Below are positions 1 through 64,000 of a stretch of 64,000 bases of DNA, piece by piece. Both the position numbers and the translations under genes were made by a program. The notes below the pieces were generated by a model. The model was not told where the DNA came from. It saw nothing but the letters and a program-made list of their open reading frames with translations, and made no database searches. The first letter of the stretch is position 1, and each line of letters begins with the position of its first letter. The stretch is taken from the NCBI GenBank assembly GCA_026710945.1, contig JAPOQA010000046.1, positions 62,001-126,000 on the forward strand, written 5' to 3'. Source of the DNA: Chloroflexota bacterium. Lineage in GTDB: Bacteria; Chloroflexota; UBA11872; VXOZ01.

Positions 1-156
1 GTTGGCAAGGAGATTTTACTCTGGTAGGATAAGTACGCTCATAGGACACAAGTGGGCTTCGTTACCTAGGGTAGGCCGTAAGGCCGCAGTGCCAGTGCTC
101 AATGGCGCCTGCTGGCATCCTATATCTTGCAGAGAATCTCCCAGAGGGTAGCACTG

Positions 157-858
157 GTGCAATCGCTATCGCGCCGTCTTCTATTGAAGTATGCCGGGCT
201 CTTCGTCCCCGCCAGCAAACTCGCGCCGCGTGAGCTCCCGCTTCCCGCTGAGCAAGAACCCATCTACCAGCTTCCCTTCAATACGCCGCCGGGACCGAGC
301 ACCTGGTACGTGGCGCAGTGGTATGGGAATACGAACCTGGCACACCGCTTCCGCCACACGGTCTATCGGGAAGGGCAGGGGATTCATTTCGGCATCGACT
401 TTGCCTGCCCGTGCGATACTGAGATCAGGGCGATCGGCGACGGCGTGGTGATCGGCGCGGACGACCTCTCCTTTGGCGCGGGTCCCCATAACGCGATCGT
501 GCTGCACCCCAACGGTGACCTGTCGTTGTACGGACATCTGCGCCGGTTTCCGGCAGTTCCTGCCGGCGGCTCGGTGCAAGCGGGCGATCTCATCGGCTAC
601 GCGGGTGACTGGCTCGATAACGTGGCTTGCTTAGCCGCGCCTCACCTGCACCTGGAGATCCGACGGCCGGACCGCACCCGCGCGGTCAATCCGGCGCCCT
701 TGATCAAGGCTGATTGGCACAATGCGGCGTTGGGCCGCTTCCTCGGCTTTGTCAAAGACCTTGAGAATCCGCGCCGTTGGCAATTAATCGAAGATCAGCC
801 GGACACGCTTTTCGGCGGGCGCATTCTCAATGACTACGCCCGCCTTTGGATGCGTTAA
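157..858 (+). CDS. M23-family peptidoglycan endopeptidase-like protein
   Basis: Predicted LytM/M23 zinc metallopeptidase, a family that cuts peptide cross-links in peptidoglycan outside the membrane. With the GTG start at 157 the protein has 233 residues. The zinc signature is intact: H77 and D81 in HFGID, YGHL at 125-128, and HLHLE at about 163-167. The N-terminus has a basic stretch followed by LLLKYAGLFVPAS, which could be a signal or anchor. I chose GTG 157 because AGAGGGT lies 7 nt upstream; an in-frame TTG at 127 has no such site, and stops at 67 and 79 close the frame. The next gene starts 6 nt after the stop, so the two are probably co-transcribed. The family call is strong; substrate and role are unknown. 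Confidence 0.85.
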   Translation: MQSLSRRLLLKYAGLFVPASKLAPRELPLPAEQEPIYQLPFNTPPGPSTWYVAQWYGNTNLAHRFRHTVYREGQGIHFGIDFACPCDTEIRAIGDGVVIGADDLSFGAGPHNAIVLHPNGDLSLYGHLRRFPAVPAGGSVQAGDLIGYAGDWLDNVACLAAPHLHLEIRRPDRTRAVNPAPLIKADWHNAALGRFLGFVKDLENPRRWQLIEDQPDTLFGGRILNDYARLWMR

Positions 859-864
859 GGCGCT

Positions 865-2049
865 GTGGTACGGCATATGCGGCGTCGTCTTGGCGCAAGT
901 CTTCTCCTCGGGCTTTGGCTCTTGCTGGGCAGCGGCTGCGCGTACACGTACGTGCCAAACGCCGAGGGTACGCCGGTGCTTACCTTGCAGGTTTCCCTTC
1001 CGCCGACGCCGACAGTCTTGCCGGCCACCGGCACGGCGTTCGAGCCAACACCGACTGCGCTGCCGGCCATCGGCACGCCATTTGCCCCGACGCCAACACC
1101 GAGCCCGGTGCTAAGACGCCTTACCGCGCCCGGGTGCTGCAGCAGTATCTGGTGGTCGGCCGATGGCACGCAGGTGCTCTACGTTGATAAGCCGGATGAC
1201 CGTCCGGCCGCAATCTGGGGCGTGGACATCGCCACGGGAGCAGCGGCGCTGTATAGCGCGGTGGTGGGCGTGCTGCAATATAACGATCGGTACGTAATCG
1301 CGCTGGCGCACCAAACGCCGCTGGGCGTCACCGTGCATGATCGGCAGACCGGCGAGGGTTGGGCGCTCTTTGGCGTGGGCAGCCTACCGTTCATCTCTCC
1401 CGACGGCGCTCGTGTTGCGTATGATGGGCGTCCGTCGCAGCAGACGTTGTTCGCCAGTCGCCGCGAGAACCCGATTGTGGTGGCGGCGCTGGACGGCAGC
1501 AACCCGCAGCATCTAACCACGCTCTACGGCGTCGGTATTGTGGGCTGGTTCCCCGACGGCGCACACTTGCTGGTGTTGGGTACACGGGACCCCGACACCG
1601 AACGCCCTACCCTCTGGCAGGTCGACGCGACCAACGGCGCACTTGAGAAATTCGATGACGGCGTGCATTTGCGCAACATCTCACTCTCGCCCGACGGCGC
1701 ATGGCTGGTCTTTCTCAAGGCGTTTGAGGAAGACCCGGACTTGAACACCACCTGGGCAATGAATGTAGCTACCGGCGCGCAAAAGCGGCTCGACTTCGCG
1801 GTCAGATACGCCTGGGTCGGCGCTGAGGGCGCATCGCTGCTCTACATTCCGGCGCGCGAGACACCGGCCTCCGGCTTCGGTGTGTGGAAGCTGGACGTCG
1901 CTTCCGGCGAACGGTCTCGACTCACCGATCCGGCGCAGACGCCGCTCTTCATTGCCAACGGCGACTGGGCGCTCGCCCCCGCTGGCCGGCACCTTGCTTT
2001 CGTCTCCGCAGAGGACTACGCCATCTGGCTGCTTGAGATGAGTCCGTGA
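865..2049 (+). CDS. Lipoprotein with TolB/WD40-like beta-propeller
   Basis: Secreted lipoprotein of 394 residues. A basic start and hydrophobic helix end in the lipobox LGSGC, with the lipidated cysteine at residue 25. Residues about 38-85 are a Pro/Thr-rich linker with two near-identical segments (LPATGTAFEPTPTALPAIGT and its continuation). The rest has repeated blades of the PD40/TolB kind, seen as recurring SPDGA, FPDGA and SADGT turns followed by beta strands. Such propellers usually bind proteins or glycans and have no enzymatic role. The GTG at 865 follows AAGG; an ATG at 877 is an alternative. It lies 6 nt after the M23 gene, suggesting a two-gene envelope operon. The ligand cannot be predicted. 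Confidence 0.8.
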   Translation: MVRHMRRRLGASLLLGLWLLLGSGCAYTYVPNAEGTPVLTLQVSLPPTPTVLPATGTAFEPTPTALPAIGTPFAPTPTPSPVLRRLTAPGCCSSIWWSADGTQVLYVDKPDDRPAAIWGVDIATGAAALYSAVVGVLQYNDRYVIALAHQTPLGVTVHDRQTGEGWALFGVGSLPFISPDGARVAYDGRPSQQTLFASRRENPIVVAALDGSNPQHLTTLYGVGIVGWFPDGAHLLVLGTRDPDTERPTLWQVDATNGALEKFDDGVHLRNISLSPDGAWLVFLKAFEEDPDLNTTWAMNVATGAQKRLDFAVRYAWVGAEGASLLYIPARETPASGFGVWKLDVASGERSRLTDPAQTPLFIANGDWALAPAGRHLAFVSAEDYAIWLLEMSP

Positions 2050-2208
2050 GCGAGGGCACCCTCTGCACGTACGGTTGCGCCAGCCCCACGAGCGTACCAA
2101 GTTTGCCAAAACCAATAAGGAAGGAATTAGTAGATTCGGACACTTATCTCGAGGATAAGCGAAGCCCTGTTCATAATTTCCTGAATAAGGCTCCTCAATC
2201 TGTCATTC

Positions 2209-2452
2209 TTGTAAGTGTTGAGTAATTCGTTGACAGAATTCTCTCCCAAATTGGCAGTGTTGACAGATCATGTCATTCCGAGCGGAGCGAGGAATCTAGG
2301 GCCCATGCAACGTGTCACCCAATAGGCTCAACATCTTAGATTCCTCTCTTCGCTGCGCTCCGTTCGGAATGACATGTGTACTGTTCATTTAGAGTACTGC
2401 GTTCAGCTGCTTTTGTTCTCAAATCAGTCAACGAATTACCTGACATTTACAA
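2209..2452. mobile_element. MITE-like element, copy A (terminal inverted repeats)
   Basis: A 244 bp non-coding element bounded by an inverted repeat: the left end is 2209-2235 and the right end is 2427-2452 on the opposite strand, sharing the motif gtaattcgttgac. Inside is a second inverted repeat built on catgtcattccg at 2269-2280 and cggaatgacatg at 2365-2376. Related elements lie at about 43.8-44.3 kb and 60.0-60.3 kb. No transposase is encoded, so it would depend on a trans-acting enzyme or be extinct. I found no convincing target-site duplication. Confidence 0.7.
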
Positions 2453-2545
2453 TTCTGAGGAGCGCAGCGACGAAGAATCTCGTTTGTGGAGGATTCTAGA
2501 TTCCGCGAACCCTGTTCGACGCTCCGCTCGGAATGACATGAAGAC
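2453..2545. repeat. Extra inner-repeat fragment beside MITE copy A
   Basis: Directly after the right terminal repeat lies another gaggagcgcagcgacgaag...cgctccgctcggaatgacatg inverted pair, the core seen inside copy A. It looks like a nested or truncated element. It runs to within 85 nt of the SRPBCC gene, so it may carry or disturb that promoter. Confidence 0.5.
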
Positions 2546-2627
2546 CAGCCCAACGAGGGAGTCTAGTCTAGTACAACTAATTCTGAAGAAGGAATCTCTT
2601 GCGGCCGCGCGGAGCGGGGTTCTTGCT

Positions 2628-3095
2628 ATGCGACGATTCACCCTTGAGACAAGCCTCTGGCTGCCGCAGCCGGTAGAGGACGTGTTCTCCTTCTTCGCCG
2701 ATGCGGCAAACCTGGAAAGCCTCACGCCGCCGTGGCTGCGGTTTACGATCCAAACGCCCCTGCCGATTGCAATGGCGGCCGGCACCCGCATCGACTATCG
2801 GCTGCGGTATCGCGGCTTCCCCCTGCGCTGGCGCACTGCAATCCAGGCGTGGGAGCCGCCGCATCGTTTCGTTGACTGCCAAATCGAAGGACCTTACCGC
2901 CGCTGGGTGCACGAGCACGTGTTCGTAGCGCAAGACGGCGGGACATTCGCGACGGACAACGTAGAGTACGCATTGCTGGGCGGTGCGTTCACCAATGTTC
3001 TGCTCGTTGGCCGGGACTTAGAAAGAATCTTCGCCTTCCGACGGCAGCGAATGCTGGAGATCTTCGGCGGCACGGCCGGAGAATGCCGCTCATAG
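2628..3095 (+). CDS. SRPBCC (START/cyclase-like) ligand-binding protein
   Basis: A 155-residue protein resembling the polyketide cyclase/dehydrase (SRPBCC) fold: beta strand FTLETSLWLPQPVEDVFSFF, a helix with ANLESLTPPWL, the strands IDYRLRYRGFPLRW and FVDCQIEGPYRRWVHEHVF, and a C-terminal helix with RDLERIFAFRRQRML. The family binds hydrophobic ligands in a helix-grip pocket. The open frame extends upstream through repeat DNA, so the ATG at 2628 is taken as the start because the domain begins there. It is monocistronic, facing the convergent Nudix gene. The ligand is unknown. Confidence 0.75.
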   Translation: MRRFTLETSLWLPQPVEDVFSFFADAANLESLTPPWLRFTIQTPLPIAMAAGTRIDYRLRYRGFPLRWRTAIQAWEPPHRFVDCQIEGPYRRWVHEHVFVAQDGGTFATDNVEYALLGGAFTNVLLVGRDLERIFAFRRQRMLEIFGGTAGECRS

Positions 3096-3111
3096 CTCGC
3101 GCCGGGATCCG

Positions 3112-3615
3112 CTAGTCCGGCCCTCTATCCCGCGCTTGACCCTGTGTGGCAGCGGCGAGATACGCCTGGTCCAACGGTCTCAGATTCAATCCCTCAAGCT
3201 TCGCGAGCGGAACGAACTCGGCCGAGATTTGGTATTCATCCGGCTTTTGCGGCACGGCGCACTTGCTGTGGGAGTGGGATCGAAAGACCACCCAGAAGAA
3301 GTCGGGATACGGGTACGCGTATTGCGGAGGTCTTGGCGTTTGGTGCCGGAGATGCACAAACCCCAAGCGGTGGATGTCCCTGAGTTGAACGCCGGCTTCC
3401 TCGCGTATCTCACGATGCAGCGCGTCCAGCAGCGTTTCTCCAGCTTCCAGCCTGCCGCCCGGCAGGACTCGCGCTCCATCCCTATTACGCATCAAAAGGA
3501 CGCTGTCATCGTGGAACACGAGTGACCGCACGGACGTAATGTAGTCCGGCGGCGGCAACTCGTGCGTGACATAGGCAGAGGCAACCAGCTTGATCTCGCC
3601 GCCGTGCCAGTCCAT
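3112..3615 (-). CDS. Nudix hydrolase
   Basis: Predicted Nudix-family hydrolase that cleaves nucleoside diphosphates linked to another group. A complete Nudix box is visible (GGRLEAGETLLDALHREIRE then EAGV), with the glutamates that hold magnesium. With the ATG at 3615 the protein has 167 residues, typical of the family. The open frame extends to a TTG at 3735, but that adds a low-complexity leader with no ribosome site. The extra residues PRPPQYAYPYPDFFWVVF after the box may shape specificity. It converges on the SRPBCC gene. The substrate is not predictable from sequence. Confidence 0.8.
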   Translation of the reverse strand: MDWHGGEIKLVASAYVTHELPPPDYITSVRSLVFHDDSVLLMRNRDGARVLPGGRLEAGETLLDALHREIREEAGVQLRDIHRLGFVHLRHQTPRPPQYAYPYPDFFWVVFRSHSHSKCAVPQKPDEYQISAEFVPLAKLEGLNLRPLDQAYLAAATQGQARDRGPD

Positions 3616-3735
3616 ATGCTCGGTTGCAACAGCAATTTGGCAACTCAGGAAAGCGGCAACATCGGAGCTTGAACTATCACAAAGCACATTCGCCCCCGTG
3701 CAGGAGTCACTCGGTAGGATACGCTGGAACTGCAA

Positions 3736-4014
3736 AGAATCACGTAATGCCCAACGTGCAGAGTGCGTGCGCCTAGCAGTACACCATTGACCCTTCGACT
3801 GAGCTCAGGGCGAACGGCGCGGTGTGGAAACTAGCTAGCATGACGTAGCAATCAAGCGAGTCTTGACGTAGCGCGGGGGCTTGTCCCCCGCTTCTTCACG
3901 CTGTGCCTGTGTCTCCGTACAGAACCGATTTGGCGTTACATCACTGCACGTAACCAGATAAACGCGCGTGCCGCTTGGGGCCTGCCACGCTCGTTACACC
4001 CCGGTTGGCATCAC
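3736..4014. repeat. Gap with two palindromic repeats
   Basis: No gene is seen. Position 3787-3815 is a cttcgactgagctcagggcgaacgg palindrome (cttcgacaggctcag family), and 3866-3890 is a gcgggggcttgtcccccgc palindrome. Related copies occur at about 42.13, 42.58, 51.89, 52.12 and 59.59 kb. Confidence 0.6.
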
Positions 4015-5454
4015 CTACGAGATATTGTGAATGTCCTGCCACTCGGTGTGGAACGCGCCCTCCATGTCCACACGCTGGTACGTATGCGCGCCGAAATAGT
4101 CGCGCTGGGCCTGCACAAGGTTGGCGGGCAGCCGCGCCGTGCGGTAGCCCTCGATGTAGTTGAGCGCGGCGCTCATCGCCGGCGTGGGCAAGCCTTCGGA
4201 GACTGCTGCCGCTACGATGCGGCGCAGGCCGGGTGTACGCTCCCTGACGTCAGTTGCAAACGGCTCCGCCAGCATGAGATTGGGCAGGTCCGGGTCGGCG
4301 GCGAACGCCTGCTTGATGGGCTCGAGCAGCAGTGAACGAATGATGCAGCCACCCTTCCAGATGCGCGCGACAGTGGCGAAGTCCAGGTTGTAGTTGCGTT
4401 CAGCCGAGGCTGCGGTGAGAAGATGCATGCCCTGGGCGTAGGCGGAAACCGCCGCCAGGTAGACGGCATCTTGGAGCGCGGGCAGCAACTCTTCCCGCGC
4501 GCCGGCGAATGCAGGCGACGCGCCGTGCAGGATACCGTCGGCCTGCTCGCGGATCTCCTTGAAGCTGGAGAGAATCCGTGCTTCGGTAGCGGCGGTAATG
4601 GTGGGAATGGGAATGCCGTGGTCGAGGGCGCTCTGGGACGTCCACTTGCCCGTGCCCTTCTGCGCCGCGCTGTCCTGGATGATCTCGACGACGAACTTGT
4701 CGGTCTCGGTGTCCTTGCGGGTCAGGATGTCGGCGGTGATCTCCACGAGAAACGACTGCAGTTCGCCGGCATTCCAACCGGCCACGACTTCCTGTATTTC
4801 AGGCACGGTCATGCCCAGGCCGCGCTGCATCACGTCATAGGCTTCCGCCAGCACCTGCATGATGCCGTACTCGATACCGTTGTGGACCATTTTCACGTAG
4901 TGTCCGGCGGACCCCGGGCCTAAGTAAGCGCAGCAGGGACCGTCGTCCACCTGTGCCGCGATCTTGGTGAAGATGGGTTCCACCGCCGCATACGCCGTCT
5001 CCGTGCCGCCGGGCATGATGGAAGGTCCGTGCAACGCGCCGTACTCGCCGCCGCTCACGCCGGTGCCGATGTAGCCGCGCCCCTGCGCTTCTACGGCGGC
5101 GGCCCTCCGCTCGGTATCGTCATAAAACGAGTTGCCGCCGTCGATGATGAGGTCGCCGGGATCGAGCAGCGGCAGCAAGGCGTCAATTACCGCATCCGTA
5201 CCCGCGCCGGCCTGCACCATGAGCATTGCCTTGCGCGGGGGCTTGAGGGCGGCAACGAAATCTTCCAGCGTCAGGGCGCCGACCACGTTCTTGCCCTGTC
5301 CCCGCTCTTTGACGAACGCCTCAGTACGCGAGGTCGTACGGTTGAAAACCGCCACCGTAAAACCCTTGCTCTCAATGTTCAAGGCAAGGTTCTGTCCCAT
5401 AACCGCCATGCCGATGACACCAATGTCACAGGTGCCTGCGTTCTGCTCTGCCAT
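4015..5454 (-). CDS. gnd: 6-phosphogluconate dehydrogenase, decarboxylating
   Basis: Oxidises and decarboxylates 6-phosphogluconate to ribulose 5-phosphate with NADP+, the third step of the oxidative pentose phosphate pathway, in the cytoplasm. The 479-residue length matches the long dimeric form. The Rossmann motif GVIGMAVMGQNLALN starts near residue 12 and is followed by NRT, a sign of NADP preference. The catalytic segment GHYVKMVHNGIEYG and the signature AAQKGTGKWTS are present. The C-terminal tail with the conserved HTYQR segment is complete. The ATG has GGAGAAAG about 8 nt upstream. It stands alone; no zwf or pgl gene is nearby. Confidence 0.95.
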   Translation of the reverse strand: MAEQNAGTCDIGVIGMAVMGQNLALNIESKGFTVAVFNRTTSRTEAFVKERGQGKNVVGALTLEDFVAALKPPRKAMLMVQAGAGTDAVIDALLPLLDPGDLIIDGGNSFYDDTERRAAAVEAQGRGYIGTGVSGGEYGALHGPSIMPGGTETAYAAVEPIFTKIAAQVDDGPCCAYLGPGSAGHYVKMVHNGIEYGIMQVLAEAYDVMQRGLGMTVPEIQEVVAGWNAGELQSFLVEITADILTRKDTETDKFVVEIIQDSAAQKGTGKWTSQSALDHGIPIPTITAATEARILSSFKEIREQADGILHGASPAFAGAREELLPALQDAVYLAAVSAYAQGMHLLTAASAERNYNLDFATVARIWKGGCIIRSLLLEPIKQAFAADPDLPNLMLAEPFATDVRERTPGLRRIVAAAVSEGLPTPAMSAALNYIEGYRTARLPANLVQAQRDYFGAHTYQRVDMEGAFHTEWQDIHNIS

Positions 5455-5669
5455 GTAGTCGCTTTCTCCCTAAATACATACTTGTCGATAGTGCTCTCAG
5501 CCCGGTTTCGTGAGGAGCGGAGCACAAACTGCCAATGCCGCTGCGAGCGGCCTTGTATGCCTCTGCGCTAGATTGTAGCAGGTAAGACGGGCATCGCGCC
5601 CACCGCGCCTCAGCCTCATTGCAGAAGTGCTTATCCGAGAGTGGAGAGCAGCGGCAGTGGCGAGTTGTG

Positions 5670-5675
5670 TATAAT
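5670..5675 (+). promoter_or_regulatory. Candidate -10 box upstream of the cbiM-like gene
   Basis: A perfect TATAAT 62 nt before the start of the CbiM-like gene, in an otherwise empty gap. No good -35 hexamer sits 16-18 nt upstream. The leader between it and the gene contains a 7-codon frame described in the findings. I see no cobalamin riboswitch core in 5455-5737. Confidence 0.4.
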
Positions 5676-5737
5676 CCATGCGTGGTCGCGCTGTTTAATT
5701 TCAGCCTATTAACGGCTATGAAGGAGAGCTTTGGGGT

Positions 5738-6526
5738 ATGACGCACATCATGGTGCCGGACGGCGTTTTTCCGGTCTGGCTGTGGGGCCTTGGCTGGGTG
5801 GTTACGATTGCTATGGTCGGACTGATCGTTCTGCGCACGGACCGTGAAGCCATGGTGCGCATGGTGCCTTTGATTGGCGTGATGGCCGCGCTGATGACGG
5901 TTGCCATGTCGTTTGCGCTCGTTCCTATCGCCTATGAGCCGCACCTGACCGTGGTAGCCGGTATCTTGCTCGGGCCGGTCTATGGCTTCATTGCGGGCCA
6001 CATCTTCATGATTCTCCGCTGGCTCATGGGCGACGGGGCGATTACCCTCATCGGGATCAACACCGTGCTCATGGGGGCAGAGATCACCATGGGATACCTG
6101 CTCTTCCGGGGTTTCTTGAAATTGCTAAGGGAGCGCGCAGCCCTTACAGCGGGGATTAGCGCATTCATTGCGCTTGCGTTGACGACCGGGTTGTTTCTCG
6201 GCGTTGTCGCGGCAGGCAACATCAATCCATTTCAAGGCGAGATGGGGGAACTGGGCGCGTATAGCATTGAAACAGGCACAATCCAGGATCCATTTGCCGA
6301 GGGCGTGGTGGCCTTGCACGTTTTCGAGGGTGATCATGAGGAGCATGAGGAAGCGCCCACTATCGTTGGAGAGTCTCCGTTCTTGGTCTATACCCGTGCG
6401 GTGTTAATCCTTGGTCTGATCGGATGGGTGTTGGAAGGCATCTTGGTCAGCTTGATCATCGGTTTCTTGGCGCGCGTACGGCGTGACTTGGTGATACCGG
6501 CGCGTGTTCCGGCTGCCCAGGAGTAG
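5738..6526 (+). CDS. CbiM/NikM-like metal ECF transporter substrate component
   Basis: Integral membrane protein of 262 residues resembling CbiM/NikM, the substrate-binding S component of energy-coupling-factor cobalt or nickel importers. The N-terminus MTHIMVPDGVFP matches the family's N-terminal metal-binding segment, in which the amino group and a nearby His take part. About seven hydrophobic segments follow. An acidic, His-rich loop (HVFEGDHEEHEE, about residues 192-203) precedes the last helix and could scavenge metal. AAGGAG sits 11 nt before the ATG. The T component follows downstream, but no ATPase gene is adjacent; a matching ATPase lies at 42.7-43.6 kb. Metal specificity is inferred, not shown. 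Confidence 0.8.
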   Translation: MTHIMVPDGVFPVWLWGLGWVVTIAMVGLIVLRTDREAMVRMVPLIGVMAALMTVAMSFALVPIAYEPHLTVVAGILLGPVYGFIAGHIFMILRWLMGDGAITLIGINTVLMGAEITMGYLLFRGFLKLLRERAALTAGISAFIALALTTGLFLGVVAAGNINPFQGEMGELGAYSIETGTIQDPFAEGVVALHVFEGDHEEHEEAPTIVGESPFLVYTRAVLILGLIGWVLEGILVSLIIGFLARVRRDLVIPARVPAAQE

Positions 6527-6556
6527 AAGGCGCTCGCAAGCGCGTCAGCCCATGTA

Positions 6557-6633
6557 GGAGACCTTTGCATAACCCCACTTTCAAGCAGGGCACTCCCTCT
6601 CCTGGGGGAGAGGGTTGGGGTGAGGGGGTCTTT
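6557..6633. repeat. C-rich modular intergenic repeat
   Basis: Begins gagacctttgcataacccc and ends in the ctccctctcctgggggagag palindrome with a gggtgagggg tail. The 6557-6604 part is a near-exact reverse complement of 42419-42464. Confidence 0.75.
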
Positions 6634-6640
6634 TTGCTAC

Positions 6641-6795
6641 GATGGCCCTTTACGCTGGGCAGTGTCAAGACGTATCAGGGCAGAATCGGTGTGCATATGG
6701 AGAGATTTCAGGAAATCCACCCTCACCCTAGCCCTCTCCCGTCGAGGGAGAGGGAACTATTTCGCTACCGCTTGAGTTGCGCAAAGGTCTCCATG
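6641..6795. repeat. Long copy of the C-rich repeat
   Basis: About 150 bp running from atggccctttacgctgggca through the inner palindrome at about 6733-6752 to gcgcaaaggtctcc. It matches the reverse complement of about 57895-58031 at most positions. The 3' part (ggaactatttcgctaccgct onwards) is also identical to 51828-51868. It lies between the two transporter genes and probably inside their transcript. Confidence 0.75.
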
Positions 6796-6817
6796 TAGGG
6801 GCACGACCTGTCGTGCC
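6796..6817. repeat. Palindrome between the two ECF genes
   Basis: aggggcacgacctgtcgtgcccct forms a hairpin with a 9-10 bp stem 26 nt before the T-component start. No T-run follows on the plus strand, so it is more likely an mRNA processing or stability hairpin, or another repeat, than a terminator. Confidence 0.5.
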
Positions 6818-6842
6818 CCTCCGACATGAGGAACAGACCCTA

Positions 6843-7691
6843 ATGGATATCGGCACGGTTGATCTCTGGGCAACGCACTACCGCAGTTGGCTGCATAATG
6901 CCACGCTGACGGCCAAAGTAATGCTCGTCGTGGCGGTACTTGTGACCGTGACACTGGCAGACCACGTCGTGCTCTTGCTGGCAACGTACGGTCTGGTGCT
7001 GGCCTTGCTCCTCACTACACCGCTGCCGGTGCTGACACTTGGTGCAACCTCGCTCTACACGGTGTTATTTGTGGCTATCTTCGCTATCTCGCGCTGGGAC
7101 GGCACTTGGCTCACGGTCCTCACCATCATCGCCAAGGCGCCGACAATGGCGCTGGTTGTCCTGCTGCTCGTTGCCTCCACACCCTATCCGCGCATCTTTG
7201 CGCCGCTGAGCCGGTTTCTGCCCGCATTGGTGGCTGAGAGCCTTCTCATGGCCTATCGCGCGGTGTTTGTCCTGTTGGAACTCACCCGGCGCTTGCTGCT
7301 CTCGCTGCGCCTGCGGGGCGGGCTCGGCGGCGGTTCGCCGTGGCAACGGGTTAAGAACCTCAGCATCGGACTGGGGCTAGTCTTTGTGCACAGCATGGAC
7401 TATGTGCAGCGGCTGTATATGGTCATGCGGTTACGGGGCTACGCGGGTCAATTGGCCGGCACGCCGCGTGCTGGGACCGTATCCCGACATTCCGGCGGCA
7501 GCCGGCATCTCTCTGCTCTACTCCGGCGTGATGACGCGGCCCTATGCGGCGTGGCGTTCGTCACTGTTGGCAGCGCGCTCTTGGGTCGCGCCAGCGGGAC
7601 TGCCTGGCCGATGTACGGTTTGGCAGTGGTGAGTGTTGCTGTTCTGATTGGCGCCCAGCTATTCCGCATGATCCGCCGGCCCGCCGGATAG
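6843..7691 (+). CDS. CbiQ/EcfT-like transmembrane component of an ECF transporter
   Basis: Membrane T component of an energy-coupling-factor importer, 282 residues from the ATG at 6843 (GAGG about 14 nt upstream). It shows several N-terminal hydrophobic helices and a long cytoplasmic segment with the two arginine motifs that contact the ATPases: LRLRGGLGG around residue 162 and MRLRGYAGQ around residue 205. One or two helices close the protein. It follows the CbiM-like gene after a repeat-filled gap, so the pair is probably one metal importer. The ATPase needed for energy is missing here; see the gene at 42713-43582. Confidence 0.8.
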   Translation: MDIGTVDLWATHYRSWLHNATLTAKVMLVVAVLVTVTLADHVVLLLATYGLVLALLLTTPLPVLTLGATSLYTVLFVAIFAISRWDGTWLTVLTIIAKAPTMALVVLLLVASTPYPRIFAPLSRFLPALVAESLLMAYRAVFVLLELTRRLLLSLRLRGGLGGGSPWQRVKNLSIGLGLVFVHSMDYVQRLYMVMRLRGYAGQLAGTPRAGTVSRHSGGSRHLSALLRRDDAALCGVAFVTVGSALLGRASGTAWPMYGLAVVSVAVLIGAQLFRMIRRPAG

Positions 7692-7818
7692 GACAGAAGG
7701 TACGGCTATTCCGTATACTGTCACCCATACGCGCGGCCGGCGAGGGAGTATGCGGGACACGAGAAGCGCGCGCGAGGGTGAAGTGACGGCAAATGCGGCT
7801 CTGGAAGGATAGGGGATC

Positions 7819-8883
7819 ATGATGCGTTCAGTGGTGTCCTACGTACTCGCTTTGGGACTGCTGGTAACCGTGCTTGTATTGGCCGGCTGCGCAATGCAGG
7901 AACCCTATGGGCAAGAGCCCAATCTGATAGATGGTGAACCGGCGCCGCTCACGGTCGATGTGCTGGAGAATGCCACGTATGATTCTGAGTTCGTGAAGGC
8001 GGGAAAGGCGCAGTTGCAGGACGGCGTGTACGAGGAGCAGGTTGCGCCGGACTCCGCCAGTAAGAACACCCTGGCGTTGACCGAACACATCGCATTCGGC
8101 GATGTAAATGGTGACAGACTCGACGATGCCGCGGTCGTGCTGGTGGCTAGTGGAGGCGGCAGTGGCTCGTTCCACACGCTGGCAATCGTCATTAACAGAA
8201 TGGGCAATCCGTTTCACTTTCACTCCGCCGCGCTCGGGGACCGCATTCAAGTCGACTCAGTCGAGATCGAGGATTTCGTCATCACGGTGCGGATGATGAC
8301 ACATGGTGAGGGAGATGCCATGTGTTGTCCCACGCAGGCGGAAATGCGCCGCTACAACTTGGGCTTTGGCGTGCTCAGGTTGCTTGAACGCATTACGCCG
8401 GCCGGCAAACTAACGGAGGAAGCGCTGCGCAACGCCACCTATCAGCATGAGTTTGCCAAGGACGGCCAGGCGCAGTTGCAGGACGGCACGTACGAAGAGG
8501 CAATCGAGGGTTCAGCGAGCAAAATTCACATCGCACTGACGGACGCGGTAGCCTTTGGCGACATTAATGGCGACGGCATATGGGATGCCGCGGTTGTGCT
8601 GGAAGCAAGCGGCGGCGGCAGCGGCACGTTCCGTTCGCTGGAAGCCGTCATCAACGACGAGGGCGCACCGGTGCACGTGGCTTCCGCTTTGCTGGGCGAC
8701 CGGGTGAAAATCGAGGAGATCATGGTCGCGGATCAATACATCAGGGTGCAAATGGTGACCCACGGCGAAGGCGACGGGATGTGCTGTCCCACGCTGCGTG
8801 TGGTGCACCTGTATCAGTTGAGCGAGGACGGTTTGGCATTGCGCCACCAGGAAGAGAAAGGGCGAGTCGGCGATTCTGAATAG
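7819..8883 (+). CDS. Lipoprotein with a tandem-duplicated CC-motif domain
   Basis: Predicted surface lipoprotein of 354 residues: hydrophobic leader, then lipobox VLAGC with the cysteine near residue 25. Two homologous halves of about 150 residues follow (about 45-190 and 198-345). Each has NATY.(S/H)EF, an AQLQDG.YEE segment, an FGD(V/I)NGD..(W/D)DAAVV(L) calcium-loop-like motif, a SGGGSG(S/T)F segment and a closing THGEGD.MCCPT. The paired cysteines vaguely recall LppP/LprE lipoproteins, but I would not assign that family. A strong terminator follows, so it ends its transcript. Function unknown. Confidence 0.75.
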   Translation: MMRSVVSYVLALGLLVTVLVLAGCAMQEPYGQEPNLIDGEPAPLTVDVLENATYDSEFVKAGKAQLQDGVYEEQVAPDSASKNTLALTEHIAFGDVNGDRLDDAAVVLVASGGGSGSFHTLAIVINRMGNPFHFHSAALGDRIQVDSVEIEDFVITVRMMTHGEGDAMCCPTQAEMRRYNLGFGVLRLLERITPAGKLTEEALRNATYQHEFAKDGQAQLQDGTYEEAIEGSASKIHIALTDAVAFGDINGDGIWDAAVVLEASGGGSGTFRSLEAVINDEGAPVHVASALLGDRVKIEEIMVADQYIRVQMVTHGEGDGMCCPTLRVVHLYQLSEDGLALRHQEEKGRVGDSE

Positions 8884-8907
8884 CCGGCCACAGGCGTAAA
8901 TCCCGAC

Positions 8908-8948
8908 AGCGCAGCCCAGTAAATACTGGACTGCGCTGCTTTCTTTTT
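8908..8948 (+). terminator. Intrinsic terminator after the duplicated lipoprotein gene
   Basis: A stem of AGCGCAG-CCCAGT and ACTGG-A-CTGCGCT around an AAAT loop, followed by gctttcttttt. It lies 25 nt after the stop at 8883. Confidence 0.85.
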
Positions 8949-9112
8949 ACGACGAGGGGCTGTCAGACCGGCGCAGACCGAGCTGGCATATTGAGGCATA
9001 GAGCCCCTGCCCAAGTTGGCAGGCCCCGATTGCTCTTTGCGTGCGATGAATTTACGTGCAGCCAAGGACTGTTGTAGCCCGCAAGCGCTCCTTGCATTCG
9101 ACGAATTGCCAA

Positions 9113-9183
9113 CGCTACTTGAGCTCGACGACTGCGAGCGCTACGTGAGTTCGACGACTGCGAGCGCTACTTGAGCTCGACGG
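9113..9183 (-). repeat. 26-bp tandem repeat duplicating the rplL 3' end
   Basis: ctac(t/g)tgag(c/t)tcgacga recurs at 9115, 9141 and 9167 with an exact 26 bp period. The third copy is the real end of rplL, including its TAG stop. The other two are downstream, each carrying a copy of the last four sense codons and the stop. Confidence 0.85.
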
Positions 9184-9553
9184 TGGCCCCCACCTCTTCC
9201 AGCTTGCCCTTGACCTCTTCGCCCTCTTCCTTGCTCACGCCTTCCTTGATCGGATTCGGCGCCGCTTCCACGGCCGCCTTGGCTTCACGCAGACCCAGGC
9301 CGGTGATCTCGCGCACGGCCTTGATGACCTGGATTTTCTTGTCGCCAATGTCCGTGAGCACGACGTCGAAGGAATCCTTCTCCTCTTCAGCCGCGGCGCC
9401 GTCGCCATCGCCCGATGACGCTGCCACCGCGACCGGTGCGGCAGCCGAAACGCCGAACTTCTCTTCCAAAGCCTTTACAAGCTCTGAGACTTCGAGCAAC
9501 GTCATGTTCTCGATAGCGCCAATAATGTCCTCAGTCGAAATCGTCTGTGCCAT
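9167..9553 (-). CDS. rplL: Large ribosomal subunit protein bL12 (L7/L12)
   Basis: Stalk protein of the 50S subunit that recruits translation GTPases. It has 128 residues: N-terminal dimerisation helices ([20 protein letters not shown]), an Ala/Glu-rich hinge around residues 38-60 and the conserved C-terminal domain ([29 protein letters not shown], then [10 protein letters not shown] and the end VELK). AAGGAAAG sits about 7 nt before the ATG. It follows rplJ by about 100 nt as usual. No rpoB follows; the downstream strand has only a tandem repeat and the convergent terminator. Confidence 0.97.
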
Positions 9554-9655
9554 GTTTTTCTTTCCTTCCGGTAGAATCGCGTTCGATCAATAGATTCGAT
9601 ATTGTGTGCAAATCGGCTTCGCCTGGTGAATAGTAGGCGAGAAATGCAGCGGCAG

Positions 9656-10189
9656 CTAGGCGCCTTCCGATTGCTGCAACTGATCCGCCCGTGCTTGCAG
9701 CACGAGCGCCAGACTTCTTGCCACGGCGCTGAGCACGCCCACCAAGTTCGTCGCGGGGGACTGCATGCTGCCCAGCATCTTGGCCAGCAGCTCCTCGCGT
9801 GACGGCAGCGACGCCAGCGCGCGGACCTCATCGGCGCTAATGGCCTGTCCGTTCATTAGGGCACCGCGTACTTCGAGGGCATCCACGCTTTTGGCGAAAG
9901 TTGTTAGGGCTTTCGCTACCGTCACCATGTCGCCGTCGGCAAATGCGATGCCGCTTGGGCCATCCAGCAGTTGGGTGAGGCCAGCCTGGTCTTCCCGCTC
10001 CGCAGCCAAGCGCAGCAACGTGTTCTTCGCCACCTTGAACTGGCCGCCGGCAGCCCTGAGTTCGCGGCGAAGCGTTTGCATCTGTCCTACGGTGAGACCC
10101 CGGTAGTCGGCAACGATGGCAAGATCTGTGCCGCGCAGCCGCTCGCGCAAGTCTTCGATGATTGCGGCCTTTTCCTCACGAGTTCCCAA
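9656..10189 (-). CDS. rplJ: Large ribosomal subunit protein uL10
   Basis: Anchors the L7/L12 stalk dimers to 23S rRNA. The 177 residues include the N-terminal rRNA-binding domain (ADYRGLTVGQMQTLRRELR, VAKNTLLRLA, GPSGIAFADGD) and the C-terminal helix that binds L12. The start is a TTG at 10189 placed 7-8 nt after a near-perfect Shine-Dalgarno, AGGAGGTG at 10204-10197; this decides the start. It forms an operon with rplL. The usual upstream rplK and rplA genes are absent, and a 600 nt non-coding region lies upstream. Confidence 0.95.
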   Translation of the reverse strand: MGTREEKAAIIEDLRERLRGTDLAIVADYRGLTVGQMQTLRRELRAAGGQFKVAKNTLLRLAAEREDQAGLTQLLDGPSGIAFADGDMVTVAKALTTFAKSVDALEVRGALMNGQAISADEVRALASLPSREELLAKMLGSMQSPATNLVGVLSAVARSLALVLQARADQLQQSEGA

Positions 10190-10204
10190 AGCGCATCACC
10201 TCCT

Positions 10205-10260
10205 TTCTGAAAATAAAAGAACCTTGGCGTCGACCAAGGTCCTGCGCAGCCTTCTTACGC
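10205..10260 (-). promoter_or_regulatory. rplJ leader attenuator-like hairpin
   Basis: On the minus strand ACCTTGG (10240-10234) pairs with CCAAGGT (10227-10221) around a 6-nt loop and is followed at once by tcttttattttc, then the rplJ ribosome site. Hairpin plus U-tract just before rplJ looks like an attenuator. L10 leaders in many bacteria bind the L10-L12 complex for feedback; that role is inferred here. Confidence 0.6.
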
Positions 10261-10345
10261 CCGCCACGCTCCGCAATGCGGTGAAGCGCGACAGTCGTCG
10301 GTGTGCTGCGGTGTTACCTATACAGGCTTGCCTCGCACTTTGAGG

Positions 10346-10379
10346 ATTATACTCCCCCACCGGGAGTGCCTGTGGTCAA
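10346..10379 (-). promoter_or_regulatory. Candidate rplJ promoter
   Basis: Minus-strand TATAAT at 10351-10346 with TTGACC at 10379-10374. The spacer is 22 nt, longer than ideal, so the -10 is better supported than the -35. It would give a leader of about 150 nt carrying the attenuator. Confidence 0.4.
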
Positions 10380-10712
10380 CGGCATATTTGGGTATTTTCT
10401 TCGTGCCCGCGCACGCTTATTCCAGCATAGCAGGTGCCGTGCCGCCCCTGCAATCTCCAGTCGCGGCGAAGCTCCAGACTTCTCCTGGACTCCCCGGTAA
10501 AGTGCTCCCCCATCGGGATGAAGATAGGGCAATGGCAGAAGTGGCAACGTAGCAACCGGGGGCAAGCGGAAAGCTGTGTCGACAAAACAGAGACCCTCGC
10601 AGCGGCCTGCGCCTCGTAAACGTGGCGACGAGGACTCTGGCAAGCAGCCTTCGCTACAAGTGGGACGCGCCCCCCAGCTCGTCCCAACTGAAAGCATTCA
10701 GCTTAATTGAAT
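10380..10712. other. Gap upstream of the rplJ promoter
   Basis: No recognisable gene or RNA. A minus-strand frame of about 116 codons (10697-10347) has no ribosome site, no familiar motif and runs over the rplJ -10 box. A structured RNA cannot be excluded. Confidence 0.4.
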
Positions 10713-10743
10713 GATGGCTGCGGGCAATATGCCCGCAGCCATC
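10713..10743 (-). terminator. Perfect 14-bp hairpin after the first paralogue gene
   Basis: GATGGCTGCGGGCA pairs exactly with TGCCCGCAGCCATC around an ATA loop, 66 nt beyond the stop at 10809. There is no clear T-run on the minus strand, so termination would be weak or factor-assisted. Confidence 0.55.
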
Positions 10744-10808
10744 TTCACGCTCTTATCTCATATCCCTGCAAGGAAGCAGGGCTTGCGACGCAAGATCGAG
10801 AGCAAGCG

Positions 10809-12083
10809 CTATTCTATATTCACAACGATGTCAACCGCCACCTCGTCACGCCGTGAGAGGAAGGGCGCCACCGAATCCAGCATGTCTCCTGCCTCGTCAC
10901 CGGCAAAAGCTGCTGCAACCGTAGCCAAGTTTTGCAGGGCCTCGTCGTCTCCCAAGAAAACGGTCATAGCATACACGTCATCCAGGTAGATATCAAGGCC
11001 TTGCGGGACCAGCTTGACAGTAATCGTGCTCAAGCCGCCTTCCTTCAAGCCTGCCACAGTGTCAGCCGGAAGCATACCGGGCATGCTCAGGTTCAAGCCA
11101 ATGGCTTCGAGCAGCGGCGCGGCATTTTCCAGTATGACAACCTCAGGCACCAGCAGGTCTCCGTTGGCGTTCAGGACCGTGCCGACCAACAGCGGGTATT
11201 GGTTTTCCGCAGCGCCGGGAACATCGGGAGGCTGCGATGTTTCGCCGGTGAACTTGTCTACCGCTGCCGCGCCGTCCGCCGTGGGGAAATCCACAGCAAC
11301 GGTGCCAATCATCGCCAGCGCCAGGGGCACCGCGAGATCAGGCAGGACCACGTCATAGCCAAGTCCTTTGACAAGCGAAATTACTTTATCCAATGCGGCT
11401 GCATCATAATTTACGGAAACGCGTACAGCAAAGCCGCCATTGACGTAGACGTCAATATCGCCGCCCGGCCCTTTAATGAGTTGGATGTGTTGAAGATTGG
11501 CCGTCTTTAGCGATTCGATGGCTGAGGCCGACAGGACTTCACCAATACCGATCTGGCTCAGTTCGCCTTCAGAAAGACTAAGGTTGAACTGTTGCCCGGC
11601 AAGATGCATCCCGACCTCTATGCCACTGACACTGCCGTCTTCACCGAACTGAACGGCTGCCTGGGGCAAGCCATACACTTCGATTGATTCTTCAGCGCGC
11701 TCCGGAGGTGCGCCTGGACCGGAAACCGGGGCTACCTCTGAGAGACGCGCTGGCGCAAACGGTGTAGAAAGCCCGTGGCTGACAAAGCCGGTAGAAACGA
11801 TCAAGAGCGAAGCCAGCAGGCCTACTATTCCGCCGATGATCAAGCCGACAATGCCCACGGCCTGACCTGTACCAGTACCACCACCTAGTTGGTGCCCTGC
11901 CTTGTAGCCAAGCCCCGCGCCTAAGTAGAGCAGTGAGAAGAGCAAACCAAAACTCACCAAGAACAGAATAGCTGCGAACTTAGTGAGTCCCCCACCGACT
12001 GCTACCAGCACAATTAGAGCGATGATGACAAGGACCAACCACAGAATTGGTACGGGCACCCACCAGTGTCTCCAGGTGGTCAT
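10809..12083 (-). CDS. Multi-pass membrane protein with two extracytoplasmic repeat modules, unknown family
   Basis: A 424-residue protein not recognised as a known family. Three hydrophobic segments span about residues 9-110 (PILWLVLVIIALIVLVAVGG, AAILFLVSFGLLFSLLYLGA and VGIVGLIIGGIVGLLASLLI). A Pro-rich linker and two copies of a module of about 130 residues follow. Each module has a strand with GDGS/NGDL, a helix (L..IG.....A..I..LK), a strand I..IK and a signature such as IDVYVNGGFAVRV (module 1) or LDIYLDDVYAMTV (module 2), then a helix. The ATG at 12083 has GAGAGGG close by; an ATG at 12107 is possible. The neighbouring gene encodes a paralogue with the same modules, pointing to a local duplication. 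Function unknown. Confidence 0.65.
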   Translation of the reverse strand: MTTWRHWWVPVPILWLVLVIIALIVLVAVGGGLTKFAAILFLVSFGLLFSLLYLGAGLGYKAGHQLGGGTGTGQAVGIVGLIIGGIVGLLASLLIVSTGFVSHGLSTPFAPARLSEVAPVSGPGAPPERAEESIEVYGLPQAAVQFGEDGSVSGIEVGMHLAGQQFNLSLSEGELSQIGIGEVLSASAIESLKTANLQHIQLIKGPGGDIDVYVNGGFAVRVSVNYDAAALDKVISLVKGLGYDVVLPDLAVPLALAMIGTVAVDFPTADGAAAVDKFTGETSQPPDVPGAAENQYPLLVGTVLNANGDLLVPEVVILENAAPLLEAIGLNLSMPGMLPADTVAGLKEGGLSTITVKLVPQGLDIYLDDVYAMTVFLGDDEALQNLATVAAAFAGDEAGDMLDSVAPFLSRRDEVAVDIVVNIE

Positions 12084-12165
12084 AGCCTTCCCTCTCTGTG
12101 CTTGCATGCATTCATGGTTTCGTGTCTAACACTCATGCAAAGATACTGTCTGTCTTTCTAAGCAA

Positions 12166-12201
12166 TGAGGGATACCCTTGGGGCGCGTAGGGTATCCCTC
12201 A
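12166..12201 (-). promoter_or_regulatory. 12-bp stem hairpin between the paralogues
   Basis: TGAGGGATACCC and GGGTATCCCTCA are perfect complements with a 12-nt loop, between the stop at 12264 and the next gene's start at 12083. There is no U-run, so it may be a partial terminator, processing site or operator. Confidence 0.5.
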
Positions 12202-12263
12202 CATCACCTGCGTATGACGAGGAGCGTAGTGCTTTTCCTGATTTACACTACTACAACCCCTTC

Positions 12264-13256
12264 TTACGGCAGGCTCACCGTCAGGTCAACGTCAATGCGG
12301 TCACGCAAGTGCAGGTAATCCAGCGCCAAGCCGGCCTGCGGTGCGAACGCAGTGAGAATGCCCAGTGCGTCGGCGTCGCCAAGGCGAACGTCAGCCAGCA
12401 TCTCACCATTACTGCCCAGGGAGAGCCCGTCATTGTTGATCTTGACGTTCAACTCGCTGATGCCATTGGCCGCCATGAGGGCAACGATATCAGCTGTAAG
12501 ATTAGCAACTGTACCGAGGCCAAGCTCTGCTGCGGACATACCCAACACCGAGAGATTGCCATCAGCATCGTAACTAACGTTGGCTTTCGCCATCAACTCA
12601 ATCTCTTGTTGCTCGGTACCCACGTAGCCGGAAGGTGCGCCTTCTTCACGGACCGGGATGTCCGACTCACCAATGGTGATGACCACGTCACCGCCAGAAG
12701 CGATCACCACGGGAACCACGACGTCCTTCAAGGGGATACCGAATCCGGTGAAACCTTCCACCAGAGCCAATACCCGCTCGTAGTTCGCCGCATCCTCACC
12801 CAAGTTTACACCGATGGTGTAGGCGCCGTTGACGTAGATGTCAATCAAGCCGTCCACGCCTTTAACAATCTGTAGGTGCTCAACACCAGCGGCCGTAAGC
12901 AAGCCTAAGGTCATGGCATCGAGACCCAGCGCCGGTACAGGAATACCGAACGCGCCCAGCGCGGCTAGGTCTTTCGCTGAGATACTCACCGGCGTAGCCG
13001 TGCCGCCAATAAATACGCTAGTCGTTACCGACTGCAGCGAACCATCGTCACCAAGGGCGATGGTAATACGAGGCGGCACGATCACAACTTCCATCTGCCC
13101 CGCAGATGCGCTGGATTGAGCCGCTGAAGCGATGCGCGCGGGCAGCGATACTGCCAGCAGCGCAACTATTACCGCAATCACGAGAGCGACCTGGACAAGG
13201 GAACTGTACAGGAACGTCCTATCGAGTGATTGGGTAGGGTATCTGGTAATACGCAT
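12264..13256 (-). CDS. Single-pass membrane-anchored paralogue with two repeat modules
   Basis: A 330-residue protein with one N-terminal hydrophobic segment (LVQVALVIAVIVALLAVSLP, about residues 21-40; an uncleaved anchor or signal peptide ending near ARIASAAQ). Two modules follow, homologous to those of the next gene: module 1 has LGDDGSLQSV, AAGVEHLQIVKG and IDIYVNGAYTIGV; module 2 has YDADGNLSVLG, ANGISELNVKIN and LSLGSNGEMLADV. AGGAGGAGG lies 5 nt before the ATG, an unusually strong site. It probably heads a two-gene unit with 10809-12083. Extracytoplasmic binding or structure is inferred only. Confidence 0.7.
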   Translation of the reverse strand: MRITRYPTQSLDRTFLYSSLVQVALVIAVIVALLAVSLPARIASAAQSSASAGQMEVVIVPPRITIALGDDGSLQSVTTSVFIGGTATPVSISAKDLAALGAFGIPVPALGLDAMTLGLLTAAGVEHLQIVKGVDGLIDIYVNGAYTIGVNLGEDAANYERVLALVEGFTGFGIPLKDVVVPVVIASGGDVVITIGESDIPVREEGAPSGYVGTEQQEIELMAKANVSYDADGNLSVLGMSAAELGLGTVANLTADIVALMAANGISELNVKINNDGLSLGSNGEMLADVRLGDADALGILTAFAPQAGLALDYLHLRDRIDVDLTVSLP

Positions 13257-14005
13257 TGATCCCTCCTCCTGAAGATCCGTTCGGGTTCGGTACGCCCCTT
13301 CACCGAACGCTACCTATAAAGATACTTACTGCTCACCACGATTTTGATACCCACGGTGTGGTGCTGCTGACATTATGGGGAACGCACAAATACCTGTCAA
13401 GGACAAAGCCCAAATTCAGCCCAAAAATTGGCAAGATTCAGGGAAAAACCTGCATATGACCTAAAAAACGATGGGTCAATGCTATAAATGGCTGCTAATG
13501 ACGCTCCTTGTTCCATTGACAAGACCATTTTGCATAGAATTATCGGGTGAAAAAGCTTGACAGCCCTTTTGATGTGGGATTAGCAAGAAAGAGAGCATTC
13601 CTCCGATTCTTCGGATTCCTGCGACACAGCATGGGGTTCCGGCGGCGAATCCTCAGGCTTTGGGGATACTTCCTCCTGCCCTGGGCCGCTCCCAGTCTGG
13701 AGGGGTCTAGGCGCTTGCGCCCCAAGCAATCGGCTCCCGGCGCTGCGGTGCCCTGGCACGCGCTGGAACCAATGGGAAACCGCGTTAGTGAAATTGCACG
13801 CCGGTTGGAGGTGAAGTTGACGAGGGCTAGGGACCAATTCAGCGAGGTAACTGACGCGGCAGCTCCTCAAAGACACTTGCTCGGAGGCGCGCGGCGTCCA
13901 TATTCATGACAGTGACGTAACTGCGGCACAGAGTCTCAAGGCTTCAGTTTGGAAGACTCCTCCACAAGCAAGCAGCCGGCTACAGCCGTGTGCGGGCGCA
14001 GCAGC
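13257..14005. other. 750-nt gap without a convincing gene
   Basis: Frames of 60-120 codons on both strands at 13540-13909 overlap each other, lack ribosome sites and show no known motif. The plus-strand GTG at 13547 has a TTGACA 30 nt upstream but no acceptable -10. The minus-strand frame ends in an acidic tail (QESEESEE), so a degraded gene is possible. Confidence 0.35.
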
Positions 14006-14482
14006 CTAAAAGGCGGGGCGGGTCGCCGGCATTTCGAGGACGTTCTGCGCGCGTTCGAGAAAGTCATCGTCCGTGGTGGTAATAACCCGCGTAGAGACGT
14101 TGCCGCGCGGGTTGAACTCCATCATGAGCAGCGCGCCCCGCGGCTTCAGCCCTGCCAGCAATTCGTCGAACAGTTCGTTGGTGATGCGCTCGTGGGAGAA
14201 GTACTTGTCGCGGAAGCTATTAAAGTAAAGCTTCAACGTCTTTAGGTCCACAATGCGCGCGTCGGGCACGTACACCATGGTGGCGACGGCGAAGTCCGGG
14301 TACCCGGAAACGGGGTCTTTGAACGTCAACTCCGGCAGGCGAATCTGCACGTAGTAGTCACGCTTGGGTCCAGGATTTGGGAAGTAGCGAATCTCTACGG
14401 ATTCAATCTCTTCTTCGCCATAGCGCGTCTGGCGTCTTCTCCGCTTCCCGCTCGGCCTCTTGTCTGATTCCGGATTGCTCAT
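14006..14482 (-). CDS. QueF-family (T-fold) protein lacking the catalytic cysteine
   Basis: A 158-residue homologue of QueF, the NADPH-dependent nitrile reductase that makes the queuosine precursor preQ1. Family landmarks are clear: PGYPD-type segment DPVSGYPDFAVATMVYVPD, the substrate loop LKTLKLYFNSFRD and the SHER pair matching the conserved His-Glu. The nucleophilic cysteine, in TSLCP.TG.PDFA of the Bacillus enzyme, is aspartate here (KDPVSGYPDFA, about residue 56). Without it the covalent thioimide cannot form, so nitrile reduction is doubtful. The ATG at 14482 was chosen; an upstream ATG adds 17 residues. No queC, queD or queE is nearby. It could have another pterin- or purine-related role. 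Confidence 0.8.
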   Translation of the reverse strand: MSNPESDKRPSGKRRRRQTRYGEEEIESVEIRYFPNPGPKRDYYVQIRLPELTFKDPVSGYPDFAVATMVYVPDARIVDLKTLKLYFNSFRDKYFSHERITNELFDELLAGLKPRGALLMMEFNPRGNVSTRVITTTDDDFLERAQNVLEMPATRPAF

Positions 14483-14533
14483 CCTGTGGGTCCTAAATGC
14501 TGTAAATGAGGGCGTGTACGATGAAAAAAGCAT

Positions 14534-15150
14534 GCGTGCACATGCTGCAAAACCTATGAATATGACCGTACTATGTTGCTTTGCGAAACGTCAACTCACT
14601 ACCGGCGCGCAGGCACTAGGCCGGTGATCCTCCGCCAGCGCCGAGGGACAACCTGCACAACACGCACCGACAGGGGAGAAGATTTCCCTCTCCCCACAAA
14701 ACAAAATTGAAACCCACGTGAGCGAGCGGCAATTCTTCCACTCCCCCGGGGGAAGACCAACATGATGCCCGCGTGAGCAGGCGGCAATTCCACCTCTCCC
14801 TGGGAAGACCAACGTATTACCCGCCGGCAAGCGGGATTACTCCCTCTCCCCGGGGGAGAGGGTCGGGGTGAGGGGGAAGCGGTGCCGGCCAAGTTCAACA
14901 TCAGTTGTCTCGCACAGTTTCACAAGACCAATTAAAGGGGTGTTTTCGTTTATTTTAGTAGCGCGAGACGTGCTCCCGGCATCTGCGTGCGGCCGGTTGC
15001 AGGCGCTACATCGACGCAGGAGCCAAGCATGCATGCAAGCGCTTGCGCTGCCAAGGCGATTCTCCACGTAGGTAGGCATGGGACGGCGCGTTAGACGATA
15101 ATAGAGAAGCTCTGCATTCAGATACTGCTAACGAGAAAGGTGAGAGACTG
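14534..15150. repeat. Gap with degenerate C-rich repeat array
   Basis: No gene is seen. At about 14670-14880 three degenerate units of roughly 50-55 bp (cggcaattc at 14727 and 14782, cgggattac at 14832), each followed by a C-rich half palindrome, end in gagagggtcggggtgagggg. They match the 56-bp units at 59.6 kb. The rest, including the 250 nt before the dehydrogenase, shows nothing recognisable. Confidence 0.55.
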
Positions 15151-16134
15151 GTGGCAAAGGTATTCATCGGCGCACGTTCTATCCTTGATCTTCCCGGGCC
15201 GCACTGGGACACGCTGCGCAATGCCGGCGTGGAGTTGGCTCCACCGCTCGACGTGTTTCGCCCACTTACCGAACAGGAGCTCATCGACAACCTTGACGGC
15301 GTCGTGGCTTTCGTTGCCGGCTCGGACCACTTCACCGAGCGCGTCTTCGCCGCCCATCCGCAGCTCAAGATCGTGGCCCGCGTCGGCGTGGGCTACGACC
15401 AGATCGACGTGGACGCCGCCACCAGACATGGTGTCTGGATCACCATCACCCCCGGAGCCAACAACGATACGGTTGCCGACTATGCCTTTGCTATGATCCT
15501 GGCGGTGGCGCGGCAGCTTGTGGAGCATGCGGCTATCTCCCGTGACGGCGGGTTTCACCGCATTCAAGGCGTGGACGTGTGCAATAAGACCCTGGGCATC
15601 CTGGGTCTCGGCCGCATCGGCAAGTCGGTGGCGCGCCGTGCGAGCGGCTTCAATATGCGCGTTCTCGCCTACGACGTAATGTGGGATGACGCGGCGGCGA
15701 AAGAACTCGGCGTGGAGTTCGCGGAACCGGAAGCGCTCTTCGCGGAAGCGGACTTCATCTCGGTCCACCTGCCGAGCACGCCGGAGACCGTCAAATTCGT
15801 CAACGCCGACCGGCTGGCGCGCATGAAGCCCAGTGCCTACATTGTGAATACCGCCCGCGGCAGCCTGGTGGACGAGGAGGCGCTGGTGGCCGCCATCGAC
15901 GCGGGTCAACTGGCCGGCGCCGCCTCCGACGTCTTTTCCGTGGAACCTCCACCCGCAGACCACCCCTTCTTGACCCACCCCAAAATCCTGCCCTTCCCCC
16001 ACGTGGCCGGCGTCACCCAAGAATCCGTCCACGCCATGGTGGTCATGGCCTTCGAATGCCTCATTGACGTCATCCAAGGCAGACGCCCGCCGTATCCGGT
16101 AGACGAACAGGCTGGGTACGAGACGTTGCCGTAA
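15151..16134 (+). CDS. D-isomer-specific 2-hydroxyacid dehydrogenase (phosphoglycerate dehydrogenase-like)
   Basis: A 327-residue NAD-dependent oxidoreductase. The Rossmann signature LGILGLGRIGKSVARRA starts near residue 148, the signature NTARGSLVDEEALVAAI lies at about 231-247 and the catalytic His falls in FPHVAG near residue 286. An Arg and a Glu at the expected places complete the relay. It lacks the C-terminal ACT or ASB domain of long SerA, so it is a short form acting on 3-phosphoglycerate or another 2-keto acid. It starts with GTG; AAAGGTGAG is about 9 nt upstream. The restriction-modification gene begins 6 nt after its stop, so the two may share a transcript. Confidence 0.9.
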   Translation: MAKVFIGARSILDLPGPHWDTLRNAGVELAPPLDVFRPLTEQELIDNLDGVVAFVAGSDHFTERVFAAHPQLKIVARVGVGYDQIDVDAATRHGVWITITPGANNDTVADYAFAMILAVARQLVEHAAISRDGGFHRIQGVDVCNKTLGILGLGRIGKSVARRASGFNMRVLAYDVMWDDAAAKELGVEFAEPEALFAEADFISVHLPSTPETVKFVNADRLARMKPSAYIVNTARGSLVDEEALVAAIDAGQLAGAASDVFSVEPPPADHPFLTHPKILPFPHVAGVTQESVHAMVVMAFECLIDVIQGRRPPYPVDEQAGYETLP

Positions 16135-16140
16135 AGTGCC

Positions 16141-19122
16141 ATGTCGCTGAATGAAGACCGACTGCAAGAAGTCGTCGCCGAGCTTCTCAGCCGCCCAGGA
16201 CATGAGAAGGTGCGGTCGCTTGTCTATGACTTGCTGGTGCAGGGGCTTGGGGCGACCAGCGAGCAGGTTCGTTTCGAGGAGCACATCCGTGAGGTGCGCG
16301 GTCGGGCCGATGCCTTGCTTGGCCGCACCATTCTGGAATTTAAGCGAAATCTGCGGGTTGAGCTAGGGGATGCAGAGGAGCAATTAGCGCGCTATATCGG
16401 TCAACGTCAACGGGATACCGGCGAACACTACATCGGCATCACAACCGATGGAGCGGAATTCATTGCCTACGAATTGCGCGATGAAACGCTTGCTGAGCTG
16501 GCAAAGTTCACACCTACGTTAGACGATCCCGGCGCCTGTCTTGCCTGGCTGGATACCGCCGTCGCAATCCAGCCGGAGATCCCGCCCGAACCAGAGGCCG
16601 TACGCAAGGAACTGGGGCGCCAGAGCTTAGCCTATCACGTTGCCCGCACAAACCTAGGGCGGCTATGGCAGGAAGTGAAGACGACGCCGGACGTGGAACT
16701 AAAGCGCACGCTGTGGGCGGACTTACTCCAGATGGTCTACGGCGAATCGGTGGATGCTGACGACCTGTTCTTCCAGCACACTTATCTCACCGTAGTTGCC
16801 AAGACGATGGCCACGCGGGCGCTCGGCATTCCCCTGCCTCCGCCCGCCGACCTGCTTTCCGGCAAGGCCTTTCGCGACGCGAGTATCACCGGCGCGGTAG
16901 AATCGGACTTCTTCGATTGGATTCTGGATGCGCCGGAAGGAGACGCCCTCGTAAGCCGCATCGCCGCCCAAGCCGGACGCTTTCGCCTGCAGGACGTGCA
17001 GCAAGACGTCTTAAAGGAACTCTATGAATCGCTGATCGATCCGGCTCAACGCCACCAACTCGGCGAGTACTACACGCCTGACTGGCTGGCGGACCTCATG
17101 GTGCGAGAGGTGGTAACCAACCCCCTTGAGCAGCGCGTGCTCGATCCATCCTGCGGCTCCGGCACGTTTCTCTTCCACTCCGTGCGCCACTTCCTAGAGG
17201 CGGCGGACATGAACGGGTGTGACAACGCCTCCGCGCTGGCGGAGTGTACGCGCAAGGTATTGGGCGTGGATATCCACCCGGTGGCGGCGCTCATCGCCCG
17301 CGTGACCTATCTGCTGGCGTTGGGTCCGGAACGCCTGATCGGCAACCGAGGCAGTCTAGCAATCCCGGTTTACTTGGGAGATTCCTTGCAGTGGAATACT
17401 GAAGGCTTCATCACCGGACGCGACGTTGTGGTCCGAGTGCCAGACGGACCGCGCTTGCACTTTCCTGCCGCAATTGTGGCAGACGTTGCCCATTTCGATG
17501 AGATCGTCCAGAGGATGCTTGACTATAGCGAGCGCGGCGCTCCGGCAACAGACCTCCAGTCTTGGTTGCAGCGCGAGGATATTGGTGACGAATGGGGACG
17601 GGGCAGACTTGCAGAAACGTATCAGCACCTTTGTGACTTGCGGGCCGCGGGTCGCGATCACATCTGGGGCTATGTGGTGCGGAATCAGGCGCGTCCGGTG
17701 TGGCTCTCTACAAACGACCAACGGGCCGATGTCATCATTGGCAACCCTCCCTGGCTGGCCTATCGCTACATGTCACGCGCCATGCAACGCCGTTTTCGCG
17801 AGGAGAGCCAGCGCCGCAATCTCTGGTCGGGCGGCAACGTGGCCACGCACCAAGACCTCTCCGCGTATTTCTACGCTTGCTGCGCGGAACTCTATGCCAA
17901 ACCGGGCGGTACGCTGGCCTTTGTCCTGCCGTATGCGACGTTGCACCGCAAACAATACGAGGGTTTCCGCAGCGGAGTTTTTGGAGTAGGGGACGTGGTG
18001 TTTGCTCAGGCCGCAATTCGGCAAGCCTGGACGTTTGACGAGTCTGTGCAGCCGCTCTTTCCCGTGCCGTCGTGCGTGCTCATCGGGCGCGTAGGCGATA
18101 CTAGCGCGCTGCCAAAGCAAGTCGCAGCGTACACGGGCACGCTTCCCCGGCGCGACGCCACACCTGAACAGGCGGCGCAGTACCTTTCGCACGCCCCAGT
18201 ACCGTGGCCTACCGGCGGGAAACGTACCGGCGGATCGGCCTATCGGGCGAAGTTCCGCAACGGCGCTACGCTTTTCCCCCGCATGCTGTGCATTGTAGAA
18301 GAAGTCTCCTCGGTGGGTGTCTTAGGGAGTGCGGCGGACGCGCCCATCCTGCGGAGCCGTCGTACACGCCAAGAGAAAGAACCATGGAAAGGCCTACCGT
18401 CCCTTCAACAACAAATGGAGAAGCAATTCGTGCAGCCGGTCTACCTCGGTGAATCCGTTGCGCCGTATCGCCTACTTCGGCCCGTAGACGGCATCATTCC
18501 CTGGGATCCTGACGGTAAGCGTCTGCTCGATGCCCAGGCCGCGCAACAGGCCGGCTATCCCCACCTCGGCGCGTGGCTGACAGAGGCGGAACGTCTGTGG
18601 GACACCCACGGCGCGGGACGTATGTCGTTCAGCGAGCAACTGGACTACTTTGGCAAACTCAGGGCACAGTTCCCGACGCCGTCAGTGCGAGTGGTCTATG
18701 CCGCTTCCGGCAAGCTATCTGCGGCCACCATTCTCACGGATAGAGAAGGGGTTCTGGAGCATAAGTTATATTGGGCCGCCACCGGCAAACGCGAGGCGCA
18801 GTACCTGATTGCTATCATCAATAGTGAGGCCGCGCGCAGCCGTGTGGCCCACATGCAAAGCCGCGGCCAATGGGGCACGCGAGACTTCGATAAGCTCATG
18901 TTCGAGTTGCCCATTCCCCTCTTCAATGTCAAAGATCCCCTACACCGTAAACTCGCCGCGGCCGCCGCCCGCGCCGCCAAGGTCGCCGCCAACGTCCCCC
19001 TCAAAGAAGGAATGTACTTCGTCACCGCCCGCAAGCACATCCGCTCCGCTCTCAAGAACGACGGCATCGCGCAGGAAATCGAGGAGTTGGTGACAAGGTT
19101 GCTCGCTGTCCCTGAAGCTTAG
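16141..19122 (+). CDS. Type IIG-like restriction-modification enzyme (nuclease plus N6-adenine methyltransferase)
   Basis: A 993-residue single-chain restriction-modification candidate. The N-terminus carries a PD-(D/E)XK-like core: D57 in GRADALL, then E66-F-K68 in ILEFKRN. Residues 300-345 hold HQLGEYYTPDWL and the AdoMet motif DPSCGSGTF (335-343), with GVDIHP after it. The catalytic motif IV NPPW is at 535-538 after ADVIIG. The C-terminal third (about 700-990) has the look of a target-recognition region (LIAIINS..AR..V..MQSRGQWGTRDFDK). This order fits type IIG/IIL or solitary defence methyltransferases that cut and methylate with one polypeptide. No separate S or R subunit is adjacent. 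The recognition sequence is unknown. Confidence 0.85.
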   Translation: MSLNEDRLQEVVAELLSRPGHEKVRSLVYDLLVQGLGATSEQVRFEEHIREVRGRADALLGRTILEFKRNLRVELGDAEEQLARYIGQRQRDTGEHYIGITTDGAEFIAYELRDETLAELAKFTPTLDDPGACLAWLDTAVAIQPEIPPEPEAVRKELGRQSLAYHVARTNLGRLWQEVKTTPDVELKRTLWADLLQMVYGESVDADDLFFQHTYLTVVAKTMATRALGIPLPPPADLLSGKAFRDASITGAVESDFFDWILDAPEGDALVSRIAAQAGRFRLQDVQQDVLKELYESLIDPAQRHQLGEYYTPDWLADLMVREVVTNPLEQRVLDPSCGSGTFLFHSVRHFLEAADMNGCDNASALAECTRKVLGVDIHPVAALIARVTYLLALGPERLIGNRGSLAIPVYLGDSLQWNTEGFITGRDVVVRVPDGPRLHFPAAIVADVAHFDEIVQRMLDYSERGAPATDLQSWLQREDIGDEWGRGRLAETYQHLCDLRAAGRDHIWGYVVRNQARPVWLSTNDQRADVIIGNPPWLAYRYMSRAMQRRFREESQRRNLWSGGNVATHQDLSAYFYACCAELYAKPGGTLAFVLPYATLHRKQYEGFRSGVFGVGDVVFAQAAIRQAWTFDESVQPLFPVPSCVLIGRVGDTSALPKQVAAYTGTLPRRDATPEQAAQYLSHAPVPWPTGGKRTGGSAYRAKFRNGATLFPRMLCIVEEVSSVGVLGSAADAPILRSRRTRQEKEPWKGLPSLQQQMEKQFVQPVYLGESVAPYRLLRPVDGIIPWDPDGKRLLDAQAAQQAGYPHLGAWLTEAERLWDTHGAGRMSFSEQLDYFGKLRAQFPTPSVRVVYAASGKLSAATILTDREGVLEHKLYWAATGKREAQYLIAIINSEAARSRVAHMQSRGQWGTRDFDKLMFELPIPLFNVKDPLHRKLAAAAARAAKVAANVPLKEGMYFVTARKHIRSALKNDGIAQEIEELVTRLLAVPEA

Positions 19123-19152
19123 ACCTTGCTACTAGCTAATTGACACCGGCGA

Positions 19153-19926
19153 TTACGTAGAACGAGATTGAATCAGATCCGCAATCTCCGTGGCTATTTC
19201 CTCAATGGTATGTGTCGCAGTACTGCGGGCAATTTTATCTGCTAAAGACGGACTATATTCGACTACGGCATCCTTGGAGATGTTATGCCAGATGGGAAGT
19301 AGAACTTGGTTTCCATCTGCGACTCTTGTGATGATTCCATCAAGCTCGTAGTTGGTCCATCCCTTTGCGATGAATGCCTCAGATACCACTACGAGCCCAA
19401 CCCGAGATTTGGCGAGTCCATGGTCTATCTTGCGACGCAGACTGTCCCCTATCCGCAGTTCAAATTCGTCATACCAAACAACTAACCCCTCCGCTACGAG
19501 TGCATTAGCCATAGGGCGTACAATCTCGTCCTTGTCCTCGGATGCATGTGAGATGAACACGTCGTATTCCCTGGCAGTATCTGGTGAATCATCAGACATA
19601 GGATTCTGGACCAAACTGGGTACTTGAGATAGGGGAGCCTCTCGGAGCGGAGGCAGAGCACTTGGAAGTACTCGCGCGGAAGAACGAACATTACCTCGTA
19701 AGCCCTGCATGTCAACTGTCACATGCCAGTGACCTGAACGTGGGATCGACAACCGAATAGGAGACTTCCTCGCTAATCCGCCATGGTATCTGTGTTGCCG
19801 GCCATTGCGATAGCTACTCAGGTTTGAGTTGTCGAGTAACCTGACATTGGCTGCGTTTCCAGAGAGGGTGACCTCGACAATCTCACCGCCTTTGAGTTGA
19901 CCAAGATCATAGTGAGTGAAATTCAT
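19153..19926 (-). CDS. DUF1883-TIR domain protein
   Basis: A 257-residue, two-domain protein. Residues 1-78 match my memory of DUF1883: MNFTHYDLGQLKGGEIVEVT, a variable loop and HWHVTVDMQG. A linker leads to a TIR domain at about 121-255: YDVFISHASEDK, WYDEFELRIGDSL, VVVSEAFIAKGWTNYEL. The Glu at 194 sits where bacterial TIR NADases have their catalytic Glu. NAD-degrading TIR proteins often act in abortive antiphage defence; that role is inferred from family and from the neighbouring restriction enzyme and toxin-antitoxin genes. GGAGA lies 5 nt before the ATG. Base composition is lower in GC than the neighbours, suggesting transfer. Confidence 0.85.
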   Translation of the reverse strand: MNFTHYDLGQLKGGEIVEVTLSGNAANVRLLDNSNLSSYRNGRQHRYHGGLARKSPIRLSIPRSGHWHVTVDMQGLRGNVRSSARVLPSALPPLREAPLSQVPSLVQNPMSDDSPDTAREYDVFISHASEDKDEIVRPMANALVAEGLVVWYDEFELRIGDSLRRKIDHGLAKSRVGLVVVSEAFIAKGWTNYELDGIITRVADGNQVLLPIWHNISKDAVVEYSPSLADKIARSTATHTIEEIATEIADLIQSRST

Positions 19927-20027
19927 AGCATCTCCTGTCTATCCATATTCTTGATTCGGTTGGCTGGATTAGGGTTCTTCAGGACCCACGTCTGTAGCCT
20001 CCCTAGCAATTGGGCTGCAAGTCTACA

Positions 20028-21131
20028 CTAGCTGTTTGAGTCGGCCACCCATTCGTACCGTCGTTTCAGTGACGTAAGTTGGCTATAGCCAATCAAATCT
20101 TCCTTCTGTAGTCTTCCCACGACTATAAACGGGGCTACCCCAACCGATTGCGCGAATTCCCTAACGGGGTTTGGCGTGAAGAGGCCCGCGTTGCAGAATT
20201 CGCTCCATTGCCTTGGCGGGATGATGAAATCTCTGGCGAACCGGTCTGCTTCTGACTCAATCTCTGCCATGTCTGGGTCGGAGTTTAGACCGTCAATCAC
20301 CACGCGTCTTAGACTGCGGTGATTCAGCAAGTGGCAGGCTTCGTGGAAAAAGCTGAACCAAAAGATGTCGGCCCATTTGTTGCGGAGGCTCATCTGAATC
20401 AGAGCCTTTTGCTGGGACAGCCACCGTGTGGCGCCATTTGCACCGCTCTTGGGCAATTCTTGAACCACGCAGAACGCTACCCCTGCTCCCGCGCAAAGCG
20501 CTCTCATGGCTGGATCGAATTCCTCCGGTGGGTCTTCGGTCATACTTCTGATGGCGACGAGAGCCTGACGGAAAGCGTCCTCGTCGTACGCAGCCGTCTG
20601 CACTTCCTCCGCTTCAAGCTCCCCCTTGCGGAGCCAGGCCGCAAGAGCACCCATAGAGATATTCTGCTGCCCAGCCTCAGTAATGCGAAAGCCGACCGCT
20701 TCCTGGTACACCTGCGGCTTGGCGTCGGCTACTCCAAGAAAGCTCAGCAAAGCCTCTAGTTTGCTCTCTTTGTCCCGCCCGGCCTGTATCCAACCGCGCC
20801 TGATCATCTCCCTGATTGGATATTCATCCAGCCATTGCACGTTAGCCGCAATTGCTTCCCGCTCTCGGTTCCGAGCCAGAGTCATGCGATAGTCGGCTTC
20901 GAGAGTGCTCCAGAAATGCGGGCTAATACCTAGCACTTTCCCGAGACCTATCGCAGTGTCTGGGGTAATGGCCTTCTTCCCCTTGATAATCTCGTTTACT
21001 GCCTGTGCAGGTTTGCCAAGCCTCGCCGCAAGCTCCTTCTGGGTCATGCCGCGAGCCTCGATTTCCTCCTCAAGCACTTCGCCCGGAGGAATTGGCATGT
21101 CGGAGTACACACGCGAAGTTTCAGTCTTCAT
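20028..21131 (-). CDS. HigA-like antitoxin fused to an ImmA/IrrE metallopeptidase domain
   Basis: A 367-residue protein. Residues about 19-72 form an XRE/HigA helix-turn-helix (GEVLEEEIEARGMTQKELAA, RLGKPAQAVNEIIKGKKAIT). After a helical linker comes an ImmA/IrrE-type zinc protease domain with HEACH at 263-267 (the HEXXH motif) and a downstream EIESEADRFARDFIIP segment supplying the third ligand. The upstream toxin gene overlaps its start by 11 nt (21121-21131), so both are translated from one mRNA. The helix-turn-helix should bind the palindrome at 21422-21440; the protease may cleave this or another repressor on a signal. The order toxin-antitoxin is the HigBA arrangement. Confidence 0.85.
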   Translation of the reverse strand: MKTETSRVYSDMPIPPGEVLEEEIEARGMTQKELAARLGKPAQAVNEIIKGKKAITPDTAIGLGKVLGISPHFWSTLEADYRMTLARNREREAIAANVQWLDEYPIREMIRRGWIQAGRDKESKLEALLSFLGVADAKPQVYQEAVGFRITEAGQQNISMGALAAWLRKGELEAEEVQTAAYDEDAFRQALVAIRSMTEDPPEEFDPAMRALCAGAGVAFCVVQELPKSGANGATRWLSQQKALIQMSLRNKWADIFWFSFFHEACHLLNHRSLRRVVIDGLNSDPDMAEIESEADRFARDFIIPPRQWSEFCNAGLFTPNPVREFAQSVGVAPFIVVGRLQKEDLIGYSQLTSLKRRYEWVADSNS

Positions 21132-21420
21132 AGTGGTTACTCACGTTCTGTACGATTACGTGTTCCTCGGTTTCTCCCTTGGTTACGATGAGGCGCCACT
21201 GTCCTGTAAGATTGATGGACAGCTCTCCTTTCCTTCCTCCTTTCAAGGCGTGAAGGCGCATCGAACGAATGTTGTAGGCGTCTTGGAAGTCTTTGACCGC
21301 GTAGAGTTCGTTGATTCGGGTGATGTACTTACGCCCAACGGCCTGTCCCCACTTTTGGACGGCCTTGGCTGACTCTTCGTAACACAATTTCAACTGTTTT
21401 GATCTGAAAGTGACTTCCAT
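21121..21420 (-). CDS. HigB/RelE-like toxin of a toxin-antitoxin pair
   Basis: A 99-residue protein matching the HigB-like plasmid maintenance killer group of RelE/ParE mRNA interferases: LKLCYEESAKAVQKWGQAVG, the loop MRLHALKGGRKGELSINL, then QWRLIVTKG and the C-terminal VSNHYED. In the family the basic residues and the His-Tyr end belong to the RNA-cutting site on the ribosome. It is the first gene of the operon, directly after a clear promoter and operator. Its stop overlaps the antitoxin start. Confidence 0.85.
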   Translation of the reverse strand: MEVTFRSKQLKLCYEESAKAVQKWGQAVGRKYITRINELYAVKDFQDAYNIRSMRLHALKGGRKGELSINLTGQWRLIVTKGETEEHVIVQNVSNHYED

Positions 21421-21421
21421 G

Positions 21422-21440
21422 ATTCACCCTATGGGTGAAT
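21422..21440 (-). promoter_or_regulatory. Operator palindrome of the toxin-antitoxin operon
   Basis: ATTCACCC-TAT-GGGTGAAT is a perfect 8-bp inverted repeat lying between the -10 box and the toxin ATG and touching both. Binding of the antitoxin here would block transcription initiation. Its GGGTGA half is also the only Shine-Dalgarno-like sequence. Confidence 0.75.
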
Positions 21441-21467
21441 TATATACTACAAAGTCAATTTGGTCAA
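21439..21467 (-). promoter_or_regulatory. Sigma-70 promoter of the toxin-antitoxin operon
   Basis: On the minus strand TTGACC (21467-21462), a 17-nt spacer and TATAAT (21444-21439). The expected start site leaves a leader of only about 12 nt before the toxin ATG. Confidence 0.8.
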
Positions 21468-21525
21468 CGTTGCTTTAGATTACAGGCGTAAAGAAACACA
21501 GGCACTCAAGACTTCCCACAGAATC

Positions 21526-21561
21526 CAACAGGTCTGGGACGAAAACGTCCCAGACCTGTTG
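21526..21561 (-). terminator. 16-bp perfect hairpin between the toxin-antitoxin unit and the solute-binding protein gene
   Basis: CAACAGGTCTGGGACG pairs exactly with CGTCCCAGACCTGTTG around AAAA. It lies 38 nt beyond the stop of the minus-strand gene ending at 21599. The flanks on both sides are only mildly T-rich, so it may serve as a terminator for that gene. Confidence 0.65.
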
Positions 21562-21598
21562 TTTCTCAGACCTATGATAGTCTGCGAGCGATCCAGTC

Positions 21599-22984
21599 TT
21601 ACTGTACGACGGAGTTGGCTTCCCACTCGTCCATCAGTTGCTGGGTCTTTTGCTCGGCCTCTTTGATGGCCTCGGGAATGGTCTTCAGGTGCTGCCAGGC
21701 ATCCCGGCTGAGCTGGATGTGCGCGCCGAGAATGTCCGGGCCGCCGGCTGCGGTGACCACCCAGTGCGCGCCCGGCATCTCGTCGATGGCGTGTGCGCGG
21801 TCGGGGTCACCCTGGATGAACTCTTCGCTCCGGCCAACGGACTTGCGCACCGGAATGCGGTCCCAGCGATCGGCCCAGCGGCGGTCCTGCGGCTCCATGA
21901 AGAGGAACTCGAGGAACTTGAATGCGCCCTCAGCGGACTTCGCGCCGGTAGGAATGACGTTGGACCAGCCACCGCCGTAGGTCGCGGGCTCGCCGTCGTC
22001 CGGATACGGCTCAAATACTACGCTGTAGTTAATCTTGGCGTATTCCTCAGCGAACGCCGTATTCTTGGGCGTGCTGTAGGTATCAAAGAACATGCCGACG
22101 CCACCGCCGGTAAACACGAGTGCTGGCGAGATATCGCCGCGGAAGGCCTGCACGGCGTCCCAGCCGCCCTGCGCGTCGTAGAAGCGGGTGCTGTGCTCCA
22201 GCGCCGCAACCATCTCCGCATTGTCCATGGTGGCCTTGGACTCGTCAGCGCTGGTGAGATCCATGCCTTGCTGCCAATAAGGAATCATCCAACCGGCAAT
22301 GATACCGGCGCTGCCCCAGTTTGGCACAAAGCCCAGGCGGGTAATGTTCTCGCCTTCCAACGTGTGGATCCTGCTCGACGCGTTGTGAAAGTCTTCCCAG
22401 TTCCCGATCGGTTCTTCCGGATCGAGGCCGACCTCGATCAGGATGTCGTGGTTCAGGAAGAGCGTGCGGGTGTCCGGGCCCCACGGCCAGCCAAAGTGGC
22501 GGCCTTTATACGTCACGTCATTGAGAATGCGCTCCCAAATGTCGTCCGGCTGCATCACGGCGGAAGCCTTCACGAACGGCGTGATGTCCATAGTCGCGCC
22601 TACTGCGGCATGCGACTTCGTGATGTAGCGGTCCAGGAACGAGATATCAGGGGCGCTGCCCGCCGCAACCACGGTGGGAAGCTTGCTCTTGGTATCGCCG
22701 TACGCGGTACCGACGGCAAATACCTCGACCTCATCCTGTGACGCGTTGAACTCAGCGACCATCTCGGCGCCAATGTCCTCATGGAAAGGCTGCGTCGTGT
22801 GGGACCAATAGAGCACCTTCTGCTTCTCCATCATGGTGTCTTTGGCTTCCATCTCCTCGGACTCTGCCGGCGTGTCGCCGGCCGGAGCCGTGCCGGCAGC
22901 CGCGCCGCAGGCCGCCGCGAACGTGGCAGCGATGCCGACGCCCATGCCGCCGAGGATGGTTCGTCTCGAAAAACGAGATTTCAT
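21599..22984 (-). CDS. ABC transporter extracellular solute-binding protein (sugar type)
   Basis: A 461-residue lipoprotein receptor of the carbohydrate ABC-importer type (family 1 solute-binding proteins). The N-terminus has a twin-arginine-like SRRTILGG, a hydrophobic helix and a lipobox ending AAACG. The mature part shows the usual pattern: VLYWSHTTQPFHEDI, MVAEFNASQDEVEV, the periplasmic-binding core PNWGSAGIIAGWMIPYWQQG and GGGVGMFFD. GGAGA precedes the ATG. No permease or ATPase gene lies in the window, so it must work with a transporter elsewhere. A sugar ligand is inferred from the family. Confidence 0.85.
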   Translation of the reverse strand: MKSRFSRRTILGGMGVGIAATFAAACGAAAGTAPAGDTPAESEEMEAKDTMMEKQKVLYWSHTTQPFHEDIGAEMVAEFNASQDEVEVFAVGTAYGDTKSKLPTVVAAGSAPDISFLDRYITKSHAAVGATMDITPFVKASAVMQPDDIWERILNDVTYKGRHFGWPWGPDTRTLFLNHDILIEVGLDPEEPIGNWEDFHNASSRIHTLEGENITRLGFVPNWGSAGIIAGWMIPYWQQGMDLTSADESKATMDNAEMVAALEHSTRFYDAQGGWDAVQAFRGDISPALVFTGGGVGMFFDTYSTPKNTAFAEEYAKINYSVVFEPYPDDGEPATYGGGWSNVIPTGAKSAEGAFKFLEFLFMEPQDRRWADRWDRIPVRKSVGRSEEFIQGDPDRAHAIDEMPGAHWVVTAAGGPDILGAHIQLSRDAWQHLKTIPEAIKEAEQKTQQLMDEWEANSVVQ

Positions 22985-23313
22985 TCTTGCTGTCTCCTTG
23001 CCAATACCTATACACTTCGTGCAACGTACTCAAGTGCGCATTGTGCGCGGTGTGGCTTGGGTAGGCCCGAATCCCCGTGTTTCGCACCTCCTCTACATGC
23101 GGCAAGTGTACAACACTCTTTGAAATGCAGTCGCCGCAACACGGTCAGGCTTCCATGCTACCAATAAAATTAGGCTAGTGTGCTGGCTTTGTCAACAGCT
23201 ACGGCCTCATTCCGCAAGACTGCCCAGCGTATTCCCCACTCCGGCTCTTGCCCGACGAACCGTGGGCCGGGAGTCTTTTCGCTGCGCGGCAAGCACGCAC
23301 TAGCGTTGTTGTT
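22985..23313. other. Gap between the solute-binding protein gene and the DUF3604 gene
   Basis: No gene seen. It holds the upstream region of the minus-strand gene starting at 22984 and an imperfect GC-rich hairpin near 23236-23277. Confidence 0.4.
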
Positions 23314-24816
23314 CTAGCTCGTCACCCATACCGGCGTCGTCCAGGCGAGCTGGCCGTTGCGCGCGGCGAGGCGTGCGTAATAGTAGTCCGTGGGCCGCTC
23401 CGGCTCGTTATCCACGACGGTGGCGGCAAAGGTGTAGTCCTGTGCGGGCACGGCGCGGTGAATGCGCACAGCGGGACTGCGAAAGCCGTCCGTGTGGTGG
23501 GCGCGTGTGGCACTGAGCAAGTCTGCCAGCGTATGTTCCGCCGTGTAGCCGTTGGCCGTGAGGGAAAGGGTCGCGCCGACCGGCATCTCCAGGTGGAGAA
23601 TAAGCCCCTGGGTGGTGGGGTGACGGGTGGTCACGTTGCCGCGCGTCACCGAGCGCCAGGCTATGTATTGCGCGGACTGTTCCTCCACGGCGTGGGGTAT
23701 CGTCTCGGCGACGCCCTCCACTTGCTCGTGGCGCAGCACCGGATCGCCGCGGAAGCAGGTCTCGCAATCCAGAATAACGCCGTCGTTCAAGCGCACCGCC
23801 ATCTCCCAATCAGCATCTTGGTCAACCGCAGACCACCCCCACTCGATGTGCACTTTGGCGCGGAAGCGGCGGCTCTCCTCCGGTACCAGATAGCTCGGCA
23901 GGGGCGCCCACCGCCGCCAGACCCTACTATTCTTAATTACCTCGATTGTGTCCCAGAAGTCGGACCCCTCCGCGCTGATACTGAGTTGCCGCTTGCTGCC
24001 GTGGGTCTCACCGCCGAGCATGGCTTCATTAATATGGAAACCAACCGCCATCTTGTCGCCAGTGACGGCATACGTGCGGCGCTGCCAGAGCGCGTCCCAG
24101 ATGGCATCGCGGGATAGCTCCGTGGCGTAGACCGCCAGCCGGCCGTCGCCATAGGAACCCGGATAGCCGGAATGCTGGTCGGTGGAAGCCACAATGCCGA
24201 AGCGATGTCCACGCTCCAGCCCGGCCTGAATGGTGCTGTTGTGGTCGCGCGGCCCCATGGTGTTGAGCATGGGGTACGGCGCTTCGTCACTCTCGGAGCA
24301 GCCGTGCATGGAGTAAGTCTCGACGATGGGCGAATAGGTGGGGTCGTAGGCGTCCCAGTTGATGCCGCGTCCACCCAGCGGATAGCCGATGTGGTGGGGT
24401 TCGAGGATGAACGGCTGTCCAGATTGGATTAGGCTCTCGCGCAGGTCTGTCACCGTATCGCCGCCCAGCAGCGGCCCATGCGTACCCTTGTAAAGCACAT
24501 GATGGTCGCCGTAGCCCCGCGAGTGCCACTCGTAGCTGAGAAACGGAACGAAGCCCTGCCCATCGTCGAACGACGCGAACGTATCCTGCACCGTGTCCCA
24601 GTTCCTGTGCAGCTTGGCGAAACCTTCCTGGTGGTAATCGATGATGGCGCCAAACGTCTCGCGGTCGGTGGGGATGTCCGGCCAGAAGGCATGGCCGGTA
24701 ACGGAGGCAAAATCAAGCTGCTGCCGCGCCAATGTCAGCGCCCGCTCCAGGCTGCCGTGCCCGTAGCTGATGCCGCAGTGGTTGTGGATGTCGCCCCAGA
24801 AGAGTTGGTATGGCAT
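23314..24816 (-). CDS. DUF3604 family PHP-like metallohydrolase
   Basis: A 500-residue protein with the DUF3604/PHP start FWGDIHNHCGISYGHGSLER, in which D9, H11 and H13 are likely metal ligands. Further His/Asp clusters follow: TGHAFWPD, PFLSYEWHSRGYGDHHVLY, LEPHHIGY and ASTDQHSGYPGSY. The C-terminal half is beta-rich. PHP hydrolases cleave phosphoester or related bonds with a multinuclear metal site, but the substrate of DUF3604 proteins is not known to me. AGGAG is about 7 nt before the ATG. It lies between two ABC solute-binding protein genes, suggesting processing of an imported compound. Confidence 0.8.
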   Translation of the reverse strand: MPYQLFWGDIHNHCGISYGHGSLERALTLARQQLDFASVTGHAFWPDIPTDRETFGAIIDYHQEGFAKLHRNWDTVQDTFASFDDGQGFVPFLSYEWHSRGYGDHHVLYKGTHGPLLGGDTVTDLRESLIQSGQPFILEPHHIGYPLGGRGINWDAYDPTYSPIVETYSMHGCSESDEAPYPMLNTMGPRDHNSTIQAGLERGHRFGIVASTDQHSGYPGSYGDGRLAVYATELSRDAIWDALWQRRTYAVTGDKMAVGFHINEAMLGGETHGSKRQLSISAEGSDFWDTIEVIKNSRVWRRWAPLPSYLVPEESRRFRAKVHIEWGWSAVDQDADWEMAVRLNDGVILDCETCFRGDPVLRHEQVEGVAETIPHAVEEQSAQYIAWRSVTRGNVTTRHPTTQGLILHLEMPVGATLSLTANGYTAEHTLADLLSATRAHHTDGFRSPAVRIHRAVPAQDYTFAATVVDNEPERPTDYYYARLAARNGQLAWTTPVWVTS

Positions 24817-25044
24817 ACAGGACTCCTCGTTCGTGCTTTGGTTTCTTGCCCCATGCCAGCAGGCGGTTGTGGCCTTGGCGCTTCCAGCCGTCTGGCGACC
24901 GAATCGTAGTGTAGATAACCGTTGCCTAGTATGTAACCACAGGAAAGGCGGAAAGAGAAACCGGTAAGTTGGTTGAACTTGCCATTCTTTGGCGTAGACT
25001 GCAAGAAAGGGCGCTTGGCCAGTGGTACCGAAAGGAGCCGGGCG

Positions 25045-26397
25045 ATGCTTTCACGGCGGTCGTTACTCGCAGGCACAGCGGCGCTTGCTGCCGGCTGTAG
25101 CACCCTAGATTCTCCGCCATCCTCGCCGAGCCCTCCGCCGGGAGTTGAGATAAGAGTGGCGGCCGTTGGTCAAGAGCAGTTTGCGTTTGGCTTTCCGTTC
25201 ACTGGGTGGCCGGAGGAAAAGTACATCCGGACGGTAAGTACGCTGGAGGCGGATAAAGAGAATAAGCTAGGGCCCACGCGGGTCGGATACCGTGTTGCGC
25301 TGCGCTTCTTTTACGAGTTGGACCCGGTATTCTATCAAACGCAGATATCCGCTAAAGAGTTCGAGGAGGTGAAGGCGCAGGCCCTGAAGGCGGCGGAGGC
25401 AATGCTGGAGGATTTCGAGGCAGACCTCGTGACCGTGCAGCCGCACCAGGCGCACTGGCTGGGACGGGAGGGACTCTTGCTGCCGTTGGACCCCTTCAGC
25501 GACTCCGCGGATGCAGCTCTGGAGCGGGAGTTCTTCCCAAGTGTAGTCAGCGAATTCCGCAGCAGCGGCGTTCTCTACGGACTGCCCATCGCCGCGCGTC
25601 CGCTCATGCTCTACTACGATGAAGCGTTCCTCAAGGAACACGACGTGCCGCCACCGGACGCAAGCTGGAACTGGCACGACTTGGCGGAGAACGCCGCGAG
25701 GCTCACCACGTATTCGGAAGACGGCACGGTGGCCCGCTGGGGGCTGGTCGCCCATTTGGAGGAGGTCTGGTGGGCGCTGTGGCAGAACGAAGCGATGGTA
25801 CTTGATCCGGAGAGCTCACAATGCCGGTTGCGGGAACCGGCGGCGAGGGCGGCCCTGCAATTCGTGCAGGACCTGATGCACAAGCAGCGCGTCTCGCCAC
25901 CGCTTACCGGCGTCGACTTGCAGGAGTTACTCTTCAATCGAAGCTCGCTGCCGGCAATGCTCTATGATCATCCCCTTTCGCGATTCGACCTGAGAGGGTT
26001 TCGCATGGCTCCGCTGCCTCGGGGAAGAGTGCATGCCGTGCCCATGAGAGCCGGCCTTGGTCTCGCGATTGCCGCGCGGACAAAGCGCCCCGAGGAGGCG
26101 TACACGGCGCTGCTGGGCTTCAACCGCGCCATGCAGCAGCAGGCCTCGATACCCGCCGGTAGGGCGGCGGTCGCGCGGCTGTCAGAATTTCGCACTGACC
26201 TCCGTCAGTCAGAAGTGGCCGCGATACAGCACGCGCTGGCACATGGACGGGCGATTCCGGAGCCAGAGCCCGGCTGGGAATACATTGCCATGTACGAAGC
26301 CATGCAGCACCTTGGCCGCGGCGAGGACGTAGCGGCAGCGGTTATCGGCGCGTGCGATCTCGTTCACAAGTATCGGGAGAGGCAACCGAGTCCTTGA
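25045..26397 (+). CDS. ABC transporter extracellular solute-binding protein, divergent
   Basis: A 450-residue secreted lipoprotein: SRRSLLAG (twin-arginine-like), hydrophobic AALAAG, and the lipidated Cys at about residue 18 in LAAGCS. A Pro/Ser linker and a family 1 solute-binding fold follow, recognised by DLVTVQPHQAHWLGREGLLL (a divergent form of the conserved D-hydrophobic segment), YGLPIAARPLMLYYDEAFLK and the later ARTKRPEEAYTALLGF. AAGGAG is 8 nt upstream of the ATG. No transport partner is adjacent. It is oriented away from the DUF3604 gene, with 228 nt between the starts. Confidence 0.75.
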   Translation: MLSRRSLLAGTAALAAGCSTLDSPPSSPSPPPGVEIRVAAVGQEQFAFGFPFTGWPEEKYIRTVSTLEADKENKLGPTRVGYRVALRFFYELDPVFYQTQISAKEFEEVKAQALKAAEAMLEDFEADLVTVQPHQAHWLGREGLLLPLDPFSDSADAALEREFFPSVVSEFRSSGVLYGLPIAARPLMLYYDEAFLKEHDVPPPDASWNWHDLAENAARLTTYSEDGTVARWGLVAHLEEVWWALWQNEAMVLDPESSQCRLREPAARAALQFVQDLMHKQRVSPPLTGVDLQELLFNRSSLPAMLYDHPLSRFDLRGFRMAPLPRGRVHAVPMRAGLGLAIAARTKRPEEAYTALLGFNRAMQQQASIPAGRAAVARLSEFRTDLRQSEVAAIQHALAHGRAIPEPEPGWEYIAMYEAMQHLGRGEDVAAAVIGACDLVHKYRERQPSP

Positions 26398-26433
26398 CGA
26401 AAGCGGTTGCGGCGCATGCGGAACGAGTACCGG

Positions 26434-26778
26434 TTATGTAAGAGGCTTGGCGTCTTCATGCTGGGTACCTGCTCTACCCAGGTCTACCCAAATTATGTCC
26501 CTCTCGATGGCTTGGCGAAACCTTGGCCGCAGTGTGTCGAGCATGAGCACGTCTACGTGGCTGCCGAACTGTGCCTCCAGGTAATCGATAATGGCGAAGT
26601 ATTCCCGCAGAGTTTGATGTTCTGGGGGCAAGTCAATAACGACGTCCAGGTCGCTGCAATCTTGGGCTTCATCGCGTGCGACTGAGCCAATCAGCCCAAT
26701 GGCGGCAACGCCGAGTTCTGCAATTTCCTGGCGGTGTTGGAAAATAGTCTGAACTACGTCTTCTCTCGTAAGTGGCAT
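26434..26778 (-). CDS. Minimal nucleotidyltransferase (MntA/KNTase-like)
   Basis: A 114-residue single-domain nucleotidyltransferase: GLIGSVARDEAQDCSDLDVV carries the family GS...D-x-D catalytic pattern, and the third carboxylate is probably in SHVDVLMLD. In MntA-HepT systems such proteins AMPylate the HEPN toxin partner. No HEPN gene is adjacent: the gene upstream is a PLP enzyme 80 nt away and the one downstream lies on the other strand. It is therefore an orphan or acts in trans. Confidence 0.8.
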   Translation of the reverse strand: MPLTREDVVQTIFQHRQEIAELGVAAIGLIGSVARDEAQDCSDLDVVIDLPPEHQTLREYFAIIDYLEAQFGSHVDVLMLDTLRPRFRQAIERDIIWVDLGRAGTQHEDAKPLT

Positions 26779-26857
26779 GACAGACCGTTCTGACGCTGTG
26801 ATGCACAGTCTTGCGTACTGATAACCGCCATTCCCTATTATTCGTAATCTGTTCTTC

Positions 26858-27991
26858 TCACACCTCGACCGGAACTCTGGCGTTTTGAAAGATCTCCTGC
26901 AGCCGCGCTATCACGGTCGGTACCTCGCTCAGGCGCAATTCGACGGGGTCTATATAGAAGAACCCCTCATCTACGTGGTGGGCGCGGGGGTGGATGGACG
27001 GCGTGCCGGCTTTCAACGCTTCGCAGACTGCCTCAGCCGTCGTGCCGGTGACGGCGGGATCGACGATGATCTTCGCCCGCGCCTGCGGGTTGCCGGTGAT
27101 GTCCGGCTCAGATATTGCCGTGATGCCGGGGATGTCCGCCATGGCTGCAACCACGGGGTCTGTTTTTGCGTCCATGTCCGCGAAATAGGCGTCGCGGTCG
27201 AACGTGCGCAGCCATTCCATGGTGGCGATGACGCTCACAATGCCTTCTTTCGTCGGTTTCATGGCGCGGCCCAGGCCCATGGTCTGGCGGGCGGTGGCGT
27301 CAATGAGCTCGCGGCTGCCCGCAACGACACCGGCCGTAAAGCCGTTGAGATGCTTCTGGTCGCTGAAAACCACCGCAGCCGCGCCCTGTTCCAACAACTC
27401 GCGCGCCAGAAAGGCCTCCGCCGCACCGTCCACGATTACGGGCACGCCGTGAGCGTCCGCAATCGCCACGAACTCCGCGAACGAAAGCTGGTTATGTTGC
27501 ACGGTATGGTGGGAGAGCACAAAGACTGCTGCCGCCGTGTTAAGGGTAATGGCGCGGGCCATATGCTCGGGCAGGGCCCGGTTGACCTCGCCGAATTCCA
27601 CCACGGTCGCGCCGGTCATGCGGATCATCTGAGTAATCGGCGCGCCGAAATTGACGGCATGGCCCTTCTGGATAATGACCTCATTCTTCATGCCGGTGGT
27701 GTCGGGCAGGGAGAGCACGTTGCCGAGGTTGTCGCCGGTCATGGCCCCTGCGCAGGTCACGGTGATGCCCGCCGCCGCGCAGTGGGTCACCGTGCCGGCC
27801 TCGGCGCCGGTGGCGTCGGCAATGGCCGCATCCGCCACCTTCAGGAATTCCGGCATGTCTACGAACTCCGACATGGCCTCCGCGACGCGACTCACGACCT
27901 CCGGCGGCACCGCCGCCGCGCCCAGATGCGTCATCTTGCCGCAGGCATTGATAATGGGCGTCAGCCCGTAGCGCTCATGAAACTGGGACAT
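26858..27991 (-). CDS. SelA-like PLP-dependent enzyme (aminotransferase class V fold)
   Basis: A 377-residue fold-type I PLP enzyme related to SelA and to DgaE-type ammonia lyases. It has the start INACGKMTHLGAA, AAAGITV in the cofactor-binding N-terminal domain, VIVDGAAEAF (Asp for the pyridine nitrogen) and the lysine motif FSDQKHLNGFTAG, where K is the likely Schiff base. Real SelA needs a long N-terminal domain and acts on Ser-tRNA(Sec); no selB or tRNA-Sec is seen, so an amino-sugar or amino-acid lyase or transaminase is more likely. AAGAGG precedes the ATG. The substrate is unknown. Confidence 0.8.
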   Translation of the reverse strand: MSQFHERYGLTPIINACGKMTHLGAAAVPPEVVSRVAEAMSEFVDMPEFLKVADAAIADATGAEAGTVTHCAAAGITVTCAGAMTGDNLGNVLSLPDTTGMKNEVIIQKGHAVNFGAPITQMIRMTGATVVEFGEVNRALPEHMARAITLNTAAAVFVLSHHTVQHNQLSFAEFVAIADAHGVPVIVDGAAEAFLARELLEQGAAAVVFSDQKHLNGFTAGVVAGSRELIDATARQTMGLGRAMKPTKEGIVSVIATMEWLRTFDRDAYFADMDAKTDPVVAAMADIPGITAISEPDITGNPQARAKIIVDPAVTGTTAEAVCEALKAGTPSIHPRAHHVDEGFFYIDPVELRLSEVPTVIARLQEIFQNARVPVEV

Positions 27992-28084
27992 GGTTGCCTC
28001 TTTCTTGTCAGTTCACCGCAATTGCGTTCGAGCTAATTCTTCAATTCTCACACGTCACGCCTATTGTAAAGAATAGCACTCGAC

Positions 28085-28844
28085 TCAAAGGCATGCGCAG
28101 TGGAAATGCCGCATAGGCAGGTATTTTAACTTCCAGGCACGTTTACCTGTCGTTAGGACGAGAGGTCGGCAGTTTCGCCGGGCACTCGTTCGCAAGTCTG
28201 GAGGCCACTTGGCCCATCGGCTCTGCAGGAACTTTACCTCACTCTCGACGGAAGGCGGGGCTAGGTTGCACTTGCAAAGATTCACCCTCACCCTAGCCCT
28301 CTCCCGTCGAGGGAGAGGGGACATCCGCGCTGTGGCGAGGATTATGCAAAGGTCTCCCCAGGGAGAGGGAGTAAGTCTTGGGCCTCTGGGCAGGGTCTTA
28401 CAAGGGTCTCGCTAGAGCAAACTTTGCAGAACTCTTGCCGCAGCGAGGAAGTCTCCACTCCCTTGACGGAGACCTTTGCACAGCTCCGTCATTCCGGCGG
28501 AAGCCGGAATCCAGAAGGTTGAGGGTAGCTTGAGAATACTCGCTATGCAGCCAACTTTCACCCTGCACCACCCGGATTTCCCCATCACGGTAAAGGGGTT
28601 CTACAAGAGTCGCTTAGGGCAGAGGAATATGTTAAGGAAAGAGAGGGAGGTCTCGCACGAGGGAGTGGCTCTTTGAGTACTAGAGTGATGAGTTTGCTCA
28701 AGTGGTTCCGGCGATGGCGATGCCAGAATCTGCTGCGGCGTAAGGGGGCCCGAAGAACGGTCGTGAGTCTGCTCTGGATTCAAGTCCCTGCAACGGCTGG
28801 CCGCATATGAGCGAGCCGACCATGGCAAGAGCGTGTCAACAGAG
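28085..28844. repeat. 760-nt gap with C-rich and palindromic repeats
   Basis: No gene is supported. 28278-28370 carries the C-rich repeat (tcaccctagccctctcccgt, then a cgagggagagggg half) and gcaaaggtctcc; 28486-28513 is a gtcattccggcggaagccgg palindrome. A weaker ccttgacggagacctttgca segment is at 28452-28477. The last 300 nt hold nothing recognisable. Confidence 0.55.
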
Positions 28845-29675
28845 TTATGGCACTTGGCTATCCTCGGCGCGTATGCTTTGATACTGGCAGCCTTGGGGAA
28901 AGTGCTGCACACGAACGCCGGGGAAGTGTGCCTTTAGGTACTCTGCCAGGGAGCGCATGCCCCACTCCTCGGCGGTGGCGTGGTTTACGACCAGCAGGGG
29001 CAGGTCGCGGTCCAGCGCCCAACTCCCGTCTCGCCAGAAGCTCATGCCGTCATCGGTCACCAGCAGTGCGTCGGGCGGGTTGCCCTCCTTGTCGCGCAGT
29101 TGCGCCATGTGAGGCACGCGGCAGGCGGCGCCCGTGCCGATGGCCAAGCGCTCCACCGTGCGCGTGAGGTCGCCGACCACCTGCACCTGGTCCTGTCCAA
29201 TGGCGCTGAGCCGCGCGGCCAGGCTCTGCGCCAAGGCCTGGGCAGTTTGGCTTGGCACCGCATAGAGCCCATACCAGTGGCGCTCGTCCTCGGTCAGCGG
29301 CGGCCCCTCCAGTCCGAGACCCCGCGCCCAGCTATCGCGGATGCCGTGCGTCGGCATCACGTCCCACACGTCATGGCAGCGGTAGACGACCATGCCGGTC
29401 TCCGCCAGCCAGAGGCCCTTTGCTTCTGTGTAGGTATCGGCATATGCGCCGGGATCGTCATCGCGGTGCACGTAGAAGGTGGGTTCGTGGGTTACGAAGA
29501 AGTTGAATCCCTGCGCGTGCGCGGCTTTGAGCGTAGAAAACTGGCTCTGCCACGCCACGGCAATGCCGCGCACGTTCAAGCCGGGATCGCCTGACTTGAA
29601 CGTATCCACGGTATGGCTCCAATCAACCCACGTGCCGACTGCCCGCATGTGCACGTCGAGTTCAAACGCGCGCAT
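28845..29675 (-). CDS. NIF3-like dinuclear metal protein
   Basis: A 276-residue NIF3/DUF34 family member: GIAVAWQSQFSTLKAAHAQG, FNFFVTHEPTFY (metal-binding His-Glu), VYRCHDVWDVMP and LLVVNHATAEEWGMRSLAEY near the C-terminus, where His and Glu complete a two-metal site. It forms hexamers in known structures. It may be a hydrolase or metal chaperone; function is not settled in the family. GGAGAGG sits about 8 nt before the ATG. It is divergent from the DUF255 gene. Confidence 0.85.
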   Translation of the reverse strand: MRAFELDVHMRAVGTWVDWSHTVDTFKSGDPGLNVRGIAVAWQSQFSTLKAAHAQGFNFFVTHEPTFYVHRDDDPGAYADTYTEAKGLWLAETGMVVYRCHDVWDVMPTHGIRDSWARGLGLEGPPLTEDERHWYGLYAVPSQTAQALAQSLAARLSAIGQDQVQVVGDLTRTVERLAIGTGAACRVPHMAQLRDKEGNPPDALLVTDDGMSFWRDGSWALDRDLPLLVVNHATAEEWGMRSLAEYLKAHFPGVRVQHFPQGCQYQSIRAEDSQVP

Positions 29676-29947
29676 TGAATCCGCCTCTCCTTTAGACTTG
29701 GCGACGGTTTATCAGATTTCAGTAGACCACTTAGGCACTCTAGCCTGCATTTTGCCGGTCCGTCAAAGGAGGGAAACCGCATGGAATCGGATTGGCAGCG
29801 CGTACACGATTCGCGTCAGACATCGTCAACTGACGCCCGACTGGTAGGCAGCAGGACACTGGAACCCGGTTCGCTTGACCCGGACAGTCACGCGGTAGCC
29901 AATGCGGCCTCTCGGTATAATGGAGTCACCTACACAAGTAATCTCTC

Positions 29948-31945
29948 GTGAAGAACGCCATGTACCATCCCGGTCCACTCACACAGCAGTATCGTTTCTC
30001 GCCCCGCCCGCACAGCGCGCACCTCATCCCCTGGCGCACGTGGTCGGAAGCGGCGTTTGCCGAGGCGCAAGCGCGCAACCGGCCTATCCTGCTCTGCATC
30101 ACTACGGCGTGGAGCCAGTGGTCGCATCTCATGGACGAGCGGGCGTATTCCGACGACACGGTGCAGTATCTCATCAAAACCGAGTTCGTGCCGGTGCGGG
30201 TGGATGCCGCCGAACGTCCCGACATCGACCGGCGTTACAACCGCGGCGGCTGGCCCACCACAGCATTTCTCACGCCGGAAGGCGAGCTCATGGCGGGGGC
30301 TACCTACATTCCCGTGCAGGAGATGCGCGACTTTCTGGTGGAACTCGCCGAAGAGTACCGCAAGAATCGCGACACCATCCGCGAGAAGCTCGGCGCGTTG
30401 GAAGAAAAGCGGCGGGAGGCTGAGGCTGCTGAGAAGGCCACGGACGGCGTGCTTACGCCCGCAATCGCCGCCGAATCGGTCGCCTACATCACCGCCGCGT
30501 TCGACCACGTGAACGGCGGTCTCGGCGACGCTCCCAAATTCACCCATACGGAAGCGCTGGGCCTTGCGCTGGAGTGGTGCCAGCATGCGCTTGACTACGA
30601 TCTGGCCGCGCTGGTCAAACACTCCCTCGACATCATGGCGCTGAGCAACCTCTTCGAGCGGGAGGATGGGGTATTCTTCCGTTTTGCCAACGACGCCCTG
30701 TGGGAAGACCCGGAACGTGAATGCACGCTGGAAGAGAATGCGGCGCTGGCCTCGCTCTACATGGAAGCCGCACACGTCTTTCGTGAGGAAAGCTTCACAC
30801 AGACCGGCGCGCGTGTGCTGCAGTTCTTGGTCGCGAAGCTGCGCGATCCCGCTTCCGGAGCGTTCTACGCGGGTTTCTTTGCCCCGGACGCGTACTACAA
30901 CCTGCCTGCGGCGCAACGGATCGCGTTCGGCGAAACATGCATCGATCCGGTAGTCCACGCCAAGGAAAATGCGCTGGCGGCGCAGGCTTTCCTGGATGCC
31001 TACCGCACGACGGAAGACTCCGCCTACTGCGACCACGCGGTTGCGATCCTATCGCATCTCTGGCACGCGATGTGGGACCCGGAACGCGGCATCGCGCGCA
31101 ATTGGAGCGGAGCCCGCGACCCTGTCGAAGCCTGCGACCCTGTCGAAGCCTGCGACCCTGTCGAAGCCTGCGGCCCTGTCGAAGCCTGCGACCCTGTCGA
31201 AGCCTGCGACCTGGTCGAAGCCTGCGACCTGGTCGAAGACTGCGACCCGATCGGAACCGCGTACGGCTGGGGGTGGCTGCCGGACCAAGCCGCCGCCGCC
31301 CGCGCCTTGGTGCAGGCTTACGAAATCACAGGCCAGCGAAAGTATTTGGACCGAGCGCAGGCGGTAGCCAACCACATCCTGCGCGTCCATCATGATCCTG
31401 CGACCGGCGGCTTTTGGGACAGCGTTCCTAGACTCGCCGCTGCTTGGGGTGACGAAGAGTCGGAGGCGCCGCTGGGGCTCCTGGCCCAGCGTCAGGAGGT
31501 GATGGCAGATACAGCGGCAGTGGCTGAGCTCCTGATTCGCCTGTGGCGTCTGACCACCAGGGAAGACTATCGCTCGAGCGCCCAGACGGCACTCGCAAAC
31601 TATGCAGATTCGTTTCGGTACTTTGGGCATTTTGGCGCGCCCTACGGACAGGCGGTAGACCGTCTGCTGCGCGAGCCGACGCATATTCTCGTGGTCGGCG
31701 CGCGCGCCGCGCCAGCGGCACACGCCCTGTTTCAACAGGCGCTGCGCATCCATACGCCGGGTCAAATCGTGCAATGGCTTGATCCGGAGCAAGACGCGGA
31801 CCTGCTAGCTGCGCGAGGAATGGCAGTAGCAGACAGTACACCGGTGGCACGGGTCTATAGTGGTACGGATGAGGTGGCACAGGCCGCGACGGCTGCAGAG
31901 CTTGCGGCTCGCTTCGAGCACGTGGAGCAGCAGGAAGAGAATTGA
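29948..31945 (+). CDS. DUF255/YyaL-type thioredoxin-fold protein without redox cysteines
   Basis: A 665-residue protein with an N-terminal thioredoxin-like DUF255 domain (to about residue 145) and an (alpha/alpha)6 domain like N-acylglucosamine epimerases or glycosidases. The signature VDAAERPDIDRRYNRGGWPT is clear. The usual CHWCH is SQWSH (in TAWSQWSHLMDE), so both redox cysteines are serines. Residues 391-432 are seven in-frame copies of the hexapeptide D(P/L)VEAC, encoded by an 18-bp tandem repeat. A TATAAT at 29916-29921 precedes the gene; GTG 29948 or ATG 29960 may start it. A sugar-related role is inferred from the C-terminal fold. Confidence 0.8.
   Translation: MKNAMYHPGPLTQQYRFSPRPHSAHLIPWRTWSEAAFAEAQARNRPILLCITTAWSQWSHLMDERAYSDDTVQYLIKTEFVPVRVDAAERPDIDRRYNRGGWPTTAFLTPEGELMAGATYIPVQEMRDFLVELAEEYRKNRDTIREKLGALEEKRREAEAAEKATDGVLTPAIAAESVAYITAAFDHVNGGLGDAPKFTHTEALGLALEWCQHALDYDLAALVKHSLDIMALSNLFEREDGVFFRFANDALWEDPERECTLEENAALASLYMEAAHVFREESFTQTGARVLQFLVAKLRDPASGAFYAGFFAPDAYYNLPAAQRIAFGETCIDPVVHAKENALAAQAFLDAYRTTEDSAYCDHAVAILSHLWHAMWDPERGIARNWSGARDPVEACDPVEACDPVEACGPVEACDPVEACDLVEACDLVEDCDPIGTAYGWGWLPDQAAAARALVQAYEITGQRKYLDRAQAVANHILRVHHDPATGGFWDSVPRLAAAWGDEESEAPLGLLAQRQEVMADTAAVAELLIRLWRLTTREDYRSSAQTALANYADSFRYFGHFGAPYGQAVDRLLREPTHILVVGARAAPAAHALFQQALRIHTPGQIVQWLDPEQDADLLAARGMAVADSTPVARVYSGTDEVAQAATAAELAARFEHVEQQEEN
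31118..31243 (+). repeat. 18-bp tandem repeat, seven copies, inside the DUF255 gene
   Basis: Unit gaccctgtcgaagcctgc in frame, with variants ggccct and gacctg in units 4 and 6-7. A shortened unit follows to about 31255. The unit contains cctgtcgaag, the core of the palindromic repeat family found in the gaps. Confidence 0.9.
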
Positions 31946-31996
31946 GTGGTGCGTGCCGCGCCGGTCGTCAATTCACATTAGGACTCACTAGAACGC

Positions 31997-32452
31997 TTAG
32001 GCGCGGTTCGGCGCGTCCGCATCAACGTCCGCAACCGCCTGCGCTCCCGTGAGTTTTATTGCGGTGCTCCCCTCTTTTCTGAGAATCATCGTCGCGGTAT
32101 CAAGGTCGGTGCACCGCACGACCACAAGGGCTTGGACGCTGGTATCTTGCACTTCTATCGGGAGCGCCTTTTGACTGGTCAGGCGAATGTTGAGAAGCGC
32201 GCCGGCCGCGCCGCACAAAACCATGACTGGCAGTAAGAATTCGCTCGGCACGACGAAGACCGTGCCGAGACCCAGCGCCCCGCCGATAACGCCCCCTTGC
32301 GCGCCGCGTAGGACAAGGCGGATCAACGCAGCCCGAGAGCCTTCGTGCTCGACTTTGACCATCTCCACTTCGAAGCCAAGCACCGCCAGCTCCTCTACCG
32401 CGAGGAGCGCCGCACTCCGCGTGTGGAACGATCCAATAAGTTGGCTTGCCAT
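31997..32452 (-). CDS. Small membrane-associated protein, YflT/DUF1269-like
   Basis: A 151-residue protein from the ATG at 32452 (GGGGTG 5 nt upstream). The N-terminus ASQLIGSFHTRSAALLAVEE has the YflT/general-stress-protein 17M pattern (sequence-specific alpha-beta unit followed by Gly-rich region). A hydrophobic Gly-rich stretch AQGGVIGGALGLGTVFVVPS with LLPVMVLCGAAGALL follows and may form one or two helices. Convergent with the DUF255 gene. The family call is tentative. Confidence 0.55.
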   Translation of the reverse strand: MASQLIGSFHTRSAALLAVEELAVLGFEVEMVKVEHEGSRAALIRLVLRGAQGGVIGGALGLGTVFVVPSEFLLPVMVLCGAAGALLNIRLTSQKALPIEVQDTSVQALVVVRCTDLDTATMILRKEGSTAIKLTGAQAVADVDADAPNRA

Positions 32453-32663
32453 CACGCACCCCATTCGGTTAGAGAGAGCTGCAATTGCCCAATTATGAGA
32501 CTGGACTCAGCCCTTCAATTCAGAATTTACCTGTAGACGATGTGTTGTATCGCCGCTATGCGAAACAGACTCTAAGATCATAAATCCGCCACTTAAGGAC
32601 ATACACGATGGATAACTGCGGCTCCGCGCTTGCTATAGGGCGCAAAGCATTCTATTCGGAACA

Positions 32664-33119
32664 TCAGCGTCCCTTCCGGGCACGCAGGGCTTTACGAGGC
32701 TGGATAGTATCAGCTTGCAGCGGCTTTAGGACCGGCCGCTTACCCGAGAGATAAAGCATAAAGTGGCGCGGGACGGTAGCCTCCTGCAGTTTTTCTACAA
32801 GATCTTGCAGCTTTACGGTCAACATAAGGTGCACTTGCTGTGTGTTGACCCTGTTTTTTCTTCCGTCAAGTCCCCGAACCCAAACGACTGAAACTCCTGC
32901 TTGCCCAATTTGATTGATGTACCTCTTTCTGGCGTCATCGTCTTTCGTAATCCAGACGAACTGGTTTCGTCCTAGCCACCCAATTAGGTCGGGGTCCTTT
33001 TCGCCGCGCTAATCGTGATCCTCCGGATGCGTGATCGGGTAACCAACCAGCGCTAGGGCTCGTGCGACTTGTGGCGGCAGGTTTTCATCGAGAAAGAACC
33101 GAATTGACCTAGGCGGCAT
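32664..33119 (-). pseudogene. PIN-like DUF5615 toxin interrupted by an in-frame amber codon
   Basis: Reading the minus strand from ATG 33119 gives MPPRSIRFFLDENLPPQVAR, ALALVGYPITHPEDHD, then TAG at 33011-33009. The same frame continues as RGEKDPDLIGWLGRNQFVWI, TKDDDARKRY and on through VVWVRGL to a TGA at 32666-32664, 152 codons in all. The protein matches PIN-like DUF5615 (Mut7-C fold) toxins: N-terminal D-E-N, and a central TKDDD. Only the amber codon breaks it. It overlaps the preceding DUF433 gene by 11 nt (33109-33119), the usual antitoxin-toxin arrangement. It may be inactivated, read through, or a sequencing error. Confidence 0.85.
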
Positions 33120-33846
33120 TGGAAAGAAGACGCTCCCACTCTATCGCGTCCTCTACTTGAGCCTTCTGCAAGTTGAATGCCTCTGCGAGGCATTCTTCGC
33201 TGTCACCGGCCTGATTGAGCGACCACAGCGAGCGCGTCTCGACTCGCGTGCCATCTATGCAAGACGCACCAAATTGAATTTCAGGATCAATGACTACTGC
33301 TGGAGAAGGGTTCCACCGGGCGGGCTTCCCTCCAGACGTAAACAAGAGACCGTGATGCGCGGGAGCCAGAAATTCAGACATCAAGTCCCTAAAGGCAAGC
33401 TGACCGTACTGCGACGCCGCAATGAGCTCTCCAGTGAATTGCACAAATACCTCTGAACGTGCAGTCCACATTTCTTCGGTAATGAAGGGTTGTGGAATGC
33501 CTCTCAGATGGCGAATGTAATCCTCGGCTGCCAGAATAGCCTTGTAAGCTATGTTGCGGGAACGGAACAAGGCAATCATGCGCAAACGCACGAGATCAGC
33601 GAAGGTTATCACACGGTCTCTACTAGACACCCTAAGCGGGTCTTCCCACTCCATGCCACGACGAATCCATTGCGACAAGTGGTGAGTTGTAGCTTCGATA
33701 AACTCGCCGTGTCGCAGTTTCCACTGTCTTAGGCTTACGCCTGGAGGAGGAGTGGTTGCGCGAAGGAGAACCGCAGTTTCCCGCAGCGTATAGGCTCCCG
33801 CAGAGAGTACAGCTTCCGAATGTTCTAGCTTAGTGATTTGCGCCAT
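33109..33846 (-). CDS. DUF433 antitoxin-like protein with N-terminal helix-turn-helix
   Basis: A 245-residue protein. The first ~110 residues look like a DNA-binding region (LREtAVLLRAT, LSQWIRRGMEWEDP, VITFADLVRLRMIALFRSRN). The C-terminal 50 residues match DUF433: IDGTRVETRSLWSLNQAGDS, then EECLAEAFNLQKAQVEDAIE. DUF433 proteins are VapB45-type antitoxins of PIN-like DUF5615 toxins, as the overlapping downstream gene confirms. AAAGGGG lies close to the ATG. With the toxin broken, it may persist as an orphan regulator. Confidence 0.75.
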   Translation of the reverse strand: MAQITKLEHSEAVLSAGAYTLRETAVLLRATTPPPGVSLRQWKLRHGEFIEATTHHLSQWIRRGMEWEDPLRVSSRDRVITFADLVRLRMIALFRSRNIAYKAILAAEDYIRHLRGIPQPFITEEMWTARSEVFVQFTGELIAASQYGQLAFRDLMSEFLAPAHHGLLFTSGGKPARWNPSPAVVIDPEIQFGASCIDGTRVETRSLWSLNQAGDSEECLAEAFNLQKAQVEDAIEWERLLSNAA

Positions 33847-33969
33847 GGCCCCTTTCCTTTACGTTGGACGAGAGGACCTTTTCCTCGAGTAGTAGGTGTT
33901 CCAAGCAAGCGCGATTTCATGCTTACCGGACGCAGATTGTAGCTTGGCACGACTCTTGAGCAGCATTTA

Positions 33970-34335
33970 CTACTCGGCGCGGCGGGTGAGCAACGTCACC
34001 GCGTAGATCAGGCCGAGGAGCGGGACCGCCGAAAAGACCAGTGCCAGCCACCAGTCGCCTTTCATGTTTCCTGACAGGATGGAGAGCGCCAACGAGGCAT
34101 CGGCAAGCATGTTTACCAATATGAGTGCCGACCCAATCATCAGCAGCCTGCGAGACGGTTCACGCAGTATAACCATATACAGGAGCACAGCGGCCGTGAC
34201 GGGGTGGATCAGCATGAGCGTGAGGCGCGACCAGAGGTCTCCGCCGTCCGCGAAGCCGCCCGTTAAGGCTGTCAATGCGGCGAGAAGCGCGTGAATAACT
34301 CCCAGCGCCAGTACTACGACCCGAAAAGTCTTCAT
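33970..34335 (-). CDS. Small four-helix membrane protein, unknown
   Basis: A 121-residue integral membrane protein with four predicted helices (VVVLALGVIHALLAALTALT; LTLMLIHPVTAAVLLYMVIL; LMIGSALILVNMLADASLAL; WWLALVFSAVPLLGLIYAVT). It resembles no family I can name. It is monocistronic on the minus strand and divergent from the EF-G-like gene. Confidence 0.6.
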   Translation of the reverse strand: MKTFRVVVLALGVIHALLAALTALTGGFADGGDLWSRLTLMLIHPVTAAVLLYMVILREPSRRLLMIGSALILVNMLADASLALSILSGNMKGDWWLALVFSAVPLLGLIYAVTLLTRRAE

Positions 34336-34596
34336 GTCTGCACCTAGACCTCGCTTTCTCTCTCCCGGAGACGAACTACGGACAAGACATGCGTGTACTT
34401 CATGCCCGCTGCATGTAGAATTGGCCGCCGCTACCTGAAACTGTAATCCAGCGGGGCGGGTATCAATTGGGAAGAATTGTGTCGCCAGTCGCGTAGTGAG
34501 CTGTGGATAGACAAAGAGTCAGGGCACTCAACCCTAAGAAGGAACTACAATCCGGCAAATCTACCAAGGGCTCCTGGCACCCGCGACAAAGACGCT

Positions 34597-34626
34597 TTGA
34601 TGCGTTGCTACGCTCTAGTATATAAT
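34597..34626 (+). promoter_or_regulatory. Candidate promoter of the EF-G-like gene
   Basis: TTGATG (34597-34602), 18 nt, TATAAT (34621-34626), 50 nt before the start of the GTPase gene. The gap 34336-34596 otherwise holds nothing recognisable. Confidence 0.6.
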
Positions 34627-34676
34627 GCCAGACTTAAGTGCACTATACCTCTTTCTCCAGTAAGGGTACAAACCGT

Positions 34677-36758
34677 ATGAAGGCGTATGCGACGGACACG
34701 ATTCGTAATGTTGGGCTCTATTCCCACGTGGGCGCAGGCAAGACTTCTCTCGCAGAAGCAATGCTCTTCGCGACCGGTGCGATCAATCGTCTTGGCTCCG
34801 TAGACAACGGCAGCACGGTCTCGGACTACGATCCGGACGAGGTCAAGCGCCAGATCTCTCTCAATCTTTCGCTTGTGCCGGTAGAGTGGAGCGATGCCAA
34901 GATCAATCTACTCGACACGCCAGGTTACGCCGACTTTTCCGGAGAGGTAGCCAGCGCTCTCCACGTTTCGGACGGCGCGGTGCTGGTCGTCGACGTGGCC
35001 AGCGGCGTGCAGGTAGGAACTGAAGAGTCCTGGGAGCGGATTACCGCCCATGAACTCCCGCGCTTGATCTTCGTCAATCGCATGGACCGTGAGAATGCCG
35101 ACTACGACAGCACTGTGGAAAGCCTCCGCGAATTCTTTGGCAACAGTGTCGCGCCGCTGCATGTTCCCATCGGCGCCGAGGATGATTTCAAGGGCGTGGT
35201 GGACATTTTGTCAAACACAGCCTACCTGTATGCCGATAACGCAGTGACTGAAGCCGCCGTGCCCGACGATCTTGAAGATACGGTGGAAGAGTTCCGTATG
35301 ACCCTCATCGAGAACGTGGTGGAACTCGACGACGATCTGACGGAGAAGTACTTGGAAGGCGAGGACATTACTGCCGATGAGCTGCAGGCCGCGCTCCATG
35401 AAGGCGTGCGGACCGGTCAAGTGACGCCGGTATTGTGCGGCTCCGCAACGCGCAATGTCGGCGTGCACGCCCTTATGGACGCGATCGTCCGCTATCTTCC
35501 CTCACCTGCCGAGACCGCTGCCGCTAAGGCGACGCTGGAGGGCGAGGAGCAAGAGCTTGCCGCAGATTCCGATGGTCCGCTTGCCGCTTTCGTTTTCAAG
35601 ACCCTGGCGGATCCCTACGTCGGCAAACTGTCTTTCATCCGTGTCTACTCAGGCACGCTTAGCTCAGATTCCCGCGTTTGGAACGCAAATGCTGAATCTG
35701 AGGAACGCATCGGTCAGTTGCTCACGGTGCGCGGCCGCGAGCAGGAACCGGCAGACCACATTGCCGCCGGTGATTTGGGCACGGTTGCCAAGCTGGCAGA
35801 GACCCTTACCAGCCACACGCTGACCGAACGCAAGCAACCGCTGGTGCTGCCGGCCGTAACGTTCCCCCAGTGGCTCTTCACCGCCGCGATCGAGCCGACG
35901 TCGAAAGAAGACCTGGAAAAATTGAGTAGCGCGCTTGCGCGCGTCACGGAAGAAGACCCCAGCCTGCACGTGGAACGCCAACCAATTACGGGCCAGACGC
36001 TCCTCTCCGGCATCGGGGAGACACACATCAACGTCGCGCTGGAACGCATGAAGCGCAAGTTTGGCGCAGACGTGAAGACCATACCGGTGAAAGTTCCGTA
36101 TAAAGAGACGATCATGGGCACCGCCGCGGCCGAAGGACGCTTTGTACGGCAGACCGGCGGCCACGGCCAATACGCCGTCTGCAATATCGAAATTGAGCCC
36201 ACGGGAAGAGGCGAGGGCTTCGAATTTGTAGATAAGATCTTCGGCGGCGCAATTTCAGCCCCATTCCGCGAAGCGGTGCACAAGGGGGTGCGCGAAGCCA
36301 TGAAAGAGGGCACGCTCGCCAGCGGCGAAGTGGTAGACGTCCGCGTAAGGCTTGTAGACGGCAAAGAGCACACGGTCGATTCTTCCGATCTGGCGTTTCA
36401 AATTGCCGGGTCCATGGCCCTTGGCGAAGCCATGGATAGGGCCAAACCCGTCCTCCTGGAGCCGGTCTTGCAGATGAAGGTGCGCGTGCCGGAAGACCGC
36501 ATGGGCGACGTGATTGGCGATCTCACAAGCCGCCGCGCCAGGGTGCACAACATGGATATGGTATCTCCCGGAACTATGGAAGTGGAAGCGGAAGTGCCCC
36601 AGGCAGAAGTGCTGCGCTACGCTACCGACCTGCGCTCGCTCACGCAAGGGCGCGCCACCTTTTATTCTGAATTCATAGGATACGAGCAAGTGCCCGCCAG
36701 CACCCAGGAACAGGTGGTAGAGGCGCACAAACGCGAAAAGGAAGAAGCCTCGGCGTAA
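34677..36758 (+). CDS. EF-G-like translational GTPase
   Basis: A 693-residue paralogue of elongation factor G. The G domain has a P-loop HVGAGKTS (about residues 17-24), G3 DTPGYADFSG and G4 NRMD (canonical NKXD, with Lys changed to Arg). EF-G domains II-V follow, ending with the domain V segment RVPEDRMGDVIGDLTSRRAR. It is the EF-G-like group that sits beside canonical EF-G in many bacteria, with an unsettled function (translocation, recycling or ribosome rescue); tetracycline-protection proteins are related. The ATG at 34677 fits the domain start. It lies alone, without rpsL or rpsG. Confidence 0.88.
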   Translation: MKAYATDTIRNVGLYSHVGAGKTSLAEAMLFATGAINRLGSVDNGSTVSDYDPDEVKRQISLNLSLVPVEWSDAKINLLDTPGYADFSGEVASALHVSDGAVLVVDVASGVQVGTEESWERITAHELPRLIFVNRMDRENADYDSTVESLREFFGNSVAPLHVPIGAEDDFKGVVDILSNTAYLYADNAVTEAAVPDDLEDTVEEFRMTLIENVVELDDDLTEKYLEGEDITADELQAALHEGVRTGQVTPVLCGSATRNVGVHALMDAIVRYLPSPAETAAAKATLEGEEQELAADSDGPLAAFVFKTLADPYVGKLSFIRVYSGTLSSDSRVWNANAESEERIGQLLTVRGREQEPADHIAAGDLGTVAKLAETLTSHTLTERKQPLVLPAVTFPQWLFTAAIEPTSKEDLEKLSSALARVTEEDPSLHVERQPITGQTLLSGIGETHINVALERMKRKFGADVKTIPVKVPYKETIMGTAAAEGRFVRQTGGHGQYAVCNIEIEPTGRGEGFEFVDKIFGGAISAPFREAVHKGVREAMKEGTLASGEVVDVRVRLVDGKEHTVDSSDLAFQIAGSMALGEAMDRAKPVLLEPVLQMKVRVPEDRMGDVIGDLTSRRARVHNMDMVSPGTMEVEAEVPQAEVLRYATDLRSLTQGRATFYSEFIGYEQVPASTQEQVVEAHKREKEEASA

Positions 36759-37290
36759 CACCGGCAACTCACACGCACTTTGCCTGCAACGCGCAAAAGA
36801 CATGCGCAGCCTGTGGGAAGAGCGTCGCCAGAGTTAATCCGTCATTGCGGCGAAAGCCGGAATCCAGCGCCCGGCACAGCGAACACATCCTGGATTCCTG
36901 CCTACGTGGGGAGGCCGGTTCGGTAGCGTAGGTTTGTAGCCTGGACGCGTGTGAATTCCTACCCTGTATCGTGCACGCGGCGTACGTTGCGCTATCCGGG
37001 CCAGCAGGTACAATACCCCGCATCCCTCCAAGAGACTCACTCTCCCTGGGAAACTCTCTCATAAATGCGTCGCTCTGTGTCAACCTGCCCTGCGACAGGC
37101 TCAGGGGGAACGGAAAGAGCGAAAAGCCGTTCGTGCTGAGCTTGTCGAAGCACGAGTCAGCTTGTCGACCGACTTATGAGGTAAGTTCCTGGATAGAGGG
37201 GAGATCTTCGCCGCAACAATTCTACTCCACGTGTTCATCCGACTTACGCTAAGATCTACCTAAACGTTGTCACTCTCGCGGAGGTAGGGT
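36759..37290. repeat. Gap with palindromic repeats
   Basis: No gene. 36840-36912 carries a gtcattgcggcgaaagccgg repeat and its partner tcctggattcctgcctacg. 37088-37155 has two cttcgacaggctcag-type palindromes, the second gttcgtgctgagcttgtcga extended by agcacgag. The rest shows nothing. Confidence 0.55.
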
Positions 37291-37611
37291 ATGAAACCGT
37301 TTAACGTCGCGCCGATTCTCGCAGAAGACTCGCTCTTTCGCATTGTTGCCGGCACGGCACAGAGTCAAGTCGGTATTCTGATACTCGGGCCCGGCGAGAA
37401 GACCGGCGGCCTCCACGCCAGCGACCACCCGGATTCCGATCAAGTGGTCTACGTCGTCTCCGGTCAGGGCGAAGCTACCGTGGGTGACGAAACCGCCCCC
37501 CTTGCCCCCGGCGACGTGCTCATCATCGACGCCGGCGACCCCCACGAACTCCGCTGCACCGGCGATGAACCCCTCCGTACGCTGAACGTCTACGCGCCGG
37601 CCACCTACTAG
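37291..37611 (+). CDS. Cupin domain protein
   Basis: A 106-residue single cupin: the first motif is GLHASDHPDSDQVVYVVSGQ with H42 and H47-type positions, followed by GEATVG; the second is LAPGDVLIIDAGDPHEL. His and Glu ligands for a metal are present, though the first motif is not the classical G(X)5HXH(X)3-4E. GGAGGTAGGGT leads into the ATG, close spacing but strong. Possible roles include sugar or small-molecule binding; none is favoured. Confidence 0.8.
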   Translation: MKPFNVAPILAEDSLFRIVAGTAQSQVGILILGPGEKTGGLHASDHPDSDQVVYVVSGQGEATVGDETAPLAPGDVLIIDAGDPHELRCTGDEPLRTLNVYAPATY

Positions 37612-37737
37612 GACTAATGCACTATCGGCGCCTATGGCGCTTAAACCTTGAGTGTTGCCCTCACACGATAGTAATACGCTTACTCTTAGCGAAGACTTTG
37701 AGTCTGCTTGCGCCAATGCCAAGAGGAGGAATCTAAA

Positions 37738-38328
37738 GTGAGTATCTGGGAACTAGATAGGCTCATCCTGTTTCTCTTCTTTTTTATTCCTGGGTTTATA
37801 TCGCTGAAAGTTTACGACCTTTTGGTTCCAAGAGAATACCGTGACTTCTCGCGATCCTTGTTTGAAGCCGTCGGCTATAGTGCTCTCAACTACGCAGTGC
37901 TTCTTCCACTGATTGTCCCAACCCTATCTGGTGACTTTCCCATTAAGCACATTCTTTGGGATATCATCCTGCTTGTTCTCACAATGGTTATCTTTCCCAT
38001 TCTATGGCCAATCTTGTTCTTTCTGATATCCACGTCTCGACTTGGCGCAAGATTTACTATTCATCCTATGCGAAAACCATGGGATTATGTATTTAGCAAG
38101 AGGCAAGTCTATTGGGTCATTGTCCACCTGAGAGACGGTCGCAAAATCGGCGGCAAGTTTGATCGGAAGTCTTTCGCATCCTCATATCCTGCTGACGAAC
38201 AAATCTACATTGAAGAAGTCTGGCAACTTGATGAGGACGGAAAGTTTCAGTCTGACGGAAAAATCGAGCGCTCTCGAGGCATACTAGTACTGAGGGATGA
38301 TATCTTGGCTGTAGAGTTCTTTGATTAA
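37738..38328 (+). CDS. DUF6338-like membrane protein
   Basis: A 196-residue protein from the GTG at 37738, preceded by AGGAGGAA at 37723-37730. N-terminal helix LILFLFFFIPGFISLKVYDL, then YREYRDFSRSLFEAVGYSAL, two more helices about residues 55-105, and a soluble C-terminal half with a beta-strand repeat (VYWVIVHLRDGRKIGGKFDR, EVWQLDEDGKF, GILVLRDDILAVEFFD). This matches my memory of the DUF6338 family. GC is distinctly lower than the neighbours, suggesting recent transfer. It heads a run of five plus-strand genes with tight spacing. Function unknown. Confidence 0.65.
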   Translation: MSIWELDRLILFLFFFIPGFISLKVYDLLVPREYRDFSRSLFEAVGYSALNYAVLLPLIVPTLSGDFPIKHILWDIILLVLTMVIFPILWPILFFLISTSRLGARFTIHPMRKPWDYVFSKRQVYWVIVHLRDGRKIGGKFDRKSFASSYPADEQIYIEEVWQLDEDGKFQSDGKIERSRGILVLRDDILAVEFFD

Positions 38329-38341
38329 TAGGAGGCGTTCG

Positions 38342-38524
38342 ATGTCAAGCAAGGAAGAAAGAACCACAGAGAAAGCGCCAACTCAAGGCCGGAACGACAT
38401 TCCTTTTGAGAAAGGTTATCAGCCGGAGAGGGGCAACTTAGACCCCAAGAATCCTCCTCAGGGCGGCTCCGGTGTTCCTCCAAAGGCGCAGACTGGCGCG
38501 GGCCAAGCTGAGAAAGACGATTAG
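38342..38524 (+). CDS. 60-residue polar, probably disordered protein
   Basis: Starts at ATG 38342 with AGGAGG 7 nt upstream, 13 nt after the DUF6338 stop. The composition is Lys/Glu/Gly/Pro-rich: MSSKEERTTEKAPTQGRNDI, PFEKGYQPERGNLDPKN, then Gly-Ser and Gln-rich. No hydrophobic core or known domain. The strong ribosome site and close spacing favour a real gene co-expressed with the DUF6338 protein. Confidence 0.55.
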   Translation: MSSKEERTTEKAPTQGRNDIPFEKGYQPERGNLDPKNPPQGGSGVPPKAQTGAGQAEKDD

Positions 38525-38645
38525 GCGCACCGCCCTGCACATCGATCGTCAAGATCTTGCGGGTTTAGGGTCTATGTTGGGATTATCGAACCAACACAGT
38601 CATGAGTAGTCTGGCGGTGTCAAGTCCGCTTGACGGAGCAGGGCT

Positions 38646-39335
38646 ATGGAGACCTCCACCACAGTCAAGCGCATCGTGTGTCTCGCCAACTCGCGCAAAG
38701 AGGGTGATCGGTGCATCGCGGGCAAGGAACTCTTGGCGGATGGCAGTCCCGGCCCTTGGGTACGGCCCGTCAGCGACCGCGAAGACGAGGCGGTGGATGA
38801 ACGGGAACGGCAGTACGCAGGCGGCAGCGAGCCGCGTGTGCTCGATGTCATTGATGTGCCGGTACGTGAGCCGCGACCGAAAGGCTACCAGCAAGAGAAT
38901 TGGCTGCTGGATCCGAATCGTCGCTGGAGAAAAGCAGAGCGCATTGGGCCGGACGCGCTCAAGGGTCTTGCCGAGCCAGCTGGGCCACTCTGGATAAACG
39001 GTTACCACACGCATCACGGACGAAATGACCGGCTGCCCCTTGAGCGTGCAGTTTCCGTGAAAAGTTCGTTGCAGCTCATTAAAGTTGGTAAGCTAGTGCT
39101 AGATGTCTTCGCCCCCAGGATAGAGCAGGGCGACTTCAAGCGGAGGATCAAAGGCCAATTCCGCTATGCCGGGGAGGAATATCGTCTCTGGGTTACCGAT
39201 CCCGTCTATGAGCAGATATACCTGAACCGGCCAAACGCCAGGTACCAAATCGGTCAGTGCTTCCTTACCGTTAGTCTGGGTGAACCGTATCAGGGATACG
39301 CCTATAAGCTCATCGCAGCCATCATTGAACTCTAA
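38646..39335 (+). CDS. Dual OB-domain (DuOB) protein
   Basis: A 229-residue protein matching what I recall of dual OB domains: KRIVCLANSRKEGDRCIAGK, GPWVRPVS, LDVIDVPVREPRP, GYQQENWLLD, LWINGYHTHHG, then a second half with VFAPRIEQGDFKRRIKGQFR and the end YKLIAAIIEL. OB folds bind nucleic acid. It is followed by two DUF488 genes, a combination I recall from putative nucleic-acid-sensing or defence modules (from memory, not checked). The ATG at 38646 overlaps no neighbour; the GGAG at 38634 is slightly distant. Confidence 0.7.
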   Translation: METSTTVKRIVCLANSRKEGDRCIAGKELLADGSPGPWVRPVSDREDEAVDERERQYAGGSEPRVLDVIDVPVREPRPKGYQQENWLLDPNRRWRKAERIGPDALKGLAEPAGPLWINGYHTHHGRNDRLPLERAVSVKSSLQLIKVGKLVLDVFAPRIEQGDFKRRIKGQFRYAGEEYRLWVTDPVYEQIYLNRPNARYQIGQCFLTVSLGEPYQGYAYKLIAAIIEL

Positions 39336-39349
39336 CGGAGACTTCTTAC

Positions 39350-40027
39350 GTGACAGAAACGCGGAATCCAGTATTCACCATCGGACACTCCAATCACGAG
39401 CCAAAGGAGTTCTTGACGCTGCTGCAAAGGCACGGCGTCGACGTGGTAGTGGACGTGCGTTCAGCGCCGTACAGCCGCTACCTGCCGCACTTCAATAAAG
39501 AGCACCTGGCAGTGACCTTGAAGCAAGCCGCTATTCGCTATTCCTTTAGAGGCAAGGAACTGGGCGGCCAACCGGCGGATCGTGCGTACTACGACGATGA
39601 GGGGCGGGTTGTCTATGACAGGCTGGCGGCAACCGCTGCGTTCAAGGGCGGTATCGAGTACATCTTGGACACCGCAGCCGTTCATCCTTCGACACGCTCA
39701 GGACGAACGGCTGCTTCGCCAGCGCAGCGCCTGGCCCTGATGTGCAGCGAGAAGGAGCCGTTGGACTGTCACCGCACGCTGATGGTCGCCCAATCGTTGG
39801 CAGCGCGCGGTGTGGACGTGGCGCACATTCACGCCGACGGCAATCTGGAAACTCACACCGATGCCGTGATTCGTCTGCTGGATAAGTTCAAATTGCCGCA
39901 TAACGGCGATCTCTTTCGCTCGCGGGAGGCGGTGATTGACGACGCAGTGGAACGCCAGACGCAGCGCGTCGGCGCCCGCTGGCAGGATCAGGCCGCCGGC
40001 CGCGCCGAGTGGGAGCGTGTGCCCTGA
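39350..40027 (+). CDS. DUF488 protein 1, with an in-frame palindromic insertion
   Basis: A 225-residue DUF488 family protein: TIGHSNHEPKEFLTLLQRHG, VVVDVRSAPYSRYLPHFNKE, FRGKELGG, then LALMCSEKEPLDCHR (the conserved Cys-Glu-Cys-His-Arg motif) and VAHIHADGN. Residues about 108-122 (VHPSTRSGRT plus flanks) are encoded by a palindrome at 39674-39714 and have no counterpart in the second DUF488 protein. It starts with GTG 39350, 15 nt after the DuOB stop. DUF488 is uncharacterised; the conserved Cys pair suggests a catalytic or metal site. Confidence 0.8.
   Translation: MTETRNPVFTIGHSNHEPKEFLTLLQRHGVDVVVDVRSAPYSRYLPHFNKEHLAVTLKQAAIRYSFRGKELGGQPADRAYYDDEGRVVYDRLAATAAFKGGIEYILDTAAVHPSTRSGRTAASPAQRLALMCSEKEPLDCHRTLMVAQSLAARGVDVAHIHADGNLETHTDAVIRLLDKFKLPHNGDLFRSREAVIDDAVERQTQRVGARWQDQAAGRAEWERVP
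39674..39714. repeat. Palindromic repeat inserted in the DUF488 gene
   Basis: Ten-base arms GCAGCCGTTC and GAACGGCTGC enclose atccttcgacacgctcagga, a member of the cttcgacaggctcag palindrome family. The length keeps the reading frame. Confidence 0.85.
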
Positions 40028-40503
40028 AGCTCTACACCATCGGCTTCACCAAGAAATCAGCGTCTAAATTCTTCGAACTGCTGCGGGGATCTGGCGCCGA
40101 GCGCCTCGTGGATGTGCGGTTGCATAACGCCTCGCAACTAGCCGGCTTCGCCAAGGGCGGCAAAGAGAACCTCGCGTACCTGCTGCAAGAAATTTGCCGG
40201 ATGGAATATGTCCACGCACCGGACCTCGCGCCTACAAAGGAACTGCTGGATTCCTACCGTAAGGGAGAGTGTGACTGGGACTCCTACGAGCGTGAATTCG
40301 TTGCCCTGTTGAACGAACGGCGCATATTTACAGAGGGCTTGCAACCCACCGAGGGAATTCGCATCGTTAAGCGATTGAAAGCAACCATCGCCAACAGTTG
40401 CCTCCTGTGCAGCGAGCACGAGCCTGATCACTGCCACCGCCGGCTGGTGGCGGAGTACTTCCAACGGCACTGGGGCGACGTTGAAATCGAGCATCTCATC
40501 TAA
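40009..40503 (+). CDS. DUF488 protein 2 (short form)
   Basis: A 164-residue DUF488 protein: KLYTIGFTKKSASKFFELLR, RLVDVRLHNASQLAGF, and LLCSEHEPDHCHRRLVAEYF with the same Cys/His/Arg motif as the preceding protein. The GTG at 40009 overlaps the upstream stop by 19 nt, so translation is probably coupled. The overall identity to the first DUF488 protein is low; they are different branches kept together. Confidence 0.8.
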   Translation: MGACALKLYTIGFTKKSASKFFELLRGSGAERLVDVRLHNASQLAGFAKGGKENLAYLLQEICRMEYVHAPDLAPTKELLDSYRKGECDWDSYEREFVALLNERRIFTEGLQPTEGIRIVKRLKATIANSCLLCSEHEPDHCHRRLVAEYFQRHWGDVEIEHLI

Positions 40504-40520
40504 GTCAAAGGGTCTAGACT

Positions 40521-41156
40521 CTGTTCGACCTTCTTCACGATCTCGTAGACTGGGTACTGGCCTGGGCGGAATCGCCGTATGGTGGGTTAGCGCTCTTTGT
40601 GCTTTCGGCGGCGGAATCGATAATCTTTCCGGTGCCGCCGGACCCCTTGCTGATTGCGTTGGGCGTGGGCAAGCCGAGCTTCGCGCTGGCATTCGCTGCC
40701 ATCTGCCTCCTCGGTTCGCTCGTCGGCGCGGGCATCGGCTATATGATCGGCATGTGGGGCGGACGACCGGTGGTAGACCGCCTCTTTTCGCAAGACAAGA
40801 TAGATTTCGTTGAGCAGAAGTACCAGCGCTACGACGTGTGGGCGATCCTCATTGCCGCCCTCACGCCGATTCCCTATAAGGTGTTCACGGTGACGGCGGG
40901 CATGTTTCGGCTGCATTTCGGCCGCTTCATGCTGGCGTCACTGGTCGGACGGGGGGCACGCTTCTTCGCCGTGGGCTTCTTAATCGCTCTCTTTGGCGAG
41001 CCGATAGCGGCCTTCATCGACCAATATCTTGACATCTTGTTCATAGTCTTTATGATATTGCTTATCGGCGGATTCTTTGTCATCCGGATTCTGACACGCT
41101 CGGGAAAGCCTCCAGGTTCCAGTGAGGTGAAGATTTCGGAAGAGACCGCGCCGTAG
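40521..41156 (+). CDS. DedA/VTT-family membrane protein
   Basis: DedA-type polytopic protein; family members act in lipid transport or proton-motive-force-dependent processes. From GTG 40599 the reading would miss the first helix. The in-frame upstream sequence FDLLHDLVDWVLAWAESPYG followed by GLALFVLSAAESIIFPVPPD has the typical DedA N-terminus. The likely start is a CTG at 40521 with AAAGGG 8 nt upstream, giving 211 residues; an in-frame stop lies just before it. Key residues include the E and PPD in SAAESIIFPVPPDPLLI and G-rich VGAGIGYMIG with R near the second VTT motif. It is adjacent to, but probably not part of, the DUF488 unit. Confidence 0.75.
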   Translation: MFDLLHDLVDWVLAWAESPYGGLALFVLSAAESIIFPVPPDPLLIALGVGKPSFALAFAAICLLGSLVGAGIGYMIGMWGGRPVVDRLFSQDKIDFVEQKYQRYDVWAILIAALTPIPYKVFTVTAGMFRLHFGRFMLASLVGRGARFFAVGFLIALFGEPIAAFIDQYLDILFIVFMILLIGGFFVIRILTRSGKPPGSSEVKISEETAP

Positions 41157-41573
41157 CTGAGGAACAATAGGCGTCATGCGGCTACGGTTGGGAGTATGAT
41201 GGTGGTAAGCGCCGGTGTTTATTCTCAATACGGAACGAGTGGTGAATAGGGGAAGCAGGGCTTCTCGCCGTCACTCCGGCTTTCGCCGGAGTCCAGGGCG
41301 GGGGAGATGGAATAATCCCTGCCTCTTATCAAGTACGAGGCAGGCTATTAGCTGGAAACGCCATGGCCTTGCCTAGGCACACAACAGAATGTAAATGAGA
41401 GGGCGGCTTCTTGACGTCATTCCCGCGCACGCGGGAATCCATCTTCTCTGCGCACACGCTAGATTCCGGCTTTCGCCGGAATGACGGAGGTTTGGCAGTC
41501 TATTTTCATGGTGATGACGGAACTGGATACCTGCGACGTGACTATCGAGCGATAAGCGACGAGCACTCTTGCC
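41157..41573. repeat. Gap with three gccgga/gtcat palindromes
   Basis: 41269-41296 (cgtcactccggctttcgccg), 41415-41441 (cgtcattcccgcgcacgcgg) and 41462-41487 (gattccggctttcgccggaa). The outer pair face each other and could fold into one large hairpin. No gene seen. Confidence 0.6.
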
Positions 41574-41984
41574 ATGCAAAGTTACTATGACGTACTCGGT
41601 GTCGCTGAGGATGCCGAAGCCGACGAGATCGAAGCGGCGTTTCGGCGCGCTCTCGCGTCCGCGCAGGCGGAAGCAGAGAGTGACGCTACCGCAGACGTGG
41701 CCGCGCGCATGCGGACGTTGGCGGAAGCCTACGAGATCCTGTCTAATCCTACGTACCGCACTGCCTACGACCTCAAGCGAGCGAAGAAGGAGCCGTTTCC
41801 GGTACCCAAGCCAATCGCCGGCTCCAAGCTCTTTCGCGCGTTGAAAGCCAGCGGCTCCACCCTCGTCAAGGATGTGAAGGAACAGTACGACAACGACCCC
41901 TCCATCAGAAAAGACTTCGACCGTTCCATTCAGCTCGGCCGCAAAGTGGCCCGCGCCGCGCGGTTTCTCCGTTTCTTGCGGTAG
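41574..41984 (+). CDS. J-domain-like protein without the HPD motif
   Basis: A 136-residue protein beginning with a DnaJ-like domain: YYDVLGVAEDAEADEIEAAF, RRALASAQAEAE and MRTLAEAYEILSNPTYRTAYD. The His-Pro-Asp tripeptide that stimulates DnaK ATPase is absent; the region between helices II and III reads SAQAEAESDATAD. The C-terminal half is basic (VKDVKEQYDNDPSIRKDFDR, SIQLGRKVARAARFLRFLR). Classical co-chaperone activity is therefore doubtful. No SD is obvious. Monocistronic. Confidence 0.7.
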   Translation: MQSYYDVLGVAEDAEADEIEAAFRRALASAQAEAESDATADVAARMRTLAEAYEILSNPTYRTAYDLKRAKKEPFPVPKPIAGSKLFRALKASGSTLVKDVKEQYDNDPSIRKDFDRSIQLGRKVARAARFLRFLR

Positions 41985-42712
41985 GGCAAGTGGGGCTCTC
42001 ACCCATTCCCGCCGCGCGATCTTCCTAAACTGCCGTTGCGCTTACACGGCATGCGCCTCAGCTACTAAGTCCGTGATCGGACCTATACTACACGCCCGAC
42101 CCGGGTCGGTGTAGGACATTGGCACCAAAGAGCGGGGGACAAGCCCCAAGGTTGTTGCAATTAACTTCCTAAGGAAAGAAACCGCGCCCCCAGTTCCAAG
42201 GTAGCGCAGGTCATTTGAATGGCTCAGGCCAGGTTTGCGACCCCGTATCACGTACGGGGCAGGCTCTGCGCCCGCCTGTTGGCATGCTGTCCCTGTGATT
42301 GTATGTTTCTCTTAATTGCCGCAACGCTGAAGTTTCCCCTCACCCCGGCCCACTCCCCCAGGAGACCTTTGCGAAACCCAAGCGGAAACGAGAACGTTCC
42401 CTCTCCCTCGACGGGAGAGGGAGTGCCCCTGCTTGAAAGTGGGGTTATGCAAAGGTCTCCCCAGGGAGAGGGTGTATAGACTTCGCCTGTAAGCGTAGTA
42501 ACGCAAAGATCTCCCAGGGAGTGGGTGCAGTGCGCGCCCATTGAGCGTATTGCCTTGATCTCAATGCGACAGCATTGGGGACAAGCCCCCGCGCTCCTGC
42601 TGATCAACGAGACTCGTAGATGCACGAGCAACGAAACAGTAGTCGCTTTCAGGAGCTTGGTCGTCCTGCAACCCGTGCAGAACAATAGCGAGAGAGGCTG
42701 GCGCTCGCCAGG
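41985..42712. repeat. 730-nt mosaic of repeats
   Basis: No gene. In order: a cgacccgggtcg palindrome (about 42098), gcgggggacaagcccc (42131), ccccgtatcacgtacggggc (about 42241), the C-rich repeat with its gagacctttgcgaaacc arm and cctcgacgggagaggg palindrome (42361-42420), the reverse complement of the 6557-6604 repeat (42419-42464) and ggggacaagcccccgcgct (about 42576). Confidence 0.65.
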
Positions 42713-43582
42713 CTAAGTGGAATCGTCAGTGTTTTCCGGCGGTCCGTTGCCGTCGCGGATCAGCGCCATGAGGTTTTCGGCGGCTTGGGAGACCGTGACC
42801 GGCGTCTTGGTGTCGACGCCGCGCTGGCGTAACTCGCCAAACAGTTCGCTCAGGATCGGCGGCGAGACATTGGCCTCCCGCAGCATCTCGTCCTGCTCGA
42901 AGAGGTCTTCCACGCAGTAGCGGCACACGATGCCGCGCTGGCCGTCCAGCACGTAGACGCCGTCGGAAATCGCTGGGATCAGGTCCAGGTGATGGGTGGA
43001 GATGATGAGCGTGGTGCCGCGCTCGCGGTTGAGGGTGTTGAGAAGAGCGATGAGGTCGTCAGGGAAAGCGGGATCGAGCCCCTCGAACGGCTCGTCGAGC
43101 ACCAGCAACTCCGGCTGCATCACCAATGCGCCCGCCAGCGCCACGCGGCGCTTTTCGCCGGCCGAGAGGTAGTGGGGGACTTTGTCCTTGAGGTGCGCAA
43201 TGCGCAGGGTTTCCATGACGGCGTCCGTGAGCCGCGCGACGTCCTCGGCTGGCATCCCGTAGTTTCGAGGTGAGAACGAAATGTCTTCCCAGACGGTTGG
43301 GGCCAGAATCTGGTACTCCACGTTCTGTAACACCACGCCGATGCGCTGGCGGATTTTGATGAAATCCCTGCCGGGATCGTGTCCCAAAACCTGCACCACG
43401 CCCTCGCTGGGCCGCAGCATGCCGAGCAGCAAGAGGAAGAGGGTGCTCTTGCCCGCGCCGTTCGCGCCCACTACCGCCACGCGGTCGCCCGGCCAGATGG
43501 CAAGATCGCATCCGGCCAGATCCACTTCCGTGCCGTCGGCATAGGAGTGGCGAAGATTGTGCGTCTTGACGAGCGGCTGCAC
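42713..43582 (-). CDS. ECF/CbiO-like ABC ATPase
   Basis: A 289-residue ATPase of the CbiO/EcfA type: Walker A GANGAGKST, the Q-loop VLQNVEYQILAPTVWEDIS with the DxxxQ pattern typical of ECF ATPases, signature LSAGEKRRV, Walker B LLVLDEPFEGLD and the switch His in STHHLD. The GTG at 43582 is preceded by GAGGT at about 10 nt; the frame is open further up but runs into repeat DNA. It has no T or S gene near it and probably energises the CbiM/CbiQ pair at 5.7-7.7 kb. The C-terminal 60 residues after VLDGQ are an extension. Confidence 0.85.
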   Translation of the reverse strand: MQPLVKTHNLRHSYADGTEVDLAGCDLAIWPGDRVAVVGANGAGKSTLFLLLLGMLRPSEGVVQVLGHDPGRDFIKIRQRIGVVLQNVEYQILAPTVWEDISFSPRNYGMPAEDVARLTDAVMETLRIAHLKDKVPHYLSAGEKRRVALAGALVMQPELLVLDEPFEGLDPAFPDDLIALLNTLNRERGTTLIISTHHLDLIPAISDGVYVLDGQRGIVCRYCVEDLFEQDEMLREANVSPPILSELFGELRQRGVDTKTPVTVSQAAENLMALIRDGNGPPENTDDST

Positions 43583-43793
43583 AGTGTGTTCTACCTCAAT
43601 ACAATTGTCATCTTTCCTGTCATTATAGTACGTGGAAAACGTGATTGGAAACGTGGCTTGGCAACGAGTCCTTTGCCTGTCACTGCATTCCTGTGTGCCA
43701 TCTGCGCGAGAACGCGCCTCCAGACCGCACGGCTGCCCGCTCAACGGTTTATTCTGAATGCGAGAGTGTATAAAGTACGTATCGCAAAACAGC

Positions 43794-44306
43794 GTAAATG
43801 TCAGGTAGTTCATTGACGGATTTGGTGGAAAGTGTTGTGGGTCTAGCGTCGTACATACCACTGCACATGTCATACCTGAAAGTGTCAGTAAATTCGTTGA
43901 CAGATCTGATAGAAGAATTATGGGAGTAGACTCTGTGCTTGCCTGCGTACATGTCATTCCGAACGGAGCGCAGCGGAGTGAGGAATCTCGTGTGTGAGTC
44001 CACTAAACTGCGTACAGCATGGCATTAGATTCCGCGAACATCGTTCGGCGCTTGGCTCGGAATTGTAAATGTCAGGTAATTCGTTGACAGATTCAAGTAC
44101 GAAAGCATCCTTCCGCAGTGCTAGACATGACTAGTACACATGTCATTCCGAACGAAGCGCAGCGAAGAGAGGAATCTAGTGTGCTGAAGCCGCTAAAGTG
44201 CGTTGAGCAGGGACCCTAGATTCCTCGCTCCGCTCGGAATGACATGCACCGTCAACTCCTCAGAATGGAAAGTGGATTCTGTCAACGAATTATTCAACAC
44301 TCACAA
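43794..44306. mobile_element. MITE-like elements, nested copy B
   Basis: Three left-type ends (gtaaatgtcaggtagttcat at 43794, gaaagtgtcagtaaattcgt at 43878 and ttgtaaatgtcaggtaattc at 44063) and one right end (44279-44306). Each left end is followed by catgtcattccg-type inner arms. The last copy, 44063-44306, is complete at 244 bp, exactly as in copy A. Evidence that elements have inserted into or beside each other. Confidence 0.7.
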
Positions 44307-44483
44307 CAAAGATATCTTCTTGCGAGATCTTAGCCGATCTGCGTGACTGTTACCTCTTATCAAGGATTTAGAGGCTTGGTACTCTCTCCTAGGCGCAATT
44401 GCGTGCGAAACGCAACTTCGAAACGGTTGTAGACTGACATTCTTCCGCACTTGCCAAGCCAAGAGCCACCGGTGTACGACACT

Positions 44484-45200
44484 ATGACACGAGAAGACAT
44501 CTTCGCTGCGGTCCAATGCCGCGTCGCAGAGGAAGACCTATTTGCGGCCAGCGCATACGTGCTAGGCGTCGGCGCCACGCAGGCAGTCGTCGCGGCTTTC
44601 GAGAATCTCATCCTCGATTGCTATCACAGGGCCAAGTCAGTTGAACAAGTGCTCCACTTTGGCAGTGCCGGTATTCACTATTGCCTGGCAAGCGCGCAAG
44701 AACTAGACAGCCATGACGATGCCGCCGCCAGAGAACTCCGGTACGCGGCCAAGCGCATGGCGACGAACGTGGCATCTTTCACGTGGCCCGGCTGGGATGA
44801 ACCGGGCGTGACGATCTCACCTGAGCTAATGCAACAAGGGATGATGTTTGCCCGCTACAGCGTGCGCCAACTCCATGAACTCGACCCGACCGCAGAACAA
44901 CTAGCATTCACCTACTGGTTTCTGGGCGCTCATCTCATGGCTGGCAGGCAGTATGCGGAGGCCCTGACTGTGTTTGAAGCAGCCCATGCGTACAATCAAG
45001 AGCACGGCAGCGACCCTGAAGGCCGACTGATGCTGGAAGGTTACATCGGACTGACAAAGCTGCTTGCCGGTCAAGAGCAGTGTGGCGACACCGAATATTG
45101 CGCCGCAATTACCGCTCTACAGGTGCGCGACAGCGAAGATGCTCAATTCTATGCCGAGCAACTCAAAACCGTCCGCGCCGTTCTTGCGTCACGTGAATAG
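44484..45200 (+). CDS. Helical repeat protein, unknown
   Basis: A 238-residue protein, alpha-helical throughout and TPR-like towards the C-terminus (LAFTYWFLGAHLMAGRQYAE, ALTVFEAAHAYNQEHGSDPE, GYIGLTKLLAGQEQCGD). No enzyme motif. The ATG at 44484 has a possible TTG start upstream at 44451. It directly follows the MITE-like cluster, so its promoter may lie in the repeat. Function unknown. Confidence 0.6.
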   Translation: MTREDIFAAVQCRVAEEDLFAASAYVLGVGATQAVVAAFENLILDCYHRAKSVEQVLHFGSAGIHYCLASAQELDSHDDAAARELRYAAKRMATNVASFTWPGWDEPGVTISPELMQQGMMFARYSVRQLHELDPTAEQLAFTYWFLGAHLMAGRQYAEALTVFEAAHAYNQEHGSDPEGRLMLEGYIGLTKLLAGQEQCGDTEYCAAITALQVRDSEDAQFYAEQLKTVRAVLASRE

Positions 45201-45284
45201 CCTTCAAACCATAGCCTTCAAACCGGCGACCCAGGCATGGGCAACACCATGAATGCCCCCTAGTCAGCGGTCTCGCTAACAGGA

Positions 45285-45345
45285 GAAGGCGCAGACTTCC
45301 CCTCACCCCGGCCCTCTCCCCGAGGAGAGGGAGTCTATTCGTCTG
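45285..45345. repeat. C-rich repeat copy
   Basis: acttcccctcaccccggccctctccccgaggagagggag, the same core as at 61749-61785 and 42340. Confidence 0.65.
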
Positions 45346-45405
45346 GCGGCCCGGGTTGTGCGGAGATCTCCGGGGCGAGAGGGTTGTTGCTGTGGCAGCG
45401 CGCGT

Positions 45406-45963
45406 TCAATTGCGCACAATTACGCCGCACGCTACACGACCGCCGGCCCCGGCATCCTCGCCATACGTGTCGGGTTTCTCATGGATGATGATCGCGGAAC
45501 CGTCCTCGTCGAAGAGCGAGTGGGCGAGGTCCGCCGTCAGGGTCACGTCGCTCGTGAAGACATCAACGCGCACCGTACCGTCGGCTGCCGCGTAGATGTT
45601 TGGCAAGTCACCGGCGTGGAAACCGCCTTCATGCGCGTAGCCGTGGCCACGTCCTTTGGGCGTGAAGTGATCTCCGGCCGCCGCGAAATCGGGCGTGCAG
45701 CTACCCGTCTCATGGATGTGGAAGCCGTGGCCGCCCGGCGTCAAACCGCTTACGTCTGCCGCGATGATTACGCCATGCGGCCCTTGGGTCAGGGTTACCG
45801 TGCCCATGGCGGCGCCGTCCGGCGCGGCCATCTGTGCCGTGGCCGTCGCGCCCACCGCCAGCGGTGCGGCCGGTACTTCCCGCACTTGCACCGCACAACC
45901 TGTCGTGAGGAGCAGCGCCGCGGCAGCGAGTAGTGGAAAAGCAACTCTATCGAATAGACGCAC
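45406..45963 (-). CDS. sodC: Cu/Zn superoxide dismutase, lipoprotein
   Basis: Extracytoplasmic superoxide dismutase. The GTG at 45963 with AAAGGAG upstream gives 185 residues. The signal PLLAAAALLLTTGCAV has the lipidated Cys in TTGC. Metal and catalytic residues are present: GGHGFHIHE (copper His), CTPDFAAAGDHFTP, HGYAHEGGFHAGDLPN (bridging and zinc ligands), and the C-terminal SAIIIHEKPDTYG with the last copper His. The intramolecular disulfide cysteines appear as C in GSCTPDF and in RVACGV. It protects envelope components from external superoxide. Confidence 0.93.
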   Translation of the reverse strand: MRLFDRVAFPLLAAAALLLTTGCAVQVREVPAAPLAVGATATAQMAAPDGAAMGTVTLTQGPHGVIIAADVSGLTPGGHGFHIHETGSCTPDFAAAGDHFTPKGRGHGYAHEGGFHAGDLPNIYAAADGTVRVDVFTSDVTLTADLAHSLFDEDGSAIIIHEKPDTYGEDAGAGGRVACGVIVRN

Positions 45964-46188
45964 CGTGTTCTCCTTTCGCGTATTGCAAACAACTACGCAC
46001 ATGATACAAGATAGAGTGTGAGCGCGCTTCTGCCAACAACGCGCATGTCCGAGCGTGGTGGGCGCTTTTCCCGAACTCGCTGCCGCGGCACACCAGAGGG
46101 CGCAGGTTGCAAACCTGCGCTACCGGTACGTCTACCCCTCATTACCGGCTCGTCGGGCCACCGTTGACAAAGAGGGACGCCACAATAC
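45964..46188. other. Gap between sodC and the aminotransferase
   Basis: Contains a short repeat, gcaggttgcaaacctgcgct at about 46099, and nothing else recognised. Confidence 0.4.
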
Positions 46189-47520
46189 ATGACACAGAGC
46201 AGAGTCCAGCGATCCCTCGATCTCTACCAAAAGGCGGAGCAGCTTATCCCCGGCAGGACGCAACTCATCAGCCGCCGGTCGAGTAGTTTTGCCCACCCCA
46301 TCAGCCCGATCTATGCCGCGCATGCCAAGGGCTCGCGCTTCACGGACGTTGACGGCAACGAGTACATCGACTGGATGAACGCCGTGACGGCCATCATCCT
46401 CGGTCACGCCGAAGACGTGGTGGACGCCGCCGTGAAGGCGCAGATCGACAAAGGCAGCCTCTATAGCCTGAACAGCCCCCTGGAAGTGGAGCTTGCGGAG
46501 ATCCTAGTGGACACCATCCCCAGCGCGGAGATGGTGCGCTACACCAAGGGCGGCGGCGAGGCGTGCGCCGTAGCCGTCCGCATTGCCCGCGGCACTACCG
46601 GCAAAGATAAGATTCTCTTCTCCGGTTATCACGGCTGGCACGACTGGTACCAATCGGCCAACTACCTCGCCGACCCGGAAACCGATGAATTTCCCTTCGC
46701 GGGCATCGAACCCATCGGCGTGCCCCGGGCGCTGGCAGGCACCGCGGTCCCCTTCACCTATGGCGATCTTGCTAGCCTGGAAAGTGCCTTTGCGGAACAC
46801 ACAGGCGAGGTTGCGGCGGTAATGATGGAAGCAATGCGCTCCGAGCCGCCGGACCCGGGCTATCTGGAAGCGGTCAAGTCCATGTGTCACGCCAACGACG
46901 CGCTCTTCATTCTCGACGAAGTGTCATCAGGCTGGCGCTTGTCCCTTGGCGGCGCGCAGGAGTGGCTCGGTGTCACGCCCGATATGGCCACCTTTGCCAA
47001 GTCCATGTCGAACGGCTACGCCATGGGCTGCGTAGTGGGTACCCGCGCGGCGATGGAACCCGCCGGTCGCATGTTCGTTTCAAGTTCGTACTGGAGCGAG
47101 ACCGTGGGTCTCGCGGCGTCGATCGCGACCATCGGCGAGCTCAAGCGGCGCGACGGGCCCGCGCGCTTCAAGGAAATCGGCGAGAAGGTGCGGGCGGCGC
47201 TGCAGGACGCCATAGCATCGGTCGGCATTGCGGCTTCTGTCACCGGCGTCCACACCCTGCCGACGCTGGTATTCGACCTGCCGGAAACCGACTTGAAGAA
47301 GCCGATTGAGACGCTCTTCATCCAGGAAATGGTGAAGCGCGGCATCTTCTGTCCGATGACGTTCACGGCCACGCTGGCGCACACCGATACGGACATTGCA
47401 CGGACTGCCGCGGCTGCGGCGGAGTCTTTGGAGATCGTGAAACGCGCTCTCGCCGGGGAGCTAGACACGCTGCTGGAAGCCGAGACGAAGCGCGAGCCGT
47501 TTCGCCGTCTCGTGCGGTAA
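46189..47520 (+). CDS. Class III aminotransferase (glutamate-1-semialdehyde aminomutase-like)
   Basis: A 443-residue PLP enzyme resembling HemL-like aminotransferases: SRFTDVDGNEYIDWMNAVTA, GGGEACAVAVRIAR, SGYHGWHDWYQ, LDEVSSGWRLSLGGAQEW and the Schiff-base motif TFAKSMSNGYAMG. The family also includes amino-sugar and omega-amino acid aminotransferases; no hemA/B/C is nearby so tetrapyrrole synthesis is not shown. Good coding potential throughout. It is separated from the glycosyltransferase operon by 104 nt. Confidence 0.85.
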   Translation: MTQSRVQRSLDLYQKAEQLIPGRTQLISRRSSSFAHPISPIYAAHAKGSRFTDVDGNEYIDWMNAVTAIILGHAEDVVDAAVKAQIDKGSLYSLNSPLEVELAEILVDTIPSAEMVRYTKGGGEACAVAVRIARGTTGKDKILFSGYHGWHDWYQSANYLADPETDEFPFAGIEPIGVPRALAGTAVPFTYGDLASLESAFAEHTGEVAAVMMEAMRSEPPDPGYLEAVKSMCHANDALFILDEVSSGWRLSLGGAQEWLGVTPDMATFAKSMSNGYAMGCVVGTRAAMEPAGRMFVSSSYWSETVGLAASIATIGELKRRDGPARFKEIGEKVRAALQDAIASVGIAASVTGVHTLPTLVFDLPETDLKKPIETLFIQEMVKRGIFCPMTFTATLAHTDTDIARTAAAAAESLEIVKRALAGELDTLLEAETKREPFRRLVR

Positions 47521-47623
47521 AGCCCAGAGCTAAGGTTCTGAGCGGACGGGCATGCGGCGCGGCTCCTCGTGCGCAGGAGTGCAAGTTCGCCCTTAAAACT
47601 AGAAAGAGGAGTCACGCGGCGGC

Positions 47624-48559
47624 ATGGAAGCGGGCCGGATTAGGCTTTCGGTAATCATCGTCTCGTACAACACGCGGGAACTCTTAGCGCGTTGCCTCGC
47701 GTCTATTGCCGCGGAGCCACAACCACCTGATGAGGTTATTGTGGTGGACAATGCGTCCGCCGACGACAGCGTGGTCATGGTGCGCGAGCAATTTCCCCAC
47801 GTCCAGGTGATTGCCAATGCGGAGAACCGGGGCTTTGCTGCAGCGACCAATCAAGGCTTGCAGTCCGCGACCGGCGACTTTCTCTGCCTGCTCAACCCGG
47901 ACACTGAGCTCTTCCCCGGCGCTTTGGCTGCGCTCGCTGCCTTCCTTGCAGCGCACGCGGAGGTTGGCGTGGCGGGGCCGACATTACTCCACACCGACGG
48001 CACGTATCAACACGCAGCCTTCCGCTTTCCCACACTGCCTATGGCGTTAATTGACTTCTTTCCCCTCAACCATCGCCTGCTGAACTCGCGTTTGAACGGG
48101 CGGTACCCGTTCAGGCTCTACGAGCACCCTTTCGCCATGGACCATCCACTCGGGGCATGCATGATGGTGCGGCGCGAGGCGTGCGCCGACGTGGGCCTGC
48201 TGGATGAACGGTTCTTCATGTACTGCGAGGAGATCGACTGGTGCCGCCGCATCAAGCAGGCGGATTGGGAAATCATGCACGTACCCGGCGCGCGCGTAGT
48301 GCACCACGGCGGTCAGAGCACCAAGCAGACCGCCGGACGCATGTTCGTGGAGTTGCATCGCAGCCGCTTCCGTCTCTTCGCCAAGCACCATGGGAGGGGC
48401 TATCAATGTGCAGCCCGAGCAATCGTGACGGTCGGCATGCTATGGCAACTCATCGGCCTGCTGCCGCAAAGGGTGCGTCACTTCCGCGACCAAATCCTCC
48501 AAGACCGCTGGCGAAGCCGTCTGCAGGTGCTGGCGCTTGCGCTCAAGGGCGAAAACTAG
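47624..48559 (+). CDS. Family 2 glycosyltransferase (rhamnosyltransferase-like)
   Basis: A 311-residue GT-A enzyme: LSVIIVSYNTRELLARCLAS, VDNASADDSV, ENRGFAAATNQGLQ and the metal motif NPDTEL, then GACMMVRREACADVGLLDER, FFMYCEEIDWCRRIKQ and a C-terminal amphipathic/hydrophobic region about residues 245-280. Likely adds a deoxyhexose or similar sugar to a lipid-linked glycan at the inner membrane. First gene of a three-gene operon; the next starts 3 nt after its stop. Confidence 0.88.
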   Translation: MEAGRIRLSVIIVSYNTRELLARCLASIAAEPQPPDEVIVVDNASADDSVVMVREQFPHVQVIANAENRGFAAATNQGLQSATGDFLCLLNPDTELFPGALAALAAFLAAHAEVGVAGPTLLHTDGTYQHAAFRFPTLPMALIDFFPLNHRLLNSRLNGRYPFRLYEHPFAMDHPLGACMMVRREACADVGLLDERFFMYCEEIDWCRRIKQADWEIMHVPGARVVHHGGQSTKQTAGRMFVELHRSRFRLFAKHHGRGYQCAARAIVTVGMLWQLIGLLPQRVRHFRDQILQDRWRSRLQVLALALKGEN

Positions 48560-48562
48560 CCG

Positions 48563-50392
48563 ATGCCACCAATTCTAAAGTCGGCCCTTAGCATGCAATC
48601 CTCTCGCTCTTGCGCAAGTGAGGTTCCCTCTTCGGCGAAACCTCGAACCGGCATTACGGCGGCGGTGCTAACGCGCAACGTGGAGGCAGAAATAGACGCG
48701 TGCCTTGCTACCCTTACCTGGGCCGATAGCATTGTCGTCGTGGACGATTTCAGCACAGACGATACGCCCGCCATCTGCGAACGCTTCGGCGCCCGTGTAT
48801 TCGAGCGCAAACTAGATAGCCTGGCAATACAGCGCAACTTCGCCCTGAAGCACGTGCAGTCCCCGTGGGTGCTCTTCGTGGATTCAGACGAGCGTGTGCC
48901 GCCAGCCCTGGCGGAAGAAATCCGTATGGCGGTGTCCGATGAGGCCATTGTCGGGTATTGGATTCCACGCAAGAATCTCTTTGGGAATCGCTGGATGCGT
49001 TACGCTGGTTGGGGGCCCGATCATCAACTTAGGCTCTTTCGCGTAGACAAGGGTCGCTACAATCCCACGCACTATACGCACGAAGTTGCCCTACTCACCG
49101 GACCCGATGAACGACTCAATGAGCAGCTCATCCACTTTAATTTCCGATCGGTGCGGCACTTCGTTGCCAAGCAGCATTTCCACGCCAGACTTGAGGCGCG
49201 TCGGTTCTGGCTCGATGGGCAACGGGTGCGCTGGCGCAACTATATTCTGCAACCCTTGCGCGCGTTTAATCGTCGTTACTTTACGTGGCGAGGCTATGCA
49301 GATGGTTGGCTGGGGTTCGCGCTGAGCGCGGCGATGGTCTATTTTGAATGGCGCACGTATCGTAACCTCGCCGCTTTGGAACGGGACCCCACGACGCGGG
49401 TGTGGCAGGAGTTTCGCGCCCTACCGGCGGCAACGTGCGATGTATCCGTAGTGATCGTCTCGTATAACGTGGCCGACTTGCTCGCAAGTGCCATCGAATC
49501 GGTTTTGGCCGACATGGAGCGCGCCGGCATCGCTGGCGAAGTAATCGTCGTGGACAATGCCTCACAGGATGATAGTGTGGCAACGGTAAGCGCGAGATTC
49601 CCCAACGTGCGCCTGATCGAAAACTCCACGAATGTGGGTTTCGGGTGCGCGGCAAACCAGGGGATGCTCGCCGCCAGTGGTGAATTGGTGGTCGTTTTGA
49701 ATCCCGATGCGAGCGTTCAGCCCGGTTTCTTCGCCGCAGTCCGAGACTATCTGGTACAGGAGCAGCATGTCGGGCTGTTGGGCCCACATATTGTCCAAGC
49801 AGATGGTACCACCCAGTCGACCTGCCGCCGATCTTATTCGCTTGTCACCGCACTCTTGGAAAGCACGCCGCTCCAGTGGTGGTTTGGCGAGATGCCCGCT
49901 CTGCAACGCTTTTACTGCCGCAACCTCGATGAAACCCAAGCAGCCAAGGTTGCTTGGGTGGTAGGCGCTTGCCTCGTCGTGCGGCGGGAGGTGCTGAAAG
50001 CAGTGGGCGGCTTCGATCCGCGCTTCTTCATGTACTTCGAAGAGACCGATTGGTGCCGCCGGGTGAGAGAAGCGGGTTGGGACGTGGGCTATTTTCCCGG
50101 AGCGCACGCGCTGCACCACGAGAGCCAGAGCGCCGACCAGGACCTCATCGCCCGCGCCCTGAACTTCCACCGCAGTCGTCATATGTTCATGGCCAAGGAG
50201 CGCGGCCGCTTGGTTGCATTGCTATTGCGGGCCGTGATCGGTATCTTGTTTGCCGTCTACACCGTCCAGCAGGCCGCGAAGGTGCCAATAAAGCGACACA
50301 ACCGAGAACTACGCAAGAACGTCGCCGTGCTCGCACACGTGACACTGTGGTACCTTACCGGCTTCCCGGGCCGGAGACGGCATCACGTATAA
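48563..50392 (+). CDS. Two fused family 2 glycosyltransferase domains
   Basis: A 609-residue fusion. Residues about 28-275 form a WaaE/KdtX-like GT2 (ITAAVLTRNVEAEIDACLAT, VDDFSTDDTPAI, VLFVDSDERVPP, DHQLRLFRVDKGRY). Residues about 293-600 form a second GT2 like the preceding gene (VSVVIVSYNVADLLASAIES, VDNASQDDSV, LNPDASVQ, FFMYFEETDWCRRVRE). A C-terminal hydrophobic helix near 545-565 may anchor it. One protein could add two sugars in sequence. It is joined to its neighbours by a 3-nt gap upstream and about 100 nt downstream. Confidence 0.88.
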   Translation: MPPILKSALSMQSSRSCASEVPSSAKPRTGITAAVLTRNVEAEIDACLATLTWADSIVVVDDFSTDDTPAICERFGARVFERKLDSLAIQRNFALKHVQSPWVLFVDSDERVPPALAEEIRMAVSDEAIVGYWIPRKNLFGNRWMRYAGWGPDHQLRLFRVDKGRYNPTHYTHEVALLTGPDERLNEQLIHFNFRSVRHFVAKQHFHARLEARRFWLDGQRVRWRNYILQPLRAFNRRYFTWRGYADGWLGFALSAAMVYFEWRTYRNLAALERDPTTRVWQEFRALPAATCDVSVVIVSYNVADLLASAIESVLADMERAGIAGEVIVVDNASQDDSVATVSARFPNVRLIENSTNVGFGCAANQGMLAASGELVVVLNPDASVQPGFFAAVRDYLVQEQHVGLLGPHIVQADGTTQSTCRRSYSLVTALLESTPLQWWFGEMPALQRFYCRNLDETQAAKVAWVVGACLVVRREVLKAVGGFDPRFFMYFEETDWCRRVREAGWDVGYFPGAHALHHESQSADQDLIARALNFHRSRHMFMAKERGRLVALLLRAVIGILFAVYTVQQAAKVPIKRHNRELRKNVAVLAHVTLWYLTGFPGRRRHHV

Positions 50393-50494
50393 TACACGCG
50401 AAAGTGCTGTCCACGAAGCATCGCCGCGACGGTTTGCGTCTTGCGGCTCCAAGTCCTACTGGCCGCCTGCTTGATTGGCTCGCTCACTGATCCC

Positions 50495-51679
50495 ATGCGT
50501 GTACTCTTCATCACAGGCGAATATCCTCCCCTACAGGGCGGCATTGCCGACTACACGGCGGCGCTGCGGGCGGAACTCCGCGCGCTGGACGTCACCAGCG
50601 AGGTGCTGACCGACTCCGCCTGCGCCAGTACGGAGCCTACCGTGCATCCCGTAGTGAGCACATGGAGCTTTCCTTTCTGGAGTATCGCCCAACAGATCAT
50701 CAGCGAACGCCAGATTGACGTGGTGCACATTCAGTACCAGACCGCGGCTTTCGACCTAAACCCTGCCATCAACCTGCTGCCGTGGTATCTGCGGCGGCGC
50801 ACGCTGCGCCCGGCCATCGTCACCACGTTCCACGATCTTCATGAGCCCTATCTCTTTCCAAAAGCGGGTCCCGCCCGCCGTTGGGTGACCCGCATGCTCG
50901 GTCGTCACAGCGACTCACTCGTTTTCACAACGCAAGCTGACCGTGAAGCGTGGGGCGCAGCGGGGGGTGCGGGCAAGCGTCTTGCGGAGAAGACTCCAAC
51001 CCACCAGATCGACATCGGGGCGAACATTGCCGAAGTCCCCATCACCGCGGAGCGGCGGCAAGCGCTCCGTGCCGAGTGTGGTGTCGCGCCCGAAGCTTTC
51101 CTGGTGGGATTCTTCGGCTTCGTTAACCACACCAAAGGGCTCGATACGCTCTTTAAGGCGGTGCGCCTGCTGCGCGACCGGCAGATTCCCGTACAAGTGC
51201 TCATCGTTGGCGGCAGCCTGGGCGACAGCGATCCGACCAATGCCGTTTACAAGGAGCACCTGGAACGCATAATTCGCAGGCTGGACTTGGACATGGGAGA
51301 TATTCTGCTCAGCACAGGCTACCTGGAGGCGGCGGATGCGTCGCGTGCGCTGGCCACCTGCGACGCGTTGGCCCTGCCCTTCACGGACGGAGTATCCTTG
51401 CGCCGCGGAAGCCTGCTGGCGGCGCTTGACCATGGCCTGCCGGTGGTGAGCACCAATCCCAAACCACCGTCGCCGGAGATTCAAGAGAGCGGCGCTATGT
51501 TGCTCGTGCCTGCCGACGACCCACCGGCCCTCAGCGACGCGCTCTACCGCCTCTACGAAAACCCAGCGCTGGGCGAGACCCTCGGCGCCGCCGCCCGGCA
51601 GTTTGCCCAACGCTTCTCATGGCACCGCATCGCCGAACACAACCTGGCTGTGTACACAGAAGCCTGCCGACTTAGGTAG
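50495..51679 (+). CDS. Family 4 glycosyltransferase
   Basis: A 394-residue GT-B enzyme: N-terminal GEYPPLQGGIADYTAALRAE, the VHIQYQTAAF segment, TTFHDLHE, the nucleotide-sugar domain with FFGFVNHTKGLDTLFKAVRL, and the acceptor-loop motif DALALPFTDGVSLRRGSLLA where the usual E-x7-E is only partial. Third gene of the operon. With the two GT2 genes it probably builds an envelope polysaccharide or glycolipid. The ATG at 50495 fits the domain start. Confidence 0.88.
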   Translation: MRVLFITGEYPPLQGGIADYTAALRAELRALDVTSEVLTDSACASTEPTVHPVVSTWSFPFWSIAQQIISERQIDVVHIQYQTAAFDLNPAINLLPWYLRRRTLRPAIVTTFHDLHEPYLFPKAGPARRWVTRMLGRHSDSLVFTTQADREAWGAAGGAGKRLAEKTPTHQIDIGANIAEVPITAERRQALRAECGVAPEAFLVGFFGFVNHTKGLDTLFKAVRLLRDRQIPVQVLIVGGSLGDSDPTNAVYKEHLERIIRRLDLDMGDILLSTGYLEAADASRALATCDALALPFTDGVSLRRGSLLAALDHGLPVVSTNPKPPSPEIQESGAMLLVPADDPPALSDALYRLYENPALGETLGAAARQFAQRFSWHRIAEHNLAVYTEACRLR

Positions 51680-52300
51680 TCGCCGCAAAATTCGAGCCTA
51701 GAAGTGTTGCTATGCTTTTCAGGAATCCTTGGCATGACATTGGCCAATAGGCTTGAGAATACCTTTCTCCTTGGAGACCTTTGCGACTCTCATCTTCAGG
51801 CGAGAAAACCTCCCTTTCCTGGGGGAGAGGGAACTATTTCGCTACCGCTTGAGTTGCGCAAAGGTCTCCGTAGGGGCAAGAGGCGGGGGGCAAGCCCCAA
51901 TGTTGTCGCATTAAACATAATGGCGCTGAGCACCGCGCCTCATATCCCCGGTAGCGCACGCCCTTCGACAGAGCCTGTGCTGAGCCTGCCGCAGTGCTCA
52001 GGACCGGTTTACAACCCCGTATCGAGTACGGGGCAGGCTCTGCGCCGCGGTAGGGTCACTCTATCTGCAGTGGCTCCCTCATGCGAGATTGCTGCCGGAG
52101 AGTGCGCTCTGTGCTCCCACTCAGGCGGGGGACAAGCCCCCGCGCTACTGCTAATCCTCGTTCTAATGTGATAAGAGGAGCTACAGACAATAGGACTCAA
52201 TTTGGATAGCGGATTCGCAGCGACTACTCTGAGTGCGAGTGCAGCAGGAGGGTCGGTTATATGGAAAAACGCCGCATCCCCAGCGCAGACTGCCCAAAGC
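51680..52300. repeat. 620-nt gap packed with repeats
   Basis: C-rich repeat with gagacctttgc at 51775 and its identical 3' part at 51828-51868 (same as 6750-6792); gcggggggcaagcccc near 51886; cccttcgacagagcctgtgc palindrome at about 51960; ccccgtatcgagtacggggc at about 52015; and gcgggggacaagcccccgcg at about 52125. No gene. Confidence 0.65.
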
Positions 52301-53197
52301 CTATGAATGGGTTTCCGGCGGTATGGCCGTGATGCGCCGCAGGGCTTCCTGGTACTTGGCGCTGGTTCTCTGGATGATGTCGTCGGGGAGCGTGGGGGCG
52401 GGGGGTTCCATGTCCCAGCCGCTTTGGCGCAGCCACTCGCGGACGAATTCCTTATCGTAGCTGGGCTGGGGATGGCCGGGTTCATAGATGTCGGTATCCC
52501 AGTAGCGTGACGAATCCGGCGTAAACGCCTCGTCGATCAGCATGAGTGCGCCCTCGTACAGACCGAACTCGAACTTCGTATCGGCCACGATCAGGCCGGC
52601 CTTTTGGGCCTCGGCGCGCCCGAAGTTATAGATTTCGATCGAAGTGGATTCGAGTTGCGCCGCGAGTTCCGTGCCGATACGCGAGGCCAATTCCGCCCGG
52701 GAGATGTTCTCATCGTGACCGGATTCAGCCTTGGTCGCAGGCGTAAAGATGGGCTCAGGGAATTCCTGGCTCTCCACCATTCCCGGCGGCAGTTTGTGAC
52801 CACAGACCTCGCCGGTGCGCACATAGTCGCGCCAACCGGAACCGGCCAGATACCCGCGCACGACGCACTCGGCCTCGATGCGTTCCGCCTTGTGCACCAG
52901 CATGCTGCGCCCAGCGAGCATCTCGCTGTCGGCCTGCAGTTCCGCGGGATACGCCGTCACGTCGGTGGTGATGAGGTGGTTGGGAACCAGGTGCCCCATG
53001 CGCCGAAACCAGAAGGCGGAAAGTTGATTGAGCACCCGCCCTTTTTCCGGGACGCCCATGGGCAAGACGACGTCGAACGCTGAAATGCGGTCGGTGGTGA
53101 CGATGAGCAAGTGCTCGACCAGATCGTAGATGTCGCGCACTTTGCCGCGCGCGAAACGGGGTACGGGAAGCGCCGTTTCCAGAATCACGTCAGCCAT
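52301..53197 (-). CDS. purC: SAICAR synthetase
   Basis: Phosphoribosylaminoimidazole-succinocarboxamide synthase, which joins aspartate to CAIR with ATP in purine synthesis. The 298 residues show the fungal/actinobacterial-type start RFARGKVRDIYDL, DRISAFDVV, PNHLITTD, RSMLVHKAERIEAECVVRGY, LAGSGW and DTKFEFG, with DEAFTPDSSRYW near the C-terminus. The ATP-grasp-like catalytic residues are present. It faces the VOC gene and lies 1.1 kb from purB. Confidence 0.95.
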   Translation of the reverse strand: MADVILETALPVPRFARGKVRDIYDLVEHLLIVTTDRISAFDVVLPMGVPEKGRVLNQLSAFWFRRMGHLVPNHLITTDVTAYPAELQADSEMLAGRSMLVHKAERIEAECVVRGYLAGSGWRDYVRTGEVCGHKLPPGMVESQEFPEPIFTPATKAESGHDENISRAELASRIGTELAAQLESTSIEIYNFGRAEAQKAGLIVADTKFEFGLYEGALMLIDEAFTPDSSRYWDTDIYEPGHPQPSYDKEFVREWLRQSGWDMEPPAPTLPDDIIQRTSAKYQEALRRITAIPPETHS

Positions 53198-53303
53198 CGT
53201 CAGCTATCTTCTCCGGCCTCATTGCCCGTCCTGATCCTCACCCTCTATCATATACTGTGGAGGCCAAACGGGCTTCCAGGGCGACTCAAGCAACCACACA
53301 GAG

Positions 53304-54104
53304 GTGACAATGGAAATAACGAAACACCAACCCGGCATGTTCAGCTTTGCGGATCTGGGCACACCCGATCTCGCAGCCTCTAAGCAATTCTATACGGCGT
53401 TTCTGGACCTGGAACTGTTAGAAATGCCGCTTCCCGACGGCACGGAATTTTGCATGCTCCGCAAGCGGGGCAAGAGCGCGTTTTCGCTGTACGCAATGCC
53501 GGACGAGATGAAGCAGATGACCGGCGGCCGGCCGGTGTGGCAGAGCTACTTCACGGTCGTGAGCGCCGACGAAACATCAGCAAGAATCAAGGAATTGGGC
53601 GGCACCGTGGCGCAGGAGCCATTTGACGTCATGGACGCGGGACGCCTGCTCGTCGCCCAGGACCCCACGGGCGCCCCATTCTCCGTCTGGCAGCCTGGCA
53701 CCCAGATCGGCGCCGAGGTCTTCGGCGAGCACGGCGCGCTGGCGTGGAACGAACTCTATACCCGCGATACGGCAGCCGCTGGGGATTTCTACACGGGCCT
53801 CTTCGGCTGGTCGGTGGTGAAAACGCAGAGCGGCGACGGCGGCGAGTACAACCTGTTTAGTATTGGCGACAGACCGGCAGCCGGCATGATGGCAATTCGA
53901 GAGGAATGGGGTCCAATGCCCCCGAATTGGTCCATCTACCTCGCCGTTGCCAATCTGGACGCATCGCTGGAGAAGCTGCAGAGCCTCGGCGGGCAGCAGA
54001 TTTCCCCTGCCATGGCGGTGGAGGGCGTGGGACGCTTTGCCTTTATTTGTGATCCCCAAGGCGCTTATTGCACCATCATCGAACCGGTGCCGCACGACGA
54101 ATAG
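53304..54104 (+). CDS. VOC-family protein with two glyoxalase-like domains
   Basis: A 266-residue protein with tandem vicinal-oxygen-chelate domains: first FSFADLGTPDLAASKQFYTA, LLVAQDPTGAPFSVWQPG; second WNELYTRDTAAAGDFYTGLF, GWSVV, FAFICDPQGAYCTIIEPV. It resembles the Cfp30B-like group. Metal ligands of classical glyoxalase I are only partly conserved, so a binding role or a different enzyme is possible. The ATG at 53310 is an alternative start. Confidence 0.8.
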   Translation: MTMEITKHQPGMFSFADLGTPDLAASKQFYTAFLDLELLEMPLPDGTEFCMLRKRGKSAFSLYAMPDEMKQMTGGRPVWQSYFTVVSADETSARIKELGGTVAQEPFDVMDAGRLLVAQDPTGAPFSVWQPGTQIGAEVFGEHGALAWNELYTRDTAAAGDFYTGLFGWSVVKTQSGDGGEYNLFSIGDRPAAGMMAIREEWGPMPPNWSIYLAVANLDASLEKLQSLGGQQISPAMAVEGVGRFAFICDPQGAYCTIIEPVPHDE

Positions 54105-54152
54105 GCTCGACATCGATCCCGGGAACGCTGCACCCAACTTGCCCCTTGGCCC

Positions 54153-54288
54153 CGTTTACCATTCGTCCTGAGTATCGTCTATCGTTCGTGCTGAACATCG
54201 CTTGCCGTTTGTGCTGAATACCGTTTACCGTTCATCCTGAACATCGTTTACCGTTCGTGCTGAGCTTGTCGAAGCATGAACGGTAAAC
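54153..54288. repeat. 23-bp tandem array, five units
   Basis: Units at 54153, 54176, 54199, 54222 and 54245, each like cgtttaccgttcgtgctgaacat, with a closing arm gtcgaagcatgaacggtaaac that base-pairs with the last unit. A tandem expansion of half of the cttcgacaggctcag-type palindrome, between the VOC gene and purB. Confidence 0.85.
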
Positions 54289-54331
54289 AGAGATCGCCCG
54301 CTCGAACGATCGCCGGTGTCGGCCTGACCCC

Positions 54332-55627
54332 TCACGCCAGCCCCATGCGCTTGTACGACGCCTCGATGTTGCGCACGTGATGGCGCACGTCAAAGAGCGC
54401 GTCAATCTCGCCTTCATCCAGATGTTCGCGCACCCGCGCGTCGTCCTTGAGGAGTGAGCCGAAGTCCGCGCCGGTTTCCCACGCGGCGGTGGCGTGCTCC
54501 TGGACGATGGTGTAGGCATTCTGTCGCGTGAGCCCGCAATTGACCAGGGCCAAGAGCACTGACTCGCTGTAGACGAGGCCGCGTGTTTGGTTGAGGTTGC
54601 GCAGCATGTTCTCGGGGTACACCTGCAAATCTGCCATGACGCGGGTAAACAGCGCGAGCATGTAGTCGAGAACAGTGCACGAATCGGGGAGAATGACGCG
54701 TTCAGGCGCGGAGTTGGTGATGTCGCGTTCGTGCCAGAGGGCCACGTTTTCCAGCGCCGTTAGCGCGTAGGACCGCATCAGGCGAGCCAGGCCCGAAACC
54801 CGCTCACATCTGGCGGGATTGCGTTTGTGGGGCATGGCGGATGAACCCACGCGACCGCGCTCGAAGGGTTCTTCCACTTCCAAGACCTCGGTGCGTTGGA
54901 GATTGCGGATTTCGGTCGCGAATTTATCCAGCGAAGAGCCAATTACGGCCAACGTAGTCACAAAATCGGCGTGGCGGTCACGCTGGATGATTTGCGTCGA
55001 GGTGGGCGCTACGTCAAGGCCCAATCCGGCACACACGCGGTCCTCAATGGCGGGCGGCACGTTGGCGTGAGTGCCCACCGCGCCGGATATCTTGCCCACG
55101 GCTACCTGCGCCCGTGCCGCCTCCAAGCGTTGCCGGTTGCGGCGCATTTCGTCCACCCAGACGAGCAGCTTGTACCCAAACGTAATCGGTTCCGCCTGCA
55201 CGCCGTGGGTGCGGCCGATCTGCGGTACATCCTTGTACGTGACCGCCGCTGCCTCAAGCACGCCGCTGAGTTCATCGATGTCGTCCAGCAGCACGTCCGC
55301 AGCGTCCCGCAGCCGGATGCCGGTTGCCGTGTCCTCCACGTCGTAGGAGGTCAACCCAAGGTGGAGAAAGCGGCTTTCGTCTCCCAGTTGTTCCGCCACC
55401 GCCATGAGGAAGGCGTTGAGGTCGTGGTCGATCTCGCGCTCTATCTCCGCGATGCGTTCCAGGGACGGGGTCCGCGCGTGGCGCAGCTTCGCCATGTCTT
55501 CTGCGGGGACCGTTCCGTGCTCTGTCCACGCATCGCACACGGCAAGTTCTACCTGCAGCCACGTGGCGAACTTGCGGTCCTCAGACCAAATCATGCCCAT
55601 TTTGGGTCGCGTGTAGCGGGGAAGCAT
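54332..55627 (-). CDS. purB: Adenylosuccinate lyase
   Basis: Cleaves SAICAR to AICAR and adenylosuccinate to AMP. From the ATG at 55627 the 431 residues begin MLPRYTRPKMGMIWSEDRKF. Signature GSSAMPHKRNPARCERVSGL holds the fumarase-superfamily motif, and the catalytic His segments are GRTHGVQAEPITFGYK and LTSYDVEDTATGIRL. The length matches the family. An upstream ATG at 55660 adds 11 residues without motif support. Purine genes purC and purB are split here by the VOC gene. Confidence 0.95.
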   Translation of the reverse strand: MLPRYTRPKMGMIWSEDRKFATWLQVELAVCDAWTEHGTVPAEDMAKLRHARTPSLERIAEIEREIDHDLNAFLMAVAEQLGDESRFLHLGLTSYDVEDTATGIRLRDAADVLLDDIDELSGVLEAAAVTYKDVPQIGRTHGVQAEPITFGYKLLVWVDEMRRNRQRLEAARAQVAVGKISGAVGTHANVPPAIEDRVCAGLGLDVAPTSTQIIQRDRHADFVTTLAVIGSSLDKFATEIRNLQRTEVLEVEEPFERGRVGSSAMPHKRNPARCERVSGLARLMRSYALTALENVALWHERDITNSAPERVILPDSCTVLDYMLALFTRVMADLQVYPENMLRNLNQTRGLVYSESVLLALVNCGLTRQNAYTIVQEHATAAWETGADFGSLLKDDARVREHLDEGEIDALFDVRHHVRNIEASYKRMGLA

Positions 55628-55660
55628 GGGGATTTCTCTCGAATCTAAGAACTGTCGCAC

Positions 55661-56155
55661 GAGCGATTGGGAAATTGCAGTCCACTTGCCATTCTAGGAG
55701 AAGGGCCTGGCTCTGTCCAACAGTGGAAAACGGGAACCGGCCGTGCTGCGCAAACAACTGCCGGCAAGGCCCATCTTGAACGGCGAAACGAGAGGAACAG
55801 TGGTGACCCAGATAAACCAGGCAAGGGGCGATGGGGAGACAGTGCTGAGTCGGCGGCGCGGCAGGCGGGAAAGGCGAGATAGGAGGTCGGCGCGTTTGCA
55901 CTTCGACAGGCTCAGTGCGAACGGATAGGAGAGCTGATTGGCGGATCCAATATGAACCGACAGGCCCGGTGGGAACGGATTAGGTAGGAGTCGGCTGATC
56001 GGAACGCACTTCGACAGGCTCAGTGCGAACGGGAACTGTGGCCGGCGGCTGATCGGATGGCACTTCGACAAGCTCAGTGCGAACGGATTCTAGTTCCTAG
56101 GCCCAACCAGATTGGACTCTGACAGGCTCAGTGCGATCGGAGATGCTGCGATAGG
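55661..56155. repeat. Gap with a 54-bp-periodic palindrome array
   Basis: No gene. Copies of gcacttcgacaggctcagtgcgaacgg-type palindromes sit at 55898, 55954 (degenerate), 56006, 56060 and 56114, spaced 52-56 nt. The intervening 25-27 nt share ggctgatcgga in two spacers. See the findings and the rejected CRISPR reading. Confidence 0.8.
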
Positions 56156-56434
56156 CTATAGACCGCCCGCCATGGCGGGGATCACTGAGATCTCGTCGCC
56201 GTCGGAGAGCGCGGTGTCTTTGCCTTGGAGCGTGCGTACTTCTTCTGAGTTGACGTAGACGTTGAGGTAGCCGGGGATATCGCCGTTTTCGTCTGCGATC
56301 TGTGCGCCGATGCCAGGGAACTGGCGCTCCAGTTCCTGCAAAAGCTGCGCAACGTTTGCCGCTTCGAGTTCCACCCGGGACTGATTGCCGGTGAAACGAC
56401 GATACGGTGTCGGAATGTAGACTTTTACTCCCAT
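56156..56434 (-). CDS. MoaD/ThiS-family sulfur-carrier-like protein
   Basis: A 92-residue ubiquitin-like protein: VKVYIPTPYRRFTGNQSRVE, LLQELERQFPGIGAQI, YVNSEEVRTLQGKDTALSDG and the end EISVIPAMAGGL. The Gly-Gly motif is the site activated by MoeB/ThiF-like enzymes, but one Leu follows it, so processing is needed, as for CysO-like carriers. It could donate sulfur for cysteine, thiamine or molybdopterin. No MoeB, MoaE or Mec+ gene is in the window. Confidence 0.75.
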   Translation of the reverse strand: MGVKVYIPTPYRRFTGNQSRVELEAANVAQLLQELERQFPGIGAQIADENGDIPGYLNVYVNSEEVRTLQGKDTALSDGDEISVIPAMAGGL

Positions 56435-56863
56435 CGCGATGGGTCCTTAGCTTTATTTTCGTTAGCTTGTGTACCAACTCTTACTATAAGCTATCTCGAT
56501 GCTGCGGCTCAACGTGGCAACTCGTATCGGGGCCATCTTGGCTATCCTGGGGAAGACGCCAAGGAAACGCCCGTACTTTGCCGGCGCAGCTTTGCGTGTC
56601 CGCACTGCTCTCATTACGTCGATCGCCGCTAGGCAAGCGGCCGGTAGCAACGGTAAGATGTAACCGGATGTGGGCGCGTGTGTTCTCGCTTCGAATAACT
56701 TGCAGTGTACACGTCAAGTAGGTCGGCCAGTTCCCAGCAGGTATGACTGCGCTCATGCGGAATTGACCCGGCATACACGTACCGCGTGACCTTGAGCGGC
56801 ACGCGCCCAGGACGCCGACAACGCAAGAAACAATCTTCCACTACAAGACAGGAGACTCGAGCT
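56435..56863. other. 430-nt gap upstream of the first amidohydrolase
   Basis: No gene or repeat I can name. Small plus and minus frames here lack ribosome sites and known motifs. Confidence 0.4.
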
Positions 56864-57646
56864 ATGGCGGAAGGTAACGGGCGACCCGAACTCTTCGATG
56901 TCAACGTCTCACTTGGCCCATTGCCGCAGCGGCCGCCGGGGTCGCCCGTCGATGCCGCGAGCTTGCTGGAGCTGCTGGATGCGTATGATATTTCACGGGC
57001 GCTGGTGACGCATACCCATGCCAAGTGGCACGACCCCACAGACGGCAATGAACGTCTCTTGCAGGCCATTGCCGGCGAGCCGCGCCTTTCCCCGTGTTGG
57101 GTGGTAATGCCTGCTGCCACGCGTGAAGTGCCGCCGGAAACGGAGCAAGTCGATCAACTGCTGGCGGCAGGTGCGCGCGCCGCGCGACTCTGTCCCAAGA
57201 CCCACATCCTCGTGCTCGAACCGTGGGTGATCGAGCCGCTCGCGCAAGCCCTCGCCGACAAACGGGTGCCGGTTCTGCTCGACTTCGACAACGCCCACTA
57301 CAGCGAGCCGCGGCACTGGGACTTCATCGCGTGGCTGCTGGAGGCGTTTCCCGATTTGCCGGTGATTCTCTTGCGGCAGTCCCACGCCGACTTTCGCGTG
57401 CTCTTCCCGCTGCTCGAACGCTCGCCGAACCTCTATGTGGAAACTTCCTATCTGGGCGGGCACAGCGCCCTCATTGAACTGGCAGAGCGGTGGGGAGCCG
57501 AGCGCTTCATCTTTGGCACCGGCCTGCCGATTTTCGAACCGGCTTTGCCCATCACTACGCTGTCTTACGGCGGATTGGAGCCCGCAGCGCGCGCGGAAAT
57601 CGCGGGGGCAAGCCTGCAGCGTCTCCTCGACGGCTGCAAGGTGTAG
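56864..57646 (+). CDS. Amidohydrolase-2-like protein A
   Basis: A 260-residue metal-dependent hydrolase of the amidohydrolase 2 type (TIM barrel): DVNVSLGPLPQ, LVTHTHAKWHDPTDGNER, RLCPKTHILVLEPWV, LLDFDNAHYSEP, LYVETSYLGGHSALIELAER and FGTGLPIFEP. The classical first HxH is reduced (DVNVSLG in place of D.HxH), as in decarboxylase- or lactonase-like members. It resembles protein B at 60869 in the C-terminal GAERF.FG.G.P pattern. Related genes suggest a role in degrading a hydroxylated or aromatic acid (inference). Confidence 0.75.
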   Translation: MAEGNGRPELFDVNVSLGPLPQRPPGSPVDAASLLELLDAYDISRALVTHTHAKWHDPTDGNERLLQAIAGEPRLSPCWVVMPAATREVPPETEQVDQLLAAGARAARLCPKTHILVLEPWVIEPLAQALADKRVPVLLDFDNAHYSEPRHWDFIAWLLEAFPDLPVILLRQSHADFRVLFPLLERSPNLYVETSYLGGHSALIELAERWGAERFIFGTGLPIFEPALPITTLSYGGLEPAARAEIAGASLQRLLDGCKV

Positions 57647-58174
57647 GTACTGCATGCGTGGCCACGACGCTAATTCATCGGACGAGCCTTGCTTCCTCAA
57701 GGAGACGAATGCGAAATCTCTCTTGGGCGCAATTTCGTTTCCTCTACCTCATGAGAACCTTGCGTAACCTTTGCCAATACGAGGAAGTCCCCTCTCCCAG
57801 CGAAACCATGGCGTATCTAGATCTTGAGGAAATTGTGCTACCCCCTCTCCCCGGGGAGACCTTTGCGAAACCTACGGGGAAACGAGAGCGTTCCCTCTCC
57901 CTCGACGGGAGAGGGCTAGAGCCTGCCCCGTACTCGATACGGGGGTGAGGGTGAATCTCCTGAAAGCTATCCACATGCACACCGAATCTGCCCTGATACG
58001 TCTTGACACTGCACAGCGTAAAGGGCCATTGTATAAAGAGAACCCCTCACCAATACAACCGCCATCTCCTTCCGACGGTCGCAAAAGCAGCGGACTCCAG
58101 TACGTGTGGCGAGGAGCGCGCGCCTCCGCCGTGCACATGAGCAAGAACTATTCAATCGATTAAGGAGCCTCCCA
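57647..58174. repeat. Gap with a nested repeat
   Basis: 57847-58031 carries the C-rich modular repeat in reverse orientation relative to 6641-6795. Between its arms lies an extra 25-nt ccgtatcgagtacggggcag palindrome-family segment (57915-57940) absent from the 6.6-kb copy. No gene. Confidence 0.75.
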
Positions 58175-58861
58175 GTGTCCACCTTCGCACACCTCACACC
58201 CGCGCAGCTTGCTGCCCTGCGGGCGATAGACAGTCCTACCATTGCCAACGCCATCGAAGAATTCGACGTGCGCGACCGCCGCGCCGGGTACATGGATGGA
58301 TCCATTCGCTGCATCTACCCTGATCTCGGCGAGATCGTGGGTTATGCCTTCACTGTCACCTTCAAGAACCGCGAACCGGGCGACCCGCCCATGCGCCAGG
58401 AGTGGGTCAGGGCGCTGGAACACGCGGCGGCCGTGCCTGCCCCGCGCATCTTGGTGGCCCACGACGCCACGCCGGAGGTGCCGGCGGCGCTCTTTGGCGA
58501 GATTATGTGCACGCTGCTCACGCGCCTCGACTTCGTGGGCGTCATCACCGACGGTACCGTGCGCGACCTCAATGAGGTGCGGGAGCTCGGCCTGCAGTAT
58601 TTCGCGTCCAGCGCAATCGTCTCTCACGGGCAAGTCACGGTAGAATCTTTTGCCACGCCGGTGACCGTTGCGGGCCTCTCCGTCGAGACTGGCGACCTGC
58701 TGCATGCCGACTGCAACGGCGTCGTCCAGATTCCCGCCGAAATCGCGCCCGAGGTCGCCGCCAAAGCCGAGGAAGTCCGCCAGGACGAGGCAAGACTCCT
58801 CGACGCTCTCGCCGATCCGGCGTTTTCGCTAGAGGAATTTAAGAAGGTCATGTTGGGGTAA
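58175..58861 (+). CDS. RraA-family protein (HMG/CHA aldolase-like)
   Basis: A 228-residue member of the RraA/4-hydroxy-4-methyl-2-oxoglutarate aldolase family. The GTG at 58175 has AAGGAG 7 nt upstream. Motifs: SPTIANAIEEFDVRDRRAGY, GYAFTV, the signature GVITDGTVRDLNEVRELGL with the Asp/Arg pair that binds divalent metal and pyruvate enolate, and HADCNGVVQIP. True RraA would inhibit RNase E; the length and the catabolic neighbours favour the aldolase or oxaloacetate decarboxylase reading. The Nudix gene begins 5 nt after its stop. Confidence 0.8.
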   Translation: MSTFAHLTPAQLAALRAIDSPTIANAIEEFDVRDRRAGYMDGSIRCIYPDLGEIVGYAFTVTFKNREPGDPPMRQEWVRALEHAAAVPAPRILVAHDATPEVPAALFGEIMCTLLTRLDFVGVITDGTVRDLNEVRELGLQYFASSAIVSHGQVTVESFATPVTVAGLSVETGDLLHADCNGVVQIPAEIAPEVAAKAEEVRQDEARLLDALADPAFSLEEFKKVMLG

Positions 58862-58865
58862 GCAC

Positions 58866-59522
58866 ATGGCCAATGCAGAGCAGAACAAAACTCGCGAAGA
58901 AATGCAGGACATTGCCGATCAGTTGCGGGCGATTGGGCAGACGGGGCTCTTCTATGCGCGGCGGGAGGATGACGAGTACGACATTGCCCGCTACGAGCGC
59001 GTATTGGAGTTGGCCGCGCGGCTCATTGCGCTCGCTGATACGCGCTCGGTAGACGAGATTCTGAAGATATACAACGGCGACATTGACGTGCAGTCGCCGA
59101 AAGTAGCGGCGTTTGGCGCGGTCTTCGATCCGCAGGGCCGCGTGCTGCTCATACAACGGTCAGACAACCGCCTCTGGGCCATGCCGGGCGGCATGGTGGA
59201 GGTCGGCGAGACCGCGGCACAGGCGGCGGAACGGGAAATCTGGGAGGAGACCGGCGTGCGCGTGCGCGCCGAGCAGCTTATCGGTATTTACGACAACCGC
59301 GCCTACGGCGGCCGCGCGCCGTTTCAGACGTATATGGTTGGGTTCATGTGCTCGTTCGTTTCCGGTACGCCGCACCCGACGAGCGAAGCCCTGGACGTAG
59401 GCTACTTTACCGAAGATGCGCTACCGTCGCTCACGCCCGGCGCCCGCGACCGCGTGCCTCAGGCCTTCGCCTGGCAGCGCGCCGAGCGCACCGAGTCGCA
59501 CTTCGAGCGTGAGCTTGCGTGA
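58866..59522 (+). CDS. Nudix hydrolase with N-terminal Nudix_hydro_N domain
   Basis: A 218-residue protein. Residues 1-60 (ADQLRAIGQTGLFYARREDD, YDIARYERVLELAARLI) match the N-terminal domain found in front of ADP-ribose or nucleotide-sugar Nudix enzymes. Residues about 78-210 carry the Nudix box GGMVEVGETAAQAAEREIWE then ETGVRV. The start follows the RraA stop by 5 nt, so co-translation is likely. The substrate may be a coenzyme or nucleoside diphosphate sugar. Confidence 0.85.
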   Translation: MANAEQNKTREEMQDIADQLRAIGQTGLFYARREDDEYDIARYERVLELAARLIALADTRSVDEILKIYNGDIDVQSPKVAAFGAVFDPQGRVLLIQRSDNRLWAMPGGMVEVGETAAQAAEREIWEETGVRVRAEQLIGIYDNRAYGGRAPFQTYMVGFMCSFVSGTPHPTSEALDVGYFTEDALPSLTPGARDRVPQAFAWQRAERTESHFERELA

Positions 59523-59614
59523 ACATCTACCCTCTGAGTGCAATCACACGGATCGCGCCAAAGCGACGGGAAGCCAAGCACGTCGCGCGGGGGCTTGGCC
59601 CCCCGCTTGGAGAG

Positions 59615-59838
59615 CTTTGCCTAGCCCTCATCGTACGAGTGGGAATTGCTCCCTCTCCCTGGGGAGAGAGCTTTGCCTAGCCCTCATCGTACGCGCGGGA
59701 ATTGCTCCCTCTCCCTGGGGAGAGAGCTTTGCCTAGCCCTCATCGTACGAGTGGGAATTGCTCCCTCTCACCGGGGAGAGTGCTTTGCCTAGCCCTCGTC
59801 GTACGCGCGGGAATTACCCCCTCTCCCGGGGGAGAGGG
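59615..59838. repeat. 56-bp tandem array, four units
   Basis: ctttgcctagccctcatcgt starts at 59615, 59671, 59727 and 59783, an exact 56-bp period. Each unit ends in ccctctccctggggagagag. The last unit runs into gagggtcggggtgagggg, the C-rich repeat end. Confidence 0.9.
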
Positions 59839-59994
59839 TCGGGGTGAGGGGAAACCGGCGCCGCTCAGGTTGAATTCCGCTGGGTTTGCAGAGCTACGCA
59901 AGGCTCTTCTCGCTTGGGCATGAGTGCACACGGCGCGGAGAAGGTGGATTCCCGCGTTCGCGGGAATGACGGATTACGGCAGCCTGCGTGGGAG

Positions 59995-60263
59995 TTGTAA
60001 GTGTCAGGAAATTCGTTGACAGATTTGGTAGAAGAAACTTGGGAGCAGTACTCTGTGCTCGCCTACATACATGTCATACCGAACGGAGCGTAGCGGAGTG
60101 TCGCTCTTAGCGCGGAATCTAGAGTGCTGAGGCCGTGAAAGTGTGTTGGGCAGGGACCCTAGATTCCGCGAACAGTGTTCGACGCCACGCTCGGGATGAC
60201 AAGGCCTTGTAGCGCTTTCTACTGGAAAGCGAATTCTGTCAACGAATTACCTGACCCTTACAG
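59995..60263. mobile_element. MITE-like element, copy C
   Basis: Left end ttgtaagtgtcaggaaattc at 59995, right end at 60236-60263 (ctgtcaacgaattacctgac). Inner arm catgtcataccg at 60069. At 269 bp it is the longest of the copies; the right half resembles that of copy B (cagggaccctagattcc at 60152). Confidence 0.7.
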
Positions 60264-60392
60264 GAATGACAGGTCGGGAGCGTTGGTCTGCAACCTGCGC
60301 ACGTGTGGATTCCTGCGCTGTGGTAATGACGGAAGGCTGCAAGAGCTACAACCAACGGAATTGCAGACGCTCTGATTTGCGTCCGGGGCGTC

Positions 60393-60422
60393 TTGTCCGT
60401 CGCCGCGAGCCGGTGCTACAAT
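60393..60422 (+). promoter_or_regulatory. Promoter of the tRNA-Lys gene
   Basis: TTGTCC (60393-60398), 18-nt spacer, TACAAT (60417-60422), 26 nt before the tRNA. Confidence 0.6.
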
Positions 60423-60447
60423 GCAGGCAAGCCCACAACGCACGCAC

Positions 60448-60522
60448 GGCCCGCTAGCTCAATGGCAGAGCAACTGACTCTTAATCAGTGGGTTCGGGGT
60501 TCGAGTCCCTGGCGGGTCACCA
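60448..60522 (+). tRNA. tRNA-Lys (CTT anticodon)
   Basis: A 75-nt cloverleaf with the CCA end encoded. Acceptor GGCCCGC pairs with GCGGGTC (one G-T), the D arm is AGCTCAATGGCAGAGC, the anticodon stem ACTGA/TCAGT carries the loop CTCTTAA with anticodon CTT, and the T arm is CGGGG-TTCGAGT-CCCTG. Discriminator base A. It reads AAG codons. No tail duplication was seen that would mark an integrated element. Confidence 0.95.
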
Positions 60523-60868
60523 AGCATTGCCTCACCTGCGGCTAAACATGCCGCAGTACCCTCTGTGCTCTTGTCATCGTTTCTCGTATTTGCAGCCGGG
60601 GATCAAGAGCTACACGCAACCCCGCCACAGCATCGCCGCTCGTCCCGTGAGCTCCCGCAATGGCGCTTTCGTACGACACGTTCATTCGCCAATTACAGCG
60701 GGACGCATGCAGTGTATACTCTCACTAACGTACCTCACATGCCCTGGGAGAGCGTAAAGCAGGCGACCAAGGCATCCTTGCCGGCTCGGCCCAGCGCTTC
60801 CCTAACGGACCTCATGCCAGCCTGAGGAGCCTTTCGGTGCACGAAACACAACGTGAGCGAGCGTACCG
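60523..60868. other. Gap between tRNA-Lys and the second amidohydrolase
   Basis: No gene or named repeat seen. Plus-strand frames of 86-89 codons overlap each other and have no ribosome site. Confidence 0.4.
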
Positions 60869-61651
60869 TTGCTCATAGACACCCACACGTACATCGGCCA
60901 TTGGGGCTTTCGCGCCTTGCCGTGGCGCGATGCGAGCGGCTTGTTGCGCGCCATGGACCGGCACGGCATCGACCAGGCGTGGGTCTCGTCTGCCAGCGCC
61001 ATCCTCTACCGTAATTCCCACGCGGCCAACGAGGAACTCCACGCCGAGGTGAGCAAGCATCGAGACCGCCTGGTGCCGTTTGCCGTCATCAACCCCACGT
61101 ACGCCGACTGGGAACACGACCTGGCGGTCTGCCGGGAGGAATTCGGATGCCGGGGCGTGCGGCTCTACCCGCCCTATCACCGCTACACCTTGCGCGACCA
61201 GTCTTGCCGTGAACTGGTTGAGGCGGCCATTGCCAGCGACCTTGTGATCTCCGTTCCCCACTGGGTGGAGGATGATCGCGAGCGGTCGTGGCTGCTGGCG
61301 CAACCCGGCATCGTGCCGGTGGCGGAAATGGCAGCGCTGGCTGAAGCGCATCCGAATGGGCGCTTCGTCTTTCACTACGGCTTGGGCTTTACGGATACTC
61401 CCCTGGGTCAGCGCGGCGCGGTGCAGGCCGCGTACGGGCTGGATATTGCGCGCCTTCCGGTGTTCGTGAAAGAGGAATTGCCCACGCTCCTCACAAGCAT
61501 CGGCCCGGAGCGGTTGGTCTTTGGCAGCGGCATGCCGCTCACATCGGCGGAGGTGCCGCTCTATAAGCTGGAGGTCCTCGACGTTGCGGTGGAGGTCCTG
61601 GAACAAATCCGCTGGCAGAACGCGCAGCGCCTGCTAGGGCTGCAGACCTAA
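60869..61651 (+). CDS. Amidohydrolase-2-like protein B
   Basis: A 260-residue TIM-barrel hydrolase starting at TTG 60869 (LIDTHTYIGHWGFRA, where the usual HxH is H-T-Y). Motifs RLYPPYHRYTL, SVPHWVEDDRER, GRFVFHYGLGFTDTP and FGSGMPLTSAEVPLYKLE follow. Same size and order as protein A, so the two are distant paralogues. The weak GAGCGAG site and the unusual start leave the N-terminus open. A lactonase, decarboxylase or hydratase role is possible. Confidence 0.75.
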   Translation: MLIDTHTYIGHWGFRALPWRDASGLLRAMDRHGIDQAWVSSASAILYRNSHAANEELHAEVSKHRDRLVPFAVINPTYADWEHDLAVCREEFGCRGVRLYPPYHRYTLRDQSCRELVEAAIASDLVISVPHWVEDDRERSWLLAQPGIVPVAEMAALAEAHPNGRFVFHYGLGFTDTPLGQRGAVQAAYGLDIARLPVFVKEELPTLLTSIGPERLVFGSGMPLTSAEVPLYKLEVLDVAVEVLEQIRWQNAQRLLGLQT

Positions 61652-61748
61652 CGCTGGGTACCGGCAATTGCTGGTGGACACTGCCTGGTGGAGACCTTTG
61701 CGAATCATTTACAAGCATCCGTCAAGCGGGTTTTTACCGTGTGGATTT

Positions 61749-61890
61749 TCCCCTCACCCCGGCCCTCTCCCCGAGGAGAGGGAGTAATTCCCGCGCCTAC
61801 GGTTGAATTTATGTCATGTTCTCCCCGAGGAGAGGGAGTAACACCTGCACCTCCAGCCGAAGTCACGCAAGGTTTTCCTCGGAGAGAGGG
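61749..61890. repeat. C-rich repeats in tandem
   Basis: cctcaccccggccctctccc at 61753, then two further gaggagagggagtaa segments at about 61827 and 61877, degenerate relatives of the 56-bp array. Confidence 0.6.
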
Positions 61891-61946
61891 AACCTCTTAC
61901 TTTGCCGGACCTAGCGGCGCGGCTGACTCCAAGTAGGTCTACACAG

Positions 61947-63344
61947 ATGGAACCTCTTGAAGCGCTCGTATCCTTCGTCGCTGATCTGCGCTATGAAGAC
62001 CTGACGCCGAACGCGGTCGCAGCCGTCAAAGTGCAGATTGCCGATGCGCTGGCGTGCGCCCTTGCCGGGTCGGCAGCGCCTTTGACCCCGGAGATCGTGG
62101 CGCGGCAAGCCCGCTGGGGCGGCGCGCCGGAAGCGACGGTGCTTGTCTATGGGCATCGCCTGCCGGCGCCCACGGCGGCATGGCTCAATGCGGCCATGGT
62201 CCACGCCCACGACTTCGACGATTCGCATCGCGCCTCCAATCAACACGTTTTCGTGACGCTCCTGCCTGCGGCGCTGGCCGCTGCCGAGAGTCTGGGCACA
62301 CCGATCGCGGGGCGGGACCTCATCACCGCTCTCGCCGCTGCGGCGGAATTTCAGATTCGCCTGGGTCTCTCCGTTCTGCCCCACATGCACGTGGGTTGGC
62401 TGCCGACGGCAGTCTTTGGCGGGCTGGGCGCGGCGGCGGTGAGTGGCAAATTGCTCGGCTTGCCAACCGAGGGTATGGCGAACGCCATCGGGCTGGCTTA
62501 CGCGCAAGCGCAAGGAAACCGCCAGGGGCTCTTGGAAGGAAATGTCGCCAAGCGCCTGACACCGGCATTCAGTGCACGGGCGGGGGTGCATGCGGCGGTG
62601 CTGGCCGAAATCGGCGTCACCGGCCCCCATGCGCTCGCGACGGGCGCATACGGACTCTTTGCCCTCTTTGGCGGCGGCTACGGTGACGCATCCGTTCTCA
62701 CGGCAGGTCTCGGCGCACACTTCGCCGTAGAAGACATTGCCCTGAAGCCGTATCCCTGCTGCCGCGCGGCGCACCGGCCGATAGACATGGCCCTGGAGGC
62801 CAAGGATCAGCTACAACCGTCTGACGCAACAGACATTGCCGCCGTGGACGTGTGGCTGCATCCGCGCGGGCACGCTCTGATCGGTCAGCCCTTCCAAATA
62901 CGGCAGAACCCGCAGGTAGACGCGCAGTTCAGCGCGCAGTGGACGGTGGCTTTTGCGCTGGTGCACGGTGCGCCCGGACTTGCGGACTTCGCGCCGGAGG
63001 CGGGGCGCGCAGCCACAGACGTACACAGGCTGGCACAGACGATTAAGGTGCACCGCTTGCCCGACGCTGGACCCGCCACGTTGGAGCGTCTCACGGTGAC
63101 ACTCAAGGACGGACGCCGGGCAGCAATCAGCCATGCCGATGTCAAGGGCGAGCCCAGCCTCCCGTTGACGCGGTCGGAGCGCCGAGGAAAGTTCCTCGCG
63201 TGCGCCGGGTACGCCCACCATCCACTGGACGTCAGACAAGCAGAAGCCGTCTTCACCGGCATTGAACGCCTGGAGGAGAGCAACGACATCCGTCCCCTCA
63301 TCGCGCAACTCGCAACTCCTCCCGGTCATGCGGGCTCGCGGTAG
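61947..63344 (+). CDS. MmgE/PrpD family protein
   Basis: A 465-residue protein of the 2-methylcitrate dehydratase/iminodisuccinate epimerase superfamily. From ATG 61947: FVADLRYEDLTPNAVAAVKV, the conserved HAHDFDDSHRASNQH, GLAYAQAQGNRQGLLEG and the late KPYPCCRAAHRPIDMAL with the conserved YP.C..(A/H)H. Substrates are 2-methylcitrate or related hydroxy-dicarboxylates in the family. Sequence upstream (from TTG 61902) does not fit the domain. With the amidohydrolases, RraA and the following dehydrogenase it suggests catabolism of a hydroxylated acid. Confidence 0.85.
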   Translation: MEPLEALVSFVADLRYEDLTPNAVAAVKVQIADALACALAGSAAPLTPEIVARQARWGGAPEATVLVYGHRLPAPTAAWLNAAMVHAHDFDDSHRASNQHVFVTLLPAALAAAESLGTPIAGRDLITALAAAAEFQIRLGLSVLPHMHVGWLPTAVFGGLGAAAVSGKLLGLPTEGMANAIGLAYAQAQGNRQGLLEGNVAKRLTPAFSARAGVHAAVLAEIGVTGPHALATGAYGLFALFGGGYGDASVLTAGLGAHFAVEDIALKPYPCCRAAHRPIDMALEAKDQLQPSDATDIAAVDVWLHPRGHALIGQPFQIRQNPQVDAQFSAQWTVAFALVHGAPGLADFAPEAGRAATDVHRLAQTIKVHRLPDAGPATLERLTVTLKDGRRAAISHADVKGEPSLPLTRSERRGKFLACAGYAHHPLDVRQAEAVFTGIERLEESNDIRPLIAQLATPPGHAGSR

Positions 63345-63531
63345 GTACTGAGATCGGGTTGCGGCCACATTCATTGCGCAGGCGGGTATGATGGTAGCGT
63401 GCAGCGCAACTTCGGGTATCGTCTCTCTGTTCGTTCCAACGCAGGGAATCAACCGGCGTTGGCAGTGAGACCATTGCATTAACTCGCGAGAGAGTGCGAG
63501 CGCGGCCAGTAATCGGACAAAGGAGATTGGA

Positions 63532-64000
63532 ATGAGCGCACTTGAGGGGCGGCGGGCGTTAGTTACCGGCGCGGGCATTGGGATTGGTCAGGGCATCGCG
63601 TTGGAGCTGGCCCGCCAGGGGGCGGCGGTGGCCGTGCACTACTATGCCGATAGTGTGGCCGGCGGGCAGGAGACCGTGGCGGCTATCAAGGAAAGCGGCG
63701 GCGCGGCAGTTCCGATTGAGGCCGACCTGACGAACGTGGCAGAGTGCCGCCGCGCCGTGGACGAAGCCGCGGCGGGACTAGGCGGTTTGGACGTCTTGGT
63801 CAACAACGCCGGTGTTACGGTGGAGCGTCCGTTTCAGGAGACCACCGAGGCGCACTATGACCTGATGTTCGACCTGAACGTGCGCGGCTACTTCTTCTGC
63901 GCCCAACAGGCGCTGCCCCACATGCTGGCGCGCGGCGGCGGCAGTATCGTGAATATCTCCTCCGTGCATGGCTATGCAGGCTATCCGTCCCACGTGGCGT
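63532..64000 (+). CDS. Short-chain dehydrogenase/reductase (truncated at the window end)
   Basis: N-terminal 156 residues of an SDR. AAAGGAG lies 6-7 nt before the ATG. Motifs: TGAGIGIGQGIALELA (NAD(P) glycine loop), an Ala-Val segment after a helix, DLTN, VNNAGV and IVNISSVHGYAGYPSHV, which contains the catalytic Ser; the YxxxK lies beyond the window. Probably 3-oxoacyl-ACP reductase-like or a sugar/alcohol dehydrogenase. It follows the MmgE/PrpD gene by 187 nt, so it may have its own promoter. Confidence 0.85.
   Translation, partial: MSALEGRRALVTGAGIGIGQGIALELARQGAAVAVHYYADSVAGGQETVAAIKESGGAAVPIEADLTNVAECRRAVDEAAAGLGGLDVLVNNAGVTVERPFQETTEAHYDLMFDLNVRGYFFCAQQALPHMLARGGGSIVNISSVHGYAGYPSHVA

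Follow-up and report, generated by a model that had tools for sequence, protein, structure and literature searches.

A conserved aspartate-form paralogue of QueF in a marine genus of Chloroflexota

The described systems closest to the protein considered here are the unimodular QueF of Bacillus (B.) subtilis, the archaeal enzyme QueF-L (archaeosine synthase) and, by analogy only, the PTPS family (COG0720), whose members are T-fold paralogues. In QueF, the active site is located between subunits, Glu97 anchors preQ0 and the covalent thioimide requires the catalytic Cys (PMC5372742). According to the published definition, a QueF carries Cys55, Asp62, Glu97 and the QueF motif, E(S/L)K(S/A)hK(L/Y)(Y/F/W), which includes Glu78, and sequences that fall short of any of these are regarded as non-QueF (PMC5372742). 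QueF-L (5jyx) is a T-fold relative in which the QueF pocket is used for a different reaction; it acts on tRNA-borne preQ0, its Cys21 is conserved (PMC5485725) and it forms a thioimide. In the PTPS-I, PTPS-II and PTPS-III subfamilies, which belong to another family and pathway than the protein described below, a change in the active-site signature marks a different reaction (PMC5041015).

The gene described here occupies positions 14006..14482 (minus strand) of the window, i.e., the whole stretch of 64,000 nucleotides that was analysed. It starts with an ATG and encodes a unimodular, cysteine-free protein of 158 residues, referred to below as QueF-D, an Asp-form QueF paralogue. The protein scores 109.5 bits with TIGR03139 (QueF-II), for which the cut-off is 86.9, and 80.9 bits with PF14489, above the curated cut-off; its score of 18.6 bits with PF01227 lies below the cut-off of 27 for FolE. 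The phmmer alignment with B. subtilis QueF (4f8b, 4fgc) is free of gaps over 103 residues (B. subtilis residues 31-133) and places Asp56 opposite the catalytic Cys, which in the literature is Cys55, one below the QueF-D numbering. The family matches and this alignment bear out the description in the earlier note of a QueF homologue in which the catalytic Cys is replaced by Asp. Another Cys in the same pocket, which according to that note would overturn the description, is ruled out within the chain because QueF-D does not contain any Cys. The Cys21 equivalent of QueF-L is likewise absent, and the sequence match to QueF-L (5jyx) is insignificant (E 0.24).

QueF-D resembles B. subtilis QueF in fold, length, colinear alignment, the equivalents of Asp62, His96 and Glu97, and most of the QueF motif, but differs in having Asp56 for Cys55, Asp79 for Glu78 and a polybasic N-terminal patch. 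Asp56 is encoded by a GAC codon at 14315..14317 (minus strand) and is Asp in all six genomes of the genus. From the alignment, the general acid (Asp63, corresponding to Asp62; codon at 14294..14296, minus strand) and the His96-Glu97 pair (His97-Glu98; codons at 14189..14194, minus strand) are kept. The codon at 14246..14248 (minus strand) specifies Asp79, also in 6/6 genomes. Among 148 homologous rows, this position is Glu in 138 and, outside the genus, Asp only in three that are very divergent. The motif reads DLKTLKLY or, in two genomes, DLRTLKLY, i.e., the equivalent of B. subtilis Lys80 (residue 81) is Lys in four genomes and Arg in the other two. The QueF motif, which had been taken as intact, is not intact because the invariant Glu78 is Asp; of the other landmarks named at the outset, His-Glu is kept, but the segment given as PGYPD reads SGYPD. 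The Glu78 to Asp exchange, the polybasic patch and the other Cys-less QueF homologues discussed below had been missed. Because QueF-D retains Asp62 and Glu97 equivalents and lacks Cys55 and Glu78, i.e., two of the four defining features, it is not filed as a preQ0 reductase, despite the equivalog model. As judged from the sequence, nitrile reduction through a thioimide would be impossible, as had been proposed, since the required Cys is absent.

The window genome also harbors a normal QueF, for which a search had been suggested. This Cys form (CPWTGLPD) is found on contig C21 (L001:1477-1923, minus strand), convergent with an adjoining gene of the Vut_1/YhhQ transporter family, and shares about 30% identity with QueF-D. 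In the Cys-QueF of the genus, the residue that precedes the anchoring Glu is Gln rather than His (VQEH), and 12 of the 148 rows have this variant. TGT and QueA are each present in six of the six genomes of the genus, QueD in none of the six, and QueC has no full-length match in the genus. Those families of the class that lack QueA (f2 and f3) also lack any QueF homologue. Neither upstream of QueF-D nor in the Cys-QueF region was a preQ1 riboswitch or other Rfam element found. This pattern of genes suggests a host of the preQ0-salvage type, in which preQ0 would be imported and then converted by the Cys-QueF. Unlike B. subtilis QueF, QueF-D would then not be needed for preQ1 synthesis.

A BLAST search of 41 genomes of the class identified QueF-D in all six genomes of the window's genus, with 85-90% identity to the window protein, while all other QueF matches carry Cys. 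Over 400 genomes of the phylum, identity to relatives outside the genus reaches about 48%. The residue at the Cys position was compared over 148 rows. In addition to the six Asp forms, these comprise 142 rows that come almost entirely from Chloroflexota (five of them are copies of the Cys-QueF of the genus itself) and otherwise from plasmid, phage and viral-contig records. The residue is Cys in 135, Asp in 6 (this genus only), Ala in 4 (family f19) and Tyr in 3 that are very divergent. A clade carrying Asp, which the earlier note had proposed to look for, exists in the six genomes of a single genus. Searching 400 Chloroflexota genomes for the DNA pattern DPx[ST]GxPDF returned these six and five non-QueF sites, and a viral scan with the Asp clade as the query gave no match. 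In a scan of named genomes the same genus alone was matched; because exact window peptides were used as queries, distant Asp forms may exist elsewhere.

The Asp56 codon is GAC in all six genomes, and a change from Cys (TGY) to GAC requires two base changes, so that a single sequencing error offers no explanation. The start ATG is conserved in the genus, the neighbouring genes are common to the five relatives compared, and an upstream block, GTTGACGTTTCGCAAAGCAACATAGTACGGTCATAT (14560..14596, minus strand), which is promoter- or operator-like, is conserved in all six genomes. Selection was compared over the 103-residue core in the five genomes from which both QueF copies were recovered. For QueF-D, the mean identity is 0.956, dN 0.026, dS 0.87 and the median dN/dS 0.027; for the Cys-QueF in the same genomes the corresponding values are 0.867, 0.074, 0.86 and 0.083. 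Purifying selection on the QueF-D core thus exceeds that on the Cys-QueF of the host about threefold, which indicates that QueF-D is functional rather than decaying and strongly suggests the new T-fold function that had been proposed. Over the first 30 residues the sequence varies (61% identity), though a K/R-rich patch, which reads KRRRRQTR in the window protein (residues 13-20; 14423..14446, minus strand), is kept in all six genomes with 6-7 Lys or Arg per eight residues, compared to 1-5 in the other homologues in the alignment.

An AlphaFold2 monomer model of QueF-D, based on 27 sequences, displays the strand and helix order of the T-fold, with a mean pLDDT of 81 and a pTM of 0.74; residues 1-17 are of low confidence. 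The best fold matches in the PDB are B. subtilis QueF (4fgc and 4f8b, E 3e-11) as well as 5udg, followed by GTP cyclohydrolase I (FolE). Because the model is a monomer, whereas the QueF site is located between subunits, the geometry of the pocket is taken from the alignment.

The reading that we favor, with a probability of roughly 0.6, is that QueF-D is a functional, neofunctionalised paralogue which does not perform nitrile reduction through a thioimide, but keeps the ligand pocket and is possibly directed to nucleic acid. QueF-D would assemble as a T-fold oligomer with a purine- or 7-deazaguanine-shaped pocket anchored by Glu98, where Asp56, together with Asp63 and His97, may play a non-covalent part, as an acid/base or by holding the ligand. 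By analogy with archaeal QueF-L, which keeps the Cys that QueF-D lacks, the conserved polybasic N-terminus probably brings the protein to nucleic acid, most likely tRNA, although such a tail could instead serve assembly or localisation. The active-site motifs that differ between PTPS subfamilies (PMC5041015) and the RNA binding of Synechocystis QueF in vivo (PMC12475003) are further precedents for this reading.

A doubtful, but serious, alternative is a pseudoenzyme, i.e., a non-catalytic RNA-binding or regulatory protein with the QueF fold, or a partner subunit that mixes with Cys-QueF and modulates the use of preQ0. Such a role would account for the change of both the catalytic and the motif residue, the polybasic tail and the retention of Cys-QueF in the same genomes, and RNA binding in vivo has been described for the Synechocystis QueF (PMC12475003). 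However, the invariance of D63, H97, E98, D56 and D79 in the genus, at a dN/dS of 0.027, exceeds the needs of a mere scaffold, and mixed rings are less likely because the two QueFs are only about 30% identical. It is unlikely that QueF-D harbors a new catalytic activity in which Asp56 is a nucleophile or metal ligand, for example in preQ0 hydrolysis (from nitrile to amide or acid) or in a cyclohydrolase-like reaction. With a conserved QueF pocket, Asp56, Asp63 and His97 would cluster; FolE ranks next among the fold matches; and 7-amido-7-deazaguanine is found in phage DNA, for which the enzyme that makes it was, in some phages, unidentified (PMC6884629). On the other hand, both the predicted metal site and the substrate are conjectural, the model is a monomer of a protein with an oligomeric active site, and a salvaging host has no obvious gain from destroying preQ0.

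We consider it very improbable that QueF-D is still a nitrile reductase that operates by another route. The lysines of the NADPH motif (K81 or R81, and K84) and Arg126 are largely retained, but the thioimide requires Cys (PMC5372742), the Glu of the QueF motif is changed as well and the host already has a Cys-QueF. A replacement for a missing step of folate or pterin biosynthesis, in the manner of PTPS-III, is hardly credible: divergence of the active site did change the pathway in PTPS subfamilies (PMC5041015) and a PTPS-family gene was not found in the genus, but all six genomes of the genus carry FolE as well as FolB, which leaves no gap at these steps. Finally, although the relatives with naming records are metagenome-assembled genomes, an assembly error or decaying pseudogene is for practical purposes refuted by the identical two-base change in six separate assemblies, the conserved start, upstream block and synteny, and the dN/dS of 0.027.

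QueF-D is flanked by the rplJ/rplL side, a D-2-hydroxyacid dehydrogenase and an N6-methylase. These were considered as functional neighbours, but general synteny is all that shows. QueF-D is known from a single genus, to which only the distant Cys-less groups can be added, so that neither co-occurrence nor gene neighbourhood gives an independent signal. Two predicted proteins of 432 and 330 residues (10809-12107 and 12264-13256 of the window, minus strand), which have no Pfam match, retain their synteny across the genus. The 993-residue protein encoded nearby at 16141-19122 (plus strand) combines N6-methylase and Eco57I-type domains; in one relative (L024) the gene for this protein is split, and in two others (L026 and L027) it was not seen at the same place.

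Other QueF homologues also lack the catalytic Cys. T4-like aquatic phage contigs (L174-L182 and L202-L222) encode a group with the signature TF[LI]G-VKDQPDFA. In the viral-contig scans, the Cys position is occupied by Gly or falls in a gap in 30 of 30 proteins of this group, which retain the equivalents of Asp62, Glu78 and Glu97. The phage proteins and QueF-D are alike in the lack of Cys at 56, Phe54, [HY]-E-R at 97-99, FNPRG and a basic residue at 132, but the former differ in having Gly or a gap at 56, a shorter loop, the motif Glu and Lys, and Tyr at 97. In trees, the phage group is sister to QueF-D (SH-aLRT 87-98), both on long branches; when the phages are removed QueF-D joins one group of QueFs from Chloroflexota, and when QueF-D is removed the phage group moves elsewhere. 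Since both branches are long and the placement shifts when either is removed, a common origin is undecided. Among 22 phage contigs, most of which may be fragments, no TGT-family gene and one strong QueC match were found. In one contig (L217:4422-6318), the genes for a bimodular Cys-QueF, a Cys-less QueF-like protein and a DUF2452 protein are adjacent to one another and close to T4-like capsid genes, and in several others (L213, L214, L216, L218 and L221) a DUF2452-like gene comes directly after the Cys-less gene.

Within the Chloroflexota, the catalytic Cys is replaced by Ala (TCLAPDSGFPDFA) in four genomes of genus f19/g27 (L107, L110, L111 and L112; G056, G188, G324 and G365), while two other genomes of that genus keep the Cys; a YhhQ-like gene lies just upstream. 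This loss looks separate because the close relatives keep the Cys. Three very divergent QueF-like proteins of family f26 (L166, L167 and L170) have lost the Cys, Asp62 and the motif residues, and only the Glu97 equivalent is kept.

In the open literature searched, with subscription journals mostly outside the search, no description of a QueF paralogue or a Cys-less QueF class was found. The published family survey discarded sequences without the defining residues (PMC5372742), and the QueF-II equivalog model labels QueF-D above cut-off as preQ1 synthase, a label that is almost certainly wrong. The host is a marine Chloroflexota genus with a normal QueF and, in addition, a strongly conserved Asp-form paralogue. 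With its nucleophile exchanged and the new residue conserved, QueF-D offers a clean and testable case of a T-fold pocket put to a different use, and it draws attention to a broader set of Cys-less QueF homologues in phages. More tentatively, such homologues in bacteria and T4-like phages may constitute an overlooked functional class, in which the QueF pocket would be used without thioimide chemistry on 7-deazaguanine or a related base, possibly within tRNA or DNA, and of which QueF-D would be a bacterial member that relies on aspartate and has acquired a new activity.
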